A model generated the notes under the pieces. It did not search any database. It saw only the letters and a program-made list of their open reading frames with translations, and had not been told where the DNA came from. Of a DNA stretch of 64,000 nt, positions 1-64,000 are shown piece after piece. Numbering within the stretch: position 1 is the stretch's first letter; each line of letters opens with the position of its first letter. Location: assembly GCA_003165075.1 (NCBI GenBank), contig PLSM01000119.1:41027-105026 (forward strand), in the 5' to 3' direction. The position numbers and the translations under genes are program-made. This DNA is from Acidobacteriaceae bacterium (GTDB lineage Bacteria > Acidobacteriota > Terriglobia > Terriglobales > Acidobacteriaceae).

Positions 1-533
1 CGCGGCGGGGCGACGATCAGGCCGCGCTGGCCCTTGCCCACCGGCGTCAGCAGGTCCATCACCCGGCCGCTGATAGCCTCGCGCACGGTTTCCAGCTTGA
101 TGCGTTCCTGCGGATAGAGCGGGGTCAGGTTATCGAAGAGAATCTTGTTGCGGGTCTCTTCGGGCGACTCGAAATTGATGGCCTCAATCTTGACCAGGGC
201 GAAGTACTTCTCACCCTCATGGGGCGGACGAACATTGCCGCTGATCGAGTCGCCTGTCTTGAGGTCGAACTTACGAATCTGCGAGGGCGAGACATAGATG
301 TCGTCGGGGCCAGGCAGATAGTTGTAGTCGGGAGAGCGCAGGAACCCATAGCCGTCGGGCAGAATCTCAAGGACGCCCTCGGCAAAAATATGGCCTTCCT
401 TTTCGCTCTGGGCCTGAAGAATCTTAAAGATCAGGTCCTGCTTGCGTAGGCCGCTGGTGCCCGGGATCTCCAGGGTACGCGCGATGCGGCTCAGTTCTGT
501 GATGTTCTTTTCTTTTAGTTCAGCGATAGTCAT
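1..533 (-). CDS. rho: Transcription termination factor Rho, N-terminal part (runs off the left edge)
   Basis: The first 177 codons of Rho, the hexameric RNA helicase that ends transcription at C-rich unstructured RNA. Reading inward from an ATG at 533, the N-terminal helix bundle comes first ([19 protein letters not shown]). The cold-shock-like RNA-binding fold follows, with the signature [20 protein letters not shown] and then [16 protein letters not shown]. The visible part ends at [12 protein letters not shown], just before the P-loop ATPase, so the catalytic domain lies outside the window. There is no long acidic or basic insertion of the kind seen in actinobacterial Rho. No strong ribosome binding site is visible, but the start matches the family's usual N-terminus. 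The identification is secure; the truncation is only the window edge. Confidence 0.96.
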
Positions 534-660
534 GTTCACCTGCGATATGGCGGGATGGGAGTGAGGGGGATCCGAGAGGGGATCGTGCTCTTGGAACAAT
601 CAGGCGGGGATTCAAAATTGCAGCCGGCGCAAGCCGCGCCTATAGCTTCTCCTAAACTCT

Positions 661-711
661 AGTGGAGTGTCAAAAAAACCGGGGGAGAGCGGCTGCCCAG
701 AAGGAAGCCGC
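661..711 (-). terminator. Possible Rho-independent terminator after the omega-like gene
   Basis: Read on the minus strand, a GCGGCT/AGCCGC stem (706-711 with 689-694) is followed about 10 nt later by a run of seven T (672-678). It lies 45 bp past the stop of the 756-977 gene. The gap between stem and T-run is longer than ideal, so this is only a candidate. Confidence 0.35.
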
Positions 712-755
712 CTTGATACAGTTACTTCTTCTACTCGGTGCTACAGAAGATGCGA

Positions 756-977
756 TCAGGCGGCGCGGCGCGTTTCGACCGGCTGATCCGCGTGGATTTG
801 AGCCGGCGCCGCGGAACCAGGATTGGTGGAGTGGAAGCGTTCCAGAACTTCATTGGTGGTGTCCTGGAGCCGTGTATTTGGCTTGTGCAGCTTCCGGGTT
901 GCCTTGCTGGCCAGCTGACAAAGCTGGTAGCGGTTGGACACATGAGAGAGTGCCCCAAATACTAGATCAGAACGCAT
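756..977 (-). CDS. rpoZ: RNA polymerase omega-subunit-like protein
   Basis: A 73-aa protein. It begins MRSDLVFGALSHVSNRYQLC and continues QLASKATRKLHKPNTRLQDT. The NRYQLCQLASKATRKL stretch matches the core omega motif (NRYELVLLAAKRARQL in typical RpoZ), where omega clamps the C-terminal tail of beta-prime. Length fits omega (70-90 aa). The start is set by an excellent Shine-Dalgarno (GGAAGGAG, about 8 nt before the ATG). It sits upstream of rho on the same strand with a 222-bp gap, so it is probably a separate unit. The C-terminal 20 residues are low complexity and match nothing I recognise. The omega call rests on one short motif; an unrelated conserved small protein remains possible. Confidence 0.6.
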   Translation of the reverse strand: MRSDLVFGALSHVSNRYQLCQLASKATRKLHKPNTRLQDTTNEVLERFHSTNPGSAAPAQIHADQPVETRRAA

Positions 978-1592
978 GATGTGTTTCTCCTTCCAAAATC
1001 AGTTGCCGGTCGGAACTCATTGGCGCCGCCGGTGCAACTGGCAGTTAAACAGGTGCAGAGCCGCTCCCACAGCCCATCCCTCCCCATTTAGACGCAAGAA
1101 TTGAACGTCGAGTTCAAAAATCTTGACGCAATTCTGCGTGCAAGGGAATTGATTTGTGCCGTTTCAGCAAAACAGACTGCCGACCAAGGAATGATGCGCT
1201 CTGTTTTCCCTTTTCAGGTGAGCAAAAGTGCACACTTAAGCATCAGAATATGAGCCTCAGCTCATAAAAATGATGCAGGGAGTCACGAACGAGCACGTGA
1301 TCGCGTTAAGCAATCTACCCTTGTGGATGGCACTCATGAATGTAAACCCAGTCGGCCTGTGGGTCAACAATTATTTTGGATTTTCTGACTAAGCGTCAAT
1401 CTTGGCATTGCGTGGTGCGCATGCGTCGTAAGCTGCTCAATATATTAATGATAAAGAGAACTGACTAGATGATGAGCGGCTCTATGTGGTGGAGTCAGGC
1501 AGCCCGAGCCAACCCCTGCGGCCCGGAAAAACCACCTCTGCAGACCAAATGAGCAAAAATTTCCCGATTGGTTCCGCTGTGGAAAACGTGCA
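978..1592. other. 615-bp gene-free region with inverted repeats
   Basis: No credible coding region on either strand. It must contain the promoter of the omega-like gene (minus strand) and the 3' end of yifB. Three short inverted repeats can be seen. TTGAAC-5-GTTCAA lies at 1101-1117, ACGCA-4-TGCGT follows at about 1126-1139, and ATGAGC-4-GCTCAT is near 1252-1267. The first two are 10 bp apart and share the half-motif GACGCAA. The region 1380-1460 is locally AT-rich. No tRNA or known riboswitch was recognised. Confidence 0.5.
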
Positions 1593-3152
1593 CTATGCCC
1601 AGTAGCTGCGGTCCAGGGTGCGGTACTGGATGGCTTCGGCCAGGTGGGCCACGCTCAGATGCTCGGCGCCTTCCAAGTCAGCGATGGTACGGGCCACCTT
1701 CAGGATGCGGTCATGGGCGCGGGCGGTCAGGCCTTGCTGCTGCATCGCACGTTCCAGCAGATGCTCAGCGTCGGCGCCCAGCTCGCAGTGAGCGCGAATC
1801 TGTCGGGTGGTCATCTGCGCGTTGGAGTAGATTTTGTCGCCCGCCTTCTTGAAGCGCAGGCGCTGGCGTTCGCGGGCGGCCAGCACGCGGGCGCGAATCT
1901 CGGCTGAGCCCTCGGCTGCCGCCGAGCCGCGCAGCTCCTTATATTGGACTGCGGGCACTTCAATGTGAATGTCGATGCGGTCCAGCAGGGGACCGGAAAT
2001 CTTGGCGACATAACGCTGGATCATGGGTGGGGTGCACATGCACTCGCGGGACTTGTCATTAAAGTAGCCGCAAGGGCAGGGATTCATGGCCGCGGCCAGC
2101 ATGAAGCGCGCAGGAAAGCTGAGCGACATGGAGGCGCGGGCGATGGTGACCGTGTGGTCCTCGAGCGGCTGGCGCAGCACCTCAAGGACATTGCGCGGAA
2201 ACTCTGGGAGTTCATCGAGAAAGAGCAAACCGTTGTGGGCCAGAGAAACCTCACCCGGGCGAGGGACGACACCGCCGCCGATCAGACCAGCGTCGGAGAT
2301 GGTGTGGTGGGGCGAACGGAAGGGCCGCTGAGTCACCAGGCCGGCCGCCGCGTCCAGAACTCCGGCGACGGAATGAATCTTGGTTGTCTCCAGTGCCTCC
2401 TCGAAGGTGAGCGGGGCCAGGATCGATGGCAGCCGCTTGGCCAGCATCGTCTTACCGGAACCTGGTGGGCCGATCATGAGAATGTTGTGACTGCCGGCCG
2501 CCGCTACTTCAAGGGCACGCTTGGCCGTCTGCTGGCCGCGCACATCTTTGAAGTCCACAGCATAGTGCTGCAGTTCGCCGAGCAACTCCTCGGTTGCCAC
2601 GCGGAAAGGTTCGCGCTGGATCACGCCGACGACCGACGAATTGAGAAGCTCGATCACATCCAGCAGTGAGGAGACAGGGTAGACGTTCACGCCCTCGACA
2701 ACGGCGGCCTCGGCAGCATTCGCCGCGGGGAGAATCAGGTTAGGGATATTCTTTTCGCGCGCCAGGATCGCCACGGGCAACATGCCGGGCACAGGGCGCA
2801 CACTTCCATCCAGGCCCAGTTCGCCCACCATCAGGAAGCGGCTTACGTCGCCCAGCTGCAGCGCGCCGTAAGCACCCAGGATGCCAATGGCGATGGGCAG
2901 GTCGAAGCCCGCGCCTTCTTTCTTCATGTCTGCCGGCGCCAGGTTGATGGTGATGAAGGTGGGCGGAATCAGGTAGCCGGAGTTCTTGATGGCGGCACGG
3001 ACGCGATCACGGCTCTCACGGACCGCGGCATCGGGCAGGCCCACGGTATGAAAGTGATCCTGGTCGGTGACCACGCCACTGTAATCGACTTCCACGTCGA
3101 TGAGATTGGCGTCGATGCCGTAGACGGCCGCGCTGAGAGCTTTGAAGAGCAT
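1593..3152 (-). CDS. comM: YifB/ComM family Mg-chelatase-like AAA+ ATPase
   Basis: Homologue of ComM/YifB, a hexameric AAA+ helicase that promotes branch migration during natural transformation in competent bacteria. The 519-aa form starts at [20 protein letters not shown]. An open frame extends further upstream, but alignment with family N-termini favours this ATG. Domains: N-terminal Lon-protease-like fold (about 1-165, with [17 protein letters not shown]), then AAA+ with Walker [15 protein letters not shown], Walker [11 protein letters not shown] and a sensor region. The C-terminal Mg-chelatase domain contains the CPCGYF and CMCTPP cysteines typical of YifB. Length is normal (about 510 aa). 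It diverges from the L-serine dehydratase gene with only 110 bp between starts. No competence genes are adjacent. Confidence 0.93.
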
Positions 3153-3249
3153 GGCGGTAAGCAGCACGAAGTCTACCATTGTGGACATCCGAGGGGTGTG
3201 ACGGCCATCAGCCTCATTCACCAGCCGACCGGAATCCCTGCCGTCACGT

Positions 3250-3255
3250 TACAAT
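3250..3255 (+). promoter_or_regulatory. -10-like box placed for a leaderless sdaA mRNA
   Basis: TACAAT lies 7 nt before the GTG start of the L-serine dehydratase gene, the spacing expected if transcription begins at or next to the start codon. No Shine-Dalgarno precedes the GTG. A convincing -35 box is not visible. Confidence 0.45.
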
Positions 3256-3262
3256 CTCATCC

Positions 3263-4684
3263 GTGACCACCAGCCTGTTCGACCTGTACAAGATCGGCGT
3301 TGGCCCTTCCAGTTCTCACACCATGGGTCCCATGCGCGCGGCCTGCCGCTTTGCGCGGGAACTCGAACCGCGCGGCGTGCTGCATCGGGTTGCACGGGTA
3401 CAGACGGAGTTGTTTGGCTCATTGGCCCTGACCGGCTTAGGCCACGCAACCGACCGTGCGGTGCTGTTGGGCTTGTCGGGAAACGAACCGGCGGCGATCG
3501 ATCCCGCTGCGATGGAGACGACCGTTGCGGCGGTTCGGGCCGCGAGGCGTATCAAGATCTGCGGGATCCGGGTTATTCCATTCGTGGAGGAGCGCGATCT
3601 TCTCTTTCGGCGCAACCAGATGTATCCCCCTGGTGCGCAAACGAAGCATCCCAATGGACTGCGGCTCATGGCCTTCGATGCAGCGGGCGCATTGCTGGAC
3701 GAACGCACATTTTTTTCTATAGGTGGAGGATTCATCGTAGAAGATGGCGGCGTATCCCCGGCTGATACAACGCAGGCCGGGATCCCGTTTCCGTATCACA
3801 CTGCAGCGGAATTGCTGGCTACCGCGCAAGCCAATGAGCTTTCAATCAGTCAGTTGATGCTTGAGAACGAGTGCGCACTATTCAAGATCTCTGCGCGCGA
3901 TGAAGAACAATCGCCGGTCGAGGCTGTGTGTCGGGGAATCGATCGCATCTGGAAGACCATGCAGGATTGCGTGGCGCGCGGCATAGCGGCGGAAGGCACT
4001 CTGCCTGGCGGTCTGAACGTGCGCCGCCGCGCGCACCGGCTAGCCGAGCGATTGCGCGTGAAAGAAGCGGAGGGCCTGCGCGGTGATCCACTGGTGCCGC
4101 TCGACTGGGTGACAGTGTACGCCATGGCGGTGAACGAGGAGAATGCCGCGGGCGGACGCGTGGTAACTGCACCCACCAACGGCGCCGCGGGGGTGGTTCC
4201 TGCCGTAGCGCACTATTACGAGCGTTTTACGCCGGAAGCGGACCATGAAGGCATCCTGCGATTTTTCCTTACTTCGGCGGCCATCGGCATCCTATATAAG
4301 GAGAATGCTTCAATCAGCGGTGCCGAGGTAGGTTGCCAGGGAGAAGTGGGTGTAGCCTGCTCCATGGCCGCCGGTGGGCTGACGGCCGCGCTGGGGGGAA
4401 CAAATGGTCAGGTGGAGCACGCCGCCGAGATCGCCATGGAGCACAACCTGGGTATGACCTGTGATCCCATCGGCGGGCTGGTGCAAATTCCTTGCATCGA
4501 GCGCAATGCCATGGGCGCCGCCAAGGCTGTGCATGCCTCGCGCATCGCGCTCAGCGAGTCTGAAGACCACAAAGTCTCGCTCGACCAAGTCATCCGCACC
4601 ATGTATCTCACCGGGCTCGATATGCAATCGCGCTACAAGGAGACGAGTTTGGCGGGGCTTGCCTTGAATATCATCGAGTGCTAA
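3263..4684 (+). CDS. sdaA: L-serine ammonia-lyase, iron-sulfur-dependent, single chain
   Basis: Deaminates L-serine to pyruvate and ammonia using a [4Fe-4S] cluster. The 473-aa protein carries the N-terminal beta subdomain ([20 protein letters not shown]) fused to the alpha catalytic part, as in E. coli SdaA (about 454 aa). Conserved cysteines for the cluster lie in [16 protein letters not shown] and [15 protein letters not shown]. The open frame continues 28 codons upstream, but family N-termini and the position of TACAAT just upstream point to the GTG at 3263. It is divergent from yifB, and a secreted unknown follows 23 bp downstream. Role is cytoplasmic serine catabolism. Identification secure; start fairly secure. 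Confidence 0.95.
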
Positions 4685-4707
4685 TTTCTCACGCAAGGAT
4701 TCCCGCC

Positions 4708-5226
4708 ATGCTTTTGCGTACCTTTTCCGCCCTTCTCGTGGGCTGCACTCTGGTTCTTGCGCCTCTCAACGCTACTGCCCAGGAAAAACGATGTCCTTCG
4801 ACTTCAGAGGAACGGGCGAAGGCGCTTTCGATTGCACGGGATAACGAGACCAACCCATTCGGCCCCAATGCTCCGGAACAGAGACGCTGGTTTGTCTTGT
4901 GGTTGGTTCAGGTACCCGACATCAGCGTTCACGCATGCACCCTTTTCGATAAGCTCGCCAAGTCCGGCAAGAAAGACAGTGACCTGATCTTCGGTCAGAT
5001 GGTCTTCAGTCAGGCCGCATTCATTCTTCAAAATCCCGAGAAGAAGGATGACCGCTTGGCAGAATATCAGGCAGGCGTCGAGGGCGCGCTACGGGTTTAT
5101 GAGGTGCTTGTGAAGGCCAACTCCAAAGACCGGCAACCTTATCTAGACGATCTGATTCAGCGGCGCGAGGCCGGAACGCTGGCGCAGTTCGTGGCGGAAC
5201 GCGCCTCGGCATCCTGCAAGAACTGA
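4708..5226 (+). CDS. Secreted protein of unknown function
   Basis: A 172-aa protein beginning MLLRTFSALLVGCTLVLAPL, a typical signal peptide with probable cleavage after NATAQ. The mature part is soluble, helical and charged, with three cysteines (RCPST, HACTLF, and ASCKN at the C-terminus) that could form disulfides in the periplasm. I chose the second in-frame ATG because AAGGAT lies 7-8 nt upstream and because it starts the signal peptide. The earlier ATG at 4678 overlaps the sdaA stop. No domain was recognised. It follows sdaA closely and may be co-transcribed, but nothing suggests a link to serine metabolism. Confidence 0.7.
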   Translation: MLLRTFSALLVGCTLVLAPLNATAQEKRCPSTSEERAKALSIARDNETNPFGPNAPEQRRWFVLWLVQVPDISVHACTLFDKLAKSGKKDSDLIFGQMVFSQAAFILQNPEKKDDRLAEYQAGVEGALRVYEVLVKANSKDRQPYLDDLIQRREAGTLAQFVAERASASCKN

Positions 5227-5315
5227 GTTCCATTGTCCGCTTTGCTAATTCGTATGAATGACCGCGGGTGATGCCTTTGCTGCATCCCGATGGTCTTCGG
5301 TGGCATCCATAAATC

Positions 5316-6149
5316 ATGGACCCATCGGCTGATGACCTAATCGATGGCGGTATAGAGTCATCGTTACCTGCGGGCCTTCAGTCTGTGCAGACAACCTTGG
5401 CGCCCGCGTGGCACACACTGGTGCTGATGGCGGGGATTTTAGCCCTCTCTGTTCAAGGGGCCATGCGGATGCCGGCTTCGCATGGCTCGCCCAGCCGGCT
5501 TACGACTTATGCCCTCACGGCGCTGCTGGAGCTGTGCCTGTTAGCTTGGGTTGCCTTTGGGCTACGGCTCGCAAAGACGCCGCTGCGTTCGCTGTTTGGT
5601 TCCGTTCCCGCAGGTCTCCGCGCGATTCGCCAGGACCTTGGCGTCGCGTTCGTGTTCTGGATTGGCTCGTTGATGATTCTGGGCTCATTTGGAGTTTTGT
5701 GGTCACGTGTTGATGCCGCGGTCACTCACCGTGCGACCCAGATTCGTGACGGAAGACCCTTTGCGACTGATCCTTCGCAACAACAGGCGGTGCGCGTGAT
5801 GGTGCAGCTGGCGCCCGAGAATGGTGTGGAGATTGCTGCATGGGTACTGCTGTGTGTGCTGGCCGGCCTTGCGGAGGAGCTTGTGTTTCGCGGCTATTTG
5901 CAGCGCCAATTCACTGCGTGGGCAGGCGGCGCACGGGCTGTGGGTGTAGTGATCTCCTCGCTTGCATTCGGCGCGGCCCACGGTTATCAAGGCGTTAGGA
6001 ACATGGTGCTGCTGGCTGTGTTCGGTGTACTTTTCAGCCTGCTTGCAATCTTCCGCGGCAGTCTGCGCGCGGGAATCTTCGCACACAGTTGGCACGATCT
6101 CATTGCAGGTTTGACCGTGGCGTTACTCCATTCGCGTCACCTTCTTTGA
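5316..6149 (+). CDS. CPBP family intramembrane glutamic protease (CAAX-like)
   Basis: A 277-aa multi-pass membrane protein of the CPBP (CaaX protease and bacteriocin-processing, formerly Abi) family. It contains the three hallmark motifs: EELVFRGYLQRQF (catalytic Glu-Glu and Arg), SLAFGAAHGYQG (FxxxH-type) and AHSWHDLIAG (the C-terminal His/Asp). About seven hydrophobic segments span residues 30-270. Members process prenylated or signal-type peptides within the membrane; the bacterial substrate is generally unknown and no bacteriocin gene is adjacent. It stands alone in an intergenic setting on both sides. Family call secure, function generic. Confidence 0.88.
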   Translation: MDPSADDLIDGGIESSLPAGLQSVQTTLAPAWHTLVLMAGILALSVQGAMRMPASHGSPSRLTTYALTALLELCLLAWVAFGLRLAKTPLRSLFGSVPAGLRAIRQDLGVAFVFWIGSLMILGSFGVLWSRVDAAVTHRATQIRDGRPFATDPSQQQAVRVMVQLAPENGVEIAAWVLLCVLAGLAEELVFRGYLQRQFTAWAGGARAVGVVISSLAFGAAHGYQGVRNMVLLAVFGVLFSLLAIFRGSLRAGIFAHSWHDLIAGLTVALLHSRHLL

Positions 6150-6221
6150 GGTTCACAAGCGCATCGCCATCCAACCTGAAAAAATTGTTGCCACTTTTTC
6201 CACTTCATGTTCGTTTTTTGC

Positions 6222-6250
6222 TTGACACTGAGCATGCATGAATCTATACA
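6222..6250 (+). promoter_or_regulatory. Near-consensus sigma-70 promoter of the Lys-rich peptide gene
   Basis: TTGACA (6222-6227), a 17-bp spacer, then TATACA (6245-6250). It is the strongest-looking promoter in the window and lies 62 bp before the 23-codon ORF. The sequence around it is unusually AT-rich for this genome. Confidence 0.8.
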
Positions 6251-6312
6251 TTCTTCAACTGCAATTAATGATGCAGTCTCGATGCAACCCATCGAAAAGG
6301 GAGAATAGGACA

Positions 6313-6384
6313 ATGGCAACAAAGAAAGCAGCCAAGAAGGCACCCGCGAAGAAGGCCGCGAAGAAAGCCGCGAAGAAGAAGTAA
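6313..6384 (+). CDS. 23-aa lysine/alanine-rich histone-like microprotein
   Basis: A short ORF encoding MATKKAAKKAPAKKAAKKAA plus KKK. It consists only of Met, Ala, Thr, Lys and one Pro, with 11 Lys in 23 residues. AAGGGAG sits about 9 nt before the ATG. The gene is bracketed by a near-consensus promoter and a very strong intrinsic terminator, so it is its own transcription unit. The KKAAKK repeats resemble the C-terminal tails of histone H1 and of bacterial HU/AlgP-like proteins, suggesting nucleic-acid binding; this is inference from composition. It could also be a dual RNA/peptide gene, since the whole transcript would be under 200 nt. Coding is supported by the Shine-Dalgarno and clean codon structure. 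Confidence 0.75.
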   Translation: MATKKAAKKAPAKKAAKKAAKKK

Positions 6385-6405
6385 CGGGTCAACCAACCAA
6401 AAGGC

Positions 6406-6447
6406 AACACTAAGGGGGACGCTTCAAACGTCCCCCTTAGTGTTTCT
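6406..6447 (+). terminator. Strong intrinsic terminator
   Basis: A perfect 16-bp stem (6406-6421 with 6429-6444, core ACTAAGGGGGACG) closes on a 7-nt loop, followed by a short T-rich stretch. It ends the Lys-rich peptide transcript and insulates rsmE, whose start is 50 bp beyond. Confidence 0.88.
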
Positions 6448-6495
6448 GCGGAAGGATTAGACTGGCAAGCGCAAAGAGACTTTGGGAAGAGCATT

Positions 6496-7242
6496 ATGAC
6501 ACGCCGTCGCTGGATTGCAGAGCATTGGGATGAGATGACCGCGACCCTGGTGGGAGCGCAGGCCGAGCACATGACACGCGTACTGCGTGCGCAGCCAGGC
6601 ATGGAAGCCGACATTGTTGCAGGCGGCCGCGTGTTTCATGCGGAGGTAGCGGCCGTTACAAATGGACACGGCGCAACCAGTGTGGTCCGCTTCAATCTCA
6701 TCGCTGAGCTGAAAGCCGACCCTGCCCTGCCAGTCACCCTGGTAATGGCCGTATACAAGTTCGATCGCATGGAGTGGGCCATTGAGAAGGCAACCGAACT
6801 GGGAGTCGCCGCGGTGGCGCCGGTGATCGCGCGACGTACTGAGAAGCACTTAGCCCAGGCGGCAGAGAAGCGCGTCGAGCGTTGGCGGCGCATTGCCCAT
6901 GAGGCAGCCCAGCAGTCGAGGCGGTCAGACGTGCCGGTGATTCATGAGCCGGAACCTCTGGCCGCACGAGTGAGGTCCGCGTCGACGGACACGCGCATCG
7001 TGCTGGCCGAGCAGGAACGCTCGACCTCGTTGCGCATTGCACTGGAAGAATATGTAGCTGCGGCGCAGGCAGGGATGCCGCCGCTGGAACTCGCCATTGG
7101 ACCCGAGGGCGGATGGGCTCCAGAGGAAGAGGAACTCTTCGATGCCAACGGCTGGCGCGCGGTTTCACTGGGTCCGCGCATTCTGCGTGCGGAAACTGCG
7201 GCCATCGCTGCGTTGGCGGTGGCGGCTTCGTTCCTGGAGTAG
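6496..7242 (+). CDS. rsmE: 16S rRNA (uracil1498-N3)-methyltransferase
   Basis: SAM-dependent SPOUT methyltransferase that makes m3U1498 in the 30S decoding region. The 248-aa protein has the RsmE N-terminal PUA-like part (about 1-75, with GAQAEHMTRVLRAQPG). The C-terminal trefoil-knot carries EKATELGVAAVAPVIARRT, IGPEGGWAPEEEELF and LGPRILRAETAAIAALA, which form the SAM pocket. Length is typical. GGGAAGAG precedes the ATG by about 6 nt. It follows a strong terminator, so it must have its own promoter. It converges with the UxaA-family gene, with 12 bp between stops. Secure. Confidence 0.95.
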   Translation: MTRRRWIAEHWDEMTATLVGAQAEHMTRVLRAQPGMEADIVAGGRVFHAEVAAVTNGHGATSVVRFNLIAELKADPALPVTLVMAVYKFDRMEWAIEKATELGVAAVAPVIARRTEKHLAQAAEKRVERWRRIAHEAAQQSRRSDVPVIHEPEPLAARVRSASTDTRIVLAEQERSTSLRIALEEYVAAAQAGMPPLELAIGPEGGWAPEEEELFDANGWRAVSLGPRILRAETAAIAALAVAASFLE

Positions 7243-7254
7243 GGGCCCAAGACG

Positions 7255-8889
7255 CTAGAGCGAGACTCCGCGCTTCCATGGGATGAAATCGTTTTGACCC
7301 AGCAGCTCAGCCTTGGTGAAGCGTTCGCCGCTCGCCACTTCTAGTGAAAGGTCGAGCAGCTTTTCTGCGCATTCGGCGATTGTTGCCTGGCCCGTGACGA
7401 TAGCGCCGGTATTGAAGTCGATGATGTCGTCCATACGTTCGGCAAGCGTGGAGTTGGAGGAGATTTTTACCACCGGCGCCACGGGATTACCTGTGGGGGT
7501 ACCGAGTCCGGTGGTAAACAACACCAGGTTGCAGCCCGCTCCCACCTGCGCCGTCACACTTTCCACATCGCCGCCCGGTGTGCACTGCAGGTTGAGTCCA
7601 GGCGTGACCGCGTACTCGGGATAGTCGATCACATTTCGGACTGGCGATACGCCGCCTTTGCGTGCCGCGCCAGCCGACTTGATGGCGTCGGTAATGAGCC
7701 CGTCCCTGATATTGCCAGGCGAGGGATTGAAATCGAAGCCCGAATTCACGGCCTTGGCGCGCGCAGCGTATGTCTGCATCAGCTCAGAGAAACGCTTCGC
7801 CAGCTCATCGGTTGCGCAACGGTTAATCAGTTCCTGCTCAACCCCGTGCAATTCAGGAAACTCGCTGAGTAGCGTCTTACCGCCCAAACCTACCAGCAAA
7901 TCGGAGACATAGCCGACCGTGGGGTTCGCCGAGATACCGCTGAACCCATCCGAGCCCCCACACTGCAGACCCAGGGTCAGCGCGGAGAGAGGTGCGGGCG
8001 CACGCTCGGCGCGATTGGCCTCTGCCAGTGCCAGGAAAGTCTGCTCCAGCGCTCGCTCCATCAGCACCGACTCACGCCCGAATTGCTGCTGATCAAAGAT
8101 CAGTACCGGCTTACGAAGCTGGGGATCGCGCGCCCGCAGTTCATCCATCAGCAAGCTCGGCTGCGCGTTCTGGCATCCCAGACTCAGCACCGTGGCGCCA
8201 GCCACGTTGGGATGGTGGATATAGCCGGCGAGCAGGCCGCAAAGTGCCTGTGCATCCTGGCGCGTGCCGCCGCAGCCACCTTGATGGGTAAGAAAACGAA
8301 TGCCGTCCAAATTGGTGAAGACGCGCTCCGGGAGCGCATGCGTATGCTCTGCCACTTCATGGCCGTTGCCGCTAGTCTGATGGTTTACGAGGCGTCGCAC
8401 TTGCCGGCGGTAGCTGTTGTGCGCACTGCCATAGCCCAACTCTTCTTCGAGAGCTTCTCTCATCCGATCCACATTGCGGTTTTCGCAAAAGACCAGGGGA
8501 ATCACAAGCCAATAATTGCGCGTGCCCACCTGGCCATCGGCGCGGTGGAAGCCCATGAAGGTGCGTGTCGACCAAACCGAGGGGTCCGGTAGAGCAAACG
8601 AGACGGGCTGTCGTGCGGCCGAGTAATCGCCGGTACGATGGCGTATGTTGCGCGTGGTGAGCACGCCGCCTTGCGGAATCGCCTCCACAACCTCGCCCAC
8701 CACCATTCCGTACATGATGACCAGGTCGCCGGGCTTGAGGTCAACCAGCGCCATCTTGTGTTTGGCGGGAATGGCCTGTGTAACCGGGCACGAGGTTTGA
8801 CCAAAATTGGCGACAGTTCCGGCGGCCAGCGGCGTAAGCGCCACGAAGACGTTGTCGCGCGGATCTAGTTGCAGCACGGTTTCCATCAT
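7255..8889 (-). CDS. UxaA-family sugar-acid dehydratase (altronate/L-fuconate type)
   Basis: Full-length UxaA/GarD-family dehydratase of 544 aa, which removes water from hexonates to give 2-keto-3-deoxy acids. An N-terminal SAF domain (about 10-85) is joined to the catalytic part with GGCGGTRQDAQALCGLLAGY, VLSLGCQNAQPS and LQCGGSDGFSGISANP. The open frame extends 25 codons further upstream, but MMETVLQLDPRDN with AAGGAA before it is the natural start. The gene diverges from a zinc alcohol dehydrogenase whose operon encodes a rhamnose/fucose-type mutarotase. UxaA homologues next to such mutarotases act in L-fucose oxidation in Campylobacter, so L-fuconate is a reasonable substrate here. D-altronate and galactarate remain alternatives. 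Family secure, substrate inferred. Confidence 0.85.
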   Translation of the reverse strand: MMETVLQLDPRDNVFVALTPLAAGTVANFGQTSCPVTQAIPAKHKMALVDLKPGDLVIMYGMVVGEVVEAIPQGGVLTTRNIRHRTGDYSAARQPVSFALPDPSVWSTRTFMGFHRADGQVGTRNYWLVIPLVFCENRNVDRMREALEEELGYGSAHNSYRRQVRRLVNHQTSGNGHEVAEHTHALPERVFTNLDGIRFLTHQGGCGGTRQDAQALCGLLAGYIHHPNVAGATVLSLGCQNAQPSLLMDELRARDPQLRKPVLIFDQQQFGRESVLMERALEQTFLALAEANRAERAPAPLSALTLGLQCGGSDGFSGISANPTVGYVSDLLVGLGGKTLLSEFPELHGVEQELINRCATDELAKRFSELMQTYAARAKAVNSGFDFNPSPGNIRDGLITDAIKSAGAARKGGVSPVRNVIDYPEYAVTPGLNLQCTPGGDVESVTAQVGAGCNLVLFTTGLGTPTGNPVAPVVKISSNSTLAERMDDIIDFNTGAIVTGQATIAECAEKLLDLSLEVASGERFTKAELLGQNDFIPWKRGVSL

Positions 8890-9023
8890 GGGGGGACGAT
8901 TCCTTCGCAAAGGGCTTAACAGCCGATACGCCCAGCATACAACTGAACTCCCGCACCCATGCAAACCGCCATCGTCTATGATCGATAGTTCCCGCAGGAG
9001 TGATTGCGAAAGAGGACACAGAA

Positions 9024-10040
9024 ATGAAAGCCATGGTGTTGGAACGTCCGGGGGAAGCAGCGATCAAGGCGGTGCCGGAGCCGCCGGCAATAGGCGAGGA
9101 TGAAGTGTTGCTCCAGGTTCGGATAGTCGGCCTGTGCGGCACGGATTTGAGCTCGTATCGCGGGCGCAACGCGCTGGTAAGCTATCCGCGCATTCCTGGC
9201 CACGAAGTTGCCGCTACCGTAGCCGAACTGAACCCGCGGCACCCGGAGTGGCAGATCGGCACTGAGGTTACGGTATCGCCATACGCAAACTGCGGACGAT
9301 GCTCCGCTTGTTTGCGCGGGCGGCCCAATACCTGCAAGGCCAATCAGACGCTCGGCGTGCAGCGCGACGGCGCATTGACGGAATTCATCCGCGTTCCCGC
9401 GTCGCGCCTTTTCCGCGCTCATCTCACACTTAAAGAGTTGTGCCTGGTGGAGCCGCTCACGGTAGGATTCCACGCGGCGGCGCGCGGGCGTATTGCGCCG
9501 GGTGACACGGTGGCTGTATTCGGATGCGGCGGCGTGGGGCTGGGAGCTGTGGCTGGTGCAGCTTCTCGCGGAGCGACCGTGATTGGACTCGACGTGGTGG
9601 ATGCCAAGCTCGCCTCCGCACGCAAGGCGGGCGCGGCACACGCCGTCAACACCGCCAGTGGCGACCTGCATGCGCAACTTGCCGAGCTGACTGGAGGTCA
9701 CGGTCCCGACGTCGTCATCGAGGCCATTGGATTGCCCGAAACATTTCGTGCCGCGGTGGAAGAGGTGGCCTACGCCGGACGTGTGGTCTACATCGGCTGG
9801 ACCAAGGAGCAGGTGGCCTACGAGACGCGGCTCTTTGTATTAAAGGAGCTGGATATTCTGGGTTCGCGGAATGCGCTGCCCGAAGACTTTCGCAATGTAA
9901 TCCGCATGTTGGAGGCGCACCGCTTCCCGGTGGAAGGAGCAGTCTCACACATGATTCCGATGGCGGGTTGTCCAGACATTCTTGAAGCTTGGAGTCGCGA
10001 GCCTACACATTTCAGCAAGATCATGATCGAGGTGTGCTAG
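9024..10040 (+). CDS. Zinc-dependent alcohol dehydrogenase (sugar/sugar-acid dehydrogenase)
   Basis: A 338-aa medium-chain dehydrogenase. The catalytic-zinc Cys is in VGLCGTDLSSYRG and the His-Glu in PGHEVAATV. The structural zinc loop is CGRCSACLRGRPNTC, followed by the Rossmann motif VFGCGGVGLGAVAG, indicating NAD(P) use. It oxidises or reduces a sugar, polyol or sugar acid; relatives include sorbitol and L-galactonate dehydrogenases. I chose the ATG at 9024 (MKAMVLERPGEAA), with AGAGGA upstream, over the longer frame opening at 9000. It diverges from the UxaA-family gene, leaving 134 bp for both promoters. A likely job is oxidation in the deoxysugar route of this locus, inferred from neighbours. 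Confidence 0.88.
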   Translation: MKAMVLERPGEAAIKAVPEPPAIGEDEVLLQVRIVGLCGTDLSSYRGRNALVSYPRIPGHEVAATVAELNPRHPEWQIGTEVTVSPYANCGRCSACLRGRPNTCKANQTLGVQRDGALTEFIRVPASRLFRAHLTLKELCLVEPLTVGFHAAARGRIAPGDTVAVFGCGGVGLGAVAGAASRGATVIGLDVVDAKLASARKAGAAHAVNTASGDLHAQLAELTGGHGPDVVIEAIGLPETFRAAVEEVAYAGRVVYIGWTKEQVAYETRLFVLKELDILGSRNALPEDFRNVIRMLEAHRFPVEGAVSHMIPMAGCPDILEAWSREPTHFSKIMIEVC

Positions 10041-10101
10041 GGCCTTTGGAGACTACTAAGCCGCACCAGTGGGCGGTCATTCAATATCAATACGCAAAAA
10101 G

Positions 10102-10131
10102 TTGCAAATGACACTCGCCGGGTGGTATACC
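10102..10131 (+). promoter_or_regulatory. Candidate promoter for the glycosidase-mutarotase-isomerase operon
   Basis: TTGCAA (10102-10107), an 18-bp spacer and TATACC (10126-10131), 81 bp before the TTG start of the glycosidase. The TTGCAA is itself palindromic and could overlap an operator. Confidence 0.5.
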
Positions 10132-10212
10132 TTGGCCGCGGGTTGAGGAGCGTCGTACAGGCCATCGTGCCTGTGCCGGGACGCACTTTTACTCGGAAAG
10201 AGAGGCACGATC

Positions 10213-11703
10213 TTGCGAGCGTTTTTGAAACAGGGACTTCTGGCCATCTTATGCATGGCCGCGGCGGTGACACTCTACGGCCAACAAGCAACGACCCTCA
10301 CCATCAAATGGGACAAGACCACGGTGGTTTCCAAGTCCACGCCTACGCTACAGGTGGTGGTGAATCCGCCGCTGCGGCACGGCGAGCCCTTGGGAATAGG
10401 CGCCTACAAGGCCGTGAAAGAACTGGGCGCGGACTACGTGCGCTATGTGCCATGGCTGCCATATCCAAAACTGGGAGTGGCAGAGCTGGAGCCGCCCACG
10501 CCGCAAAAGACCAGTTGGGACTTCAGCCTGATTGATCCCATGACCAAGGACTTTCTGGCCGCGACCGAAGGGCACTCACCGGTAATGAACTTCAGCACCA
10601 TGCCGACCTGGTTGTTCAAGACGGACAAGCCTGTGACCTACCCTGCAGATCCCAACCAGGTGTTCTGGGACTATACGCAGGGAACGGAGATGCGCGATCC
10701 CACCGGCAAAGAAATAGGCGACTACTACGGCCGTTTGGTGAGCTGGTATGTGAAGGGCGGCTTCACCGATGAGAACGGCGTTCGGCACGAGTCCGGCTAC
10801 CACTACAAGTTCCCCGTGTGGGAAGTGCTGAACGAAGTGGAGTCAGAGCATTCGTCGACGCCCCAGGCATACACCACACGCTACGACGCCATCGTCGAGG
10901 CCATTCATAGCGTCAGCCCGGACACGAAGTTCATGGGCATGGCGCTGGGAGGACCCAGCGATCATCCGGACTTTGTGGAGTATTTCCTGAATCCGGCGAA
11001 CCACAAGCCAGGCATCCCGCTGGACATTATCTCGTATCACTTCTATGCTTCGCCGTCTCCGAGTCAGAAAATCGATAGCTGGCAGTACACGTTCTTCGAC
11101 CAGGCCGCCGGCTTTCTGAATACCGTCCACTACATTGAGTCCATCCGCAAGCGGCTCTCGCCAGCGACAATGACGGACACCGACGAGCTTGGTGTGATAT
11201 TGCCGACCGACAACACCCCTGCGGACAAAGTGGCTCCGCCGGCAGCCTACTGGAACCTGGCCGGATCGCTTTATGCCTACCTCTATATCGAGCTTTCGCG
11301 ACTTCAGATCGATATCATCGGAGAGTCGCAGTTGATCGGCTACCCCACTCAGTTCCCCAGCGTGAGTATGATGGACTGGACCAACAACAAACCCAACGCG
11401 CGGTTCTGGGTGCTGAAGCTGATCAAGGATAATTTCCACCCCGGTGACAAACTGGTGGAAACAGAAATCGGCGGTCCTGCGTCTCCCGATGTAGAGGCGC
11501 AGGCCTTTATTACCCCTAGCGGCCACAAGCTGTTGCTGGCCAACAAACGTGATCATGCGATCGAATTGCCGCTGCAGGATTCCGACAAGGCGAGCGCGTC
11601 GACGGTGGATCTGGAAACTGGCGATGGACCGGCCCGCACTGTGAAACCGGCGGGTGGGAAGATTAAACTCGAAGCATTTGCTGTTACGGTGGTGACCTGG
11701 TGA
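10213..11703 (+). CDS. Exported GH39-like glycoside hydrolase
   Basis: A 496-aa secreted enzyme of the clan GH-A TIM-barrel fold, most like family 39 (beta-xylosidase/iduronidase). The signal peptide MRAFLKQGLLAILCMAAAV supports the TTG start at 10213, which has AAAGAGAGG upstream. The acid/base Glu is probably E208 in PVWEVLNEVESEH, and the nucleophile E325 in MTDTDELGVI at the end of a later strand. A C-terminal beta domain (about 415-496) ends TVDLETGDGPARTVKPAGGK. The stop overlaps the start of the mutarotase gene (GTGA), so the two are co-translated. It would release a monosaccharide outside the cytoplasmic membrane for the downstream isomerase and mutarotase. The sugar cannot be read from sequence. 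Confidence 0.75.
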   Translation: MRAFLKQGLLAILCMAAAVTLYGQQATTLTIKWDKTTVVSKSTPTLQVVVNPPLRHGEPLGIGAYKAVKELGADYVRYVPWLPYPKLGVAELEPPTPQKTSWDFSLIDPMTKDFLAATEGHSPVMNFSTMPTWLFKTDKPVTYPADPNQVFWDYTQGTEMRDPTGKEIGDYYGRLVSWYVKGGFTDENGVRHESGYHYKFPVWEVLNEVESEHSSTPQAYTTRYDAIVEAIHSVSPDTKFMGMALGGPSDHPDFVEYFLNPANHKPGIPLDIISYHFYASPSPSQKIDSWQYTFFDQAAGFLNTVHYIESIRKRLSPATMTDTDELGVILPTDNTPADKVAPPAAYWNLAGSLYAYLYIELSRLQIDIIGESQLIGYPTQFPSVSMMDWTNNKPNARFWVLKLIKDNFHPGDKLVETEIGGPASPDVEAQAFITPSGHKLLLANKRDHAIELPLQDSDKASASTVDLETGDGPARTVKPAGGKIKLEAFAVTVVTW

Positions 11704-12059
11704 ATATGAATCCGACTACTCATTCTGCAGAAGGCGAGCCGCTGAAGCGGTTCGCCTTCATCCTGCGGCTGCGCCCGGGCGTTGCCGAAGCTTATGAAAA
11801 AGCGCACGCCGCAGTGTGGCCCGAGATGCTGGCCATGCTGAAAAAAGGCGGCATCCACGAGTACTCCATCTTCCGCAGAGACGAACTGCTGTTCCTCACT
11901 TTCAAGGCGGTGGACTTTGAAGCGACCTGGAGCCAGTTCGACAACGATCCCGTCAATCTGCGCTGGCAGGCGACGATGGAGCCGCTGTTTGCGCCCAATG
12001 AAGGCTTGCTTCCCGGTGAGCGCTTTCCGATGATGAAAGAAGTCTTCTACATGCCGTAA
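11700..12059 (+). CDS. rhaM: L-rhamnose/L-fucose mutarotase (RhaM/YiiL family)
   Basis: A 119-aa dimeric alpha-beta barrel enzyme that interconverts the anomers of a 6-deoxyhexose. Family features are FAFILRLRPGVAEAYEKAHA, the VWPEMLAMLKKGGIHEYSIF stretch with the active-site His and Tyr, and a C-terminal MMKEVFYMP. Length matches RhaM (about 104 aa) with a slightly longer N-terminus. The GTG at 11700 overlaps the glycosidase stop; an ATG two codons later is equally possible. Together with the isomerase downstream it argues that the locus handles L-rhamnose, L-fucose or a related deoxy sugar. Confidence 0.88.
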   Translation: MNMNPTTHSAEGEPLKRFAFILRLRPGVAEAYEKAHAAVWPEMLAMLKKGGIHEYSIFRRDELLFLTFKAVDFEATWSQFDNDPVNLRWQATMEPLFAPNEGLLPGERFPMMKEVFYMP

Positions 12060-12106
12060 GGGATGCCGGGGACCAACGGCTCCCCGCCAAACAGAGAAGA
12101 GGAACC

Positions 12107-13537
12107 ATGACAAGCAAGAGAGCCTTGCGCGTGGGACTCTGCGGAATTGGCCTGGATGCTTATTGGCCTCAGTTCGCGGGACTCGAGAAGCGGCTTGAAG
12201 GATACGTGGCACACGTGGCGGAGCGTCTCGCTCGTCCCGGCGTCGAAGTGGTTAACCTGGGCCTGGTGGATTCGCCGCAGCGCTCCTATGAGGCGGGCCA
12301 CCAGTGCCGCCGTGAAGACATTGACGTTCTATTTTTGTATGTCACTACCTATGCGCTTTCGAATACCGTACTGCCGTTGGTCCAGCGAGCCGGTGTACCG
12401 GTTATTGTCCTGAACCTGCAGCCCGAGGCCGCCATCGATTACGCGGCCTTCAATCGGCTGGGGGATCGGACGGCAATGACCGGCGACTGGCTCGCTTTCT
12501 GTTCGGCGTGCCCCGTTCCAGAGATCTCCAACGTAATGACGCGGGCGCGCATTCCTTTCCACCAGGTAACCGGCGTGCTGGACGAAGCCGCGACCTGGAA
12601 GGAAATCGAAGAATGGCTTGCCGCGGCACGCGTGCGTTCCACATTGGCTTCGGCTCGCCTGGGCCTGATGGGCCACTACTACAGCGGCATGCTTGACATC
12701 ATGACCGATGTGACGCTGGTCTCGATCGTCTTTGGCTCGCACGTTGAGATTGTAGAAGTGGACGAGTTGAGCGCCCTGGTGGCCGAAGTCGAGGAGGCCG
12801 CCCTCGAGCGTCGTGTCAAAGAATTTTTCGAGAGCTTCGATGTGCAGCCCGACTGTCCGCCAGACGAACTGCGCCGCGCCGCACGCACTTCGGTGGCCCT
12901 GGACAGATTTGTCGAGCGCCACGAGATGGACGCCATGGCCTACTACTATATGGGCTCTGGCGTGCCGGCAAACGAAGATACCATGAGTTCCATCATCCTC
13001 GGCACCTCTCTCCTGACCGCGCGGCACGTTCCCGTGGCTGGCGAGTACGAGGTAAAGAACGTGGTGGCCATGAAGATCATGGATGTAATCGGCGCCGGCG
13101 GCTCGTTTACCGAATACTATGCAATGGACTTCAAAGACGACCTGGTGCTGATGGGCCACGATGGTCCTGGCCACATCGCTATTTGTGAGGGCAAGACCAA
13201 GGTGCGTCCGCTCAAGGTCTACCACGGCAAAGTGGGCCGAGGTGTCAGTGTGGAGATGAGCGTGAAGCACGGCCCTGTGACGCTGCTTTCTGTGGCTGAG
13301 GATGCGAAGACGGGCTTCAAGCTGGTCGCTGCAGAGGGTGAGTGTGTGCCCGGTGCGATTCTTGAGATCGGCAACACCAACAGCCGTTACCGTTTCCCGC
13401 TGGGCGCGCGCGGCTTTGTCAACGCATGGAATGCGCAAGCAGCGGCGCACCACTGTGCGGTAGGTGTGGGGCACGTGACGGCCACGCTGGAGAAGGCTGC
13501 GGCCTTGATGGGCATCGGATTCCAACGCGTCTGTTGA
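12107..13537 (+). CDS. L-arabinose/L-fucose isomerase family protein
   Basis: A 476-aa aldose-ketose isomerase-like protein. The metal-binding residues of L-arabinose isomerase (E306, E333, H350, H450 in E. coli AraA) have counterparts at E313 (PVAGEYEVKN), E336 (GSFTEYYAMDF), H351 (LMGHDGPGH) and H449 (AAAHHCAVGVG). The site therefore looks complete and Mn-dependent activity is likely. Overall sequence is far from true AraA, so the substrate is open: fucose, rhamnose, arabinose or a modified sugar. AGAGGAACC precedes the ATG. It is the last gene of the three-gene run after the exported glycosidase. Convergent neighbours downstream are unrelated. Confidence 0.8.
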   Translation: MTSKRALRVGLCGIGLDAYWPQFAGLEKRLEGYVAHVAERLARPGVEVVNLGLVDSPQRSYEAGHQCRREDIDVLFLYVTTYALSNTVLPLVQRAGVPVIVLNLQPEAAIDYAAFNRLGDRTAMTGDWLAFCSACPVPEISNVMTRARIPFHQVTGVLDEAATWKEIEEWLAAARVRSTLASARLGLMGHYYSGMLDIMTDVTLVSIVFGSHVEIVEVDELSALVAEVEEAALERRVKEFFESFDVQPDCPPDELRRAARTSVALDRFVERHEMDAMAYYYMGSGVPANEDTMSSIILGTSLLTARHVPVAGEYEVKNVVAMKIMDVIGAGGSFTEYYAMDFKDDLVLMGHDGPGHIAICEGKTKVRPLKVYHGKVGRGVSVEMSVKHGPVTLLSVAEDAKTGFKLVAAEGECVPGAILEIGNTNSRYRFPLGARGFVNAWNAQAAAHHCAVGVGHVTATLEKAAALMGIGFQRVC

Positions 13538-13598
13538 TGCTCAGATCTGCACGTGAGCGATGATTGGAAGCTCGGGTTAGCTGAAGATTGGCATTGGT

Positions 13599-13958
13599 TC
13601 AGGAGCGCGCCGGCCGTGCGCTGAGCGCGCTCTTGACACTGAAGCCAGTCAGAGCCAGCACGGCGACACCCTGAAGGTCAGCACGGATGTCGAATGGATT
13701 GCCGAGCAGTCTGGCAAGTGTGATACAGGCTGCCAGCCATGCCAGATTGCCGAAAAAGCAGGTCCACGACAGCGACCTATCCCCATGTCGATTTGCGCGA
13801 AGAAGATTTATGGCGGCCAGCAACAGAACCGCAAAGCTGGCGCTCAGGGCCCACAAGAGGGTCATAGGATCCGACTTGTAAGCGATGTACGATCCGAAAG
13901 CATGGCCAATGGCAGACAGCACCAGAATCCCTGCGCAGATCATGTCGGTTTTCTTCAT
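13599..13958 (-). CDS. Small four-helix membrane protein, unknown
   Basis: A 119-aa protein with four hydrophobic segments (about 7-27, 36-53, 65-83 and 91-108). It starts MKKTDMICAGILVLSAIGHA and ends in a basic tail. AAGGAG lies 6 nt before the ATG, a strong start. It follows the aquaporin gene on the same strand with 67 bp between, so it may be in the same transcript. No family was recognised; the topology suggests a small integral membrane protein of the DUF/DoxX-like size class, but no motif supports a function. Confidence 0.7.
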   Translation of the reverse strand: MKKTDMICAGILVLSAIGHAFGSYIAYKSDPMTLLWALSASFAVLLLAAINLLRANRHGDRSLSWTCFFGNLAWLAACITLARLLGNPFDIRADLQGVAVLALTGFSVKSALSARPARS

Positions 13959-14025
13959 CGTTGCTCCTTGGCTTCAAGAATGGGCGTGCAGCGCGGTCAC
14001 GATTCGCAGGCGCGAGTTGGGTCCA

Positions 14026-14754
14026 TCATAGGCGTGCATAGTGCAATAGCAGACCGGCCAGCGCGCCTCCTGCAAGATCGCCGATGATGGGGATGGGCGC
14101 ATAGCTCCAGTTAGAGCCACCTTTGCCCGGTATGGGCAGAAGCGCATGGGCGATACGTGGACCCAGGTCGCGCGCGGGGTTGATGGCGTAGCCAGTGGTG
14201 CCGCCCAGCGAGAGGCCAATGCCCCACACCAGACTGGCTACTAGCCAGGGACCGACGCCCCCCGCTGGACCGGTCGCAGAAACTCCATGCGAGCCGATGG
14301 CTCCGGCCACCACCACCAGAACCGCAGTGCCCAGAGCCTCGCTGATGATGTTGAACAATGGGCTGCGCACCGCTGCGTTGGTACAGAAGATGCCCAGCTT
14401 GGCTGCCGGGTCAGGCGAAAGTTTCCAATGCGGTCCAAAGTGCAGCGCCACCAGCGACGCACCACCCATGGCACCCAGCAATTGCGCCAGCCACATGCTC
14501 GGCAAGTTCGCATAGTTTCCGCTGGAAACAGCGCTGGCCAGCGTGATGGCGGGATTCAGGTTGGCGCCGGGGCTGCCGAAGGCCTGCGCCACCAACACGC
14601 CACACAGCACGCCCAATGCCCAACCGGTGGTAATCACCATCCATCCGGCGTCGGCTGCGTAGGACTTGCGTAGAGTTACGTTAGCGCCCACGCCATTGCC
14701 CAGCAGCACAAGGACCAGCGTACCCAGAAACTCGCCAAACCAAACTGAATGCAT
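14026..14754 (-). CDS. glpF: Aquaglyceroporin / glycerol uptake facilitator
   Basis: MIP-family channel of 242 aa with six transmembrane helices and both half-helix motifs: GANLNPAITLA (NPA box 1) and GYAINPARDLGPR (NPA box 2). The Asp after NPAR is a feature of glycerol-conducting members (GlpF) rather than strict water channels. The start MHSVWFGEFLGTLVLVLL has AAGGAAG upstream; the longer frame to 14865 is rejected because it adds a charged, non-family segment. It passively transports glycerol or small polyols. No glycerol kinase gene is adjacent; a GlpK-like FGGY kinase lies 15 kb away in a sugar operon. Confidence 0.92.
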   Translation of the reverse strand: MHSVWFGEFLGTLVLVLLGNGVGANVTLRKSYAADAGWMVITTGWALGVLCGVLVAQAFGSPGANLNPAITLASAVSSGNYANLPSMWLAQLLGAMGGASLVALHFGPHWKLSPDPAAKLGIFCTNAAVRSPLFNIISEALGTAVLVVVAGAIGSHGVSATGPAGGVGPWLVASLVWGIGLSLGGTTGYAINPARDLGPRIAHALLPIPGKGGSNWSYAPIPIIGDLAGGALAGLLLHYARL

Positions 14755-14929
14755 CAAGGCTTCCTTCGCGCGTCTATTCTGCCCGGTGGCCTCTGCCAGG
14801 TGGCCGGAACAGCTCCGGAATCCGGCAAAGCGCGCACAAACGATCGATTCGCGGAACCTTTGCATTCTGCACTGTCAGGCCTGCCCTCGCCAAGGCTCTT
14901 CGCAGACAGCAAACGCTTAAACCACGCAG

Positions 14930-16006
14930 TTATGGCTTAGACGGTGTGGGATGATCCGCGCCAATCGTCGCGCCTGCGTATTTTGACCATTGGGAAAGAA
15001 GCTCGTTTACCACCACGTTTCCCACAGCATATGCGTCTTCCAGCGAAGGCAGATAGGCGCCGAACTGGCTGGTGCGTTGCGCGGCCAGACTGTCGGCGGC
15101 GCTCATGCCGCGCGGTTGCTGGTCGAAATTGCTGACCACCCGCAGTACCAGGATGCGCTGCCAGTCTACCCGGCCCGCTTGGGCCAGTCCTTTTAGCGAG
15201 AGCAGCGTGCCCGTATCTTCCATGGCCGTGGTCACAAACTGCCCTTGCCCACCGGTAAAGTAACTCACCCACTGTGCGGCCCAGGCATCATAGAGCTTGC
15301 CGTGCCAGTAGGTTGACGAAGAGAGCTCGTCGCCGATGGTCACAAACGGCGGACGCTGGGCGGCGATGCCGTCAAACTGCGCGCGAATGTTCTTCAACTT
15401 TTCCGAGTCCGGGAGCGGGGTAGCGCGTGTCAGGTTGAATGCCCACTCAGCGAGGCCCGTGTTCAGCGCATGCACCTGGCCCTCGAGCGGCACGGCCGGC
15501 GGTTCAAAAGGACGCGCCTTGCGCAGCGGAACGTAGCCGGTGGTCCAATCGGGTGGCATCTCTCTGGCATCGATCTCGTAGCCCAAGTCGCCATCCACTA
15601 CCCAGCGTGTCCACACTGCCGAACCCAGCGAAGCTCGCTCGGGTGTGGCACCGGCAATTCCGGCAATGATCCAATAGGCGTGTCTCAGGTCAAAGCGTGG
15701 GTCCAAGCCGAGCGCCATGATGGTGGCCGCGGCGTGTGCAGTACCTTGACCCGTCAGCACCGCCATCTCGCCCTCTCCGTTCATGCGTACGGCGTGGTAA
15801 CCGGCAGGGAGCGGGTACACGCGGTCCAGGTGGTCGCGCTCGACCCAATATTGCAATTCGCCGGGTTCGTCGCCCGTGTCGGCGCCCAACTCGAACATGG
15901 CGACCACCACCACCTTCACTGGAATCGGATGTGGTTTGGCAGTGGCGACGGATGCGACGGCGATCAGCCCCAGCAGGCCAGCAAGAGTGCGTGCGCGAAT
16001 CATCAT
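14930..16006 (-). CDS. Exported purine nucleoside permease (NUP) family protein
   Basis: A 358-aa protein with a signal peptide (MMIRARTLAGLLGLIAVASV, then ATA) and the NUP-family fold. Visible features are KVVVVAMFELGADTGDEPGE, the nucleoside-phosphorylase-like glycine loop AYWIIAGIAGATPE, and TTAMEDTGTLLSL. The family is named after a fungal nucleoside transporter, but the fold resembles nucleoside phosphorylases and there are no transmembrane helices here. Binding or hydrolysis of nucleosides in the periplasm is more likely than transport. The frame stays open upstream to 16516, across a gene on the other strand; I rejected that extension. It diverges from the SAM-hydrolase gene, with 87 bp between starts. 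Confidence 0.8.
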   Translation of the reverse strand: MMIRARTLAGLLGLIAVASVATAKPHPIPVKVVVVAMFELGADTGDEPGELQYWVERDHLDRVYPLPAGYHAVRMNGEGEMAVLTGQGTAHAAATIMALGLDPRFDLRHAYWIIAGIAGATPERASLGSAVWTRWVVDGDLGYEIDAREMPPDWTTGYVPLRKARPFEPPAVPLEGQVHALNTGLAEWAFNLTRATPLPDSEKLKNIRAQFDGIAAQRPPFVTIGDELSSSTYWHGKLYDAWAAQWVSYFTGGQGQFVTTAMEDTGTLLSLKGLAQAGRVDWQRILVLRVVSNFDQQPRGMSAADSLAAQRTSQFGAYLPSLEDAYAVGNVVVNELLSQWSKYAGATIGADHPTPSKP

Positions 16007-16093
16007 TGATTGCGATGGTACCCGAGAAGAGCAGGAAAAAGGGCAATCGGCACGATCGAATTGTCGGGTTATACCATAGGAAGGATGTTCGAG

Positions 16094-16993
16094 GTGAGAC
16101 GCGTGCAAAGGACAACCAGATTTTTGATTGCGGCGGTGATGACACTCGCAGCGTGGATATCGCCGGCACTGGCTCAACAGCCGTTGAAAGTCGTTGGCTT
16201 TATGACCGACTTTGACGTGAAAGACGACGCAGTGGGTATCTGCAAGGCGGTCATGGACGGAGTTGCTCCCGGTGTTCGCATTATCGATATCACCCATCAG
16301 ACCGAGCCATACAACATCGCCATGGGCGCGCGATTGCTTGCGGGCTCTGCGCCGTACTTTCCTAAAGACGCAGTCTTTGTCGTGGTCATCGATCCCGGCG
16401 TAGGTTCCACGCGCAAAGCGATCATCGCCAAATCGCGCCTGGGCCAGCTCTTTGTGCTCCCAGACAACGGGCTGCTCACGCTTGTGCAGGATCGAGATGG
16501 TATTGCGGAGGCGCACCAGATCACGAATCCGAAATGGATGATCGGCTCCGGCATCTCATCGACTTTTCACGGTCGCGACATATTTTCGCCTGCCGGGGCG
16601 CACTTGGCGCGAGGAGATGACTGGACGCAGGCGGGCCCGGCACTAGACGTGAGCAAACTGGTGCGGCTAGACCTGAAGAGCGCAATCGTCGATGAAAAAG
16701 GCCTGCATGGACAAGTGCTCGGCACCGACGGACCCTTTGGGAACCTGGTGCTCAACGTGCCTGCGGAGACGTTTGCGCAACTAGGCTACAAACTCGGAGA
16801 CCAGGTGCCGATTACGCTGGGCGGCAAGGGCTATACTATTCCGCTTGTGAAGACATTCAGTGATGTGCCGGTAGGCAAGAATCTTTTTTTCATCGATTCG
16901 CGGGGGCGGCTATCGATTGGGATCAACCAAGGTAACTTCTCTGAGACCTACAAGGTAGGCGAAGGCGCAGAGTTGACGATTCCGAAAAAGTGA
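16094..16993 (+). CDS. Exported SAM hydrolase (DUF62, SAM hydroxide adenosyltransferase family)
   Basis: Family that splits S-adenosylmethionine into adenosine and methionine with water as nucleophile; related to fluorinase. Counting from the GTG, the conserved triad appears as D100 and R107 (VIDPGVGSTRK) and H159 (STFHGRDIFSP). Their spacing (7 and 52 residues) is the same as D68/R75/H127 of the archaeal enzyme as I recall it. Unusually, the protein begins with a signal peptide (about 1-28: FLIAAVMTLAAWISPALAQ). The GTG at 16094 has AGGAAGG 9 nt upstream; the ATG at 16085 directly abuts that motif and is less likely. It diverges from the NUP-family gene and is followed by another exported enzyme 27 bp downstream. 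Confidence 0.87.
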   Translation: MRRVQRTTRFLIAAVMTLAAWISPALAQQPLKVVGFMTDFDVKDDAVGICKAVMDGVAPGVRIIDITHQTEPYNIAMGARLLAGSAPYFPKDAVFVVVIDPGVGSTRKAIIAKSRLGQLFVLPDNGLLTLVQDRDGIAEAHQITNPKWMIGSGISSTFHGRDIFSPAGAHLARGDDWTQAGPALDVSKLVRLDLKSAIVDEKGLHGQVLGTDGPFGNLVLNVPAETFAQLGYKLGDQVPITLGGKGYTIPLVKTFSDVPVGKNLFFIDSRGRLSIGINQGNFSETYKVGEGAELTIPKK

Positions 16994-17020
16994 AGCGAAG
17001 TGAGCCGGGAGGGTTTGAAG

Positions 17021-18085
17021 ATGGGGAGAATCCGTTGCGCATTCGCCTTGGCCGTGGCGCTGGCGGTGGTGGCTGCGACGGCCCGAGCGCAGCAGGCGGC
17101 TCATCATTGGGCCATTGTGCTGCACGGCGGCGCGGGGGTGATTGAACGCGCCAATATGGACCCCAAGACCGAAGCGGTCTACCGTGCAGCGCTTACCGAG
17201 GCTATCGAAGCAGGAGCCAAGGTGCTCGACAAAGGCGGGTCGTCGCTCGACGCGGTGGAAGCAGCCATCCGCATACTAGAAGACGATCCGCATTTTAATG
17301 CGGGCCGTGGCGCGGTCTTTACCGCCGAGGGCAGGAACGAACTGGACTCGGCCATCATGGACGGCGCCACTTTGAAGGCGGGTGCGGTAGCCGGAGTGAC
17401 GCGTACCCGCCACCCCATCAGCCTGGCACGCGCTGTGATGGACAAGTCGCCACATGTGATGCTCATCGGCGCGGGCGCGGACAGCTTTGCCGCAGAAGTG
17501 GGACTGGAGCAGGTGGATCCCAGCTTCTTCTTCACCGAGCGTCAATGGCAGGCGCTGGTGAGGCAACTCAAGAAAGAGGGCAGGCCGATTCCGCCGCGTC
17601 CGGCAGGTGCGCCACCGGAGCCGGTGGTTCCGGTAGCTGCAATGGAGCCGCCCGACACGCACAAATGGGGCACGGTGGGTGTGGTGGCACTGGACAAGCA
17701 GGGCAATATTGCCGCCGGCACCTCGACCGGTGGGGTGGGGGGTAAGCGCTGGGGACGGGTGGGCGACTCGCCCATCATCGGCGCCGGCACCTATGCGTCC
17801 AATCAGTCCTGCGCCGTCTCCGCTACCGGCACCGGTGAGTACTTCATTCGCTTGGGCGTGGCGCGAGAGGTCTGCAACCTGGTGTTGTTTAAGGGCATGC
17901 CGCTGCAGCAGGCCGCGGATGAGGTGATTCACAAGGAACTGGAGGCGTTGCACGGCGACGGCGGGATCATTGCAATCACTCCAGATGGGCAGATGGCCTG
18001 GAGCTACAACACGCCGGGTATGTTCCGGGCGCGGCAAGTGGAAGGCGGAAAGATAGAGGTGGGGATCTACCGCGACGAGCCGTAA
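17021..18085 (+). CDS. iaaA: Exported isoaspartyl peptidase/L-asparaginase (Ntn hydrolase)
   Basis: Type 2 asparaginase that autocleaves to expose a catalytic N-terminal Thr and removes isoaspartyl residues or hydrolyses asparagine. The cleavage Thr is T218 in HKWGTVGVVALD. Substrate-loop residues are in GGVGGKRWGRVGDSPIIGAG and TGTGEYFIRLGVAR. A signal peptide (MGRIRCAFALAVALAVVAAT, then ARA) directs export. The start at 17021 has GGGAGG 8 nt upstream; a GTG at 17000 is possible. A Pro-rich linker of about 20 residues lies before the cleavage site. It sits 27 bp after the SAM-hydrolase gene, probably in one operon. Confidence 0.92.
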   Translation: MGRIRCAFALAVALAVVAATARAQQAAHHWAIVLHGGAGVIERANMDPKTEAVYRAALTEAIEAGAKVLDKGGSSLDAVEAAIRILEDDPHFNAGRGAVFTAEGRNELDSAIMDGATLKAGAVAGVTRTRHPISLARAVMDKSPHVMLIGAGADSFAAEVGLEQVDPSFFFTERQWQALVRQLKKEGRPIPPRPAGAPPEPVVPVAAMEPPDTHKWGTVGVVALDKQGNIAAGTSTGGVGGKRWGRVGDSPIIGAGTYASNQSCAVSATGTGEYFIRLGVAREVCNLVLFKGMPLQQAADEVIHKELEALHGDGGIIAITPDGQMAWSYNTPGMFRARQVEGGKIEVGIYRDEP

Positions 18086-18199
18086 TTGCAGCGTCAGGCC
18101 TTCATCTGTGGCATTCAAAGAGCGTGCCGCGCAACCAGTCGGCGGAGTTCAACCGGCGGGTTGCCGCGGGAGAGGCCAGTCAGCGACAGAAGAACGAAG

Positions 18200-18772
18200 C
18201 TATCGAATCACTTCGAACTTATCCCAGGACAAATTGCACACGGGGCAGCGCTCATGCTCCTCCTCGGTTTCCGAGGTGTAGCCGCACACTGCGCACACGT
18301 AGAAGTCGCGCGCCGTCGCCGCCCAGGAATCCTTCATCCCGGCTCCGACCAGGGCGATGACTTCGGCATAGAGGCGGGCGTGCGTCTTTTCGGCCTCCAT
18401 TGCCCAGGTAAAGGTGCGGAGGGCAGCAGCATTCTTTCCCGCGGCCTTAATGAAGTCGGGGTACATAGTGTTGACTTCATACTGTTCACCAGCCAAAGCG
18501 GCCCTCAGGTTTTCAAGGGTGGATTTGACTTCGACCGGATGAATTTCGCACTTTGCCTCGCCACCCAGCTGCTTGATGACGCGGGCGTGATTGGTGGCGT
18601 GAATCTGTTCGGCACGTCCGGCGGCGCGGAAGAGACTGGCTGCTCCGTGCCAGCCGTCTGCATCGGCCTTGACGGCAAAGGCGGTGTATTTGGCGTGCGC
18701 GTTCGACTCGCCTTCATAGGCTGCCAGCAGGTTCTCAATGTTTATTGCGTTTTCCGAAGCGACTTCTAACAT
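18200..18772 (-). CDS. Rubrerythrin
   Basis: A 190-aa non-haem di-iron peroxidase for oxidative-stress defence. The N-terminal ferritin-like bundle carries iron-ligand helices (ENLLAAYEGESNAHAKY, RAEQIHATNH, GEQYEVNTMY, EAEKTHARLYAEV). The C-terminal rubredoxin-like module has two CxxC knuckles (YVCAVCGYT and RCPVCNLSW). The start MLEVASENAINIEN has GGGGAGAG upstream; a longer frame begins at 18799. It stands alone. The convergent gene before it ends 114 bp away with nothing recognisable in between. Confidence 0.94.
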   Translation of the reverse strand: MLEVASENAINIENLLAAYEGESNAHAKYTAFAVKADADGWHGAASLFRAAGRAEQIHATNHARVIKQLGGEAKCEIHPVEVKSTLENLRAALAGEQYEVNTMYPDFIKAAGKNAAALRTFTWAMEAEKTHARLYAEVIALVGAGMKDSWAATARDFYVCAVCGYTSETEEEHERCPVCNLSWDKFEVIR

Positions 18773-18841
18773 CGATTTCTCTCCCCAAGCTCGGTTCAAA
18801 GCCTACAAGTGACGCAGCCATAATGCTGTGACGACCGCTAC

Positions 18842-18870
18842 AAATAAAAGGCCATCCGCGAAGGATGGCC
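18842..18870 (-). terminator. Intrinsic terminator after the S41 protease gene
   Basis: Stem GGCCATCC (18850-18857) with GGATGGCC (18863-18870) and a 5-nt loop. On the minus strand it is followed by TTTTATTTG. It lies 36 bp past the stop at 18907. Confidence 0.8.
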
Positions 18871-18906
18871 CATATTCAGAACAGGGATTAGGTTTAACGT
18901 GCCTCT

Positions 18907-20538
18907 CTAAGGCTGAACAGGTACGCCTTCAACTCCAGTGTTGCGCGCCTGCGCTTTCTGTGCCAGCACCTTATGGGCGGTGTCCTCTAGCGCCTGGGCC
19001 TCTGGCAGGAACGTGAGCGCCTTCTGGATCATTGGATCCCAGTCGGCCAGCACCCGCAAGCCCTGCAATTGCCCAAACTGGCTGGTGACAATGTATTCCT
19101 TGATGCTGACTCTTAGCCAGTCCATCGCTCCATTCAATTCGGTCTCATTCCAGGGAATGCTCTGGCTGGTCAGGTAGTCCTTGAAATCTTTGATCACCGC
19201 ATCGTCCACCTGGAAGTTTTTGTCCACGGTGCGGTTGGCCAGGTAGTGCGCGGCATAGTGGAAGAACACCGAGCGATAGATCAACTCATCCTGGAAGTCA
19301 CTACTCTTGGGGCTATCGATCTTCTCGTCCGGCGTGATGCCGCCGCCGCCGTAGACTGTGCGGCCCCCGTCGGTGAACTTAACCTCGCGGTTGGTCGAGT
19401 TGGAGGGCAGGGCGCCGGCATGGTTGTAGTAATAGTCGTAGAGCGAAATACCTTCGTAGTTACGCTGAATGAGCCGGCCGGAGGGCGTGTAGTAGTGATA
19501 AGTAGTGAGGGCCAGACCGGTGTTCTCACTGAGCCTGTAGACGGTCTGAACCAGTCCCTTGCCAAAGGTGGTTTCGCCCACAATCAGGGCTCGGTCGTGG
19601 TCCTGCAGCGCGCCGCTCACAATCTCCGCTGCTGAGGCCGTGTCACGGCTCACCAGCACTACGATGGGAAAGGTCTTGCCGCCGTTTCCCTTGTTGGCCG
19701 TATACACCTGATCGGGAAACGCGCGCCCGCGCTGGGAAACGATGGTCTGGCCTTTGCTGAGCAGGTGGTCGCAGACCTCTACCGCCTGACTGAGCAGGCC
19801 GCCCGGGTTGCGGCGTAGATCCAGGATCAACCCCTTGGGGTTGCCAAAGCCATCGATTGCATCGTTGACCTCTTGTGCGGTGGTCTCCTGGAACTGGGTG
19901 AGGTGGATGTAGCCGACGCCGGGTCGAATCTCGTAGGAAAGATCCACGGAAGGGTGGGGAATCTCGTCGCGAATCAGGTCGAAGACTAGGGGCTTGGACT
20001 GGCCCTCGCGGATCGTCGCTACCTGAACATGAGTGCCCTTGGGACCTTTCAATGACTTGGCCACAAGGTCTGAGGTCATGCCGTCGGTTGACTTACCGTC
20101 GATGGCGGAGATGATATCGCCGGGTCGGATGCCGGCCCGGAACGAGGGCGTGTTCTCGTAGGGCGTAATGACGTAGACCTTCTTGTTCTGCTCCTGGATG
20201 ACCATGCCCACGCCGTAATAGTGGCCGCGCTGGTCCTCCTGCATTTTCGCGTAGGCCTTGGGGTCGTAGAAGTTGGAGTGCGGGTCCAGCACTCGCAGCA
20301 TGCCGGGGATGGCCCCGTCATAAATGGCCGTGTCGGCCCGGTCGCCGGTAATAGGCTCGGCATAGTTCTCTTCTACCTGTGCATACACGTCGGTGAACGA
20401 CTTCAGGCTGTCGCGGATTTGGCTTTCATCCTGGGACGACTGCGCTCCGACCTTGCGTTGCAGAATGCTGCCCACAACGGCGCATACAGCAAAAAAGAGA
20501 ACTAGTGAAAATATGGCCCTGCGGGTGCGGGGAGTCAT
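18907..20538 (-). CDS. ctpA: S41 family C-terminal processing peptidase
   Basis: A 543-aa periplasmic serine protease that trims C-termini of exported proteins. It opens with an N-terminal anchor (about 8-28, AIFSLVLFFAVCAVVGSIL). A cap segment with YAQVEENYAEPITGD follows, then a PDZ domain (about 100-190, with GVGMVIQEQ and AGIRPGDIISAIDG). The S41 core has LILDLRRNPGGLLSQAVEV, the catalytic Ser in SRDTASAAEIVSGAL and the Lys in ETTFGKGLVQTVY. A C-terminal helical extension of about 140 residues ends in a Gln/Ala-rich tail. The Ser/Lys dyad is intact. It is a monocistronic unit with a clear terminator, divergent from the SurA-like gene. Confidence 0.93.
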   Translation of the reverse strand: MTPRTRRAIFSLVLFFAVCAVVGSILQRKVGAQSSQDESQIRDSLKSFTDVYAQVEENYAEPITGDRADTAIYDGAIPGMLRVLDPHSNFYDPKAYAKMQEDQRGHYYGVGMVIQEQNKKVYVITPYENTPSFRAGIRPGDIISAIDGKSTDGMTSDLVAKSLKGPKGTHVQVATIREGQSKPLVFDLIRDEIPHPSVDLSYEIRPGVGYIHLTQFQETTAQEVNDAIDGFGNPKGLILDLRRNPGGLLSQAVEVCDHLLSKGQTIVSQRGRAFPDQVYTANKGNGGKTFPIVVLVSRDTASAAEIVSGALQDHDRALIVGETTFGKGLVQTVYRLSENTGLALTTYHYYTPSGRLIQRNYEGISLYDYYYNHAGALPSNSTNREVKFTDGGRTVYGGGGITPDEKIDSPKSSDFQDELIYRSVFFHYAAHYLANRTVDKNFQVDDAVIKDFKDYLTSQSIPWNETELNGAMDWLRVSIKEYIVTSQFGQLQGLRVLADWDPMIQKALTFLPEAQALEDTAHKVLAQKAQARNTGVEGVPVQP

Positions 20539-20830
20539 AAACTTGGGGAACCTCCGGACGGCGGGTGCGGTAAGCGTCGTAATGGGGCCTCGCAGGGCTG
20601 TCTCAGGCTAAAGTATACCATTGGCATATTGGACTCTCTTCGCCGCCGTTCCGGTAGCCAGAGGTCGCCAGCAAGCATCGGTTGCCCCTTGCAGCAGCGG
20701 TTTCTCACCCTATTCCGCTTCCTCGATTCACGGCAATTCCCTCTCCGAATCGCATTCCTGCTCTCCTGGCATTTACAATGACGTCTATGCCTCAGGTGGA
20801 GAACAATTGCCGCCTGAGTTGCGCCGACCT

Positions 20831-22579
20831 ATGACCCTGAGAATCCTTCGCACTCCCGCGGCTTTCGTGTTTGGCACGGTGCTGCTTGCAAGTTCTGTCC
20901 TGGCGCAAACGCGCGCCACCGCGCCCGAGAGTCCCTACGGTGGCACCACGGTTGAGGACATCATCGCCCGCATCAACGACCAGGTCATCACCCGGACGGA
21001 CTATGACCGCGCCATGAAGGACCTTGACCAGGAAAAGCGCCAGCAGGGCACCAGCATGCAGGAGATGTCAGAGGCGCACAAGGACTTGCTGCGCAACCTC
21101 ATCGACCAGCAGCTCTGGCTCTCCAAGGGCAAGGAACTGGGCATTACAGGCGAAACCGAGCTGGTGACCCGCCTGAACGAGATCCGCAAGCAGTACAACA
21201 TGGCCACCTTGGAAGACCTGGAAAAGGCCGCCCAGGAACAGGGCGTCTCCTATGAGGACTTCAAAGCCAATATCCGCAACGGCATCATCACCCAGGATGT
21301 GATGCGCGAGGAGGTAGGCCGGAGGGTTTCCATTACGCCTGGCGAGGTGCAACGCTACTTCGAGGAGCACAAGCAGGAGTACACGCAGCAGGAGAGCGTG
21401 CGGCTGGCCGAGATTCTTGTCTCCACTAGCGCTGCTGCACCATCGGCCACTGCTTCGGGCTCGCAGCCGGACGACCCACAGAAACTGGCCGAAGCCAAGG
21501 CCAAGGCGGACGATATCGAAGCCAGGCTCCACTCGGGCGGCGATTTTAGCCAGTTGGCGAAGAGCTTCAGCGACGGTTCTACTGCGGCCGAAGGCGGTGA
21601 TCTTGGCCAGTATCGCCGCGGAGCCTTGCCCAAAGTGCTGGAAGATCAAACCTTTGGGCTCAAGGCCGGAGAGTATACGGCGCCAATTCGCACCAAGCAG
21701 GGTTATGTGATTCTTAAGATGATCGAACACATTCCCGGCGGCATTCCTGAATTCAAAGATGTGGAACAGGATGTGGAGCAGGCCTACTACACCAGCAAGA
21801 TGGAGCCGGCCATGCGCGACTACCTGACCAAGATGCGCGAGGACTCGTACCTGGAGATCAAGCCTGGCTTTGTGGATTCCGGCGCCAGCCCCAACAAGCG
21901 GGTTTTTCCAATCGCCTACTCCGCGTATACGCCGCCCTCGCCCAAGAAGAAGAAGAAGGTGGTTCGCACCCGTTTCCGTGAGACCACACACAGTTTCCGC
22001 CAGAAATCGCCGCAAGCCGCTTCTCAGGATGCGCAGGCAACAGCTCCGCCGCCGCAGCCGCAGAAGAAGGGCAAGAAGAATGCCAGCGGCACAGAAACGG
22101 CGTCGATGAAGCCGGGCAAGAAGGAGAAGATCCGCTTCGGCAAGGCGCCACAGGAGACGTTGCCCAAGGCGGCTTCAAGCCAGACCGAAGATGCGGGCGC
22201 AATGCCGCAGGTAGCCGCGAATACCGAGCCAGAGCCGGTGAATCCGCTGGAACCGGCCAAGCCTGAGAAGAAGACACGCTTCAGCGAGCGCGCCAAAGAG
22301 CCCAAACAGCCAAAAGCAAAGTCATTGCTGCAGAAGGATGCTTTAGCTCCCGCTGCGCCTGACGCCGCTGAGGTTGCCGACCGCCAAACGCAGGCCGCGC
22401 CGTTGGGCCTGGCAGGCGACACCGCTACCAAGAAGAAAAAGAAGTCCACGACCTCTGGCGACAAGACCCGACTGAGCGACAAGAACAAGAAACCGGCCGA
22501 AGAGACGCAGCAGCCCGCCCCAAGCGAAACACCATCGGCACCCGCGCCCCAGGCGCCGGCCCCGGCTCCTCAGCAGTAA
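20831..22579 (+). CDS. surA: SurA-like periplasmic peptidyl-prolyl isomerase with a long basic tail
   Basis: A 582-aa chaperone/isomerase for outer-membrane protein folding. A signal peptide (MTLRILRTPAAFVFGTVLLA) leads into a SurA-N helical domain (about 37-155; DIIARINDQVITRTDYDRAM). A parvulin domain follows (about 186-298; FSQLAKSFSDGSTAAEGGDL and GYVILKMIEH). From about residue 370 the protein changes into 210 residues of low-complexity Lys/Ala/Pro/Gln sequence. This tail has a recurring motif of lysines followed by TRF or IRF (KKVVRTRF, KEKIRFGK, KKTRFSER, DKTRLSDK). The second parvulin domain of E. coli SurA is absent. A TTG 24 bp upstream with GGTGGAG before it is an alternative start. 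The tail is probably disordered and may bind envelope polyanions or RNA; this is inference. Confidence 0.85.
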   Translation: MTLRILRTPAAFVFGTVLLASSVLAQTRATAPESPYGGTTVEDIIARINDQVITRTDYDRAMKDLDQEKRQQGTSMQEMSEAHKDLLRNLIDQQLWLSKGKELGITGETELVTRLNEIRKQYNMATLEDLEKAAQEQGVSYEDFKANIRNGIITQDVMREEVGRRVSITPGEVQRYFEEHKQEYTQQESVRLAEILVSTSAAAPSATASGSQPDDPQKLAEAKAKADDIEARLHSGGDFSQLAKSFSDGSTAAEGGDLGQYRRGALPKVLEDQTFGLKAGEYTAPIRTKQGYVILKMIEHIPGGIPEFKDVEQDVEQAYYTSKMEPAMRDYLTKMREDSYLEIKPGFVDSGASPNKRVFPIAYSAYTPPSPKKKKKVVRTRFRETTHSFRQKSPQAASQDAQATAPPPQPQKKGKKNASGTETASMKPGKKEKIRFGKAPQETLPKAASSQTEDAGAMPQVAANTEPEPVNPLEPAKPEKKTRFSERAKEPKQPKAKSLLQKDALAPAAPDAAEVADRQTQAAPLGLAGDTATKKKKKSTTSGDKTRLSDKNKKPAEETQQPAPSETPSAPAPQAPAPAPQQ

Positions 22580-22881
22580 GAGCTAAAACTCGTACACAAG
22601 GCCGCCGGACCTGGGATTTCACTCCCCGGTCCGGTTTGCTATTTGGTCTCAATTGGCGTTTTCGCTCCATCGCGAACCCTAAAATCGCCGAAAAAGACGT
22701 CAAAAAGGCCGCTTTTGTGTGCGAAAACCGGGTCTTCCGGTTACTGAAGAGGGTAATAATATACTTCATAAAACGACGCTTATCTGATCCGCCCCCCTTT
22801 TCGGTCCCCCTTGTCATACTATTGAGGGATATGCGACCGACGCCACGCAACCTATAGTCGGTTAGTGGGAAGGTTAGTCAG
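22580..22881. other. AT-rich intergenic region upstream of the Flp pilin gene
   Basis: 302 bp without a gene. It begins with the SurA terminator and then becomes distinctly AT-rich for this genome (22640-22860). It has A-tracts (AAAAAGACGTCAAAAAGG) and an AACCGG-5-CCGGTT inverted repeat near 22725. TTGTCA near 22810 and TATAGT near 22853 are promoter-like pieces but are too far apart to pair. Regulatory sequence for the pilin gene is the likely content. Confidence 0.4.
22605..22640 (+). terminator. Intrinsic terminator after the SurA-like gene
   Basis: Stem CCGGACC (22605-22611) with GGTCCGG (22628-22634) and a 16-nt loop, followed by TTTGCTATTT. It lies 26 bp past the stop. Confidence 0.7.
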
Positions 22882-23076
22882 ATGATCGGGATGTATAAGC
22901 TGCACATGAGGCTCCAAATCCTAATCGGCTCCGAAGAAGGTCAGGATTTGGTTGAATATGCATTGCTCATCGCTATGATCGCCTTCGGCGCTACCGCCGG
23001 CATGAAGAGCTTGGCCACGGGCCTTAACACCGCATTCAAGGGCATCAGCACCACCCTCGGCACCTACGTAACCTAG
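22882..23076 (+). CDS. flp: Flp/Fap-type (type IVb) pilin
   Basis: A 64-aa prepilin. The short leader (MIGMYKLHMRLQILIGSEEG) is followed by QDLVEYALLIAMIAFGATAG, the Flp hallmark with the processing-site Gly, the Glu-5 equivalent and the hydrophobic helix that packs into the Tad pilus. GGGAAGG is about 8 nt before the ATG; a second ATG three codons in is possible. No Tad secretion, TadV peptidase or other pilus gene is in the window, so this is an orphan pilin locus. A convergent 54-aa gene overlaps its stop by 4 bp. Confidence 0.9.
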   Translation: MIGMYKLHMRLQILIGSEEGQDLVEYALLIAMIAFGATAGMKSLATGLNTAFKGISTTLGTYVT

Positions 23077-23237
23077 TTTCCGGGTTTAGCTGGCCGTTGT
23101 ATGCCGTGCGTTCGCTGCCACTCCGCTTCCCGGCGCTGCATCTCCCCTTTCGAGACGGTGAACGCCTTGCGGACGGCGTTGTCGAAGCGTTCGGCTTCAG
23201 TCTTGCCGGGAACGGGAGGCGCAGGTAGTGGGTTCAT
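23073..23237 (-). CDS. 54-aa hydrophilic conserved-looking small protein
   Basis: A short ORF encoding MNPLPAPPVPGKTEAERFDN and then AVRKAFTVSKGEMQRREAEW, ending in a basic tail. The start is very well supported by TAGAGGAGAA directly before the ATG. The Pro-rich N-terminus followed by a TEAERFDNAVRKAFTVSK helix recurs, to my recollection, in small acidobacterial proteins annotated as hypothetical. Some small proteins of this pattern sit next to toxin genes, but no toxin is visible here. Its stop overlaps the Flp pilin stop tail-to-tail. I cannot assign a function. Confidence 0.7.
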   Translation of the reverse strand: MNPLPAPPVPGKTEAERFDNAVRKAFTVSKGEMQRREAEWQRTHGIQRPAKPGN

Positions 23238-23423
23238 TTCTCCTCTAGTGTACTGCCGGATGCGGGCGGCGCGCCCGGTGCAGTAGGTTGTTCAGCGCCT
23301 GGCGGGTGGGCCACCCGCCAAGAGCCAAACGCAGGGCTATGAAGAGACGTGTGAATCGCCATTATCCGGAACGATCTTTTGGGTTCTTTAAGGCAGAAGA
23401 TTGCCCCAACAAGAAGATACGAG

Positions 23424-24446
23424 TCATGAGGCGGACGTGCGATCAATTTTCCTCGGTGAAGTTATTCGAACGCGTTCGCTGGTCCCGGACTCCTTTTCGA
23501 GAGCGATCAGCCGTTGCGCTGTATTGCGGTCGGTGATCAGCACGTGAATCCATCCGCCCTTGAGCACTGCCAGAATTGCTGGAATCTTCTGCGCTCCGCC
23601 GGCGATCCCCACAACCCGGCGGGCGCGCTTAAGAGTGGCTAGATCGATACCGATGACGCGGCGCATCAGCGGAGAGTCGATCGGCGCGCCGTCCTTGTTG
23701 ATGAATTGAAAGCAGATGTCACCCACGGCGCCCTGGTGGCTTAGCTCCTCCCGCTCTTGCAAGGAGAAGATGTTTCCGCTGCTCGCAAGAAGACTCGAAG
23801 GCTCAAGCGATCCAATGCCAACAAGGGCCACATCCAATTTCTTAAACAGTTTGGATGCTTCTTTGACCGCGGGGTCGCGCACCAGCACAGCCCTTGCCTC
23901 GGCGGAGCCAACCACTCCGGGCGCCTGAAGCAGAACTGGAGATGCACCGATAAGGCCGGCCATCCTCTGGGCGAGGAGCGTGGCCTGGTATTGCGTGCTG
24001 GCGTTCCCGACACCGCCGAGAATCTGTACTACCTTGCCCCCGTGGCCGCAATCGCTCGGATGCAGAGTCTCCACCATTGCAAACAACGACCGGCTCCAGG
24101 AGGATATGCCAATCACCATGTTCTGCTTGACGGTTGTCTCGACATAATAAGCAGCGGCGGCGCCGAGGTCGCGAACGATCCTCTCTTCGCCGCCGTCCGA
24201 GTCGATGACTACGGATTGCTTGAGCTGAAACATGGCTTCAAGCGCATCTTCCAAGTCAGGGAAAGATCCGGCAGGAGTAGCCACGCTGATGCGGACGATG
24301 TCAGCTTGCCGCGCGCGCTTGAGAAGACGCGACACTTTGGATTGGTGAATATTGAGTCTCTCGGTAATCTCCTGCTGACGAATTCCCTGGTCGTAGTACA
24401 TCCTTGCGACCTTGGCCATCAGCCTCAACTCTTCCAATCGCGACAT
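23424..24446 (-). CDS. SorC/DeoR-type sugar-binding transcriptional regulator
   Basis: A 340-aa regulator. The N-terminal helix-turn-helix is at about 8-50 (YYDQGIRQQEITERLNIHQSKVSRLLKRA). The SorC effector domain (about 60-315) resembles sugar-phosphate isomerases and contains VIGISSWSRSLFAMVE, VVQILGGVGN and VVGIAGGAQKIPAILAVLKGG. Such proteins sense a phosphorylated sugar of the pathway they control. It is the last gene of the ABC transporter/transketolase operon, 78 bp after the isomerase gene. The ATG at 24446 has GGGAGAG about 8-10 nt upstream; a GTG three codons earlier is less likely. It probably acts at the operon promoter near 32.95 kb. Confidence 0.92.
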   Translation of the reverse strand: MSRLEELRLMAKVARMYYDQGIRQQEITERLNIHQSKVSRLLKRARQADIVRISVATPAGSFPDLEDALEAMFQLKQSVVIDSDGGEERIVRDLGAAAAYYVETTVKQNMVIGISSWSRSLFAMVETLHPSDCGHGGKVVQILGGVGNASTQYQATLLAQRMAGLIGASPVLLQAPGVVGSAEARAVLVRDPAVKEASKLFKKLDVALVGIGSLEPSSLLASSGNIFSLQEREELSHQGAVGDICFQFINKDGAPIDSPLMRRVIGIDLATLKRARRVVGIAGGAQKIPAILAVLKGGWIHVLITDRNTAQRLIALEKESGTSERVRITSPRKIDRTSAS

Positions 24447-24524
24447 GCAGAACACTCTCCCGACCCCTGATGCGCTCGAAGCTTCGCTGCAGCGGCAAGC
24501 GCGCCGCTGCGGAATGGAAAGCGG

Positions 24525-25940
24525 CTAGCGCTGACCTGAAGGATGAAGGTAAACTTCCCAGCCGAGGTACTTGCTCAAGGCTTCTGCAGTGGGTGCGGCA
24601 CAGTGGCTGGCGTTCATCGCCGCATGGTGCTCGAACCCATTAAGGCAGATGAACTGCATGAGCTCTTGCAACCTGTGAACCTTGACTACAGCGCGGGTTC
24701 CAAACGTGTCCAACGGATCGTCGGTAAATTGCCCATCGCCGAAGAATGCGCGAATCTTGCCGGAAGAATCATCCGTGCTGACCCTGCCGAAGGTCATTGG
24801 CCCTGCGGGCGTGCGGCCTTCGAGCGCGCCCACCGTGTTCTCTTCGCCGAGCATGGTGCCAAGAATGGGCGCGGTGCCGATCCGGATGTCGGGGAGAAAA
24901 TCCTTCGCCCAATTTCCGCAGTGGAACAGGACACACTTATCCGGGTCACTGCCGTAGTTGTTGTTCCAGTCCACCAGCGCACTCGGTCTTCCACTGGCAA
25001 GCTGAAGGGCATACATGCTCACGACGCCGGCAATATCCATCTCGCAGGCGGAAGGCAGCATCTGCTCCGACATCATGCTCATGACCGTGCAAACATTGAC
25101 GCCGTAGTTCTTTTGCATCGAACTCCAGCACTGAATCGCAGTTGCCGTCAGGCCCAGTGAAGCCATCCAATCGTCGACGACGATCGCGAACTTGGCCATC
25201 TTGCGCAACGACTCCTCGGGAGCGGCAGAGCTGTCGGCATAAGAGCGAATCTGGTCGATGCGGCTCTTCACTTTCGGATCGTTGTCGGCAATGAGGGCTG
25301 CGGAGCCGAGGACCTCAGACAGGTCGATGGTGTTCACCGAGATTCCCGCGGCCTCCAACAGCTTTTCACTGAACCGCGTTGTGTTGAATGCATTGGGGCG
25401 CGCGCCTACCGCGCCAATGCGCACGCGGCGCATTCCGCGAACGACGCGGCAGACGGAGAAGAAATTCAGAAGATCGTCGCGGAAACCGCCGGAGAGAATC
25501 GCGGTCGTGTGATCGCGCGTCAGCGAGAACCTGAGCCCGTATTGACGAAGATTGTTGCAGACTGAAATCTTGCCGCAGAAGGCGTCGCGCCGGCGTGCGA
25601 GTCCAAACTGATCCAGGTCGTCGGGGCAGGCCTGCACCAGGATGGGCACATTCAACTCCGAGAGACGAATGGTATCGGCTACCCCTTTCTCATCCCCAAA
25701 ATTAGGCAGGCAGACAAGGACGCCATCGATGCGATGGCGGTTGGCGCGAAACAGGTCGCTGCATTTGACGGCATCTGCCCAGGTTTCGACGGCGCCGAGT
25801 TTTGAGTCCGCTTCAGTCAGCCAGACCGGCTCCACTGAGAGTTCGTTGAACAGCTTGTTCAGGTCGCGCCGCGCTTCGGTGATGAGCACGTCCGGGAAGA
25901 AGTCGCGGTTGCCCAGAAGAACACCGAGTGTGATTGACAT
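24525..25940 (-). CDS. L-fucose isomerase-like sugar isomerase
   Basis: A 471-aa member of the FucI/AraA superfamily. The metal site can be traced at E300 (LPSACEMDIAGVVSM) and D324 (ALVDWNNNYG). They are 24 residues apart, exactly as E337 and D361 in E. coli FucI. A His-rich C-terminal segment (NGFEHHAAMNASHC) can supply the third ligand. Shorter than FucI (591 aa), like other 'L-fucose isomerase-like' proteins of unknown substrate. AAGGTGA lies 6 nt before the ATG. It starts 6 bp after the binding-protein gene. It should convert the imported aldose into the ketose phosphorylated by the FGGY kinase. D-arabinose, L-xylose or a branched or methylated pentose would all fit. Confidence 0.82.
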   Translation of the reverse strand: MSITLGVLLGNRDFFPDVLITEARRDLNKLFNELSVEPVWLTEADSKLGAVETWADAVKCSDLFRANRHRIDGVLVCLPNFGDEKGVADTIRLSELNVPILVQACPDDLDQFGLARRRDAFCGKISVCNNLRQYGLRFSLTRDHTTAILSGGFRDDLLNFFSVCRVVRGMRRVRIGAVGARPNAFNTTRFSEKLLEAAGISVNTIDLSEVLGSAALIADNDPKVKSRIDQIRSYADSSAAPEESLRKMAKFAIVVDDWMASLGLTATAIQCWSSMQKNYGVNVCTVMSMMSEQMLPSACEMDIAGVVSMYALQLASGRPSALVDWNNNYGSDPDKCVLFHCGNWAKDFLPDIRIGTAPILGTMLGEENTVGALEGRTPAGPMTFGRVSTDDSSGKIRAFFGDGQFTDDPLDTFGTRAVVKVHRLQELMQFICLNGFEHHAAMNASHCAAPTAEALSKYLGWEVYLHPSGQR

Positions 25941-25946
25941 ATCGGT

Positions 25947-26897
25947 TCACCTTACCTTCTCAAAATCTGTGTAATCGTCAACATTGCTCTGGGTGACCAG
26001 GTCGCATGGGACGATCTGGCGCTCAGGCTTGCCCGTGTTGCCGGACTTCAAAAATTGATTGGCCTCATCGACCGCGAGTCGCGCGATGAAGACGGCCGGC
26101 TGCAGTGTGGTAGCCCTGAGGCTACCGGAACGGATGGCCTGCAACGCATCGGGGCTGCCATCGAATCCGGTAATGAGAATATTCGTCAGCCCCGAGGACT
26201 TGACGGCCGCTACTGCGCCCAGGGCCATGGTGTCGTTGCCGGAAATGATTCCGCGAATGTTTTCATGCGCCTGCAACATCGTCTCAGTCTTTTGGAAGGC
26301 CTCGGCTTGAGACCAGTTGGCGGCCTGGGCCGAGACGCGCTTCAATGCGGGCTGGCGGTCCAGAACTGCATGAAACCCCTTGGTTCGAACCTGCGCATTT
26401 GTGTCGGACTCACGGCCCAGTAACTCCACATACTCGCCACCCTGCGGACCCATCGCACGAACAAATTCTGCGGCAACAACTCGGGCTCCCTGATCGTTGT
26501 CAGCGATAATCTGCGCCTTCGCAATCCCACTGGCGTGAATCTCCCGATCAATCAGGAAACACGGAATTCCGGCCTTTGTGGCTCGGCGCACAGCGGCGAT
26601 TGAAGAATCGGCGCCGGCGTTATCGAGAATAAGCGCCGCGGCATTGGATGCGATGGCGGCGTCAATCAGATTGTCCTGGCGGTAGGCATCGTCGTCGTGC
26701 GCGTCGACGCGCACGCGGTAGCCTAATGCCAGCGCACGTGCGGAGGCTGCGTCGGCCTCAATCTTGAAGAAGGGGTTGTCCTGTGAGGGTACGACGATGC
26801 AAATGAGCGGCCTGCTCATGTCGGCGCGATGGCAGCCGCCGGCGACCAGCAACAGCAGGGTTCCCGCTGCCGCAAGAAAATGGAACGGACGCCGCAT
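25947..26897 (-). CDS. Sugar ABC transporter substrate-binding lipoprotein (RbsB-like)
   Basis: A 316-aa periplasmic-binding protein type I. The N-terminus MRRPFHFLAAAGTLLLLVAG ends in a lipobox GGC, so it is probably a membrane-anchored lipoprotein. The two-lobed fold shows ICIVVPSQDNPFFKIEADAA, AAALILDNAGADSS, GIPCFLIDREI, ISGNDTMALGAVAAV and ILITGFDGSPDAL. The ATG overlaps the permease stop by one base (TGATG). It captures the operon's sugar and delivers it to the permease. The residues after the lobes do not identify the ligand. Confidence 0.93.
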   Translation of the reverse strand: MRRPFHFLAAAGTLLLLVAGGCHRADMSRPLICIVVPSQDNPFFKIEADAASARALALGYRVRVDAHDDDAYRQDNLIDAAIASNAAALILDNAGADSSIAAVRRATKAGIPCFLIDREIHASGIAKAQIIADNDQGARVVAAEFVRAMGPQGGEYVELLGRESDTNAQVRTKGFHAVLDRQPALKRVSAQAANWSQAEAFQKTETMLQAHENIRGIISGNDTMALGAVAAVKSSGLTNILITGFDGSPDALQAIRSGSLRATTLQPAVFIARLAVDEANQFLKSGNTGKPERQIVPCDLVTQSNVDDYTDFEKVR

Positions 26898-27979
26898 CAC
26901 TGGCCGTCCTCAGGGCTCGAACTCAATAGATAAGGCAGGAATTTCGCCTGCAACCTCGACTGCAGCTGGTCGATTGCGACGGCCAGCACAATGACGGTGC
27001 CCTTGATGACCATTTGCCAGAACTCCGAAACTCCCAGCATGACCAGGCCATCGGACAGTACGCCGATGACGAACGCACCGATGAGCGAACCTGTGACCGA
27101 ACCGCGGCCGCCCATGAGCGATGTGCCGCCCAGCACCACGGCGGCGATTGCGTTGAGCTCGAAGCTTTCGCCCGTAGCAGGGTGCGCGGCCTCGAGTTGT
27201 GAGGCGATGATAAGGCCTACCAATGCGGCGCAAAGAGATGAGACAAGATAGGTGACCAGCTTAACGCGCGGCACACGAATACCGGCCAGCCGCGCGGCGC
27301 GTTCGTTGCCACCGACCGCATATACATGACGCCCAAGCGGAGTCTTTGCGGCCACCAGGGCGACGACGGCGAAGAGCGCCAGCATGATCCAGACGGGAAG
27401 TGGGATGCCGAGAAGAAAGCTCTGTCCGAGCAGAGGGAAGCCTGTATTGCCGCGAACCGCCTGGCCGCCGAGATTGGGAAAGGTCTTGCCGTTCGACAAG
27501 AGCAACGCGGCGCCTCGCGCTATGTAGAGTGTTCCCAGTGTCGCAATGAACGGAGCAACACCGGCCTTCGCAACCAGCCAACCGTTCAGGAGGCCAACGG
27601 CAAAACAGACAGCGAGTGCGATGAGAATTGCGATCAGGACGCCAGGGTAATGAACGGAACCGCCGAAGGTGAGGCCTTGTGTCAACAGGTAGCCTGCCAC
27701 CATCCCGCCCAGCCCTGCGACGGAGCCGACAGAGAGATCGATGCCTCCCGTCAGGACGACGAACGTCATGCCAATCGCGAGGATCGCGGAGATGGCGACG
27801 TGTTTCGACAGAATGGAGAGATTATTGGCGGTGAGGAAGGACGGCGCCAACGCGGAGAACAGGATGAGCAACAGCAACAGCACGAAAACGGCGCGAGCGC
27901 GGAGGAGAAAGAGAAGTGCGCGCACTGAAGACGTGGCAAGACGATCCGAACGGCCAGGTGAACTCAAGTGTTCAGTCAT
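26897..27979 (-). CDS. Sugar ABC transporter permease (RbsC-like)
   Basis: A 360-aa inner-membrane permease with 8-10 helices. It contains the family signature FVVLTGGIDLSVGSVAGLGG and the coupling-helix region NERAARLAGIRVPRVKLVTY. The C-terminal AIAAVVLGGTSLMGGRGSV stretch is also typical. The ATG at 27979 overlaps the ATPase stop by 8 bp, so translation is coupled; the open frame upstream of it is not used. It forms a homodimeric channel with the double-ATPase subunit. Confidence 0.94.
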   Translation of the reverse strand: MTEHLSSPGRSDRLATSSVRALLFLLRARAVFVLLLLLILFSALAPSFLTANNLSILSKHVAISAILAIGMTFVVLTGGIDLSVGSVAGLGGMVAGYLLTQGLTFGGSVHYPGVLIAILIALAVCFAVGLLNGWLVAKAGVAPFIATLGTLYIARGAALLLSNGKTFPNLGGQAVRGNTGFPLLGQSFLLGIPLPVWIMLALFAVVALVAAKTPLGRHVYAVGGNERAARLAGIRVPRVKLVTYLVSSLCAALVGLIIASQLEAAHPATGESFELNAIAAVVLGGTSLMGGRGSVTGSLIGAFVIGVLSDGLVMLGVSEFWQMVIKGTVIVLAVAIDQLQSRLQAKFLPYLLSSSPEDGQ

Positions 27980-29537
27980 GCGAGCGCAGCTCCGAGGATT
28001 GTGATGAGTGTGCAGTGGATACGGCGGGACTCGCGGCAGCGAAAAGCGTTTCGTCGGTGAGCTCGGCGAAGGAGAACTTCGCAGAGATCCGACCCTGGCA
28101 CAGGACAAGAACGCGGTCTGCAAGCATACGCGTCTCTTCTATCTCCGACGATGTGAAAAGAATGCCAAGTCCCTTAGCCGCAAGGCCTCGAAGGATACGG
28201 TAGACCTCCACTTTAGCCACGGCATCGACGCCGCGGGTTGGTTCGTCGAGCAAAAGAAGAGAGGGAGAACGCATCATGCAACGGGCGATGAGCGCCTTCT
28301 GCTGATTGCCACCGGAGAGCGTCGTGACCGGCAGCTCCAGATCTCTGGTAGCGATGTTCAATTCGCCGGCCAGTTCCCGTACGCGTAGGGTTTCCCGCGC
28401 GCGAGAGAGGAAGAAACCCGTTTCAGACCCGAGGGATATGTTCTCGCGGATCGACATTTCGGGAATGAGACCATCCCGTTGGCGGTCTTCCGGAACCAGG
28501 ACGATGCCGGCCTTCACCGCATCCGCGACAGTGGAGATGTGAAGCTGTTTGCCGCCAAGGATAATTTGTCCTGCAAAAGATGGTCTGCTTCCGGCAAGCG
28601 ATTCGAGCAACTCCGTTCGCCCCGCTCCGAGCAGGCCGTAGACGCCAAGGATCTCTCTCCGGTGCAGTGTGAAGCTCAGATCATGTAGTGGCGCCTGGGC
28701 AGCCTCGTCTGTGCCGGAGGCCGCAAGCGACAGCCCTTTGACCACCAGCAGTTCCGGCGCGCCGGCAGCGGGCACTCGTGTCTGGACTTCGCCGGCGCCG
28801 GCGTTCCCCGACATGCGCTCCACAATCCACTGCCGCGAGACTTCCGCGCGGAGGGCTTCGCCGACAACGCGGCCCGACCGAAGAACCGTGAAACAATCGC
28901 CGAGATGCAAGAGCTCGTTGAGCCGGTGGGAAATATAGATGATGGTGACGCCAGCCCGCTTCAGGTCGGCGATGACATGGAAGAGCGAATCGGCCTCGGC
29001 TGTCGAGAGCGCCGAGGTCGGCTCATCCAAAATCAGAATCCTGGCGCCCTGGTCGAGAGTGCGGGCAGCCTCCGCAATCTGGCGACAGCCCAGCGAAAGC
29101 TGCGCTGCGGGCGTCCTGACCGGCATTGGCCTTCTCAGCTTGCGCAATGCAGCGGCAGAGCGGAGATCTTGCGCCGGGCGATCCACCAGGATTGCTGCCT
29201 TGACCAGTTCGCGTCCGGCAAAAATGTTTTCGCTGATGTCGAGATTGGGAAGCGTGGAAAGCTCCTGGTGCACAATCGAGATTCCGTGCGATGCGGCCTC
29301 ACGCGGCGACCTCACGGAAATCGTGGCTCCATCGAGCAACAACTCGCCCTCGTCTGCGGCCTCAACGCCGGCCAGGATGCGCATCAGCGTGGACTTGCCC
29401 GCTCCATTTTCGCCAATGAGCACGTTGACCTGATTCCTGTGCACGCGGAATGTGACGCGATCGAGCGCGATAGTGCCCGGATAGCGCTTGGTGATGGCAC
29501 GCGCTTCAAGAACGATCTCGGTTGCAGCCGTGTTCAT
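27972..29537 (-). CDS. Sugar ABC transporter ATP-binding protein, two NBDs (RbsA-like)
   Basis: A 521-aa protein with two nucleotide-binding domains in tandem. NBD1 has an intact Walker A (IGENGAGKSTLMRIL) and Walker B (ILILDEPTSALS), but its C-loop reads LSLGCRQ instead of LSGGQ. NBD2 has a degenerate Walker A (GLLGAGRTELLESL), a good C-loop (LSGGNQQKALIARC) and Walker B (LLLLDEPTRGVD). This split of functions is normal for monosaccharide transporters of the CUT2 class, giving one canonical ATP site. The ATG at 29537 overlaps the kinase stop (ATGA). Confidence 0.94.
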   Translation of the reverse strand: MNTAATEIVLEARAITKRYPGTIALDRVTFRVHRNQVNVLIGENGAGKSTLMRILAGVEAADEGELLLDGATISVRSPREAASHGISIVHQELSTLPNLDISENIFAGRELVKAAILVDRPAQDLRSAAALRKLRRPMPVRTPAAQLSLGCRQIAEAARTLDQGARILILDEPTSALSTAEADSLFHVIADLKRAGVTIIYISHRLNELLHLGDCFTVLRSGRVVGEALRAEVSRQWIVERMSGNAGAGEVQTRVPAAGAPELLVVKGLSLAASGTDEAAQAPLHDLSFTLHRREILGVYGLLGAGRTELLESLAGSRPSFAGQIILGGKQLHISTVADAVKAGIVLVPEDRQRDGLIPEMSIRENISLGSETGFFLSRARETLRVRELAGELNIATRDLELPVTTLSGGNQQKALIARCMMRSPSLLLLDEPTRGVDAVAKVEVYRILRGLAAKGLGILFTSSEIEETRMLADRVLVLCQGRISAKFSFAELTDETLFAAASPAVSTAHSSQSSELRSHD

Positions 29538-31027
29538 GGCTTGGGCTCCGGGGTCAGGCGCGCGCGGCGCACGGCCTGCTCCCAACCGCGATAGAGACGG
29601 TCACGTTGTGTGTGCTCAAGCATTGGCGCAAAGGTATCCGCGTTGTGAGGCAGTGCCTCCAGATCCGCGAGACAACTCCACCAGCCAAGAGCAAGGCCGG
29701 CAAGCCATGCGGCTCCGAGCGCGGAGAGTTCTTCATTCGACGAGCGAAGAACCGGGCGCTCCAGAATATCTGCCTGAAACTGCATAAGCGCGGCGTTGCG
29801 CGTGGCTCCTCCATCCGCATGCAATTCGCGAATCCGCACGCCGGCCGCCTGTTCGATGGCAAAGAATACATCCGCTACCTGATACGCAATGGCGTCGACG
29901 GCGGCGCGCGCCAGATGGGCGGACGTATGCGATCTGCCAAGTCCCGTGATGGTGCCCCGCGCGTCAGAATCCCAATAGGGCGCGCCGAGCCCGACCATGG
30001 CGGGAACAAAGCAGACCCCATCCGCATCGGGCACCGTAGCCGCAAGAGCGGCGGCGTCTGGCGCTGGTTCTGCCAAGCGGAGAAACTGGCCCACCCATTC
30101 CACTGCGGAGCCAGTCATCGCAATGTTGCCCTCGAGGGCAAACTGGGTTTTTCCGCCAATGGTCCATGCGATGGTGCGCGCCAGCGCAGAGGTTTCCAGC
30201 GCAAGCGATGCGGTGAGCGCCATCAGGGATGACCCGGTCCCGTAAGTTGCCTTGACAGTTCCAGCGGAGTAGTGGCCGTGGCCGAACATTGCGGCGTGCG
30301 AGTCGCCGATGACTGCCAGCACAGGGACACCAGCAAGTTCCGGAACCGCCGCACACGCGCCGAACGCGCCCGAGGAAGAGCGCAATTCCGGCAATGCATT
30401 CGGCGGAATACCGAACGTCGTCAGAAGTTCGCCATCCCACGAGAGGCTGTCGAGATTAAGAAGCCCGGTGCGCGATGCATTGGAAAGATCCGTGGCGTGC
30501 GTTGCGCCACGCGTGAGTTGGTACACAATCCAGGAATCCACCGTTCCCAGACACAGCTTGCTCTTCTCGGCAAGAGCACGGACTTCAGGATTGTTCTCAA
30601 GGAGCCAGGTCCATTTGCCGGCGGTGATCAGCGGGGCGAGAGGAAGGCCTGTCTTTCGGCGGATCGAGGGCGCATGGGGTGAGAGTCGGGTGCATATCCC
30701 GGCGGAGCGACCACACTGCCAACTGATCACGTTGGCCAATGGCTCGCCTGTCGCGGCATGCCAGGCTACAGCACTTTCGCGCTGATTCGAAATCGCGATG
30801 CCTTCGATCATTGCGCCGGCCTGGTCGGCGTGGTTCTTACACTCACTCATCACCTTCAGCACCGACTCCCACACGAGTTGGGGCGACTGCTCGACAAATC
30901 CTCGCCGGGGATAAATCAATGCAACAGGCGACGATGCGCGAAACAAGGGCTTGCCGGAACGGTCTACCAGCAGGGCCTTGGTGTTGGTGGTGCCTTGGTC
31001 GATAGCCAGAATCAAACCGGCCGGCAT
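29534..31027 (-). CDS. FGGY-family carbohydrate kinase (glycerol-kinase-like)
   Basis: A 497-aa sugar kinase. The phosphate-1 loop ILAIDQGTTNTKALLVD, IAISNQRESAVAWH, the KATYGTGSSLMAL adenosine-motif region and GAPYWDSDARGTITGL all resemble glycerol kinase more than xylulokinase. Apulose, erythritol and ribulose kinases belong to the same family, and the operon context (isomerase plus transketolase) argues for a ketose substrate. AAGGGAGAG lies 8 nt before the ATG, which directly abuts the transketolase stop. Allosteric-site residues for IIAGlc cannot be judged. Confidence 0.87.
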   Translation of the reverse strand: MPAGLILAIDQGTTNTKALLVDRSGKPLFRASSPVALIYPRRGFVEQSPQLVWESVLKVMSECKNHADQAGAMIEGIAISNQRESAVAWHAATGEPLANVISWQCGRSAGICTRLSPHAPSIRRKTGLPLAPLITAGKWTWLLENNPEVRALAEKSKLCLGTVDSWIVYQLTRGATHATDLSNASRTGLLNLDSLSWDGELLTTFGIPPNALPELRSSSGAFGACAAVPELAGVPVLAVIGDSHAAMFGHGHYSAGTVKATYGTGSSLMALTASLALETSALARTIAWTIGGKTQFALEGNIAMTGSAVEWVGQFLRLAEPAPDAAALAATVPDADGVCFVPAMVGLGAPYWDSDARGTITGLGRSHTSAHLARAAVDAIAYQVADVFFAIEQAAGVRIRELHADGGATRNAALMQFQADILERPVLRSSNEELSALGAAWLAGLALGWWSCLADLEALPHNADTFAPMLEHTQRDRLYRGWEQAVRRARLTPEPKP

Positions 31028-32014
31028 CTACTTGCTCTCCCTTAACAGATCAACCGCCGCATTGTGAATCCCCTCTGCAGTGAGGCCAAAGTGCTGCAGC
31101 AGGAATTCGGCCGAACCGGTGGGCGCAAAAACTCCGGGCACACCCAATATACGCATCCGGGCAGGATGGTGGAGCGCCAGGAGTTCGGCCACTGCACCAC
31201 CCAGCCCTCCGGCCGCCAGAGCTTCCTCAGCCGTCACGATGCCGCGCGTGGTGCGCGCTGCGTGCAGAACGGCATCCGCATCCATCGGTTTCATGCTGCT
31301 CATGTTCAGGACGCGTGCGTGAATACCGATACTGGCCAGAGATTCCGCCGCATCGAGCGCGCGCGAGACCAAGACACCATTGGCCATCAGCGTGACGTCG
31401 TCGCCTTCGCGAAGTACAGGCGCCTTACCCAGGGTGAACTGGAAGTCCTTTGCATGTACCTCGCGGACCGGCATGCGGCTGATGCGAAGAAACATGGGGC
31501 CAACATGTTCAAGCGAGTAATGCATCGCAGCGGCGGTCTCAAGCGGATCGGCGGGAACAACCACGGAAAGATTGGGGATGATGCGGGTCCAGGCCAGATC
31601 CTCGATGGAGTGATGCGTCGGTCCTAACTGGCCATAAGCCATTCCTGACGACATTCCACAAAGCTTTACGTTGGAGTTTGAATAGCCGAGATCGACTTTG
31701 ATCTGTTCCATCGCGCGCGCGGTTAGAAAACAGGATGCACCGCAAACATAGGGAACCATGCCGCCGTTGGCAAGGCCCGCGCCCACACCAATCATGTTCT
31801 GCTCGGCGATTCCGACGTTCACAAACCGGCCGGGAAACCTGGCGCCAAAGTTCTTGAGTTTCGCCGAAGACACGGAGTCATTGACCACCGCGCACACACG
31901 TTGGTCGGCCTCCGCCATCGCCTCAAGGGCCTGGGCATACGCTTCCCGGCAGTCAAAGAGCCGGGGAGGAGTAGCACTTGCGGTTGTCGATTGCAGGGGA
32001 GGTGTAGTGCTCAT
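31028..32014 (-). CDS. Transketolase, C-terminal subunit (split form)
   Basis: A 328-aa protein containing the pyrimidine-binding domain (about 30-190; RFVNVGIAEQNMIGVGAGLA with the catalytic Glu). The transketolase C-terminal domain follows (about 205-320; VLNMSSMKPMDADAVLHAA and TAEEALAAGGLGGAVAELL). It pairs with the N-terminal subunit encoded just upstream, whose stop overlaps its ATG (ATGA). The long upstream open frame (to 32248) is antisense-like and rejected. Split transketolases occur in archaea and in sugar operons such as those for D-apiose, where they cleave apulose 4-phosphate. A normal pentose-phosphate role is also possible. Confidence 0.9.
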   Translation of the reverse strand: MSTTPPLQSTTASATPPRLFDCREAYAQALEAMAEADQRVCAVVNDSVSSAKLKNFGARFPGRFVNVGIAEQNMIGVGAGLANGGMVPYVCGASCFLTARAMEQIKVDLGYSNSNVKLCGMSSGMAYGQLGPTHHSIEDLAWTRIIPNLSVVVPADPLETAAAMHYSLEHVGPMFLRISRMPVREVHAKDFQFTLGKAPVLREGDDVTLMANGVLVSRALDAAESLASIGIHARVLNMSSMKPMDADAVLHAARTTRGIVTAEEALAAGGLGGAVAELLALHHPARMRILGVPGVFAPTGSAEFLLQHFGLTAEGIHNAAVDLLRESK

Positions 32015-32880
32015 CCATTCACCTCGATACCCAGTTCCGCGGCTGCCAGGACAAGCTGCTCCCTGGTCGGCACGCCATGATGCCATGCGGGTTTGTTCTC
32101 GGCGAAGGAGACGCCCTTGCCCTTGATAGTGTTCGCAATGATGCATGAAGGCTTGCCGGGTTCGAGCGGGAGATTTGAAAATCGCTTCATCAAAGCCGCG
32201 TGATCGTGCCCGTCGATCTCCACTACTGCGAAGCCAAACGCAGCCCACTTGGGCGCCAGCGGATCCATGCGAATTGTTTTTTCAGTAAAGTCGCCCTGCT
32301 GAATCCGGTTGCGATCGACGATAACCACGAGGTTGTCAAGCCCGTATTGCTGGGCTGTCATGGCCGCCTCCCAATTGGAGCCTTCCTGCAATTCGCCGTC
32401 GCCGGTCAGCACGAAAACTCTCCAACTCTCGTTCCGCATGCGCGCGGCCAACGCCGCACCCACCGCGATGGGCAGTCCATGTCCGAGTGGGCCGGTGTTG
32501 GCTTCCACTCCAGGAAGCTTGTTCCGGTCCGGATGTCCGTTGAGTTTGGAGAGCGGGTCCATGAAGGTTCCGAGCATCTGCCTGGGGAAAAAACCTTTGA
32601 AGGCCAGGGTCGAATAGAATGCTCCGGAGCAATGGCCCTTGCTCATAATGAAGCGGTCGCGTCGCGGCCATGCCGGATTGGCCGGATCCAGCCGCAGAAC
32701 ACCTCCAAGATAAAGGGTCGCGAGAATATCAGAGGAAGACAGGTCGCCGCCGGTGTGTCCAAGACCGGAATGGTTGGTCATGGTCATCGCACTGAACCGG
32801 ATCAGATTGGCCTGATGCTGCAGCCATTGAGCCTTTTCCGCGAGACGATCTTCGCTGTTCAAATTTCCGGCGTCACTCAT
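32011..32880 (-). CDS. Transketolase, N-terminal (thiamine-diphosphate) subunit
   Basis: A 289-aa protein with the ThDP/Mg motif VLTGDGELQEGSNWEAAMTA. Other family marks are NHSGLGHTGGDLSSSDILAT, DRFIMSKGHCSGAFYS and GVEANTGPLGHGLPIAVGAA. It forms the heterotetramer with the C-terminal subunit encoded next. It is the first gene of the operon: a near-consensus promoter lies 53-81 bp upstream and GGAG is 6 nt before the ATG. The frame stays open to 33012, but the promoter sits inside that extension, confirming the start at 32880. Confidence 0.92.
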   Translation of the reverse strand: MSDAGNLNSEDRLAEKAQWLQHQANLIRFSAMTMTNHSGLGHTGGDLSSSDILATLYLGGVLRLDPANPAWPRRDRFIMSKGHCSGAFYSTLAFKGFFPRQMLGTFMDPLSKLNGHPDRNKLPGVEANTGPLGHGLPIAVGAALAARMRNESWRVFVLTGDGELQEGSNWEAAMTAQQYGLDNLVVIVDRNRIQQGDFTEKTIRMDPLAPKWAAFGFAVVEIDGHDHAALMKRFSNLPLEPGKPSCIIANTIKGKGVSFAENKPAWHHGVPTREQLVLAAAELGIEVNG

Positions 32881-32932
32881 GTTTGGCTCCGTCTGTGCAT
32901 AAATATGCGGGCATGAATTTTCTTGTATCCTG

Positions 32933-32961
32933 ACAATACGCCGCCCCTCCTTGCTTGTCAA
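32933..32961 (-). promoter_or_regulatory. Near-consensus promoter of the transketolase/ABC operon
   Basis: On the minus strand TTGACA (32961-32956), 17 bp, TATTGT (32938-32933). The -10 box overlaps a TTGT-6-ACAA inverted repeat (TTGTCAGGATACAA), a plausible operator for the SorC regulator at the operon's end. Confidence 0.75.
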
Positions 32962-33123
32962 AGACTTGTACGGAGGGCCTGCCGGATCCTCGCTATGTTT
33001 CTCAATTCTCATTGGAGCCTGCGGCGGCGCTTGCGTTTCCCGGAGGCATGTGAATCGATCAGCTTGCGCGGACGCTGCACCGTGGTGTTCTGGCTGCTTC
33101 TCTACGCACGGTCTCGCGCACGA

Positions 33124-34191
33124 TTAAGCGACAGGCGCCCCGTGTATCATCGCGTCCACTTTTTTCCGGATCGCATCCTGCGCGTCGGGCACGAACAACA
33201 CATCACACTCTGAACCCACAATGTGCGGGTGACCGCAGGCCTTCATCTTTGCAACCAACTCCCCGGTGCGGCGGACGACCTCTTCAACCGGCATGGCGCC
33301 ATCGGAGTAGAAGGACTTGGAGGGAAGGTTGCCGTAGAGAACCACGTCTTTGGGAACAAGTCGGGTGTCTTCCCAGAGCTTGCGTGAACTGCCCAGGCTG
33401 AGAATGACAGGATGAAGCCGGTTTGCGAATGCCTCCACCATCGGATCGATCAGTTCGCCGCAATCGTGGAAGATGAGATCGCAGCCAGCCTCCTCCAGCG
33501 CGGCCTTCACGCGCAGATTGGGCTCCATCACTAAACGTTCAAAGAGATTCGAACCAGCCTTCATTTGGCGGGGTGAGATGAAGGCAATCGACGCTGTCGG
33601 CTCGCAGATCATGATGGCCCGGGCGCCGTGCCGGATCTGGCTGCGCACGGAACGCAGTACTGCAGCCTCCGAGACGCGCAGGCATTGCCACAGCAGCCGG
33701 ACTTCGTCCGATTGGCGTGCATCAACCCCCGATCCTGCCATCGCCGCGGCAGTGATGGGGTCTGCCAGCAGCCGAGTGGTCAACGAGAACGGTCCTATGG
33801 CCATTCCCACCGGAATCAGATCCTGTTGCGTGCGAATGTAGGTGAGCGCTTCGTCACGGGCAGAACTGCCTGGGCACAGCGGCACGGTCTGCTCCCCGCA
33901 CATTGTTGCGAGCGCAGTTTCCTCCAGCGGCGCAGTCACGTGATAGCTCTCCGCCTCGGTCGCCGAGATTCCGGCCAGCGCCAGCAGATCGATCTTTTCC
34001 AAACGCAGGTCCATAAGTGGAACTGCAAGCGGCGTGCCCCAACGCCGTGCCGCCCGTTCGATCACTCGACCCAGCGCCGCGCCATTGTTGCGAACCTTTT
34101 CGGGTTCAGTCTCTTCGTGCATCACCAGATCGGTGCCGATAGGCATGCGCAAGCCGCGACCGGCGAGCTCAAGATAAAATTTGCGATCCAC
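33124..34191 (-). CDS. UroD-superfamily protein with a corrinoid-methyltransferase zinc motif
   Basis: A 355-aa TIM-barrel protein of the uroporphyrinogen decarboxylase/MtaA-CmuA superfamily. It starts at a GTG (MDRKFYLELAGRGLRMPIGT) preceded by GAGGGAG; the longer frame to 34242 has no family match. The HemE signature RQAGR is missing. Instead H242-x-C244 (LIFHDCGELIDPM) and C329 (IVGSECDVLF) reproduce the HxC...C zinc site of MtaA/CmuA-type methyltransferases, which activate a thiol acceptor. A methyl-transfer role is therefore more likely than haem synthesis. It lies 243 bp upstream of the transketolase operon on the same strand. No corrinoid protein or activator gene is in the window. Confidence 0.82.
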   Translation of the reverse strand: MDRKFYLELAGRGLRMPIGTDLVMHEETEPEKVRNNGAALGRVIERAARRWGTPLAVPLMDLRLEKIDLLALAGISATEAESYHVTAPLEETALATMCGEQTVPLCPGSSARDEALTYIRTQQDLIPVGMAIGPFSLTTRLLADPITAAAMAGSGVDARQSDEVRLLWQCLRVSEAAVLRSVRSQIRHGARAIMICEPTASIAFISPRQMKAGSNLFERLVMEPNLRVKAALEEAGCDLIFHDCGELIDPMVEAFANRLHPVILSLGSSRKLWEDTRLVPKDVVLYGNLPSKSFYSDGAMPVEEVVRRTGELVAKMKACGHPHIVGSECDVLFVPDAQDAIRKKVDAMIHGAPVA

Positions 34192-34577
34192 TGCTAACTC
34201 CCTCTGCGCGACAGATGCAAAACCAAGATGCAACGGGCGCAATTAGGGCGGAAATGCAAGGCGGGGTGCAAGGATTCATGCCTCTAAGACAATTCAACCT
34301 GAGCTTCTCTTCACACTGCGCGCGCAAGCAACCAATCAAATTCCGCTGCGCGGTTCTTGATATTTTCGCCGCAATCCATCTTACCGCGCTCGCGACACTC
34401 TGCTACGAGCGAGCGAAAGTCTGCTTGCCGCTATGTGCGGAGTGCGCAATCTTTGTGGTTCGTGATCCGCGACTGGAAGGCGTTGGCAACCGTGATATGC
34501 TTGACCCGCATGGCGGGCGACGACGTTGATCGGAGTCGTGGTAACCTGCGGGGCCGCTCATGTTGAGGAGTGAGTGT
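34192..34577. other. Divergent intergenic region with clustered TGCAA repeats
   Basis: 386 bp between the UroD-like gene and the 24-codon ORF. Within 34216-34271 the pentamer TGCAA occurs four times (34216, 34229, 34255, 34267) plus one CGCAA (34238), all in the same orientation and 25-80 bp before the UroD-like start. This may be a binding array for a regulator. The remaining part (34290-34560) shows no gene, tRNA or known motif. Confidence 0.5.
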
Positions 34578-34652
34578 ATGTTCTTTTCGGTTCCCAGGCT
34601 TCGTGCATTGAGCGCAAATCTTGCCGCCGGTTTTGACTGCGTCGCGCTATGA
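34578..34652 (+). pseudogene. 24-codon ORF resembling the N-terminus of homoserine kinase, coupled to yhaM-like gene
   Basis: ATG at 34578 with TTGAGGAG about 8 nt upstream encodes MFFSVPRLRALSANLAAGFD and then CVAL before TGA. The pattern R-A-x-SANLxxGFDCVAL matches the conserved start of GHMP homoserine kinases (PATSANLGPGFDxxGLAL). Nothing downstream in any frame continues that family. The stop overlaps the ATG of the next gene (CTATGA), so ribosomes finishing this ORF can restart on the HD-domain gene, which lacks its own Shine-Dalgarno. It may be the relic of a deleted thrB whose translation signals now serve the next gene, or simply a short leader ORF. Similarity rests on about 15 residues. 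Confidence 0.5.
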
Positions 34653-35644
34653 AAGACATTTATATCGCCGATCTCGCGGGTTTCGATGAAGGCACGGTCT
34701 TTGACAGCTACTTTCTGGTTCTTTTGAAGCAGCACCGAACCACGAAGTCCAACAAGCCCTACCTGAATCTGATTCTGGGCGACAAAACCGGTCAGCTTGA
34801 AGGCCGCGTCTGGGATCCCGGCGATCCGCGCATCGGCAAGGACGTTGACCAGGGCGACATTGTGAAGGCGCGCGGCAGTGTGGCGCGTTTCGACGATCGC
34901 CTGCAGATGAAGGTCGATCAATTGCGCAAGGCTGCGGCCGGCGAAGCGGACAGGACCGACCTGCTGCCCTCGACCGAGTATGACGTGAACGATCTGTGGC
35001 GTCAGCTTCAGGCGTGTGTGGAGAGTTTTACTGATCCCGATCTGAAACGCCTGTTGACTGTCTTGCTCGGCGATCCGGCCCTGGCGCAGGCTTACCGTGA
35101 GGCTCCCGCTGCCCGGCAACTGCACCACGCGTGGCTCGGCGGCCTGCTGGAGCATGTGGTTAGCCTGATCACGCTGGCCGATCGCGTTGCCCCTCATTAT
35201 CCGATCCTGCATCGCGACTTGCTGCTTACAGGCGTAATTCTCCACGACATCGGCAAGGTGCAGGAACTGGCGTGGGACGTAGGCTTCGAGTACACCGTCG
35301 AAGGCACTCTGCTGGGCCACATTCAGATGGGAACGGCGCTCGTGGAGAAAACCATCGACAGTCTGCCTGATTTCCCGCCGCGCCTCAAGACGCTGGTGCT
35401 GCACATGATTCTGTCGCACCACGGGAAACTCGAGTTCGGCTCCCCGAAGCTGCCTATGATTCCTGAGGCCCTGGTGCTCAACTTTCTCGACGACCTCGAC
35501 GCCAAGATGCAGGCAATGGCCAGCGAGTTCCAGAAGTCGGCTCGTGAGGGAAGAGCCGCTGACGAGTTGACCGGCAAGGTGTGGGCGCTGGATCAACGCC
35601 AATTGCTGAATACGCGCGGGTGGCTGGGGGAAGATGAGGAGTAG
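34649..35644 (+). CDS. yhaM: YhaM-type 3'-5' exoribonuclease / HD-domain protein
   Basis: A 331-aa protein with an N-terminal OB-fold (about 5-95; NKPYLNLILGDKTGQLEGRV) that binds nucleic acid. The metal-dependent HD phosphohydrolase domain (about 150-290) has HHAWLGGLLEHVVSL, LLTGVILHDIGKVQEL and LVLHMILSHHGKLEFGS. This order matches YhaM/Cbf1, a 3'-5' exonuclease of firmicutes involved in RNA turnover. Length is normal (about 314 aa). The ATG overlaps the stop of a 24-codon ORF, and no independent ribosome binding site is present, so translation probably depends on coupling. Confidence 0.88.
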   Translation: MKDIYIADLAGFDEGTVFDSYFLVLLKQHRTTKSNKPYLNLILGDKTGQLEGRVWDPGDPRIGKDVDQGDIVKARGSVARFDDRLQMKVDQLRKAAAGEADRTDLLPSTEYDVNDLWRQLQACVESFTDPDLKRLLTVLLGDPALAQAYREAPAARQLHHAWLGGLLEHVVSLITLADRVAPHYPILHRDLLLTGVILHDIGKVQELAWDVGFEYTVEGTLLGHIQMGTALVEKTIDSLPDFPPRLKTLVLHMILSHHGKLEFGSPKLPMIPEALVLNFLDDLDAKMQAMASEFQKSAREGRAADELTGKVWALDQRQLLNTRGWLGEDEE

Positions 35645-35726
35645 GGAACAGGCGAGGATCGTCTTTCCTCAAATGTGTCGGCTCCGGTATGTCCAGCATT
35701 CTTTCGGGGATTTCCAGCGAAGCGAA

Positions 35727-36116
35727 TCAACCCACAAACCAGTCCCACTGCTCTTTGGTCAGCGGCACTACTGAAAGCCGTCCAATGAGGAGCAGTGGCG
35801 ATTTTGCAAACAGTTTCTCGGCTTTGATCGAGGCCAGCGTCTTCGGCTTTTTCAGGCGCTTGCCCGCTTTCACCCGAACAATGGGCACCTTGGGGTCGCC
35901 GGCATCCACGCTGACTACCGTCCCTGTGCCCACGGCGGTGCGCTCATCGCCGGTATGGTAAAAAATCCACTTTGTCCCCGCCTTCATTTCGCGCAGATGC
36001 TTAACGGCTGTGGGGTTGGTCACGCCATCCCAGAGTGTCTCCTGGTCGCGCTCGAAGTCGTCGAAGGAATAAACGCCGGGCTCGGATTTGAAGAGGAAGT
36101 AGTTCATGTCGTTCAT
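35727..36116 (-). CDS. EVE domain-containing protein
   Basis: A 129-aa single-domain protein of the EVE/PUA-like class, which bind modified bases in RNA or DNA. The family opening MNYFLFKSEPGVYSFDDFER is followed by LWDGVTNPTAVKHLREMKAG, WIFYHTGDERTAVGTGTV and PLTKEQWDWFVG. The first ATG and one three codons later are both possible; neither has a Shine-Dalgarno. It converges with the yhaM-like gene. Bacterial EVE proteins are sometimes linked to restriction of modified DNA, but no such genes are near. Confidence 0.92.
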   Translation of the reverse strand: MNDMNYFLFKSEPGVYSFDDFERDQETLWDGVTNPTAVKHLREMKAGTKWIFYHTGDERTAVGTGTVVSVDAGDPKVPIVRVKAGKRLKKPKTLASIKAEKLFAKSPLLLIGRLSVVPLTKEQWDWFVG

Positions 36117-36174
36117 GGTAGGCGAGAGAGGAGGGAATAGGGAAGGAATAGGATGACCGATCCTAACGGGTCAG

Positions 36175-36708
36175 TTAGCCGACGCCGTTGATACTCAGAT
36201 TTGAGAATTTCTGCGTGGATGGATCGTACCATGCTTGCCAAAAGCAGGTTCCTCCGTCGGCAGCCAGTTCAAGGTGCTTACGCCATTTATTAGAATCGCC
36301 CGCGTCGATGCTGCATAGCGCGTTGACGAATATCCGGGGGTTCCCATCCTGCACAATCGCCAGGTATTGCCTGACATATTGGTTGGGATCCTCGATATGT
36401 CTGCTCGGCTTCTCTCCGTTTGGTATGAGAGCGGGGATTTGGGACAAATTTGCCTCAAGGCCCTCTATATCGCCCACGGTAGGCTCCCAGCTTTGCACCT
36501 TGGTTTTGGAATCGCCCCCAAAGAGCTTGGCGTAGGCTGTCGCCTCGGTCTCGGGAAGTAGCGCGAAATCCGGCCGCGGCATGTGTTTGAGATGATCGTT
36601 CCGGGTCGGAGCCGGGAGGGGCGCAACGCGGAGATGTCGCAGTTCCAGCCCCACAGCAAGCAGACAAATGAGCACGAGGCAAGCGATTCTGAATTTCCCA
36701 ATCCGCAC
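36175..36708 (-). CDS. Membrane-anchored or secreted protein, unknown
   Basis: A 177-aa protein with an N-terminal hydrophobic segment (FRIACLVLICLLAVGLEL) and a soluble remainder containing two cysteines (ALCSIDAGD and GGTCFWQAWYD). The C-terminal region FWQAWYDPSTQKFSNLSING looks like part of a compact beta domain, but no family was recognised. The start is a GTG with AGGTGA upstream. It stands divergent from aroC and 58 bp upstream of the EVE gene on the same strand. Confidence 0.65.
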   Translation of the reverse strand: MRIGKFRIACLVLICLLAVGLELRHLRVAPLPAPTRNDHLKHMPRPDFALLPETEATAYAKLFGGDSKTKVQSWEPTVGDIEGLEANLSQIPALIPNGEKPSRHIEDPNQYVRQYLAIVQDGNPRIFVNALCSIDAGDSNKWRKHLELAADGGTCFWQAWYDPSTQKFSNLSINGVG

Positions 36709-36803
36709 GAAGATTCACCTGATCGAGGGCAACACTGCATTATCTCGCAATTGGGGTTCCCCGGATCTGTGTTGAGTTCTCCCTATTCTCTGCGCTTCCC
36801 CGG

Positions 36804-36809
36804 TACAAT
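36804..36809 (+). promoter_or_regulatory. -10-like box placed for a leaderless aroC mRNA
   Basis: TACAAT ends 9 nt before the aroC ATG and no Shine-Dalgarno intervenes. No good -35 box at standard spacing. Confidence 0.4.
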
Positions 36810-36818
36810 CAAATAGTT

Positions 36819-37997
36819 ATGATTCGTTTCTCAACCGCCGGGGAGTCGCACGGGGAGGCGCTGATTGCGCTGATCTCCGGGATGCCGGCCGGCGTGCCTG
36901 TCGATCTCGACTTCGTAAACCACGAACTGTGGCGCCGCCAGCAGGGCTACGGCCGTGGCGGCCGCATGAAGATTGAGACCGATAAGGCTCATGTGCTCTC
37001 AGGCGTGCGCCATGGCAAGACTATCGGCTCGCCCATCGCCATTGAGATTGTGAACCGCGACTGGAAGAACTGGGAAGAGAAGCTGCCAGTCGAGGCCGGC
37101 GACCCCGGCAAGCATCAGCCTGTAGCCTCGCCGCGGCCCGGGCACGCCGACCTTGCCGGCGCCCTCAAGTTCAATTTTCCCGATGCCCGGTACGTCCTCG
37201 AGCGCGCTTCGGCCCGCGAGTCCACGGCCCGCGTGGCCGGTGGGGCCTTTGCCAAGCTGCTGCTGCGGCACCTGGGCATCGAGGTGGCCAGCCATGTCAT
37301 CCGCGTGGGCAGGGTGGAACTCGACCGCACCGCTGCGTGGGAGGAAATCGTCTCCGTCGTTGCTCGCGACGAAATCGTGCTTAGTTGCGTGGATGCAGCC
37401 ACCGAAGCCCGCATGAAGGAGGAGGTCGAGCAGGCCTCCCGCACCGGCGATACGGTGGGCGGAGTGTTTGAGGTAGTGGTTCACGGCGCGCCCGCCGGCT
37501 TGGGTACCTATGCCAACTGGGACGAGCGGCTTGACGGTTTGCTGGCTTGGTCGGTGATGAGCCTGCAGGCGGTGAAAGCGGTTGAGATTGGCCGCGGCAT
37601 CACAGCCGCCGAGTCTTTCGGCTCCAAGGTTCACGACGCGATTCACTACGCCACCGAACCCACCGGCAGACCAACCCGCTTTACCCGCGAACAAAACAAT
37701 GCAGGCGGCATCGAGGGCGGCGTCTCCAACGGCGAAGACATTGTTGTACGCGGCTACTTGAAGCCCATCTCCACGTTGCGCCGGCCGCTTGAGTCGGTCC
37801 GCTTCGACACTCGTGCGGCTACCAGCGCAAGTTACGAGAGGTCAGACATTTGCGTCGTACCCGCTGCGGGCGTGGCTGCCGAGGCCATGGTTGCCCTCAC
37901 CGTAGCCGGTCTGGCGCAGCAGAAGTTTGGCGGCGACTCAGCCCTGGAAATGAAACGAAATTTTGATGGCTACATCGAACAGATACGGAGCTATTAG
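36819..37997 (+). CDS. aroC: Chorismate synthase
   Basis: FMN-dependent last enzyme of the shikimate pathway, converting EPSP to chorismate. The 392-aa protein begins MIRFSTAGESHGEALIALIS. It carries the conserved RPGHADLAGALKFNF, RASARESTARVAGGAFAKLL and RFTREQNNAGGIEGGVSNGE stretches. Length is normal. It heads a plus-strand run aroC-def-fmt-rsmB with 8-bp, 4-bp and overlapping junctions, so these are one operon. Other shikimate genes occur at 46-47 kb (aroB) and at the right edge (aroE). Secure. Confidence 0.97.
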   Translation: MIRFSTAGESHGEALIALISGMPAGVPVDLDFVNHELWRRQQGYGRGGRMKIETDKAHVLSGVRHGKTIGSPIAIEIVNRDWKNWEEKLPVEAGDPGKHQPVASPRPGHADLAGALKFNFPDARYVLERASARESTARVAGGAFAKLLLRHLGIEVASHVIRVGRVELDRTAAWEEIVSVVARDEIVLSCVDAATEARMKEEVEQASRTGDTVGGVFEVVVHGAPAGLGTYANWDERLDGLLAWSVMSLQAVKAVEIGRGITAAESFGSKVHDAIHYATEPTGRPTRFTREQNNAGGIEGGVSNGEDIVVRGYLKPISTLRRPLESVRFDTRAATSASYERSDICVVPAAGVAAEAMVALTVAGLAQQKFGGDSALEMKRNFDGYIEQIRSY

Positions 37998-38005
37998 AGA
38001 CAGAA

Positions 38006-38515
38006 ATGATTCGTAAGATCGTGAAGTTTCCTGATCCAATGTTGCAACAACCCGGCGAGCCGGTGGCCGAATTCGATGCAGAGTTGCGTCAACTGGTGGC
38101 CGACATGTTCGAGACCATGTACGCTTCCCAGGGCATCGGTCTCGCTGCGCAGCAGGTCGGCGTGTGCAAAAGGGTTACGGTCATTGACCTGAGCCAGGCC
38201 AAGGACCCCGCGCAAAAACTGGTAATCATCAATCCTGAAATCATCTTTCGCGAGGGAAAGCAATACGAGGAGGAAGGCTGCCTCAGCTTTCCCGAGATTC
38301 GCGAGAAAGTGGTGCGCGCAGCCAAGGTGCGTATTCGTGCCCAGGACGAGAATGGCAAGTGGTTCGAGATGGACGGCGAAGATCTGCTGGCGCGCGCCTT
38401 CCAGCACGAAATAGATCATCTCGACGGGATGCTGTTCATCTTCCGCATGAGCGCACTGAAGCGCGACCTGAATCTGCGCAAGATCCGCAAGATGCAGCGC
38501 GACGGCGTGTGGTAG
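38006..38515 (+). CDS. def: Peptide deformylase
   Basis: Removes the formyl group from nascent proteins using Fe2+ or Ni2+. The 169-aa protein has all three motifs: GIGLAAQQVGV, EEGCLSFPEI with the metal Cys, and QHEIDHLDGMLF with the HExxH-type ligands. It ends with a basic helix (RKIRKMQRDGVW). It starts 8 bp after aroC and ends 4 bp before fmt; def-fmt pairing is the standard arrangement. Secure. Confidence 0.97.
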   Translation: MIRKIVKFPDPMLQQPGEPVAEFDAELRQLVADMFETMYASQGIGLAAQQVGVCKRVTVIDLSQAKDPAQKLVIINPEIIFREGKQYEEEGCLSFPEIREKVVRAAKVRIRAQDENGKWFEMDGEDLLARAFQHEIDHLDGMLFIFRMSALKRDLNLRKIRKMQRDGVW

Positions 38516-38519
38516 AAAA

Positions 38520-39470
38520 GTGAAGCTTATATTTTGCGGCACTCCCCGCTTTGCCGTGCCCACGCTGGAGGCACTGCTCGCGGCGGGCCACGAAATCGCT
38601 CTCGTGGTCACACAGCCCGACCGACCCGTCGGCCGCAAACAGCAGCTTGCAGCGCCACCCGTGAAGCAGACCGCGCTGGCCGCAGGCCTCGCAGTTACAC
38701 AACCTGAAAATATCCGCAACAACCTGGACTTCCGCGCGCAGTTGGAGTCGATTGCTCCCGACGCGATTGTCGTGGTTGCCTATGGGCGCATCATTCCGCC
38801 GTGGATGCTGACTTTACCGCACCTGGGGTGCATCAATTTGCACGGCTCTTTGCTGCCCAGGTATCGCGGCGCCGCGCCTATCCAATGGGCCGTGGCCATG
38901 GGCGAAATGGTTACCGGAAATACGACCATGCTGCTGGAAGAAGGCCTCGATACAGGCCCGATTTTATTGCAGCAGCAAGTGAAGGTCAGTCCGGACCAGA
39001 CCGCGGCGGACCTCTTTGATGTGCTGGCCCAGGCCGGCGCGCCGCTTGTGGTCGAGACGATGGTTGGCCTGGCCGACGGGACCGTCCAGCCCAAGCCGCA
39101 GGACAACTCTCTGGCCACGCTCGCTCCGCTGCTCAGCCGCGAAGATGGGCGCATGGATTTTGCGGTGTGCACAGCGGTGGAGTTGAAAAATCACTGGCGC
39201 GGCTTTCAACCCTGGCCCGGTGCGTTCACCATGCTCGACGGCAAAAAGCTGATCGTTCATCGCATGGATGTTTCTGAGCCATTGAGCACCCCCGTAGCGG
39301 GCTCTGCTGAACCCGGTGAAATTCATATCGAGAACCATCGCCTGCTGGTACGCTGTGCCGTGAACACCTGGCTGGAACTGACTGAGTTGCAACTCGAAGG
39401 CAAGAAGCGGCTCATGGCCATCGAATTCCTGCGCGGAGCGGCGTTGGTCACCGGCGCGCGGTTGGGTTGA
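38520..39470 (+). CDS. fmt: Methionyl-tRNA formyltransferase
   Basis: Transfers a formyl group from 10-formyl-THF to initiator Met-tRNA. The 316-aa protein begins at a GTG (MKLIFCGTPRFAVPTLEALL). The formyl-transferase core has INLHGSLLPRYRGAAPIQWA and the catalytic Asn-His-Asp neighbourhood LLEEGLDTGPILLQ. The C-terminal OB-like domain runs from about residue 205. Overlaps rsmB by one base (TGATG). Secure. Confidence 0.97.
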   Translation: MKLIFCGTPRFAVPTLEALLAAGHEIALVVTQPDRPVGRKQQLAAPPVKQTALAAGLAVTQPENIRNNLDFRAQLESIAPDAIVVVAYGRIIPPWMLTLPHLGCINLHGSLLPRYRGAAPIQWAVAMGEMVTGNTTMLLEEGLDTGPILLQQQVKVSPDQTAADLFDVLAQAGAPLVVETMVGLADGTVQPKPQDNSLATLAPLLSREDGRMDFAVCTAVELKNHWRGFQPWPGAFTMLDGKKLIVHRMDVSEPLSTPVAGSAEPGEIHIENHRLLVRCAVNTWLELTELQLEGKKRLMAIEFLRGAALVTGARLG

Positions 39471-40849
39471 TGCAGATGACAACTGTCGCGCCGGCCCGTA
39501 AAGCTGCCTTCCAAGTCCTCGTCGCCGTCGAACGCGGCCTGTCGCATTCCGACGATTTACTGCGCGGCAAAGCTGTCAACGCACTTGGTGCGACGGACCG
39601 TAATCTGGCCACGGCGTTAGTGCTGGGCGCGCTGCGTTGGCAAATCCAACTCGACAGCCAGCTACAAGCACTGCTTTCCCGGCCTCGCGCCAAGCCCGAC
39701 CTCGAGGTGCGCATCGCTCTGCGCCTGGGCGCCTTTCAACTGCTGCATCTTGACCGTATCCCCGCCCGCGCCGCCATCGATGAAAGTGTGGAGTTGACGA
39801 AGCAGGCAGGCCATCATTTTGCGTCGGGCATGGTCAACGCGGTTCTTCGCAAGCTCGCGAGCGGCGAGGCTTCGCACTTTCGCTTCTCTGAGGAGACACC
39901 GGAAGCATTGTCGCTGGCGCAGGCGCATCCGGCGTGGATGGTCGAGCGCTGGGCCAGTTTTTATGGCCTGGATGCAGCGCGCGCCATCTGCCTCCACGGA
40001 CAAAGCCAACCAGCGCTCACGATTCGACTTGAAAGTCTCGCTCTCGAAGAAGAACTCTCCGCGACTGGAGTTCGCCTTGAACCCGGCGAAATGCTGTCGG
40101 CCGCGCGCACGGTCGTCTCTGGCGATCCTGGAGCTACAGTTGCTTTCAACGAAGGCCGCGTGCGGCTCCAAGATGAGGGCTCGCAGTTGGTTGCCGAGAT
40201 TGCGAGCTTGAGCGGAGGCAAACTCGACCAAAAAGACAAGAGCATCCTCGATGCCTGCGCTGCACCCGGGGGCAAGACTTTGATACTTGCTGAGCGCATG
40301 CCGCATGCCCGGATTGTCGCCTGTGAGTTCAGCCCGCAGCGGCTCGCCCAGCTTCGCAAGCGCCTCGCTCCGCTTGGTGATCGCGTTGAATGCCGCCTCG
40401 CGGACGCAACCTCGCTGGCCGGCGACTCGATCTACGATCTTGTGCTGGCCGACGTGCCGTGTAGCGGCACCGGTACGCTGAGCCGCAACCCGGAGATTCG
40501 TCACCGCCTGCGACTCGGAGATTTGCCGCGCCAGGCGGGGCGCCAGCGGGCAATTCTTGCCTCAGCCGTGCGCGCTGTCTGCCCTGGCGGGCGTGTGATC
40601 TACTCCACCTGCTCGCTGGAGCCCGAAGAGAACGACGAGGTTGTCGCCGCTGCGCTCGCGCAATTCCCGCGCGCACATACGGTCCCCCTCAATTTCCGAA
40701 TAGAAGAAATGCTCAGCGATGGCGTTCTCACCGCCTCCGGCGCAGAGCGGCTGCGACCCAGTCTCACGGCTGAGGGTTTCCTGCGGCTGGTTCCCGGCGT
40801 GTTCCACACTGACGGCTTCTTTATCGCGATGATCGAGAAAACAACTTAG
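39470..40849 (+). CDS. rsmB: 16S rRNA (cytosine967-C5)-methyltransferase
   Basis: A 459-aa protein. The N-terminal NusB-like RNA-binding domain (about 1-140; RIALRLGAFQLLHLDRIPAR) precedes the SAM methyltransferase. The latter has motif I DACAAPGGKTLILAERMPH, motif IV DVPCSGTGTLSRNPEI and motif VI VIYSTCSLEPEENDEV. These carry the two cysteines needed for m5C chemistry. The ATG at 39470 overlaps the fmt stop. Last gene of the aroC-def-fmt-rsmB operon; it converges with the UPF0303 gene. Secure. Confidence 0.96.
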   Translation: MQMTTVAPARKAAFQVLVAVERGLSHSDDLLRGKAVNALGATDRNLATALVLGALRWQIQLDSQLQALLSRPRAKPDLEVRIALRLGAFQLLHLDRIPARAAIDESVELTKQAGHHFASGMVNAVLRKLASGEASHFRFSEETPEALSLAQAHPAWMVERWASFYGLDAARAICLHGQSQPALTIRLESLALEEELSATGVRLEPGEMLSAARTVVSGDPGATVAFNEGRVRLQDEGSQLVAEIASLSGGKLDQKDKSILDACAAPGGKTLILAERMPHARIVACEFSPQRLAQLRKRLAPLGDRVECRLADATSLAGDSIYDLVLADVPCSGTGTLSRNPEIRHRLRLGDLPRQAGRQRAILASAVRAVCPGGRVIYSTCSLEPEENDEVVAAALAQFPRAHTVPLNFRIEEMLSDGVLTASGAERLRPSLTAEGFLRLVPGVFHTDGFFIAMIEKTT

Positions 40850-40886
40850 GCAGATAAGATTTTTATTTCCCGGCTCGCTCCCGTAG

Positions 40887-41384
40887 TTACTCTGCCGCCA
40901 GTTTGAGCGCCGCATAGTCACGGCCTAGCACCGCGCACAGCGCTTCCACAACCAGTTCGTGATCTGCGCGCTGCGGCAGGCCGGAGACGGTTACGCTTCC
41001 CACCACTCCGGCGCCGGTAACCGTGAGGGGAAACGACCCGCCGTGCGTGGCATAATCGGCCACCGGCAGGCCCTGGGACTGGAAAAGAGTCTCGTTCTTG
41101 ATCTTCTCCTTCAGGCCGATCGCGTACGAGCTGCAATGGAACCGAGCCACCACGTTGCTCTTGCGCCGCACCCACTCCACATGGTCCGGCGTGGTGCCCT
41201 CAAGAGCTGCGTAAAAGAGCGGCTGTCCGAAACGCCGCACATCGATTACCACACCTAGTCCGCGTTCTTTCGCCAATGTCCTCAGGCGCAACCCCAGGTC
41301 CCACGCCGTTTCAGTGTCCAGATTTTCCAACACAAGCTCATGTTCCTGCAGTGCAATTTGTTCGAGGTCCTCGTTCCATCCCAT
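40887..41384 (-). CDS. UPF0303 / HbpS-like (DUF336) family protein
   Basis: A 165-aa protein of the heme-degrading/GlcG-like superfamily, UPF0303 (yeast YBR137W) branch. It shows [59 protein letters not shown] and [24 protein letters not shown] is about 9 nt before the ATG at 41384; the open frame further upstream is a shadow of the neighbouring MFS gene. Biochemical role is not settled; haem or cobalamin-like ligand binding is known for relatives. It lies 73 bp after the MFS gene, at the end of a minus-strand run. Confidence 0.85.
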
Positions 41385-41457
41385 CCGGCGGTGTCTCCTT
41401 CTGCCCCTGTCATCATAATGCGGACGGGTCAGACGCCCGGCAGCATCCAGTCGCGCC

Positions 41458-42792
41458 TCAACTTTCCGTGCTCTCCTCTGCAGCCAGATTGGCCTGCGGC
41501 ACAATGCCCAGGCGCACATAGATGGGGCGCATCTGCTTGCGAATCGCGGCAAGCCTGGACCAGAACCACAGTGCTCCCAGAATGCAGGCAACGCCACTGA
41601 CGATGACGGTGTGCGGCGCGCCCATGACGTGGGCCAGTCCGCCGGCCAGTAAACTGCCGAAGGGCGCCATGCCTACAAACGCCATGGTGTAGTAACTCAT
41701 CACGCGACCGCGCATTTTTTCGTCCACCAGGGTCTGCACAATGGTGTTGCTGGCCGTCAGGCCCTGCATCATCCCAAAGCCGGTGAGCAGCATCAGCGGC
41801 ATGGAGAGCCAAAAAGACCGGGAGAGCCCAAAGCAGATGAGGCCTACGCCAAACGCTGTCGCGGCAATGGGAATCATCTTGGTCAGTCCGCGCACCGAGC
41901 GACGCATCACCATGGCCAGTGCCGAAATGAGCGAGCCCACGCCCACTGCGCCCATCAGGAATCCCAGCGTGTGCGGACCGCCGTGCAACACCTGCGCGGC
42001 AAAGACCGGCATCAGCACCATGAACGGCCAACCCATCAGGCTCAGCAGCGCAAACAACAGCAGGATGGTGCGGATAGGCGCAAAGCCTGACACATAGGCC
42101 CAACCCTCGCGCATTTGTACAAGCATCGTGGTAGTTGCGCGCTGCTCGTTCATTGCCGGAAGGCGCATCATTATCAGTGAGGCGATCACCGCGATGTAAC
42201 TGATGCCATCCACCAGAAAACACCAGCCCTCGTTGCTGGCTGCAATCACCAGTCCCGCCAGCGAGGGGCCGATCAGCCGCGCCGTGTTGACCATTGACGA
42301 GTTGATGGCGATGGCGTTGGAGAGGTCGCCTCGATCCTCGACCATCTTTACCATGAACGACTGCCGGCCGGGCATATCGAATGCGTTGATCACTCCCTGC
42401 ATCGCGCTTAGCGCCAGCACCTCGGCGATCGTAATGCGATGCGAGAGCGTGAGCCATGCGAGCAAAAGCGACTGCACCATGGCCAGCGTCTGGGTCCACA
42501 CCAACACCTTGCGCCGGTCGATGCGGTCGACAATGACACCGGCCAGCGGCGCCAGCAGAAATGTGGGAATCTGCCCGGCAAAGCCCACTGTGCCCAGCAG
42601 CAGCGGAGATTTGGTGAGCCGATACACCAGCCAGGACGTGGCGATGCGGGTCATCCAGGTGCCAATCAGCGAGATGCTTTGTCCACCGAAAAAAAGGCGG
42701 AAGTTACGATGGCGCAGAGCTCGCCAGGCGTGCGAGAAATCCCCGGCCGCGGCAATCGACTCGCGCTGTGACGTTCTGGTTTTGGTCATCAT
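41458..42792 (-). CDS. MFS transporter, EntS-like (MFS_3)
   Basis: A 444-aa major-facilitator exporter with about 12 helices. Motif A appears as [14 protein letters not shown] after [20 protein letters not shown], as in enterobactin exporter EntS and related multidrug exporters. A polar N-terminus of about 35 residues precedes the first helix. No siderophore genes accompany it, so the cargo is unknown. It starts 45 bp after the PASTA gene on the same strand. Either of the first two Met codons may be used. Confidence 0.9.
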
Positions 42793-42837
42793 TACACTAC
42801 ATGGTTTGATGCTGTAGACCCGCGGAGCGGAATCTCT

Positions 42838-43608
42838 CTACTTGGCAACCGTCAGTTTCACCTGCGTTTTCAGGTCCACGCGTGCGCCGGCTGGAGGCTG
42901 CTGCGCAATTACTGACCCCGGCACAACAGGCGGAACGGGAGGCGCGCTTCCAGTTCCGACTGGCGCCACGTGCACATCTGCAAATAAAGGCTGTGCCAAC
43001 TCGAGGCCCTCCCGGGTCAATTGCGCCTGTGCAGTTACCACGGGCAGGCCAACCATGTCGGGCATTACGTAGCCGTCGGGTGTCTGATCGTCCGGCACGG
43101 CTACCAGCAGGTTGATGCTGGGCTGCGCAATCCCCTGTGCGTGCGCGGGAGGGTCCTGCGCAAGCACCGTTCCTTCAGCCGCGCCGCCATCGGGAAGGTG
43201 CGCGGTGACACCCACCTCCAGGCCTGCGCGCCGCAATTGCAAGCCTGCTACGCGCTCCTCGCTGCCCACTGTATCCGGCACATCCACCTTTTGTGGACCC
43301 AGGCTTTCCGCCACGCGCACACGCCACTCGTGGCGCACCACTGTGCCTGCTGCCGGCGACTGCGAAAGAATGTGCCCCGCCGCCACATCGCCCGAATAAT
43401 AGCGGTTGTCCACGTTCAGGTTCAGTCCCATGCCCGCGGCCTGGCTGCGCGCCTCGGCCACAGTCATACCTTTGAGGGCGGGCACTTCTACCTCAGCGCC
43501 GTGAATTGCAAAATGCATCGTGGCAATTGCCGCCAGCAGGGCCACGGCCACCAGCAGCATCACTATTGAGGCCATGCGGAAGAACCGGATGAAGAAGTGT
43601 CCATTCAT
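42838..43608 (-). CDS. Membrane-anchored triple-PASTA protein
   Basis: A 256-aa protein with one N-terminal transmembrane helix (about 13-33; IVMLLVAVALLAAIATM). Three PASTA repeats follow outside the membrane: about 40-105 (VEVPALKGMTVAEARSQAAG), 108-172 (VDVPDTVGSEERVAGLQLRR) and 178-256 (YVMPDMVGLPVVTAQAQLTR). PASTA domains bind muropeptides or beta-lactams in kinases and PBPs, but there is no kinase or transpeptidase domain here. It may act as a peptidoglycan-binding accessory. ATGA overlap with the OsmC gene indicates co-translation. Confidence 0.9.
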   Translation of the reverse strand: MNGHFFIRFFRMASIVMLLVAVALLAAIATMHFAIHGAEVEVPALKGMTVAEARSQAAGMGLNLNVDNRYYSGDVAAGHILSQSPAAGTVVRHEWRVRVAESLGPQKVDVPDTVGSEERVAGLQLRRAGLEVGVTAHLPDGGAAEGTVLAQDPPAHAQGIAQPSINLLVAVPDDQTPDGYVMPDMVGLPVVTAQAQLTREGLELAQPLFADVHVAPVGTGSAPPVPPVVPGSVIAQQPPAGARVDLKTQVKLTVAK

Positions 43609-44021
43609 GGCTCGGGCTCCCCATCGGCATAGACAATTTCACATTCAATCTTTGCCGCTTTTTCGAGCATCTTCGACACCGAGCAGTACTTGTTCTTGGA
43701 TAGGGCCACGGCATCTTCCACGGCCTTGCGGCTCAGGCGGCCGTGCACCACGTAAGTCAGCATGATGCGCGTAAAGACGCGCGGTGCGGTCTCAGCCCGC
43801 GTTGCAGTGGCCATTACGCGCAGGCCGGTAAGCGTCTGACGCTTCTTTTTGAGAATGGACACGACATCCACACTCGTGCAACTGCACAGCGCCATCAGCA
43901 CCACCTCCATGGGGCTTGGTCCATGGGTGCGGGCGGGGTCGGCGTCGAAGGCAACCTTGTTGCCATTCTCCGAGACACCCTCGAAAACATTGCCGTGCTT
44001 CCAGTCGCTGAACGCGATCAT
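43605..44021 (-). CDS. OsmC family (peroxiredoxin-like) protein
   Basis: A 138-aa protein of the OsmC/Ohr family that reduces organic hydroperoxides with two conserved cysteines. They are seen in VVLMALCSCTSVDVVSI and KYCSVSKMLEKAA. The spacing matches the YhfA/OsmC-like subgroup rather than Ohr proper. It sits between the CDF transporter (21 bp upstream) and the PASTA gene (4-bp overlap). Confidence 0.9.
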   Translation of the reverse strand: MIAFSDWKHGNVFEGVSENGNKVAFDADPARTHGPSPMEVVLMALCSCTSVDVVSILKKKRQTLTGLRVMATATRAETAPRVFTRIMLTYVVHGRLSRKAVEDAVALSKNKYCSVSKMLEKAAKIECEIVYADGEPEP

Positions 44022-44042
44022 TCTGCTGAATTCTCCATTGCT

Positions 44043-45470
44043 CTAGCGCAAATTGTCCGTCACCGGCTCAGGGTGAATCGTCACCCGGTAGACCTCGGGG
44101 CACTCCAACTTGAACCGGTCTTCGAGCGCGGTCATTACCTCGTGGACACGCGCCATGGTCAAATCGTCAGGCAGCGTGCAGTGGCAGGAGAGAGAGATGT
44201 GTTCGCCGGCGCGTCCTACGATGATTTCATGCACATCCGCAATCTCAGGGAAGAGACTGGCTGCGGCGCGTAGCTCCTGCTCGATTTTGCGATCTTCTTC
44301 GACCATTTCATCGGGCTGTTCGATGGTGGCCGGCTCACTTTCGATATGGGTCAGCACGGAGTCGACCTCCGGTGTCTCGCTCAGGATCTCCGCCTCCATG
44401 GAAGTGACGAAGTTGTGCGCCTGGAGCAGGGGCATAGTCTCGTCCAACTCTAAGTGTTGCTCCACACGCAGCCGCCCGTGATGCGACTGCACGCTCAACT
44501 CGTGCACACTTACATTGTTGCGCGCGGCGACGGCGCGGACCCGGTCGAATATGCTCTCGGCCTGGGCTTGGCGGGGCACAGTGTGGATGACCACGTCGGC
44601 CTCGGGCAGAGCGCGGTGCACAGCCTCAGTGGCCGCGCGCACCAGCTCCCCGGTGTGTTCGAAGGTATATCGCCGCGGCAGCGCCAGCGTCAGATCCGCA
44701 AAGTGCCCAGCTCCAGCGCGCCGCACACGCACCTGTTCCACCGCCAGCACGCCCGCTACCTGTTCCACTTCGCGCAGAATGCGGCTCCTGGTCTCGGCCG
44801 GAACCTGGTCTGACAGCACTGCCAGCGTTTCGCGGCTCAGGTGCAAGGTCATGCGCAGAATCATGAGCGAAACTATCACCGCCGCAAAAGGGTCGGCGTA
44901 GCTGAGCCAGCTAATGCCCAAGCGGGCGCCCACCCAGGTGGCGCCGAGCCCGGCGAGCACTGCCACTGTGGACCAGATGTCGGAGGCAAAGTGGAAGGCG
45001 TCGGTGGCCAGTGCCGCCGAACCGGTGCGTTCAGCCACCGCGCGCAGCCGCCGCGAGCGCCAGAAGTCCACCGCGATCGACGTCAGCAGCACCAGCACCG
45101 GCCAAATCGAGTGGCGCAGTTCCACCCGGTGGGCAATGATTCTCTGCATCGCCTCCCAGATAATCCAGGCGCAGGAGATGGCCATCAGGCCAGCCTCACC
45201 GAAAGCCGAGAGATTCTCGAACTTGGCGTGGCCGTAGGTGTGGTCCTCGTCGGCCGGCTTGTCGGAGACTTGTACCGAGAAGAACGTCAACGTCACGCCA
45301 ATCAGATCCAGTGCGGAGTGCGCGGCGTCTGACAGGATTCCAAGCGAGCCCGAGAACAGCCCTGCCGCCAGTTTCAGCAGTGTCATGGCTGCAGCCGCCG
45401 TCATGGAGTGCAGCGCTACCTGCCGCTTTTCTGCGGAGCGATCGGCCAGACTGGCGACGGTGGATGTCAT
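44043..45470 (-). CDS. Cation diffusion facilitator with three tandem C-terminal domains
   Basis: A 475-aa CDF metal/proton antiporter. The membrane part (about 15-210) has both intramembrane sites in HD form: GILSDAAHSALDLIG and ATDAFHFASDIWS. This pattern is associated with zinc. Between them is DEDHTYGHAKFENLSAF. Typical CDFs are about 300 aa with one ferredoxin-like cytoplasmic domain. Here about 260 residues follow the membrane part, and I can align three such units starting at RILREVEQVAGVLAVEQVRV, SIFDRVRAVAARNNVSVHEL and QELRAAASLFPEIADVHEII. Extra domains may add metal sensing. It starts 7 bp after ubiE/menG in the aroB-led operon. Confidence 0.92.
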   Translation of the reverse strand: MTSTVASLADRSAEKRQVALHSMTAAAAMTLLKLAAGLFSGSLGILSDAAHSALDLIGVTLTFFSVQVSDKPADEDHTYGHAKFENLSAFGEAGLMAISCAWIIWEAMQRIIAHRVELRHSIWPVLVLLTSIAVDFWRSRRLRAVAERTGSAALATDAFHFASDIWSTVAVLAGLGATWVGARLGISWLSYADPFAAVIVSLMILRMTLHLSRETLAVLSDQVPAETRSRILREVEQVAGVLAVEQVRVRRAGAGHFADLTLALPRRYTFEHTGELVRAATEAVHRALPEADVVIHTVPRQAQAESIFDRVRAVAARNNVSVHELSVQSHHGRLRVEQHLELDETMPLLQAHNFVTSMEAEILSETPEVDSVLTHIESEPATIEQPDEMVEEDRKIEQELRAAASLFPEIADVHEIIVGRAGEHISLSCHCTLPDDLTMARVHEVMTALEDRFKLECPEVYRVTIHPEPVTDNLR

Positions 45471-45477
45471 TGCTTAC

Positions 45478-46242
45478 CTAGGCTACCGCGGCCCGCGTAC
45501 CCGTGTACAACCCTGCGATACCGAAGGTATACGGCTGCCATGCGCACTCGTTGTAGCCGGCTGTGCTCATGAGAGCCAGCATCTCCGGTGGCTGCGGAAA
45601 TCTCTCTACTGAAGCGGGCAGATAACTGTAAGGGCCGTCCCTGCCGCAGATTAATCGTCCGATGGCCGGCAGCACACGGCGGAAGTAAATCGCATAGGCC
45701 TTGCCCACAATGCCGCCGGGCTCGCTGAAATCAAGAATGCCCAACTGCCCGCCCGGCCTGAGCACGCGATGAAACTCGCGTAGTCCAGCCTCGTAGTTGG
45801 CTAGATTCCTGAAGCCGAAGGCGGTCACAACCAGGTCCAGCGAGGCAGGACGGAGCGGCAGATGCAGAGCGTCGGCCTCCAACGCAACAGCGCCCGGTTC
45901 CCCAGGCTTGCGCGCATCAAATTTTCGAGCTCCCCGGCTCAACATACTACGCGCAAAGTCTGCCGCCAGAATGGGCCGCGCTCCCCGAGGCCGGCGCCTC
46001 AGCAGGGCCATTGTCATGTCGCCCGTGCCGCAGCAGATGTCCAGGACGGCCGCATCTGGATTCGCCAACACGGGGCGAAAGGATCGCGCCGTCCGGTTCC
46101 ACCACAACCGGTCCACGTTGGCCGACAGCAGATGATTCAAGAGGTCGTAGCGCGGAGCGATCGCATTAAACATTTGCCGCACAGTTTGCGCAGCGCTGGC
46201 TTCGTCCTCCACGCCCGTCGGCTTGGCCCCGGTGGCGGGCAT
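45478..46242 (-). CDS. menG: Demethylmenaquinone/2-octaprenylbenzoquinol C-methyltransferase
   Basis: SAM methyltransferase of the UbiE/MenG family, 254 aa. It catalyses the C-methylation step of menaquinone (or ubiquinone) synthesis. Family signatures are RYDLLNHLLSANVDRLWWNR, motif I AAVLDICCGTGDMTMALLRR, and LDLVVTAFGFRNLANYEAGL. The UbiE C-terminal signature sits before LGILDFSEPGG. It overlaps the aroB stop by one base; aroB supplies chorismate for menaquinone, which gives the pairing some sense. Confidence 0.94.
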   Translation of the reverse strand: MPATGAKPTGVEDEASAAQTVRQMFNAIAPRYDLLNHLLSANVDRLWWNRTARSFRPVLANPDAAVLDICCGTGDMTMALLRRRPRGARPILAADFARSMLSRGARKFDARKPGEPGAVALEADALHLPLRPASLDLVVTAFGFRNLANYEAGLREFHRVLRPGGQLGILDFSEPGGIVGKAYAIYFRRVLPAIGRLICGRDGPYSYLPASVERFPQPPEMLALMSTAGYNECAWQPYTFGIAGLYTGTRAAVA

Positions 46243-47342
46243 CAGGCGCGACGCTCCCTTGCCTGTACGAGCATATAGTTCATCGCGGCCACCAACTCGG
46301 CTGGCGTCACATCCTCGACCACGCCCGCGTCGCCGATGCCCACCGGCAGCACAAACCTTCGCACCCCGCCCACATTCTTCTTGTCGCCGCCCGTGGCCGC
46401 CATCAGCTTGGTCGCGCGCACCTTGAGCGGAGGCAGCGGCCCATAGAGATGAATCAAACTTTCCATCCGCTCCGCCTGCCGGCTTGAAATCGTCCCCCGA
46501 TGCCGGGCCAGGTAGAGCGCGGCCACCATTCCCCAGCCCACTGCCTCGCCGTGCAGCAGCGCCTTGTAGCGGGTGGCCTGTTCAATGGCATGACCCACGG
46601 TGTGGCCCAGGTTCAGAATCATGCGCAAGCCGCTCTCTCGCTCGTCCCGATTCACCACCCCGGCTTTCATGCGGATGGAGGCGGCAATCACTTTTTCCAG
46701 AGCTTTCCCGTCGCGCCCCAGCACCTCATCTACGTGCTCTTCCATGAAACGCACCAGCGCGCGGTCCCGGATGATTCCAGCTTTCACGCTCTCCATCAGC
46801 CCGGCGCGCAACTCGCGATCCGGCAGCGTACCCAGCACCTCGATGTCTGCAAACACGGCCAGCGGATGATGAAAGCTGCCCACAAGATTCTTGCCCTCGG
46901 GCACGTTCACACCCGTCTTCCCGCCCACGGACGAGTCCACTTGCGCCAGGAAGGTGGTGGGCACCTGGATATACGGGATTCCGCGCATGAAAACCGCCGC
47001 CAGAAATCCGCCCACGTCTCCCACGATGCCGCCGCCGAAGGCGATCAGCAGCGACCCGCGATCGCCGCCGGCAACAACCATCTCGCGCAGCAGTCGCGCC
47101 ACGCTGGCCATGGTCTTGTGCTGCTCGCCCGCGGGCAAAAACAGCGTAATCGGCGGCTCGGTAAAGGAAGTGAGGAATGTCGTGCCCCACAGAGCCCAGA
47201 TTTGCGGCGAAGTAATCACGAAAACCCGGCGCGGCAATCTGCCCGCAATGCGCTCGATGCGCGGAACCAGCGTCCGTATCAGGCCGCTGCCCGCTGTCAC
47301 GTCATATTTGGCCGATGGTGTCTCTACTCGTATGGTCTGCAC
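46242..47342 (-). CDS. aroB: 3-dehydroquinate synthase
   Basis: Second enzyme of the shikimate pathway (DAHP to dehydroquinate; NAD and zinc). The 366-aa protein shows LIAFGGGIVGDVGGFLAAVF, VDSSVGGKTGVNVPEGKNLV, and the metal ligands in ILNLGHTVGHAIEQATRYK and LHGEAVGWGMVAA. It is the first gene of the minus-strand run aroB-menG-CDF-OsmC-PASTA-MFS. Secure. Confidence 0.96.
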   Translation of the reverse strand: MQTIRVETPSAKYDVTAGSGLIRTLVPRIERIAGRLPRRVFVITSPQIWALWGTTFLTSFTEPPITLFLPAGEQHKTMASVARLLREMVVAGGDRGSLLIAFGGGIVGDVGGFLAAVFMRGIPYIQVPTTFLAQVDSSVGGKTGVNVPEGKNLVGSFHHPLAVFADIEVLGTLPDRELRAGLMESVKAGIIRDRALVRFMEEHVDEVLGRDGKALEKVIAASIRMKAGVVNRDERESGLRMILNLGHTVGHAIEQATRYKALLHGEAVGWGMVAALYLARHRGTISSRQAERMESLIHLYGPLPPLKVRATKLMAATGGDKKNVGGVRRFVLPVGIGDAGVVEDVTPAELVAAMNYMLVQARERRA

Positions 47343-47389
47343 TCTGTTTCCATCCTAAAGGAACCGGCTGCCTGTATCCTGCTCCATCC

Positions 47390-47417
47390 TTGGTGCGAAT
47401 TCACCCCTTGGTAAACT
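47390..47417 (+). promoter_or_regulatory. Promoter for a leaderless hsp70-like mRNA
   Basis: TTGGTG (47390-47395), 16 bp, TAAACT (47412-47417), then only 7 nt to the ATG at 47425. This is the most complete of the three leaderless candidates. Confidence 0.5.
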
Positions 47418-47424
47418 TGAGAGT

Positions 47425-48945
47425 ATGCAAATCGGAATCGATTTCGGAACCACACGGGTCGTGGTCGCAGTAGCTGACCGCGGCAACTTCCCCCTGGTGC
47501 ATTTCGAAGCCCCGGACACGCAGATGCGCGACTGGTTTCCTCCCTTGGCGGCGGTGAACGGCGACGCCCGCCTTTATGGTTGGGAAGCCGTCGCGGTACA
47601 GGACGATGCGCGCTGGACGCTTGTTCGGTCTCTAAAGCGCTGGCTGCGTACCGCGGGGCCGCATACAGAGCTGCGCGTCGGCGGCCAATCTTTGTCCCTG
47701 CGGCTGCTCATGGCGGAGATGATGGCGGCCCTGCGGGCGCAATTGCTGGAGCGCTCAAATCTAGGCGCGGGTCCGGACGAACCTCTTGAGGTGATGCTGG
47801 GCGTGCCGGCCAACGCCAACAGCAACCAGCGCTTCCTTACTGAGGAAGCGGCACAGGCAGCGGGCTTTTCGGTGCTGGGCGTGTTGAACGAGCCTTCGGC
47901 CGCGGCCATCGAGTTTGCCTACAGAAACAGCGCCGAGCGCAAGAGCCGGGCCGGCAGCGGGCTGCTGGTCTACGACCTGGGAGGCGGCACTTTCGATGTT
48001 TCGCTGCTGAGTCTGGGCGAGCATGAACACGTCGTCGAGGCTTCGGATGGGATTCCGAATGTGGGAGGAGATGACTTTGACGAGCTGTTGGCCGGTTTGG
48101 CGCTGGAATACGCCACACCGGGTCCGACCCTCACTCCATTTGAACGGCGTCTTTTGCTGGACGAATGCCGGGAAAAGAAAGAGTCGCTCAATCCCAATAC
48201 GCGCAAAGTCGCCATCGATATGGAACGGGTGCGCCCGGATTGGGAGCAGGTGACGATTCCAGTAGAGGCCTACTACGAGCGCTGCCGCCCCCTGATCGAA
48301 TCAACCAGGGCTGTCGTGGAGAATCTCCTGGCTGCGCATCCCCACAGCGCGCTTGACACCCTCTATGTGACCGGCGGCGGATCGGAGTTGCCCCCGGTGG
48401 CGCGCATCCTCCGCGAGAGCTTCGGACGTAAGGTGCGCCGTTCCGCCTATATGCGTTCGGCCAGCGCCATAGGCCTCGCCATTCGCGCCGCCGCCGCATC
48501 GGACCGGCTGGTGGAGCAATTCAACCAGAATTTTGGCATCTGGCGCGAAGCTGATTCTGGCGGGACCATCGTATTCGACCTCATCTTTCCACGGGGTGCG
48601 CCGCTGCCCGGCCCCGATGAGCCACCACTGCGTCTGGAGCGCGTTTACCAGCCCGCGCATAACATTGGCCACTTCCGCTACCTGGAGTGCTCCCGGCTCG
48701 ATGCACACGGACAGCCCATCGGCGAAATCTCCAACTGGGACCAGATCCAGTTCCCGTTCGATCCCCAATTATGGGGGCGTGAAGACCTGTCTGCGGAAGC
48801 GGTAAGGCCGCTTGGCGACGCCAACGGCCTGACCGTTCGCGAAGAATACACCTGCGACGCAAACGGCGAACTAAGGGTCAGAATCTCTACTGAGCCCCAA
48901 GGCAACGCGCGCGAGTTTTCCATCGGGCAATTGACGAAACGCTGA
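47425..48945 (+). CDS. Hsp70-family (DnaK-like) protein with a divergent C-terminus
   Basis: A 506-aa actin-fold ATPase. It has the Hsp70 phosphate-1 motif QIGIDFGTTRVVVAVADR, VLNEPSAAAIEFAYRN, phosphate-2 YDLGGGTFDVSLLSLGEHEH and the adenosine motif TLYVTGGGSELPPVARIL. After about residue 350 the canonical substrate-binding beta domain is not recognisable. The tail of about 150 residues (WREADSGGTIVFDLIFPRGA and onward) is shorter than in DnaK (638 aa) and lacks the lid. It may be an HscC-like or specialised chaperone. It is monocistronic, between aroB (divergent) and the MgtC-like gene (convergent). No DnaJ or GrpE partner is adjacent. Confidence 0.88.
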   Translation: MQIGIDFGTTRVVVAVADRGNFPLVHFEAPDTQMRDWFPPLAAVNGDARLYGWEAVAVQDDARWTLVRSLKRWLRTAGPHTELRVGGQSLSLRLLMAEMMAALRAQLLERSNLGAGPDEPLEVMLGVPANANSNQRFLTEEAAQAAGFSVLGVLNEPSAAAIEFAYRNSAERKSRAGSGLLVYDLGGGTFDVSLLSLGEHEHVVEASDGIPNVGGDDFDELLAGLALEYATPGPTLTPFERRLLLDECREKKESLNPNTRKVAIDMERVRPDWEQVTIPVEAYYERCRPLIESTRAVVENLLAAHPHSALDTLYVTGGGSELPPVARILRESFGRKVRRSAYMRSASAIGLAIRAAAASDRLVEQFNQNFGIWREADSGGTIVFDLIFPRGAPLPGPDEPPLRLERVYQPAHNIGHFRYLECSRLDAHGQPIGEISNWDQIQFPFDPQLWGREDLSAEAVRPLGDANGLTVREEYTCDANGELRVRISTEPQGNAREFSIGQLTKR

Positions 48946-48993
48946 GTCTGCGGCAGGTGTGCGAATGTGGTTCTCGCTGGTTGGCCCTGCCGC

Positions 48994-50259
48994 TCAGTAT
49001 CCTAGCCAAAACAGCGGAACAAGGCCGGCAGCGGCCAGCATGATCAGGAATATCAAACTCTGCAAGCCGGTCTTCCGGTCGGCCAGGCTGTACGCGTAAA
49101 TCCCTTTAACGATGTTGTTGCTTGCCGCGGCGATGAGGATTGCGCCTGCCGCAACCTTCAATGGCGTGATCGTACCTGCCGCCTGGGTCAGACCCATGAT
49201 GAACGGATCGACGTCGCTGACTCCCATAATTGCGGCGAGAGTATTCAAGCCGCCTTTTCCGAGATAAGTGACGGCTAACTGGGTAGCAACCAGCAATCCG
49301 AGAAACAACGCGGCAAACAGAAACGCCGTGAGCAGATCCAGCGGATTCTTGGGTTCGAACTCCCGGTGTATTGCTTGAGCACTCGCATCCGCTCGGCGCG
49401 TCCAAATCCAGCCAAAAGCGACTGCGGCAAAAGTGAGCACAAGAAACGGAACGAGAAGCAGGAACATCAATTGCCGGTTGAATAGTGCCAGAAGCATCAC
49501 CAGGCGCAGATACATTACACCGGAAGCAATCAGGATACTGCCTGCAAAGAGGTGGGGCCGCTCTTCGCGTGCGGCGCGGCGTGCAAACACAACCGTGGTC
49601 ACGGTGGATGAATATGCGCCACCAAGCAGCGCAGCCAGCACCACCCCTCCCTTCGCCTTCGTCACCTTTTGCAAAACATAACTGACATAGGAGATAGTGC
49701 TGATCGCGACCACAACCAGCCATGTCCTGAAGGGATTGATATGAAATTGGCTGAATTCCTGGTTCGGCAGTGCGGGCAGAATAACCCCGGTCAAAAGGAG
49801 AAACTTGGCGAAGGTAAGAATCTCGTGCGGAGCGATGCGGACGGCGAGCTTTTCAAGGCCGGCCTTCAGATCGAGCAACAGCAGGCTGGCAACACTCAAG
49901 GTTGTAGCGATCCAGAGATGTCCGTAACAGACCAGCGCCCCTACCAGAAAGGTGGCCAGCCCAGACATTTCCGTAGTCACTCCCGCGGTCTGCGAAGTGG
50001 AGATTTTGTGCCAGTAGGACAAGAGCAGGAACGCGGCGATGACCAGGAATCCGATGGTCAACGGCAGCAATTGTGTGCCGGAGACAAGAGCGATGGAATA
50101 ACCGATGAGGCCAATCAGCGGGAATGTGCGCACTCCTCCGAAGGAGTAAGTGCCTCCCGCCGCCTTATGCTCCTCTCGCTCCAGCCCGATCAGGAATGAA
50201 AGGAACAAAACCAGAACGATCTTGACAGCCTCCGGAGGTAATAGGTTGTAGATCTCCAT
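48994..50259 (-). CDS. MgtC/SapB-DUF4010 family membrane protein
   Basis: A 421-aa protein with about 12 hydrophobic segments. The N-terminal MgtC-like part has VLVLFLSFLIGLEREEHKAA and SFGGVRTFPLIGLIGYS. The C-terminal half is the DUF4010 domain (AALLGGAYSSTVTTVVFARR and MGLTQAAGTITPLKVAAGAI). The start MEIYNLLPPEAVKIVLV is chosen over an upstream extension; ATG at 50259. MgtC proteins affect Mg homeostasis and ATP-synthase regulation; the role of this longer class is not known. Confidence 0.9.
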   Translation of the reverse strand: MEIYNLLPPEAVKIVLVLFLSFLIGLEREEHKAAGGTYSFGGVRTFPLIGLIGYSIALVSGTQLLPLTIGFLVIAAFLLLSYWHKISTSQTAGVTTEMSGLATFLVGALVCYGHLWIATTLSVASLLLLDLKAGLEKLAVRIAPHEILTFAKFLLLTGVILPALPNQEFSQFHINPFRTWLVVVAISTISYVSYVLQKVTKAKGGVVLAALLGGAYSSTVTTVVFARRAAREERPHLFAGSILIASGVMYLRLVMLLALFNRQLMFLLLVPFLVLTFAAVAFGWIWTRRADASAQAIHREFEPKNPLDLLTAFLFAALFLGLLVATQLAVTYLGKGGLNTLAAIMGVSDVDPFIMGLTQAAGTITPLKVAAGAILIAAASNNIVKGIYAYSLADRKTGLQSLIFLIMLAAAGLVPLFWLGY

Positions 50260-50472
50260 CAGAGTCGGTCCTTGGATTGGTCTCCCTGCAGCCGAACCTT
50301 GGCCGTCAATCCGGCGCAAGTGCAGACGGTAGTGGCACAATCACGCGTGGTCAGTTCTCCGATTAGCCTGCCAGACAGCTTACACCGTGTCGCGGCCAGG
50401 TGTCGCAGTTCTCTAACTCCGAAGCCTAGGTTTCGCCCGCTGCCCCAGCTCTCAGTGATAGCCTCAGAGTTT

Positions 50473-52071
<1,599 letters not shown>

Positions 52072-52134
52072 GTTTCTCCGGGAATCTTCACAAGACATGG
52101 TTTCGGAGATGGGTCGGACACTGGACCTGCGCCC

Positions 52135-53010
52135 TTAGTGCCGGGCAACCGATCCCTGATCCCTGTTCCCTGCCACCCACGACGCCACCGCGCATACCGT
52201 CAAGATTGCGCCGATCACCGCCAGTGAAAGCACGATGGGCACCTCGATCAAGCGGGCAGTGAGCATCTTGAGCGCCACGAAGGACAGCAGCGCACCCAAG
52301 CCGTAGTGCAGATAGCGGAAGCGGTCGAGCAGCGCTGCCAGCGCGAAGTAGAGCGAGCGCAACCCCAGAATAGCCGCGATGTTCGAGGTGTAGACAACGA
52401 ACGGATTGTGCGAGACGGCCAGCACCGCGGGAATGGAGTCGACGGCGAAGAGCAAGTCAGTGAATTCGACGGCCAGGATCACCGGCAGCAATGACCCTCT
52501 CGCAGGTTGTAAGCGCCGAATCCACATTGGAATAGCCGCGCGGGCTGAGCCGCCGCGCACCAGCCGCCACGCCGCATAGAGCAGGAACAGGCCGAAGATC
52601 CAGGTTATCCACTGGAATCGCGCAAGCAGCGTGACGCCTGCGGCGATAAATAGCGCGCGAAGCACCACGGCTCCTCCCACGCCCCAAAGCAAAGCCGTGT
52701 GCTGGCGCCGCGCGCTGATGCGAAAGCCTTGAAAGAGGATGAGGAAGACGAACAGGTTATCTACGCTGAGGGAGGTTTCAATCGTGTAGCCGGCTACAAA
52801 TTCAAGCGCCGGTTGGCGACCCTGCACGACGGCAATCCAACCCGCGAAGACTGCTGCGGCCACAGCCAGCACGGCTGTCCATAGCCACGCGACCAACTGA
52901 GCGTGATGCGTTTCGCGGCGGTGGCCAGGCAAGAACGCGTCGATCAGGAGCAGTGCAGCCACAGCCGCGTGAAACCCCAGCCACCAGACCCACGAAACGC
53001 CGGCAATCAT
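52135..53010 (-). CDS. TerC family integral membrane protein
   Basis: A 291-aa protein with about nine helices. TerC hallmarks are ETSLSVDNLFVFLILFQGF and VEFTDLLFAVDSIPAVLAVS, whose acidic residues probably bind metal. Members (TerC, Alx, MeeF) export Mn2+ or confer tellurite resistance and may metallate secreted enzymes. The C-terminal helix pair ends in a short polar tail. Convergent with nadB. No yybP-ykoY-like Mn riboswitch was recognised in the 117 bp between it and the M28 peptidase stop. Confidence 0.93.
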   Translation of the reverse strand: MIAGVSWVWWLGFHAAVAALLLIDAFLPGHRRETHHAQLVAWLWTAVLAVAAAVFAGWIAVVQGRQPALEFVAGYTIETSLSVDNLFVFLILFQGFRISARRQHTALLWGVGGAVVLRALFIAAGVTLLARFQWITWIFGLFLLYAAWRLVRGGSARAAIPMWIRRLQPARGSLLPVILAVEFTDLLFAVDSIPAVLAVSHNPFVVYTSNIAAILGLRSLYFALAALLDRFRYLHYGLGALLSFVALKMLTARLIEVPIVLSLAVIGAILTVCAVASWVAGNRDQGSVARH

Positions 53011-53127
53011 AATTTGGAGGCCGACCCAAGACTGTTGTTATTGTTCAGCTTCAATGTGTCAGCCCGTGAGAGCTGTTGTTCGGTTGCCCGATCGATTGCC
53101 GGCGACTGAAAACTGAAGACTGCCATT

Positions 53128-54039
53128 TCACCGCTGTCCAATGAGCCGGATAGTTTCCATAAACACGTCGCCGTCGATGGTCAGGCTGTGGGCGCTGATC
53201 TTGTCCAGCGTGTCCTGCGCGGTGTGGTGATAGCTGTTGTTGGGTCCGTAGTCCAGGTCGATTACATCAATCGAAGACACGCCACGCTCAACAAATGGCA
53301 AGTGATCGTCCTCGACCGGCCCCTCCCGTTGAAAGAAGTAGCGATCGTAACCGAATTTCTTGGCCGCTTGCCGCACCAGTGCCACCAGCCAGTCCGCGGA
53401 GCGGCTTTCGCGCTGGATGTCGAGGTCCTTATCGCCGATCATGTCGGCCAGAATAAAGGCCTTGACCTTGCGCAGGGTCCCGTCGCGGCCCCAGCGGGCG
53501 GCCAGGTGGCGGGTGCCGTAAGTCGAGTCGGAGTCGGTCCAGGTGGGTTGAATCGACTCTTCGCCATCGTCGAAGAGCAACCAGACCGAGTAGCCGTCCA
53601 GCTTCTTGCCGCCGTTGGTCTGCATGCGCAACTGATCGCCAATGGCCAGCAAAAGGCCGGTCGTCGAGCCGCCGTCGTTGGCGCCGACGAAGTTGATGTT
53701 CCTGAGCCAGTAGTTGGTCTCGTAGTGGGTGGCCAGCACGATGATGCCGTCTTTCTTGCCGGGGAAACGCACGATGAAGTTGCGCATGGCGACCGCACCG
53801 ATGGGCGTGTTGGCGGTGAAGGCATCTTCCTCGAGCTGGTCGTGCTTGAACTGGCTCCGCAGAAACTCCTCGGCTTTCGCGTGTCCCGGGCTGGTGGGCC
53901 AGCGCGGGCCAATGGCTACAAACTCGCGGGCATAGGCGTAGGCTTTGGCGCCGTTAAAGTGCGGCTGGGCCTGGGCTCCGAGCGCAGCCCACAGTAGCAA
54001 CGCTGCCGCCGCCCATTTCCAGCATGGGGAAGGAATCAT
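53128..54039 (-). CDS. Exported M28 family metallopeptidase / glutaminyl-cyclase-like protein
   Basis: A 303-aa exported enzyme: signal peptide MIPSPCWKWAAAALLLWAAL ending before AQPHFNG. It has zinc ligands in NFVGANDGGSTTG, LLFDDGEESIQPTWTDSD and SYHHTAQDTLDKI. The stretch DGEE...W...DSTYGTRHLA is close to that of glutaminyl-peptide cyclotransferases, so the protein may form N-terminal pyroglutamate rather than act as an aminopeptidase. The ATG overlaps the tatC stop (ATGA), placing it in the tat operon. Its own signal peptide has no twin-arginine motif. Confidence 0.85.
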   Translation of the reverse strand: MIPSPCWKWAAAALLLWAALGAQAQPHFNGAKAYAYAREFVAIGPRWPTSPGHAKAEEFLRSQFKHDQLEEDAFTANTPIGAVAMRNFIVRFPGKKDGIIVLATHYETNYWLRNINFVGANDGGSTTGLLLAIGDQLRMQTNGGKKLDGYSVWLLFDDGEESIQPTWTDSDSTYGTRHLAARWGRDGTLRKVKAFILADMIGDKDLDIQRESRSADWLVALVRQAAKKFGYDRYFFQREGPVEDDHLPFVERGVSSIDVIDLDYGPNNSYHHTAQDTLDKISAHSLTIDGDVFMETIRLIGQR

Positions 54040-54830
54040 GAAGCCTTGGCCTCCTTGGCTTTGCGCCGCGAGGGGTGAACCCACCAGGCTACGCCTATAC
54101 CCACCAAGTACAGCCCCAACATTGGAACCGCATAGATGCACATGGTCCACGGATCGGGGCTGGGGGTGATGATGGCCGCGACCAGAAAAACTGCCAGGAT
54201 GGCATAGCGAATGTTCTTCCACAGGAAGCGCGGACTCACAATGCCGAATAAGGCCAGAAAGAAAATAAGTATGGGCATCTCAAAACTGATTCCCAGGCCC
54301 AGAATGATCGACAGAAAGAAGCCGGTGTACTCCTCGATGGTGACCATGGGGTTGAACTTGCTGCCAAAGTCAATGATGAGGATCTTGAGCGCCCCAGGCA
54401 ATACATAGAAATAACCAAACCCGGCTCCCAGCAGAAACAGTCCCACCGTGGCTCCCATAAACGGCACCACGAATCGCCGTTCCTTCTGGTAGAGTCCCGG
54501 CGCAATGAACAGCCACACCTGGTAGAGGATGAAAGGCGAGGCCAGAATCGCTCCACCGATCAGCGACACCTGCAGATACAGGTTCAAGGGGTCCATTGGG
54601 TGCGTGTAGTTCAGCTTGATGTGCAGCCGGTCCAGCGGGGCCTGCACAAAGCCGTAGAGCCGCTCGTGGAAGATGTAGGCCACGAGAAACCCGATGCAGA
54701 GAAAAAGAGCCGAACGAACAATGCGCTTGCGCAGCTCGTCCAGATGCTCCATCAGGCTCATGCCGGGGAGCTCCGCGCGCGACGTCACCGCCTCTCGTGC
54801 CTTCCGGATTTCTTCCGCGGGGTCAACCAT
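54036..54830 (-). CDS. tatC: Sec-independent protein translocase TatC
   Basis: Twin-arginine signal receptor and channel core, 264 aa with six helices. The N-terminal signature SLMEHLDELRKRIVRSALF is followed by FYVLPGALKILIIDFG and the LGISFEMPILIFFLALFGIV stretch. The C-terminus is basic (PSRRKAKEAKAS). It overlaps the upstream tatA gene by 8 bp and the M28 peptidase by 4 bp, so all three are translated together. Secure. Confidence 0.96.
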   Translation of the reverse strand: MVDPAEEIRKAREAVTSRAELPGMSLMEHLDELRKRIVRSALFLCIGFLVAYIFHERLYGFVQAPLDRLHIKLNYTHPMDPLNLYLQVSLIGGAILASPFILYQVWLFIAPGLYQKERRFVVPFMGATVGLFLLGAGFGYFYVLPGALKILIIDFGSKFNPMVTIEEYTGFFLSIILGLGISFEMPILIFFLALFGIVSPRFLWKNIRYAILAVFLVAAIITPSPDPWTMCIYAVPMLGLYLVGIGVAWWVHPSRRKAKEAKAS

Positions 54831-55467
54831 TGTGACTTACAGCCTCCGGGGCGGGGGCGGCCGGTTCCGCCGCGGCTTGCTCTGCTACGACCTGTTCCGC
54901 TGGAGCCTGTTCCGTGGCTGGCTGCTCGGCGGTCGCATCCGGGTTCGGGACATCCTCACCGCTAGCCTCTTCAGGGCTGTTGGGTGTGGTTGCAATATCG
55001 GTTTCGCTCTCGTTCTCTACCGGCTGCGAGGGTCGCTCCGCAGGCACCGTCTCGCCTGTCGAGGGCGGCTGAATGCGCGGATAGGATTCTTCCTGGGGAG
55101 GCTCGGGGGCCACCGGTGTCACGGGAGGGTACACTTCTTCTCCCGGATAAGGCGATTCGGGAGCGCTGACCGCAGCCGGCAGCTCCGCCGAAACGGTTTC
55201 CTGCGCCGGCGGTGCAAGCCCCAGTGTGCGCTGCCGCTCCGCTTCTTCCTTCTTGCGGCGGTCGGCCTCCTCGGCCAGTCGCAATTCCTCTTCCATCTGG
55301 AACTTGAAGTCGTTCGAGGCTTTGCGAAACTCGTACATCAGCTTGCCCAACTGGCGGCCGATCTGCGGCAGCCGCCGCGGTCCAAAGACTACCAGCGCCA
55401 GCACCATGAGGATGAGGGAGTCGGCCATGCCCAGGCTGGCACATTGAATTGTTTGCGGCGTAACCAT
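54823..55467 (-). CDS. tatA: Twin-arginine translocase subunit TatA/TatB
   Basis: A 214-aa protein. One N-terminal helix (SLILMVLALVVFGP) leads into the TatA/B amphipathic segment RRLPQIGRQLGKLMYEFRKA. An unusually long acidic, Pro/Glu/Ala-rich tail of about 140 residues ends SHNG. The length and long tail are more like TatB than TatA. The ATG at 55467 is used here; MADSLILMVL at 55428 is the alternative. It heads the tatA/B-tatC-M28 operon. A second TatA paralogue, if needed, is not in the window. Confidence 0.9.
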   Translation of the reverse strand: MVTPQTIQCASLGMADSLILMVLALVVFGPRRLPQIGRQLGKLMYEFRKASNDFKFQMEEELRLAEEADRRKKEEAERQRTLGLAPPAQETVSAELPAAVSAPESPYPGEEVYPPVTPVAPEPPQEESYPRIQPPSTGETVPAERPSQPVENESETDIATTPNSPEEASGEDVPNPDATAEQPATEQAPAEQVVAEQAAAEPAAPAPEAVSHNG

Positions 55468-55874
55468 GAAGGATCATGATACCTGCCCGCGCAGGGCGCT
55501 CACAAACGCGAAGCAGAACCTAGTAAAGCTCGGCAACCGCTTTACCAGCTATATTCTCCGGAAAATAGCGGCTGGAAGGCACGATCTGAGAGCGGTGTCC
55601 CTTGGGTCGCCGTGGCCATTCAGCATCGACTATTACAGCTTTGTTACACTATTCTGCATTGGCTGTGGCCCGTACTCTGCGGATTCCAGGAATCCTCAGG
55701 GCTGGGGCCGCATCCTAAGTGTGAATGGGCTGCAACAACCCCGTGGATGGTTCTTTCTGGTCTTGGATGGAAGTCCGAGCCAGGGGTGGACGCATCCACT
55801 GCAGCCGCGGTTAGCTTTCAACATCCCCGCCCGCCATCCTACGAAGGGATGGGTTGGGCTGAAGGCGGAATACG
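55468..55874. other. 407-bp gene-free region between tatA/B and nadA
   Basis: No convincing gene on either strand. The plus-strand frame 55466-55891 lacks family matches and a ribosome binding site. A hairpin CCATCC-7-GGATGG (55834-55852), extendable with flanking GCCC/GGGC, lies 22 bp before the nadA start. It could be a REP-like remnant or act on nadA expression. AT-richer patches near 55545 and 55640 may hold promoters. Confidence 0.45.
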
Positions 55875-57008
55875 GTGAACCTGCTTATTGACGACGTTAC
55901 GGCGATCTCGCCGGAGGCTGGCAGCGCTTGCAGCCTTGAAAACTATCTCGCGCTCCCCGATCACTTGATGGATGCCCGCATCGCCACAGCGCGCGCCCGG
56001 CTCGGGTCGACCGCGATTGTGCTCGGCCACCACTACCAGCGCGACGAAGTCATTCGCTTTGCTGACTTTACCGGCGACAGCTATAAACTCTCCAAGGCCG
56101 CCGCTGAAACCGGCGCCAAATACATCGTCTTTTGCGGCGTGCATTTTATGGCAGAGAGCGCCGATGTGCTGGGGCGCGACGGCCAACAGGTGATCCTGCC
56201 CGACTTGAACGCAGGCTGCTCGATGGCCGACATGGCAGAAATTTCGCAAGTTGAAGCCTGCTGGGAAGTGCTTACGCGCCTTCATCTTGCGGACCAGACC
56301 ATACCGCTGACTTACATGAACTCCGCTGCCGCCATCAAGGCATTCTGTGGCGAGCGGGGCGGGTTGGTCTGCACCTCGTCCAACGCCCGCGCGGCCTTCG
56401 AGTGGGCATTTGCCCGCGGCAAGCGCATACTGTTCCTGCCTGACCAGCACCTCGGCCGCAATACCGGGTTCGCCATGGATATTCCGCTGGACCAGATGGC
56501 GGTGTGGGATCCGTGGGCCATCCAGGGGGGGCAGACAGCGGATCAGCTTGCCGCCAGCCGCGTCCTGCTTTGGAAGGGCCACTGCTCGGTTCATCAGCGC
56601 TTTTTGCCCAGCCACGTCGATCAGGTACGCGCAAAATACCCCGGCATCCAGGTCATCGTTCACCCTGAGTGCCGCTGGGAGGTCTGCCAGAAGGCCGACG
56701 CTCTCGGCTCAACCGAAGGGATCATCGCGGCGGTTGAGAAGGCTCCTGAAGGGACCATGTTCGCCATCGGCACAGAGATTCACCTCGTCAACCGCATGGC
56801 CCGCCGTTTTGCCTCTGAAGGCAAGCGGATCATCACCCTCGACGATACGGGCTGCCTTTGCACCACCATGTACCGAATCAGCCCGCATCACCTGGCCTGG
56901 GCGCTGGAGAATCTGGTCGAAGGCCGCGTGGTTAACCGAATCCAGGTGCGGCCCGGGGTCAAATATTGGGCGCACGTGGCTCTGGACCGGATGTTGGAAC
57001 TGGGATAA
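55875..57008 (+). CDS. nadA: Quinolinate synthase A
   Basis: [4Fe-4S] enzyme condensing iminoaspartate with DHAP to quinolinate, 377 aa. It has VLGHHYQRDEVIRFADFTGD and the three cluster cysteines in NAGCSMADMAEI, VCTSSNARAAFEW and DDTGCLCTTMYRI. HPECRWEVCQKADALGST is also typical. The start is a GTG with AAGGCGGA upstream. It works directly after NadB, encoded at 50.5-52 kb. Secure. Confidence 0.96.
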   Translation: MNLLIDDVTAISPEAGSACSLENYLALPDHLMDARIATARARLGSTAIVLGHHYQRDEVIRFADFTGDSYKLSKAAAETGAKYIVFCGVHFMAESADVLGRDGQQVILPDLNAGCSMADMAEISQVEACWEVLTRLHLADQTIPLTYMNSAAAIKAFCGERGGLVCTSSNARAAFEWAFARGKRILFLPDQHLGRNTGFAMDIPLDQMAVWDPWAIQGGQTADQLAASRVLLWKGHCSVHQRFLPSHVDQVRAKYPGIQVIVHPECRWEVCQKADALGSTEGIIAAVEKAPEGTMFAIGTEIHLVNRMARRFASEGKRIITLDDTGCLCTTMYRISPHHLAWALENLVEGRVVNRIQVRPGVKYWAHVALDRMLELG

Positions 57009-57141
57009 AGAGGGCTCGAGCACCGAGCATTCGGCACGATCTTTGTCCAGTGCAGCCTGTTACTCCTGATTCCTGTCCCGCCACTTCTCCTTTCCTGGGT
57101 TACGCCATTCCGGCGTATCCTGAATCAGCAGGCATTCCCCC

Positions 57142-57582
57142 ATGAAGACCTTCACTCTCGACGAAGCGCAGTCCTTGCTCCCGGTGATGGAGTCGCTGCT
57201 GAAGCGCGCCATTGAGAGCAAGAAGGCGGCGGAAGAGGTGGAGTCAGGCCTGACCGAGCTGGCACGGCGCATCTACCTGGCTGGCGGCATGTTCGTGGAC
57301 GTGGGCAAGGTGTCAAAGCTGCGCGCCGAGATGGACGGCCACCTGCAGCGGGTTCGCGAGAGTGTTGCCGAGATCGACGCCATAGGCGTGCAGGTAAAAG
57401 ATCTGGAAGCCGGCCTGCTCGATTTTCCCTGCCGCCTAGACGACCAGGTGGTGCTGCTCTGCTGGCGCATGGGTGAAACCGCCATCGAACATTGGCACAC
57501 CGTCGAGGCTGGTTTTCAGGGTCGTCAGCCGCTCGATGAACGCTTCCGCCGCCGTTCCAACTCCGGCGGGAGGCCCAACTAA
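57142..57582 (+). CDS. DUF2203 family protein
   Basis: A 146-aa helical protein. It begins MKTFTLDEAQSLLPVMESLL and carries the family ending LDDQVVLLCWRMGETAIEHW followed by H, with a basic C-terminal tail. The N-terminal 90 residues are a predicted antiparallel coiled-coil hairpin (KKAAEEVESGLTELARR and KLRAEMDGHLQRVRESV). DUF2203 has no established function. It stands alone, 133 bp after nadA. Confidence 0.88.
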   Translation: MKTFTLDEAQSLLPVMESLLKRAIESKKAAEEVESGLTELARRIYLAGGMFVDVGKVSKLRAEMDGHLQRVRESVAEIDAIGVQVKDLEAGLLDFPCRLDDQVVLLCWRMGETAIEHWHTVEAGFQGRQPLDERFRRRSNSGGRPN

Positions 57583-57817
57583 GCCGTCGGCGGACGCTTC
57601 CAGCGTCAAGACAACCAGCCCATGTACATTGCAGAATAGAAAGGCCGCGCCGCTGTGCCCAGAGGGCACAGCGGCTGCAAGCGCCGGGCGGGCTAGTTGC
57701 GTCATAAGTGTGGGGTGTGCTGCGCCGCCCGCGGAAGCGGGTGCCGGCAGGCCGGGCGTCGCCCAGAAGCGGTACCCTGTAAGCGGAGCCAGAGAAGCAT
57801 TGATGGGGGACACTTGA

Positions 57818-58987
57818 ATGAGGATAGGCAGGTGGGCACGAGTGGTGCTGGCGGCGATGCCGCTCCTGGCAGGCTGCGGAAGCTTCTGGCAGGATCCATA
57901 TACCAGTACCGGCGGCACGGGAACTACCACCGCAACCAGCGGCAACTTTTACGTTGTCAATGTCGAGACCAAGCAGATTGCCGGCTTTTACGTGAACGCC
58001 GGAACTCTCACCGAACTCACCGGCAGCCCGTACACATTGGTCGCTGCTCCTCTTGCCATTACCGTGGCCCCCAATAATGCCTTTCTCTATGTCAGCACCA
58101 TCAACGGCATCTACGTCTACACCATCGCCTCCAGCGGCGCGCTCACGCTGGGCAACAGCTCGTCGCCCATTTCCTCAGACCCTGCTGCCAGCATGCAGGT
58201 GGACGCAACCAACTCCTGGCTGGTGGAGGCCGTCTCCGGCTCTCCGACCCTCTATGCCGTTGCCATCAGTCCTACCACCGGCGCCACCACTTCCACCATC
58301 GAACAGCACGCGACTCTGCCTGCTTCCACCATTCAGCAGGTAGCCATCTCGCCCGACAATACCTACGCCTTTGTCGCCATGGGCTCCGGCGGTACAGCCA
58401 CGGTCCCCTTTAATGCGGCGAACACCAATCCCCTTGGAACCGCGGGGAACATTGCGCTCAAGAATTCCGCCGGCGCCGCCCTCTCCGTAGCGGTAGATCC
58501 CACCAACCGGCTCCTCTATGTGGGTGAAACAGTAGCCACTACCGGCACCAATACCGGCGGTTTGCGTACCGGCGGTTTGCGCGTCTTCGACTTTCCTGCA
58601 TTCACTGAGCTTGCCAACTCTCCATATGCCATCAGCGGCCTGGCTCCCTACTCCATTCTGCCCATCTCCACCGGCGATTACGTTTATGTGGTCAACCGTC
58701 AGGTCAGCGGCAGCTCCACCGGGGTCATCGCGGGGTTCTCTATTACCGATACCAGCGGTGTCTACTCGCTCACTGCCCTGGGCAGCACATTTACGGTGGG
58801 GACCAACCCGGTTGCTTTGGCTGAGGACAACACCGGCGCGTTTATCTTTGCTGTGGATTATGCAGGCAGCCCCGACCTGAAGGGATATGTATTCGACACC
58901 ACCAATGTTGGTTATCTTGATGCGGTGGTCTCCGAGTCCACCGGGACTGACCCGGTGCAGGCCAGCGCCATAGCCGCAATGCATTGA
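57818..58987 (+). CDS. Beta-propeller lipoprotein (lactonase/YVTN-like)
   Basis: A 389-aa lipoprotein with signal MRIGRWARVVLAAMPLLAG and lipobox GC. The mature part has repeats of about 45 residues with the pattern F-x-V-x-x-x-T-x-x-I-x-x-F, typical of YVTN/lactonase-like seven-bladed propellers (FYVVNVETKQIAGFYVNAGT, LYVGETVATTGTNTGGL, YVYVVNRQVSGSSTGVIAGF). The composition is rich in Thr, Ser and Gly. GGGGGA lies 7 nt before the ATG. Such proteins are abundant in Acidobacteria; ligand or enzymatic role is unknown, and lactonase catalytic residues cannot be confirmed. Confidence 0.8.
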   Translation: MRIGRWARVVLAAMPLLAGCGSFWQDPYTSTGGTGTTTATSGNFYVVNVETKQIAGFYVNAGTLTELTGSPYTLVAAPLAITVAPNNAFLYVSTINGIYVYTIASSGALTLGNSSSPISSDPAASMQVDATNSWLVEAVSGSPTLYAVAISPTTGATTSTIEQHATLPASTIQQVAISPDNTYAFVAMGSGGTATVPFNAANTNPLGTAGNIALKNSAGAALSVAVDPTNRLLYVGETVATTGTNTGGLRTGGLRVFDFPAFTELANSPYAISGLAPYSILPISTGDYVYVVNRQVSGSSTGVIAGFSITDTSGVYSLTALGSTFTVGTNPVALAEDNTGAFIFAVDYAGSPDLKGYVFDTTNVGYLDAVVSESTGTDPVQASAIAAMH

Positions 58988-59126
58988 GACGGCGATCGCT
59001 CGAGAGGTTGAATCCTGCCGGTTCTTCCTTCTTGTCGTGCGTGTGATCTTGAGGCGTTGGTTGTTGCCGGAGTGAGACGCAATGACTGCAATGCGGCAGC
59101 CGGTTTCCTGATTCCCGTTTCCCGCG

Positions 59127-60362
59127 GTGCTATGCTCAAGAGGACCGCCACTGGCTGTGCTCACGCGACTCCCAATCTCACTTGTCCCTTTCGGCCGACG
59201 TTCCAAGACCTGGATTTGCTGCGTGCTTGCCGTGTGCCTTCTTGCTCTCGCCGGCGGGTGTAGCCGCTTTCGCCAGGAGAAGCATGACACGGTGTACCTC
59301 TGGGCCCGCCAGATGTATCTGCACGACCGTGTCGCCGCCGTTTCCAATCGCGTGGCCGAGGTGGTGAACGGCCAGCAGTTAGAAGTCCTGGAGCACGGCC
59401 GCCGCTTTCTGAAGGTCAAAACCCAGAAAAACGAGATTGGCTGGATCGAGGAGCGCGCGGTCATCGACGGCACCATCTACGATGCGTTTGTCGGGCTCGC
59501 CAAACAGAACAAAGAAGATCCGGTCATCGCCACTGGCACAATTCGCGACGACGTCTATCTGCACCTGAAGCCGGGACGCGAGACAGACCGTTTCTATCTG
59601 CTACCCGCCAACGCCAAGGTTCAGTTGCTGGTGCGTGCCTCCGCGCCGAAGACGCCGCTGATCGTACCCCAGCCCCGGCCCGCGGCGCCGGCCCCGGCAA
59701 AAAGTCCTCCTGCGTCCCGCAGCCAACGCACCGCCCCACCCGGTCCAGCGGAAACGGCTCCGAGCGAGCCTGAGACGCCGCCGGTGGTGATGGAAGACTG
59801 GTGGCTGGTCCGCGACGGCCAGGGCCGTGCCGGCTGGCTGCTGTCTGGCCGCGTCGATGTGGACGTGCCCGACGAGATCGCACAGTATGCTGAGGGCCAG
59901 CGCATCGTGGGTGCCTACGTCATCGCCAAGGTCGCCGACGACGAGGCCGCCACGCCCGATCACCTGGTTCCGGAATACGTGACGGCGCTCGGTCCCCCCA
60001 AATCCGGCCTGCCCTTTGACTTCGACCAGATTCGCGTCTTTACCTGGAGCGTCAAGCGTCACCGCTATGAGACGGCCTACCGTCTGCATCCCATCCAGGG
60101 ATACCTGCCGTTGCGCATCACGTCCCAACCTGGGCCGGGCGGCACAGAGCCAGTCTTCAGCTTCCAGGTTGCCGACTCGCAGAGCCTGACCGTCGATCCC
60201 GACACCGGCATCGCGCGCCCGCTCGCGCCGCGCACGGTCTCCTTCGCCATGCGCGACACGCAGGTCCGCCGCACAGGCTCCGACCTCGGGCCCATTCCCA
60301 TCACCCACGCGCCGGGAGAGAAATCCAAGCCCGGCCAGGCGGGAAAAAAGAAGCGCAAGTAA
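59127..60362 (+). CDS. SH3-like domain lipoprotein
   Basis: A 411-aa protein with a lipoprotein signal ([15 protein letters not shown]). The N-terminal SH3-like module (about 55-120; LYLHDR-type region and [20 protein letters not shown]) is repeated as a second module ([20 protein letters not shown]). A Pro/Ala-rich linker (about 175-215) separates them from a C-terminal domain with [20 protein letters not shown]. The tail is basic ([10 protein letters not shown]). A GTG at 59157 would give a shorter signal sequence and is about equally likely as the start. It probably binds cell wall or another envelope polymer. Confidence 0.78.
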
Positions 60363-60368
60363 AGGCTC

Positions 60369-61541
60369 TTACGCGCTGCGTGTAGCTTGAACTGCGGGCT
60401 GTGGGCCGGGGCCTTCCGGCGGAAAAAGCAGTGCTTCTTCCGGAATCCGTGTGGAAGCGGCGATCCACCCCATCACGCCGGGAAAGAGCGCCAGGCCGAG
60501 GGGAGCGAGACTTCGGCCAGGTCCTGTGACCATGGCCCGTGAGAGCCATGTCGCCAGCCGCATCCCTCGCGCGAGCTGCGTATGCAGCTTGCAGTTGTAT
60601 GCATCAGCGGTCTTGCCGGCCAGATACATTTGTGCCGCAAGAACTGCGCTGTGCAATGCGATCGACATGCCATCCCCCGTAAAAGAGGGGATCACGGCCG
60701 CTTGATCGCCCACACACCAGAGGCCACATGGCCGTAGTGCAAGATAGCCATAGGGAATTGGAGAGACGGCCAGGGGCCGCTCCCACAAGGCGGTTGCACT
60801 TTGCAGGAACCGCCGCAGGCGCGGGTTTTCCGCCAGCACTGCCGCCAGCAACTCAGTCCATCCACCCAGCTTGCGCAGCCGGGAGCGCCGCACTACCAGG
60901 CAGAGATTTGCCACATCCCCTTCCACCAGCGAGAGCCCACCATATCCGCAGGGAAAGAGAAAAAGCTCCATAGAGTCGCGCAACGCTTCGGTCTGAGCCG
61001 GAGCCAATTGCAAATGCAATTTGAAGCCCACCAGGTTGGTTTGCTCGCCGCCCTTCCGAGCCCATCCATGCAGGTCGTGCTTCCCGCTGGCCAGAAACAC
61101 GGTCTGCGCACTCAGCGATTCGCCGCCACGCAGTTCAATTAGCCACGCATCGCGCTGCGCTGTCAGTCTCTCCACCTTCACGCCACGCCGCACTTCGCAT
61201 CCTCGCTGCTGTGCGCGCGCAAGGAGGGCTGCATCCAGAACATACCGTGAGAGCGAAAGGGCGCGAAAAGGTAGAGCCGCTTCTGCCACCACGCGCCCTG
61301 AGGAGAGGTGTACAAGGTGAATCGGCGCCGCGCCAAGATCGCTAGGCGCGACTCTTGCCTGGTGCAGATACTCCACGGCTTCGCGGCTCAGAAACTCACC
61401 GCAGACCTTGTGATGAGCGCCGTGCTCCTTCTCCAGCAGCGTAACGTTGCGGCCCGCATCGGCAAGCTGCATGGCCAGCATGGAGCCGGCTGGGCCTCCG
61501 CCAATCACCAGGTTCTCCACGGTTTTAGGGTGCGTATTCAC
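60369..61541 (-). CDS. FAD-dependent oxidoreductase (geranylgeranyl reductase-like)
   Basis: A 390-aa flavoprotein monooxygenase/reductase. The Rossmann motif NLVIGGGPAGSMLAMQLADA binds FAD. LLEKEHGAHHKVCGEFLSRE and VGDQAAVIPSFTGDGMSIAL are typical of the geranylgeranyl reductase/monooxygenase group. It overlaps the methyltransferase stop (ATGA) in an operon that begins with a type III polyketide synthase. In Streptomyces srs-type clusters a flavoprotein hydroxylates the polyketide's phenol ring to a quinol, which fits here by analogy. Confidence 0.88.
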   Translation of the reverse strand: MNTHPKTVENLVIGGGPAGSMLAMQLADAGRNVTLLEKEHGAHHKVCGEFLSREAVEYLHQARVAPSDLGAAPIHLVHLSSGRVVAEAALPFRALSLSRYVLDAALLARAQQRGCEVRRGVKVERLTAQRDAWLIELRGGESLSAQTVFLASGKHDLHGWARKGGEQTNLVGFKLHLQLAPAQTEALRDSMELFLFPCGYGGLSLVEGDVANLCLVVRRSRLRKLGGWTELLAAVLAENPRLRRFLQSATALWERPLAVSPIPYGYLALRPCGLWCVGDQAAVIPSFTGDGMSIALHSAVLAAQMYLAGKTADAYNCKLHTQLARGMRLATWLSRAMVTGPGRSLAPLGLALFPGVMGWIAASTRIPEEALLFPPEGPGPQPAVQATRSA

Positions 61542-62257
61542 TGCGGTTTACTCCGTGCGACACATAGGCGTGCCGGTGCGAATCCCCGAATCCGCACGTC
61601 CTGGTCGCGGAGCCCTGCAGCGCCGCACATCCTTTGCCAGTCACCGGGTACAAACGACCGGGCGATGGAGACAGGGCCGTCATGCTGCACCAACGGATCG
61701 AGACCCGCGACCCGTGAGAAAACGCGAAGCAAATGATAGGGAATTGCAGCGCGGGAAAGATCGTTGATGAACCATCCGAGCCGGGCATGCTGTTCCATCC
61801 ACAGCAGGAATCGAATCACTTCGGCGTCGGCAAGATGATGGGTGAAGAGAGAGCTGATCACCAGGTGAATGGGCTTCGCCGGGGTATAGGCAAACACGTC
61901 CGCACTGGCCCACAGGATACGGCTTGTTGCCGGGCTGGTCTCCGCGGCAATGGCCACCGCATCCGGGTTCAGGTCGAGCCCTGTCAGGTCAACGGCAATG
62001 CCGCGCGCAGTTGCCCATTGCTCGATGCGCCGCAAACCGTCTCCGTAGCCGCAGCCCACATCGAGGATGTGGAGCGGCTCTTTCGGGGGCGGTACAACGG
62101 CGTTGAGCCAATGGAGCAAAGGCCGATAAGCCATGAACCAGCGGTTCAGCCGGGCGAGGTCACGGAGGCATGCGCGCAACTGCTCGCGGCTGCAGGGTTC
62201 GTCCATGCGCTCGGTGAGCTGCGCGCGATGCCGAAAATCCAGCGCGTTATGCGGCAT
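61538..62257 (-). CDS. Class I SAM-dependent methyltransferase
   Basis: A 239-aa methyltransferase with motif I LHILDVGCGYGDGLRRIEQW, a motif-II acidic residue in DLTGLDLNPDAVAIAA and a post-motif region LVISSLFTHHLADAEVIRFL. It starts 11 bp inside the polyketide synthase gene and overlaps the flavoprotein gene by 4 bp. The likely substrate is a hydroxyl or carbon on the polyketide-derived ring, by context only. Confidence 0.88.
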   Translation of the reverse strand: MPHNALDFRHRAQLTERMDEPCSREQLRACLRDLARLNRWFMAYRPLLHWLNAVVPPPKEPLHILDVGCGYGDGLRRIEQWATARGIAVDLTGLDLNPDAVAIAAETSPATSRILWASADVFAYTPAKPIHLVISSLFTHHLADAEVIRFLLWMEQHARLGWFINDLSRAAIPYHLLRVFSRVAGLDPLVQHDGPVSIARSFVPGDWQRMCGAAGLRDQDVRIRGFAPARLCVARSKPQ

Positions 62258-63317
62258 GGAAGAGCATGGTTTCCGCCGTCACCCCCGGCCCAAACGACAT
62301 CGCACAGCCTTGTTGGCCGGCCTGCGCGTGGTGCAATACCTGCTCCAGAACGAACATCACCGTGGCGGAGGACATGTTGCCGAAGCGCGCCAGAATATCG
62401 CGCGAGTACGAGAGCGCGTCCGCAGGCAGGCCGAAGCCCTTCTCCACGGAGTCCAGGATTGTGCGCCCTCCGGGGTGAATGGCCCAAAGATCGATTGATA
62501 AGGGATCTTTTCCACGCGTGATCTGGCCACCCGCCTCCTTTATGGCGCGAGCGATCGCGGCTGGAACCTGGCCGGAAAGCTGCATGTCGAAGCCGAGTTC
62601 GCGAATGCGCCACGTAATCAGGTGGCTGGTGTCAGGGATGCGGATCGCCAAAAAGCTGTCGATGGCGAGCCCCGCCGGCTGGGCGCTGACAAGATACGCG
62701 GCGCAACCATCGGCGAAGAGCAGAAACGAGAGCATCTGTTCCAGATCCCGCGTCTCCTGGAAGTGCAATGTACAGAGCTCAAGGCTTAACACTAATACGG
62801 TCGAACCTGCCTCAGAGCGAACGATATGACGCGCAGATTTCAAAGCATTCATGGCGGCGTAGCAGCCCATGAAGCCGATCATCGTACGTTCCACCGAGGA
62901 GTTGAGACCGAGATGGTTGACCACCTCAAAGTCCAGGCCCGGCGCGTAGAGCCCGGTACATGAAGTTACGATCACGTGCGTAATGCCGCGCCGTTCCTCT
63001 TCAGTCAGCGCCAGCTTGTCCAGGGCCGCTTGCGCCAGCAGCGGGGCAAAGCGCTCAAACGCCTCCATGCGGCGTGCGGTGCCAGGAAAGCTGCCGGGCA
63101 GATAAAAATCCTCCGCATCTCTCCAATTGCCGTCGGCCGAAGCGATGGCCTGCAGGAAGGAATAGCGGTGCTCGATAGCGGACATGCGCACCATGCGGCG
63201 AAACAAATTGCGCATGGTGCCCTCAGCGAGCATGCTGTCGGCAAAATCGATGAAAGGCCGGTGCACGTCGTGCTGGGGAACTGCGGTCGCAATGCGATTG
63301 ATGTATGCGGTTGTCAT
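62247..63317 (-). CDS. Type III polyketide synthase (chalcone/stilbene synthase-like)
   Basis: A 356-aa homodimeric ketosynthase. The catalytic triad is visible: C152 (MIGFMGCYAAMNALKSA), H281 (LWAIHPGGRTILDSVE) and N314 (ARFGNMSSATVMFVLEQ). VTSCTGLYAPGLDFEVVNHL is also family-typical. It would extend a CoA starter with malonyl-CoA to give alkylpyrones, resorcinols or phloroglucinols. The gene starts the three-gene operon with a methyltransferase and a flavoprotein, all overlapping. No clear ribosome binding site was seen. A partial palindrome lies about 110 bp upstream. Confidence 0.93.
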   Translation of the reverse strand: MTTAYINRIATAVPQHDVHRPFIDFADSMLAEGTMRNLFRRMVRMSAIEHRYSFLQAIASADGNWRDAEDFYLPGSFPGTARRMEAFERFAPLLAQAALDKLALTEEERRGITHVIVTSCTGLYAPGLDFEVVNHLGLNSSVERTMIGFMGCYAAMNALKSARHIVRSEAGSTVLVLSLELCTLHFQETRDLEQMLSFLLFADGCAAYLVSAQPAGLAIDSFLAIRIPDTSHLITWRIRELGFDMQLSGQVPAAIARAIKEAGGQITRGKDPLSIDLWAIHPGGRTILDSVEKGFGLPADALSYSRDILARFGNMSSATVMFVLEQVLHHAQAGQQGCAMSFGPGVTAETMLFHAA

Positions 63318-63594
63318 TGTGGCTTATCTGCCGGGAGAGCCTTTCGCCGTCGGCATTTCCAACTTAGACAGAATAGGCCGCGGTATGTCACGCAAATGTA
63401 ATTGTTAGATGCAACCAATAAGCGGATGAGAGAAAATGTATGACATTCTCAAAATTGAACTTCAAAATTCACTTAACCGTTCAGTTGTTGCAAGCGGTCA
63501 AGACACTCGTTTCCGCTCGGTGAAAGTGCATTAGCCGGGGACGCGATCATTCGAAATGCCGGGCCAGGTCGGCGAAGAGAAGACGTGCGCTCGA
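63318..63594. other. Intergenic region with palindrome upstream of the type III PKS operon
   Basis: 277 bp, AT-rich from 63395 to 63500, without a gene. Around 63431-63451 there is an imperfect palindrome (arms AATGT and ACATT around ATG, flanked by GAGA and CTC). It is a possible operator for the PKS operon. The region also holds the downstream end of aroE's strand, without a visible terminator. Confidence 0.4.
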
Positions 63595-64000
63595 TCACCC
63601 CCGCTTGCGCAACTCGTGTTCCACCACGCGCAGCATCTCGGTTTCAGGAGCGGGCTTGCCCGTCCATATCTCAAACTGCCGTGCGCCCTGCTGCACAAAC
63701 ATCTCTACACCGCCAATGACGGGAATGCCGCGCGCCCGTGCCAACGCGAGCAGCGGCGTCTCAAGCGGGTTGTAGACCATGTCGAAGACCAGGTCCGCAT
63801 TCAGTTCGTTCTCGGCGATTGGCAGGGTCTGCTTAGCGCCCTTCATGCCGCAGGGAGTGGCGTTGATGAGCACATTGAAATGCTGCTTTGCAAACAACTC
63901 GTGCTTGAGCGACTTGGCCTTGGCCTGGCGGGCCAGGGTTACAGCATGCTCGTGAGTGCGGTTGACCACAAACACCTCCGCACCCTGATCCACCAGCCCA
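63595..64000 (-). CDS. aroE: Shikimate dehydrogenase, C-terminal part (runs off the right edge)
   Basis: The last 134 codons of shikimate dehydrogenase (NADP-dependent, dehydroshikimate to shikimate). Visible features are the NADP-ribose region EVFVVNRTHEHAVTLARQAK, FNVLINATPCGMKGAKQTLP, LVFDMVYNPLETPLLALARA and the C-terminal signature VIGGVEMFVQQGARQFEIWT. In many Acidobacteria AroE is fused to 3-dehydroquinate dehydratase (AroDE); whether that is so here lies beyond the window. Secure as AroE. Confidence 0.93.
   Translation of the reverse strand, partial: GLVDQGAEVFVVNRTHEHAVTLARQAKAKSLKHELFAKQHFNVLINATPCGMKGAKQTLPIAENELNADLVFDMVYNPLETPLLALARARGIPVIGGVEMFVQQGARQFEIWTGKPAPETEMLRVVEHELRKRG

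Follow-up and report, generated by a model that had tools for sequence, protein, structure and literature searches.

A short transcription unit of the Acidobacteriaceae with a predicted lysine-rich microprotein and an RNA that some genera keep without the reading frame

Histone H1-like proteins of the Hc2 type (Pfam PF07382) carry Lys-rich repeats whose number varies. Another H1-like protein, AlgP, has KPAA repeats and, according to the available part of its description, binds DNA and associates with polyphosphate granules (PMC9239181). Among RNAs, the enteric dual-function transcript SgrS/SgrT offers a case in which coding capacity is not always kept: the available sections of one account state that some species (Yersinia) retain the RNA and lack the ORF (PMC4021124). 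Bacterial small RNAs that code for peptides were the subject of a study of 14 bacteria, as far as the accessible text goes (PMC5521070), and two acidobacterial RNAs, Acido-1 and Acido-Lenti-1, are given Rfam accessions in the portion seen of their report (PMC2864571). In the open literature on acidobacterial small RNAs, small proteins, H1-like proteins and coding loss, the gene analyzed here is not described among the matches listed, within the parts of those texts that were available. Here we describe a short unit in a 64-kb window (the whole stretch of acidobacterial DNA that was analyzed, 64,000 nucleotides) and compare it with these systems.

Anatomy of the unit

A complete promoter-ORF-terminator unit is packed into 226 bp of the window (6222-6447; Table 1), downstream of a gene for a CPBP-type protease (5316-6149, + strand; PF02517) and upstream of rsmE (6496-7242, + strand; TIGR00046 and PF04452). 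The original prediction, which was made from the letters of the window, had called its promoter the best in the window. Indeed, TTGACA followed after 16 to 18 bases by TATA occurs only once on both strands of the whole 64 kb, whereas by a plain hexamer score (10/12, with at least 5/6 in the -35) the unit is tied by two minus-strand sites, at 1399 and 32961; the claim holds for the spaced pair of elements and not for the score. A promoter scan demanding T at position 6 of the -10 omits the unit's TATACA. The clear Shine-Dalgarno site, the 23-codon ORF with 11 Lys and the perfect 16-bp terminator stem were all found as they had been predicted.

In the terminator-like hairpin, 6406-6421 pairs with 6429-6444 around a loop of 7 bases. 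No perfect inverted repeat with a loop of 3-10 bases has a longer stem anywhere in the window, and the runner-up has 12 bp when another register of the same hairpin is set aside. On the + strand only TCTG, a short U run, lies 3' of the stem, and a terminator scan lists the hairpin for the minus strand alone; U runs are longer in the terminators of many relatives (GTTTTT, AAGTTTTTT). Folding of 6252-6455 (204 bases) gave a z of -4.08 relative to shuffles, none of 200 shuffles being as good. Two more hairpins (H1 and H2), which the original prediction had not listed, occupy the leader. In many relatives (the terminators of L037-L195) the stems have a common core, GGGGACGC...GCGTCCCC, and are more alike than termination needs; that exact core is absent anywhere in the window, where the 3' arm reads ACGTCCCC.

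Table 1. Positions of the elements of the unit in the window
Feature	Positions	Strand	Basis and remarks
Candidate UP element	6190..6221	+	T-rich, 5' of the -35; TTTTTCCAC and CGTTTTTT blocks common to relatives in an alignment of 28 same-genus loci
Promoter TTGACA-17-TATACA	6222..6250	+	-35 at 6222-6227, -10 at 6245-6250
Leader hairpin H1	6258..6277	+	Predicted fold; covarying pairs in 68 family sequences
Leader hairpin H2 (TCGATG...CATCGA)	6279..6295	+	Predicted fold; in 25 rows a G-C pair is exchanged for C-G, with further changes besides
AAGGGAGAATAGG, Shine-Dalgarno-like site with near-invariant flank	6297..6309	+	Sequence and alignments
ORF encoding MATKKAAKKAPAKKAAKKAAKKK	6313..6384	+	ATG to TAA; frame conservation, pN/pS
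3' untranslated stretch	6385..6405	+	Ends in GGC of the AGGCAACAC motif, which is present in many relatives
Terminator-like hairpin	6406..6447	+	Perfect 16-bp stem, short U run

Distribution, coding evidence and leader structure

With RsmE as the anchor in a genus survey of 59 genomes, 57 matched and 30 loci were taken, the window's own included. An intact MATKK...KKK ORF and the whole unit stand before rsmE in 28 of these; of the other two, L018 has the unit, but an assembly gap (N) interrupts its ORF, and L027 lies on a contig that ends too early, so that the unit is present in 29 of 29 loci whose DNA covers the site. Promoter, upstream T-rich blocks, leader, Shine-Dalgarno site, ORF and terminator are all conserved in the alignment of the 28 loci. 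Across ten of the same-genus loci the ORF has a mean identity of 87% and promoter plus leader one of 76%, compared with 57% on the upstream side and 53% on the downstream side.

A search for the cassette across Acidobacteria, as the original prediction had proposed, showed that the unit is common in Acidobacteriaceae: a covariance model of the leader (R1) matches 193 of 250 family genomes, belonging to 72 of 79 genera. A wider model (R2) matches 233 of 298 genomes in an order sample, of which every listed genome belongs to the window's family, 55 of 250 in a class sample and 14 of 149 in a phylum sample. All R2 matches except one (G386) fall within Acidobacteriaceae. This exception, the sole genome sampled from its own family, is a convincing case, with MAKKPAKKAAKKKK behind the same promoter and AAGGGAGAATAG; the other extra-family pattern match (G566) looks like a chance one. 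Among named genomes, an exact DNA pattern found 79 stretches, all acidobacterial by title, including those of the isolates Terracidiphilus gabretensis S55 and Occallatibacter savannae AB23. One genome (G221) has two leader matches (L039 and G221:C7:687-772), of which one resembles the window's genus though the genome is filed in g33, perhaps reflecting a mixed bin.

A Lys-rich ORF of 12-37 aa is present in all 80 family loci read from the R1 matches, these being the better-scoring listed matches, about one per genus (30 + 50). Seventy-seven pass a strict pattern and the remaining three carry the ORF by reading, one starting MPAKKK and two having TAGA as the -10; TATA lies 17 bases past the -35 hexamer in 105/105 pattern-passing entries. 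When 11 weak leader-model matches were read, the ORF was found in five and not in six.

The resulting ORF set comprises 105 entries, with some genomes counted twice, and represents 99 distinct ORFs and 72 distinct peptides of 12-37 residues, the shortest being MATKKKAKKKKH. Lys makes up 40-69% of the residues across the entries, and D, E, F, W, Y and C occur in none. The peptides constantly start with MA and end in K or H, with H at the C-terminus of 26 of the 105. In the ATG frame, pN/pS is 0.11, 0.18, 0.15, 0.19 and 0.15 for peptides of 22, 23, 13, 14 and 15 residues (groups of 18, 20, 8, 7 and 5 sequences), compared with 0.53-4.0 in the two shifted frames of the same DNA. In the 23-residue group, entropy is 0.86 bits at codon position 3 and 0.31 and 0.24 bits at positions 1 and 2. 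Entries were chosen by Lys-rich patterns, which could lower pN, yet none of the 80 family loci was dropped for lacking the frame. Taken together, these comparisons indicate that the ORF frame is under protein-level selection. Lys codons are AAG in 827 cases and AAA in 224; of the 99 distinct ORFs, 98 have GCA as codon 2. This codon excepted, synonymous sites are nearly free where the ORF exists (pS 0.53-0.78), and the RNA sequence of the ORF body would therefore be under little constraint of its own, with peptide, leader and terminator carrying the selection.

The ATG at 6313 is the likely start codon, because the distance from Shine-Dalgarno site to ATG varies between 5 and 10 bases and because an in-frame start further upstream, present in 57 of 100 distinct leaders, is absent from the other 43. 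By the same evidence, an upstream in-frame extension (MMQSRCNPSKRENRT before MATKK in the window) is unlikely. Genes so short are often missing from annotation, and trypsin would shred such a Lys-rich peptide. The 23-mer has zero Pfam or NCBIfam matches at E up to 1, and a 37-mer relative (L051) has NCBIfam matches only, at E 0.4-0.7, far below the cut-offs. The suggested likeness to a histone H1 tail is one of composition: the 23-mer gives no profile match to HC2 or AlgP, and all 105 entries share the Lys/Ala/Pro composition without acidic residues. Elsewhere in the window's genome (L003 1446-2099, minus strand, G000 contig C108), a 217-aa protein joins an acidic N-terminal part to a long KKAAKKAPAKK tail; its match to HC2 is sub-threshold (29 bits, cut-off 40), as are its H1-like matches.

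The leader was compared across 68 family sequences, in which 94.3% of cells are paired, compared with 15.5-48.5% in controls with the structure slid along the alignment; the MAFFT alignment was made without structure, and the structure was set on it by eye, which favors it over the slid versions. Changes on both sides of a pair occur in 65 cells, versus 22.4 in shuffles, and 8 of 12 pairs have double changes, versus 4.9, in shuffles that ignore relatedness among rows. The set represents 68 of 77 rows, nine g1-type rows being omitted; its TTGAC, GGGAGAA and ATGGC columns are invariant because rows were selected by an expression that contains them. These alignments indicate that the leader hairpins covary across the family; within the window's genus they vary little and show little covariation. 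We also considered, by eye, whether the leader might switch to pairing with the start codon, and dropped the idea because g1 leaders do not keep the complement.

Genera that keep the unit without the Lys-rich ORF

One genus, g31, was first met through weak model matches, and the reading was then anchored on RsmE in g31 (11 genomes), g64 (9) and g44 (6). The unit lacks a MATKK-type frame in 11/11, 9/9 and 2/6 of these genomes, respectively (22 of 26). Conservation of the RNA with no conserved frame, which the original prediction had named, next to a lack of ribosome occupancy, as counting against it, is confined to these genomes and does not hold family-wide. In the other four g44 genomes (L243, L245, L254, L267) no unit was found before rsmE, and the unit therefore appears to be dispensable.

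The ORF-less units keep the promoter, GGGAG, the terminator and, by eye, the 5' hairpin; two g64 sequences have AATACT as the -10, and L258 starts inside the -35. After GGGAG, all nine g64 sequences have GGGAGCGCAGGCAAACGCAACC followed by CAAGG or CAGG, a one-base indel between species that would break any frame. What would be the old coding stretch, GCAACCAAG (as in ATGGCAACCAAG), can still be read in six of the nine species. Mean identity of the RNA body in g64 is 85%, versus 35% upstream and 41% downstream, and in g31 it is 62%, versus 33% upstream (a mean that includes ten mis-cut L258 pairs) and 42% downstream. Within g64 the linker is 90% identical, versus 75% for RsmE; RsmE identity across ten loci of the window's genus is 80%. 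Double changes affect 6 of 40 predicted pairs in g64, two in H1 and four in the terminator.

Other frames in these units were also considered. In each of the nine g64 sequences an ATG or TTG lies two bases ahead of GGGAG (MGAQANAT...); this frame was rejected as coding because it leaves no room for a ribosome site and is broken between species by the CCAAGG versus CCAGG indel. Five of the 11 g31 sequences (L252, L256, L263, L265, L266) have a basic-peptide ATG frame, M[RQ]SGGK..., that starts 19-26 bases past GGGAG and extends through the terminator hairpin. It lacks a nearby ribosome site and does not occur in the six remaining g31 sequences; this frame may well be untranslated, and we treat it so. 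In the two ORF-less g44 sequences, no frame of at least 8 codons was found in the scanned stretch. The non-coding claim is firmest for g64, because the basic frame of g31 could be translated.

An ORF that had moved elsewhere was sought with an exact pattern, which matched in 14 of the 26 g31, g64 and g44 genomes, always in proteins of 48-509 aa; no ORF of 12-37 aa was found by this pattern, whose sensitivity is limited (it found three of four positive-control genomes and missed G032). The nearest candidate is a 48-aa Lys/Ala-rich protein of a g64 genome (G212), with a different C-terminus and leader. That genome has Lys/Ala-rich proteins of 48 and 117 aa (L317, L302) with C-termini related to each other (VSIKAQRNNGPL) and a leader different from that of the unit. 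In g31 and g64 there are also proteins of 79-131 aa with a MATKK start, Lys-rich repeats and a common C-terminal module, KQAIAI.LS.AR..G.KVP (L301, L303-L305, L310, L313, L314, L316, L322, L324, L325, L327).

A midpoint-rooted RsmE tree of 53 rows included 8 of the 11 g31 and 8 of the 9 g64 rows, all 16 of which fall in a single clade (100/97) where two of the g31 rows are nested within g64. Rows of g44 stand in two places (97/93, 99/93), and ORF-bearing rows lie outside the g31, g64 and g44 groups. With 18 of 50 inner branches open in this tree, the ORF may have been lost once or more than once. Loss of the ORF rather than gain is the simpler direction, because G386, outside the family, has the ORF.

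Interpretation and comparison with known systems

Comparison shows a conserved unit anatomy, selection on the peptide, a covarying leader and a conserved RNA in genomes without the ORF. The explanation that we favor, with moderate confidence, is that the unit yields a stand-alone mRNA which encodes a polycationic microprotein and which also has, or has acquired, a function as an RNA. A sigma-70-type promoter would make a short monocistronic RNA from a start site just downstream; its 5' part would form two hairpins and its 3' end would be an intrinsic terminator. In most of the family a good ribosome site would direct translation into a peptide of 12-37 residues, mostly Lys and Ala. Strong expression is what the promoter, Shine-Dalgarno site and 5' hairpin would lead one to expect. 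The peptide might bind and neutralize polyanions (nucleoid DNA, RNA or polyphosphate), much as a detached histone H1-type tail would; judged from composition, this is our leading guess, since AlgP, which has a KPAA tail, is described as binding DNA and associating with polyphosphate granules. In g31, g64 and part of g44 the Lys-rich ORF would have been lost and the transcript unit would have stayed under selection, with the ORF-less RNA having, or gaining, a function of its own, most simply as a trans-acting or protein-binding small RNA.

The original prediction had left a choice between a microprotein and a small RNA with coding capacity, and the comparative evidence favors both rather than either alone. 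As in dual-function small RNAs, a short ORF appears to be under protein-level selection; conservation of the RNA apart from it, clear in g64 and less strict in g31, is observed in ORF-less genomes only. Conversion of an mRNA into a small RNA accounts for these data no less well than does a shared dual function. Because synonymous sites are nearly free where the ORF exists, g31 and g64 may have acquired the RNA function newly. We regard as evenly balanced the more specific proposal that an ancestral microprotein mRNA turned into a selected non-coding RNA in one clade. That clade would have retained the promoter, 5' hairpin and terminator and given up the start codon and frame, and its coding stretch would have become a conserved RNA element.

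Most of the remaining weight goes to a simpler reading that we nonetheless consider unlikely, namely that the peptide is the sole product, the hairpins stabilize its mRNA, and copies that lack the ORF are relics or code for different peptides. The selected frame with its little-constrained synonymous sites agrees with it, as do the g44 genomes in which no unit was found, the basic frame in five g31 sequences and the 48-aa protein of G212. Relics, however, would hardly be expected to retain an RNA body far more alike than its flanks across nine g64 species; H1 and terminator covary in g64, which decay would not produce, and the unit persists in every g31 genome. The converse, a non-coding small RNA throughout with the frame an accident of A- and G-rich sequence, can appeal to the leader covariation and to the genomes that retain the unit and have no Lys-rich ORF, but it is very improbable given that low pN/pS is confined to the ATG frame and that ORFs of 12 to 37 codons keep the same start and ends.

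Most improbable, in our view, is that a leader peptide and attenuator precede rsmE, with a ribosome on the Lys codons governing termination. A short Lys-rich ORF lies directly before a terminator, and 47 of 88 loci have rsmE downstream on the same strand, but in the other 41 this is not so: it is convergent, about 800 bp away, in three, and has no match within the fetched DNA in 38, at least three of which have less than 400 bp of DNA on the downstream side. When the longest ORF that starts within 500 bp downstream was located in ten loci, seven had it on the opposite strand; these are mechanical ORFs, some of doubtful frame (L187, L231). The terminator is also retained where the ORF is lost. 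In those ten loci the neighbors presumably include a thiolase upstream and, on the downstream side, a helicase-nuclease or RmuC protein. In these differing surroundings the promoter, leader, ORF and terminator stay together, which favors a stand-alone gene and disfavors a cis leader; on the convergent and unlinked arrangements, we reject cis regulation of rsmE. We give just as little credence to a secreted or antimicrobial cationic peptide, for which the small size and strong basicity would be suitable, since neither a hydrophobic face nor a signal sequence is seen by eye. A type I toxin, a short hydrophobic membrane peptide, was rejected in view of the Lys content of all 105 entries.

If the favored reading of a microprotein mRNA with an RNA function is correct, the unit is of interest in two respects. 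Peptides of 12-15 residues under purifying selection approach the lower limit for a gene, and a gene this tiny occurs across nearly the whole range of sampled genera of its family (72/79). The ORF-less branch offers a natural experiment in which the functions of peptide and RNA come apart, so that the transition from mRNA to small RNA can be tested directly.

No Rfam family reached the gathering score for the window unit or for 13 loci with and without the ORF (sub-threshold matches only), and neither Acido-1 nor Acido-Lenti-1 is among the matches. Two tandem nadA riboswitches (RF03013; 46.3 and 45.8 bits), seven bases apart, lie elsewhere in the window, at 55728-55866 on the + strand. Among H1-like proteins, Hc2 resembles the peptide in its varying Lys-rich repeats and differs in being much longer. 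AlgP resembles it in Lys/Ala/Pro composition but, in the available part of its description, has an N-terminal domain of its own and residue numbers up to 352, whereas the whole product of the unit has 12-37 residues (PMC9239181). The peptide-coding small RNAs, as far as their study is accessible, are likewise short bacterial RNAs with selected ORFs, of 10-50 aa (PMC5521070). Within what the available sections on SgrS/SgrT describe, that system would be the nearest precedent for loss of an ORF with the RNA kept: it shares with the unit a short transcript, a small ORF, an intrinsic terminator and species in which the ORF was lost and the RNA retained, and it differs in that the pairing region of SgrS lies downstream of sgrT, whereas the conserved part of the ORF-less g64 RNA sits at the former ORF (PMC4021124).
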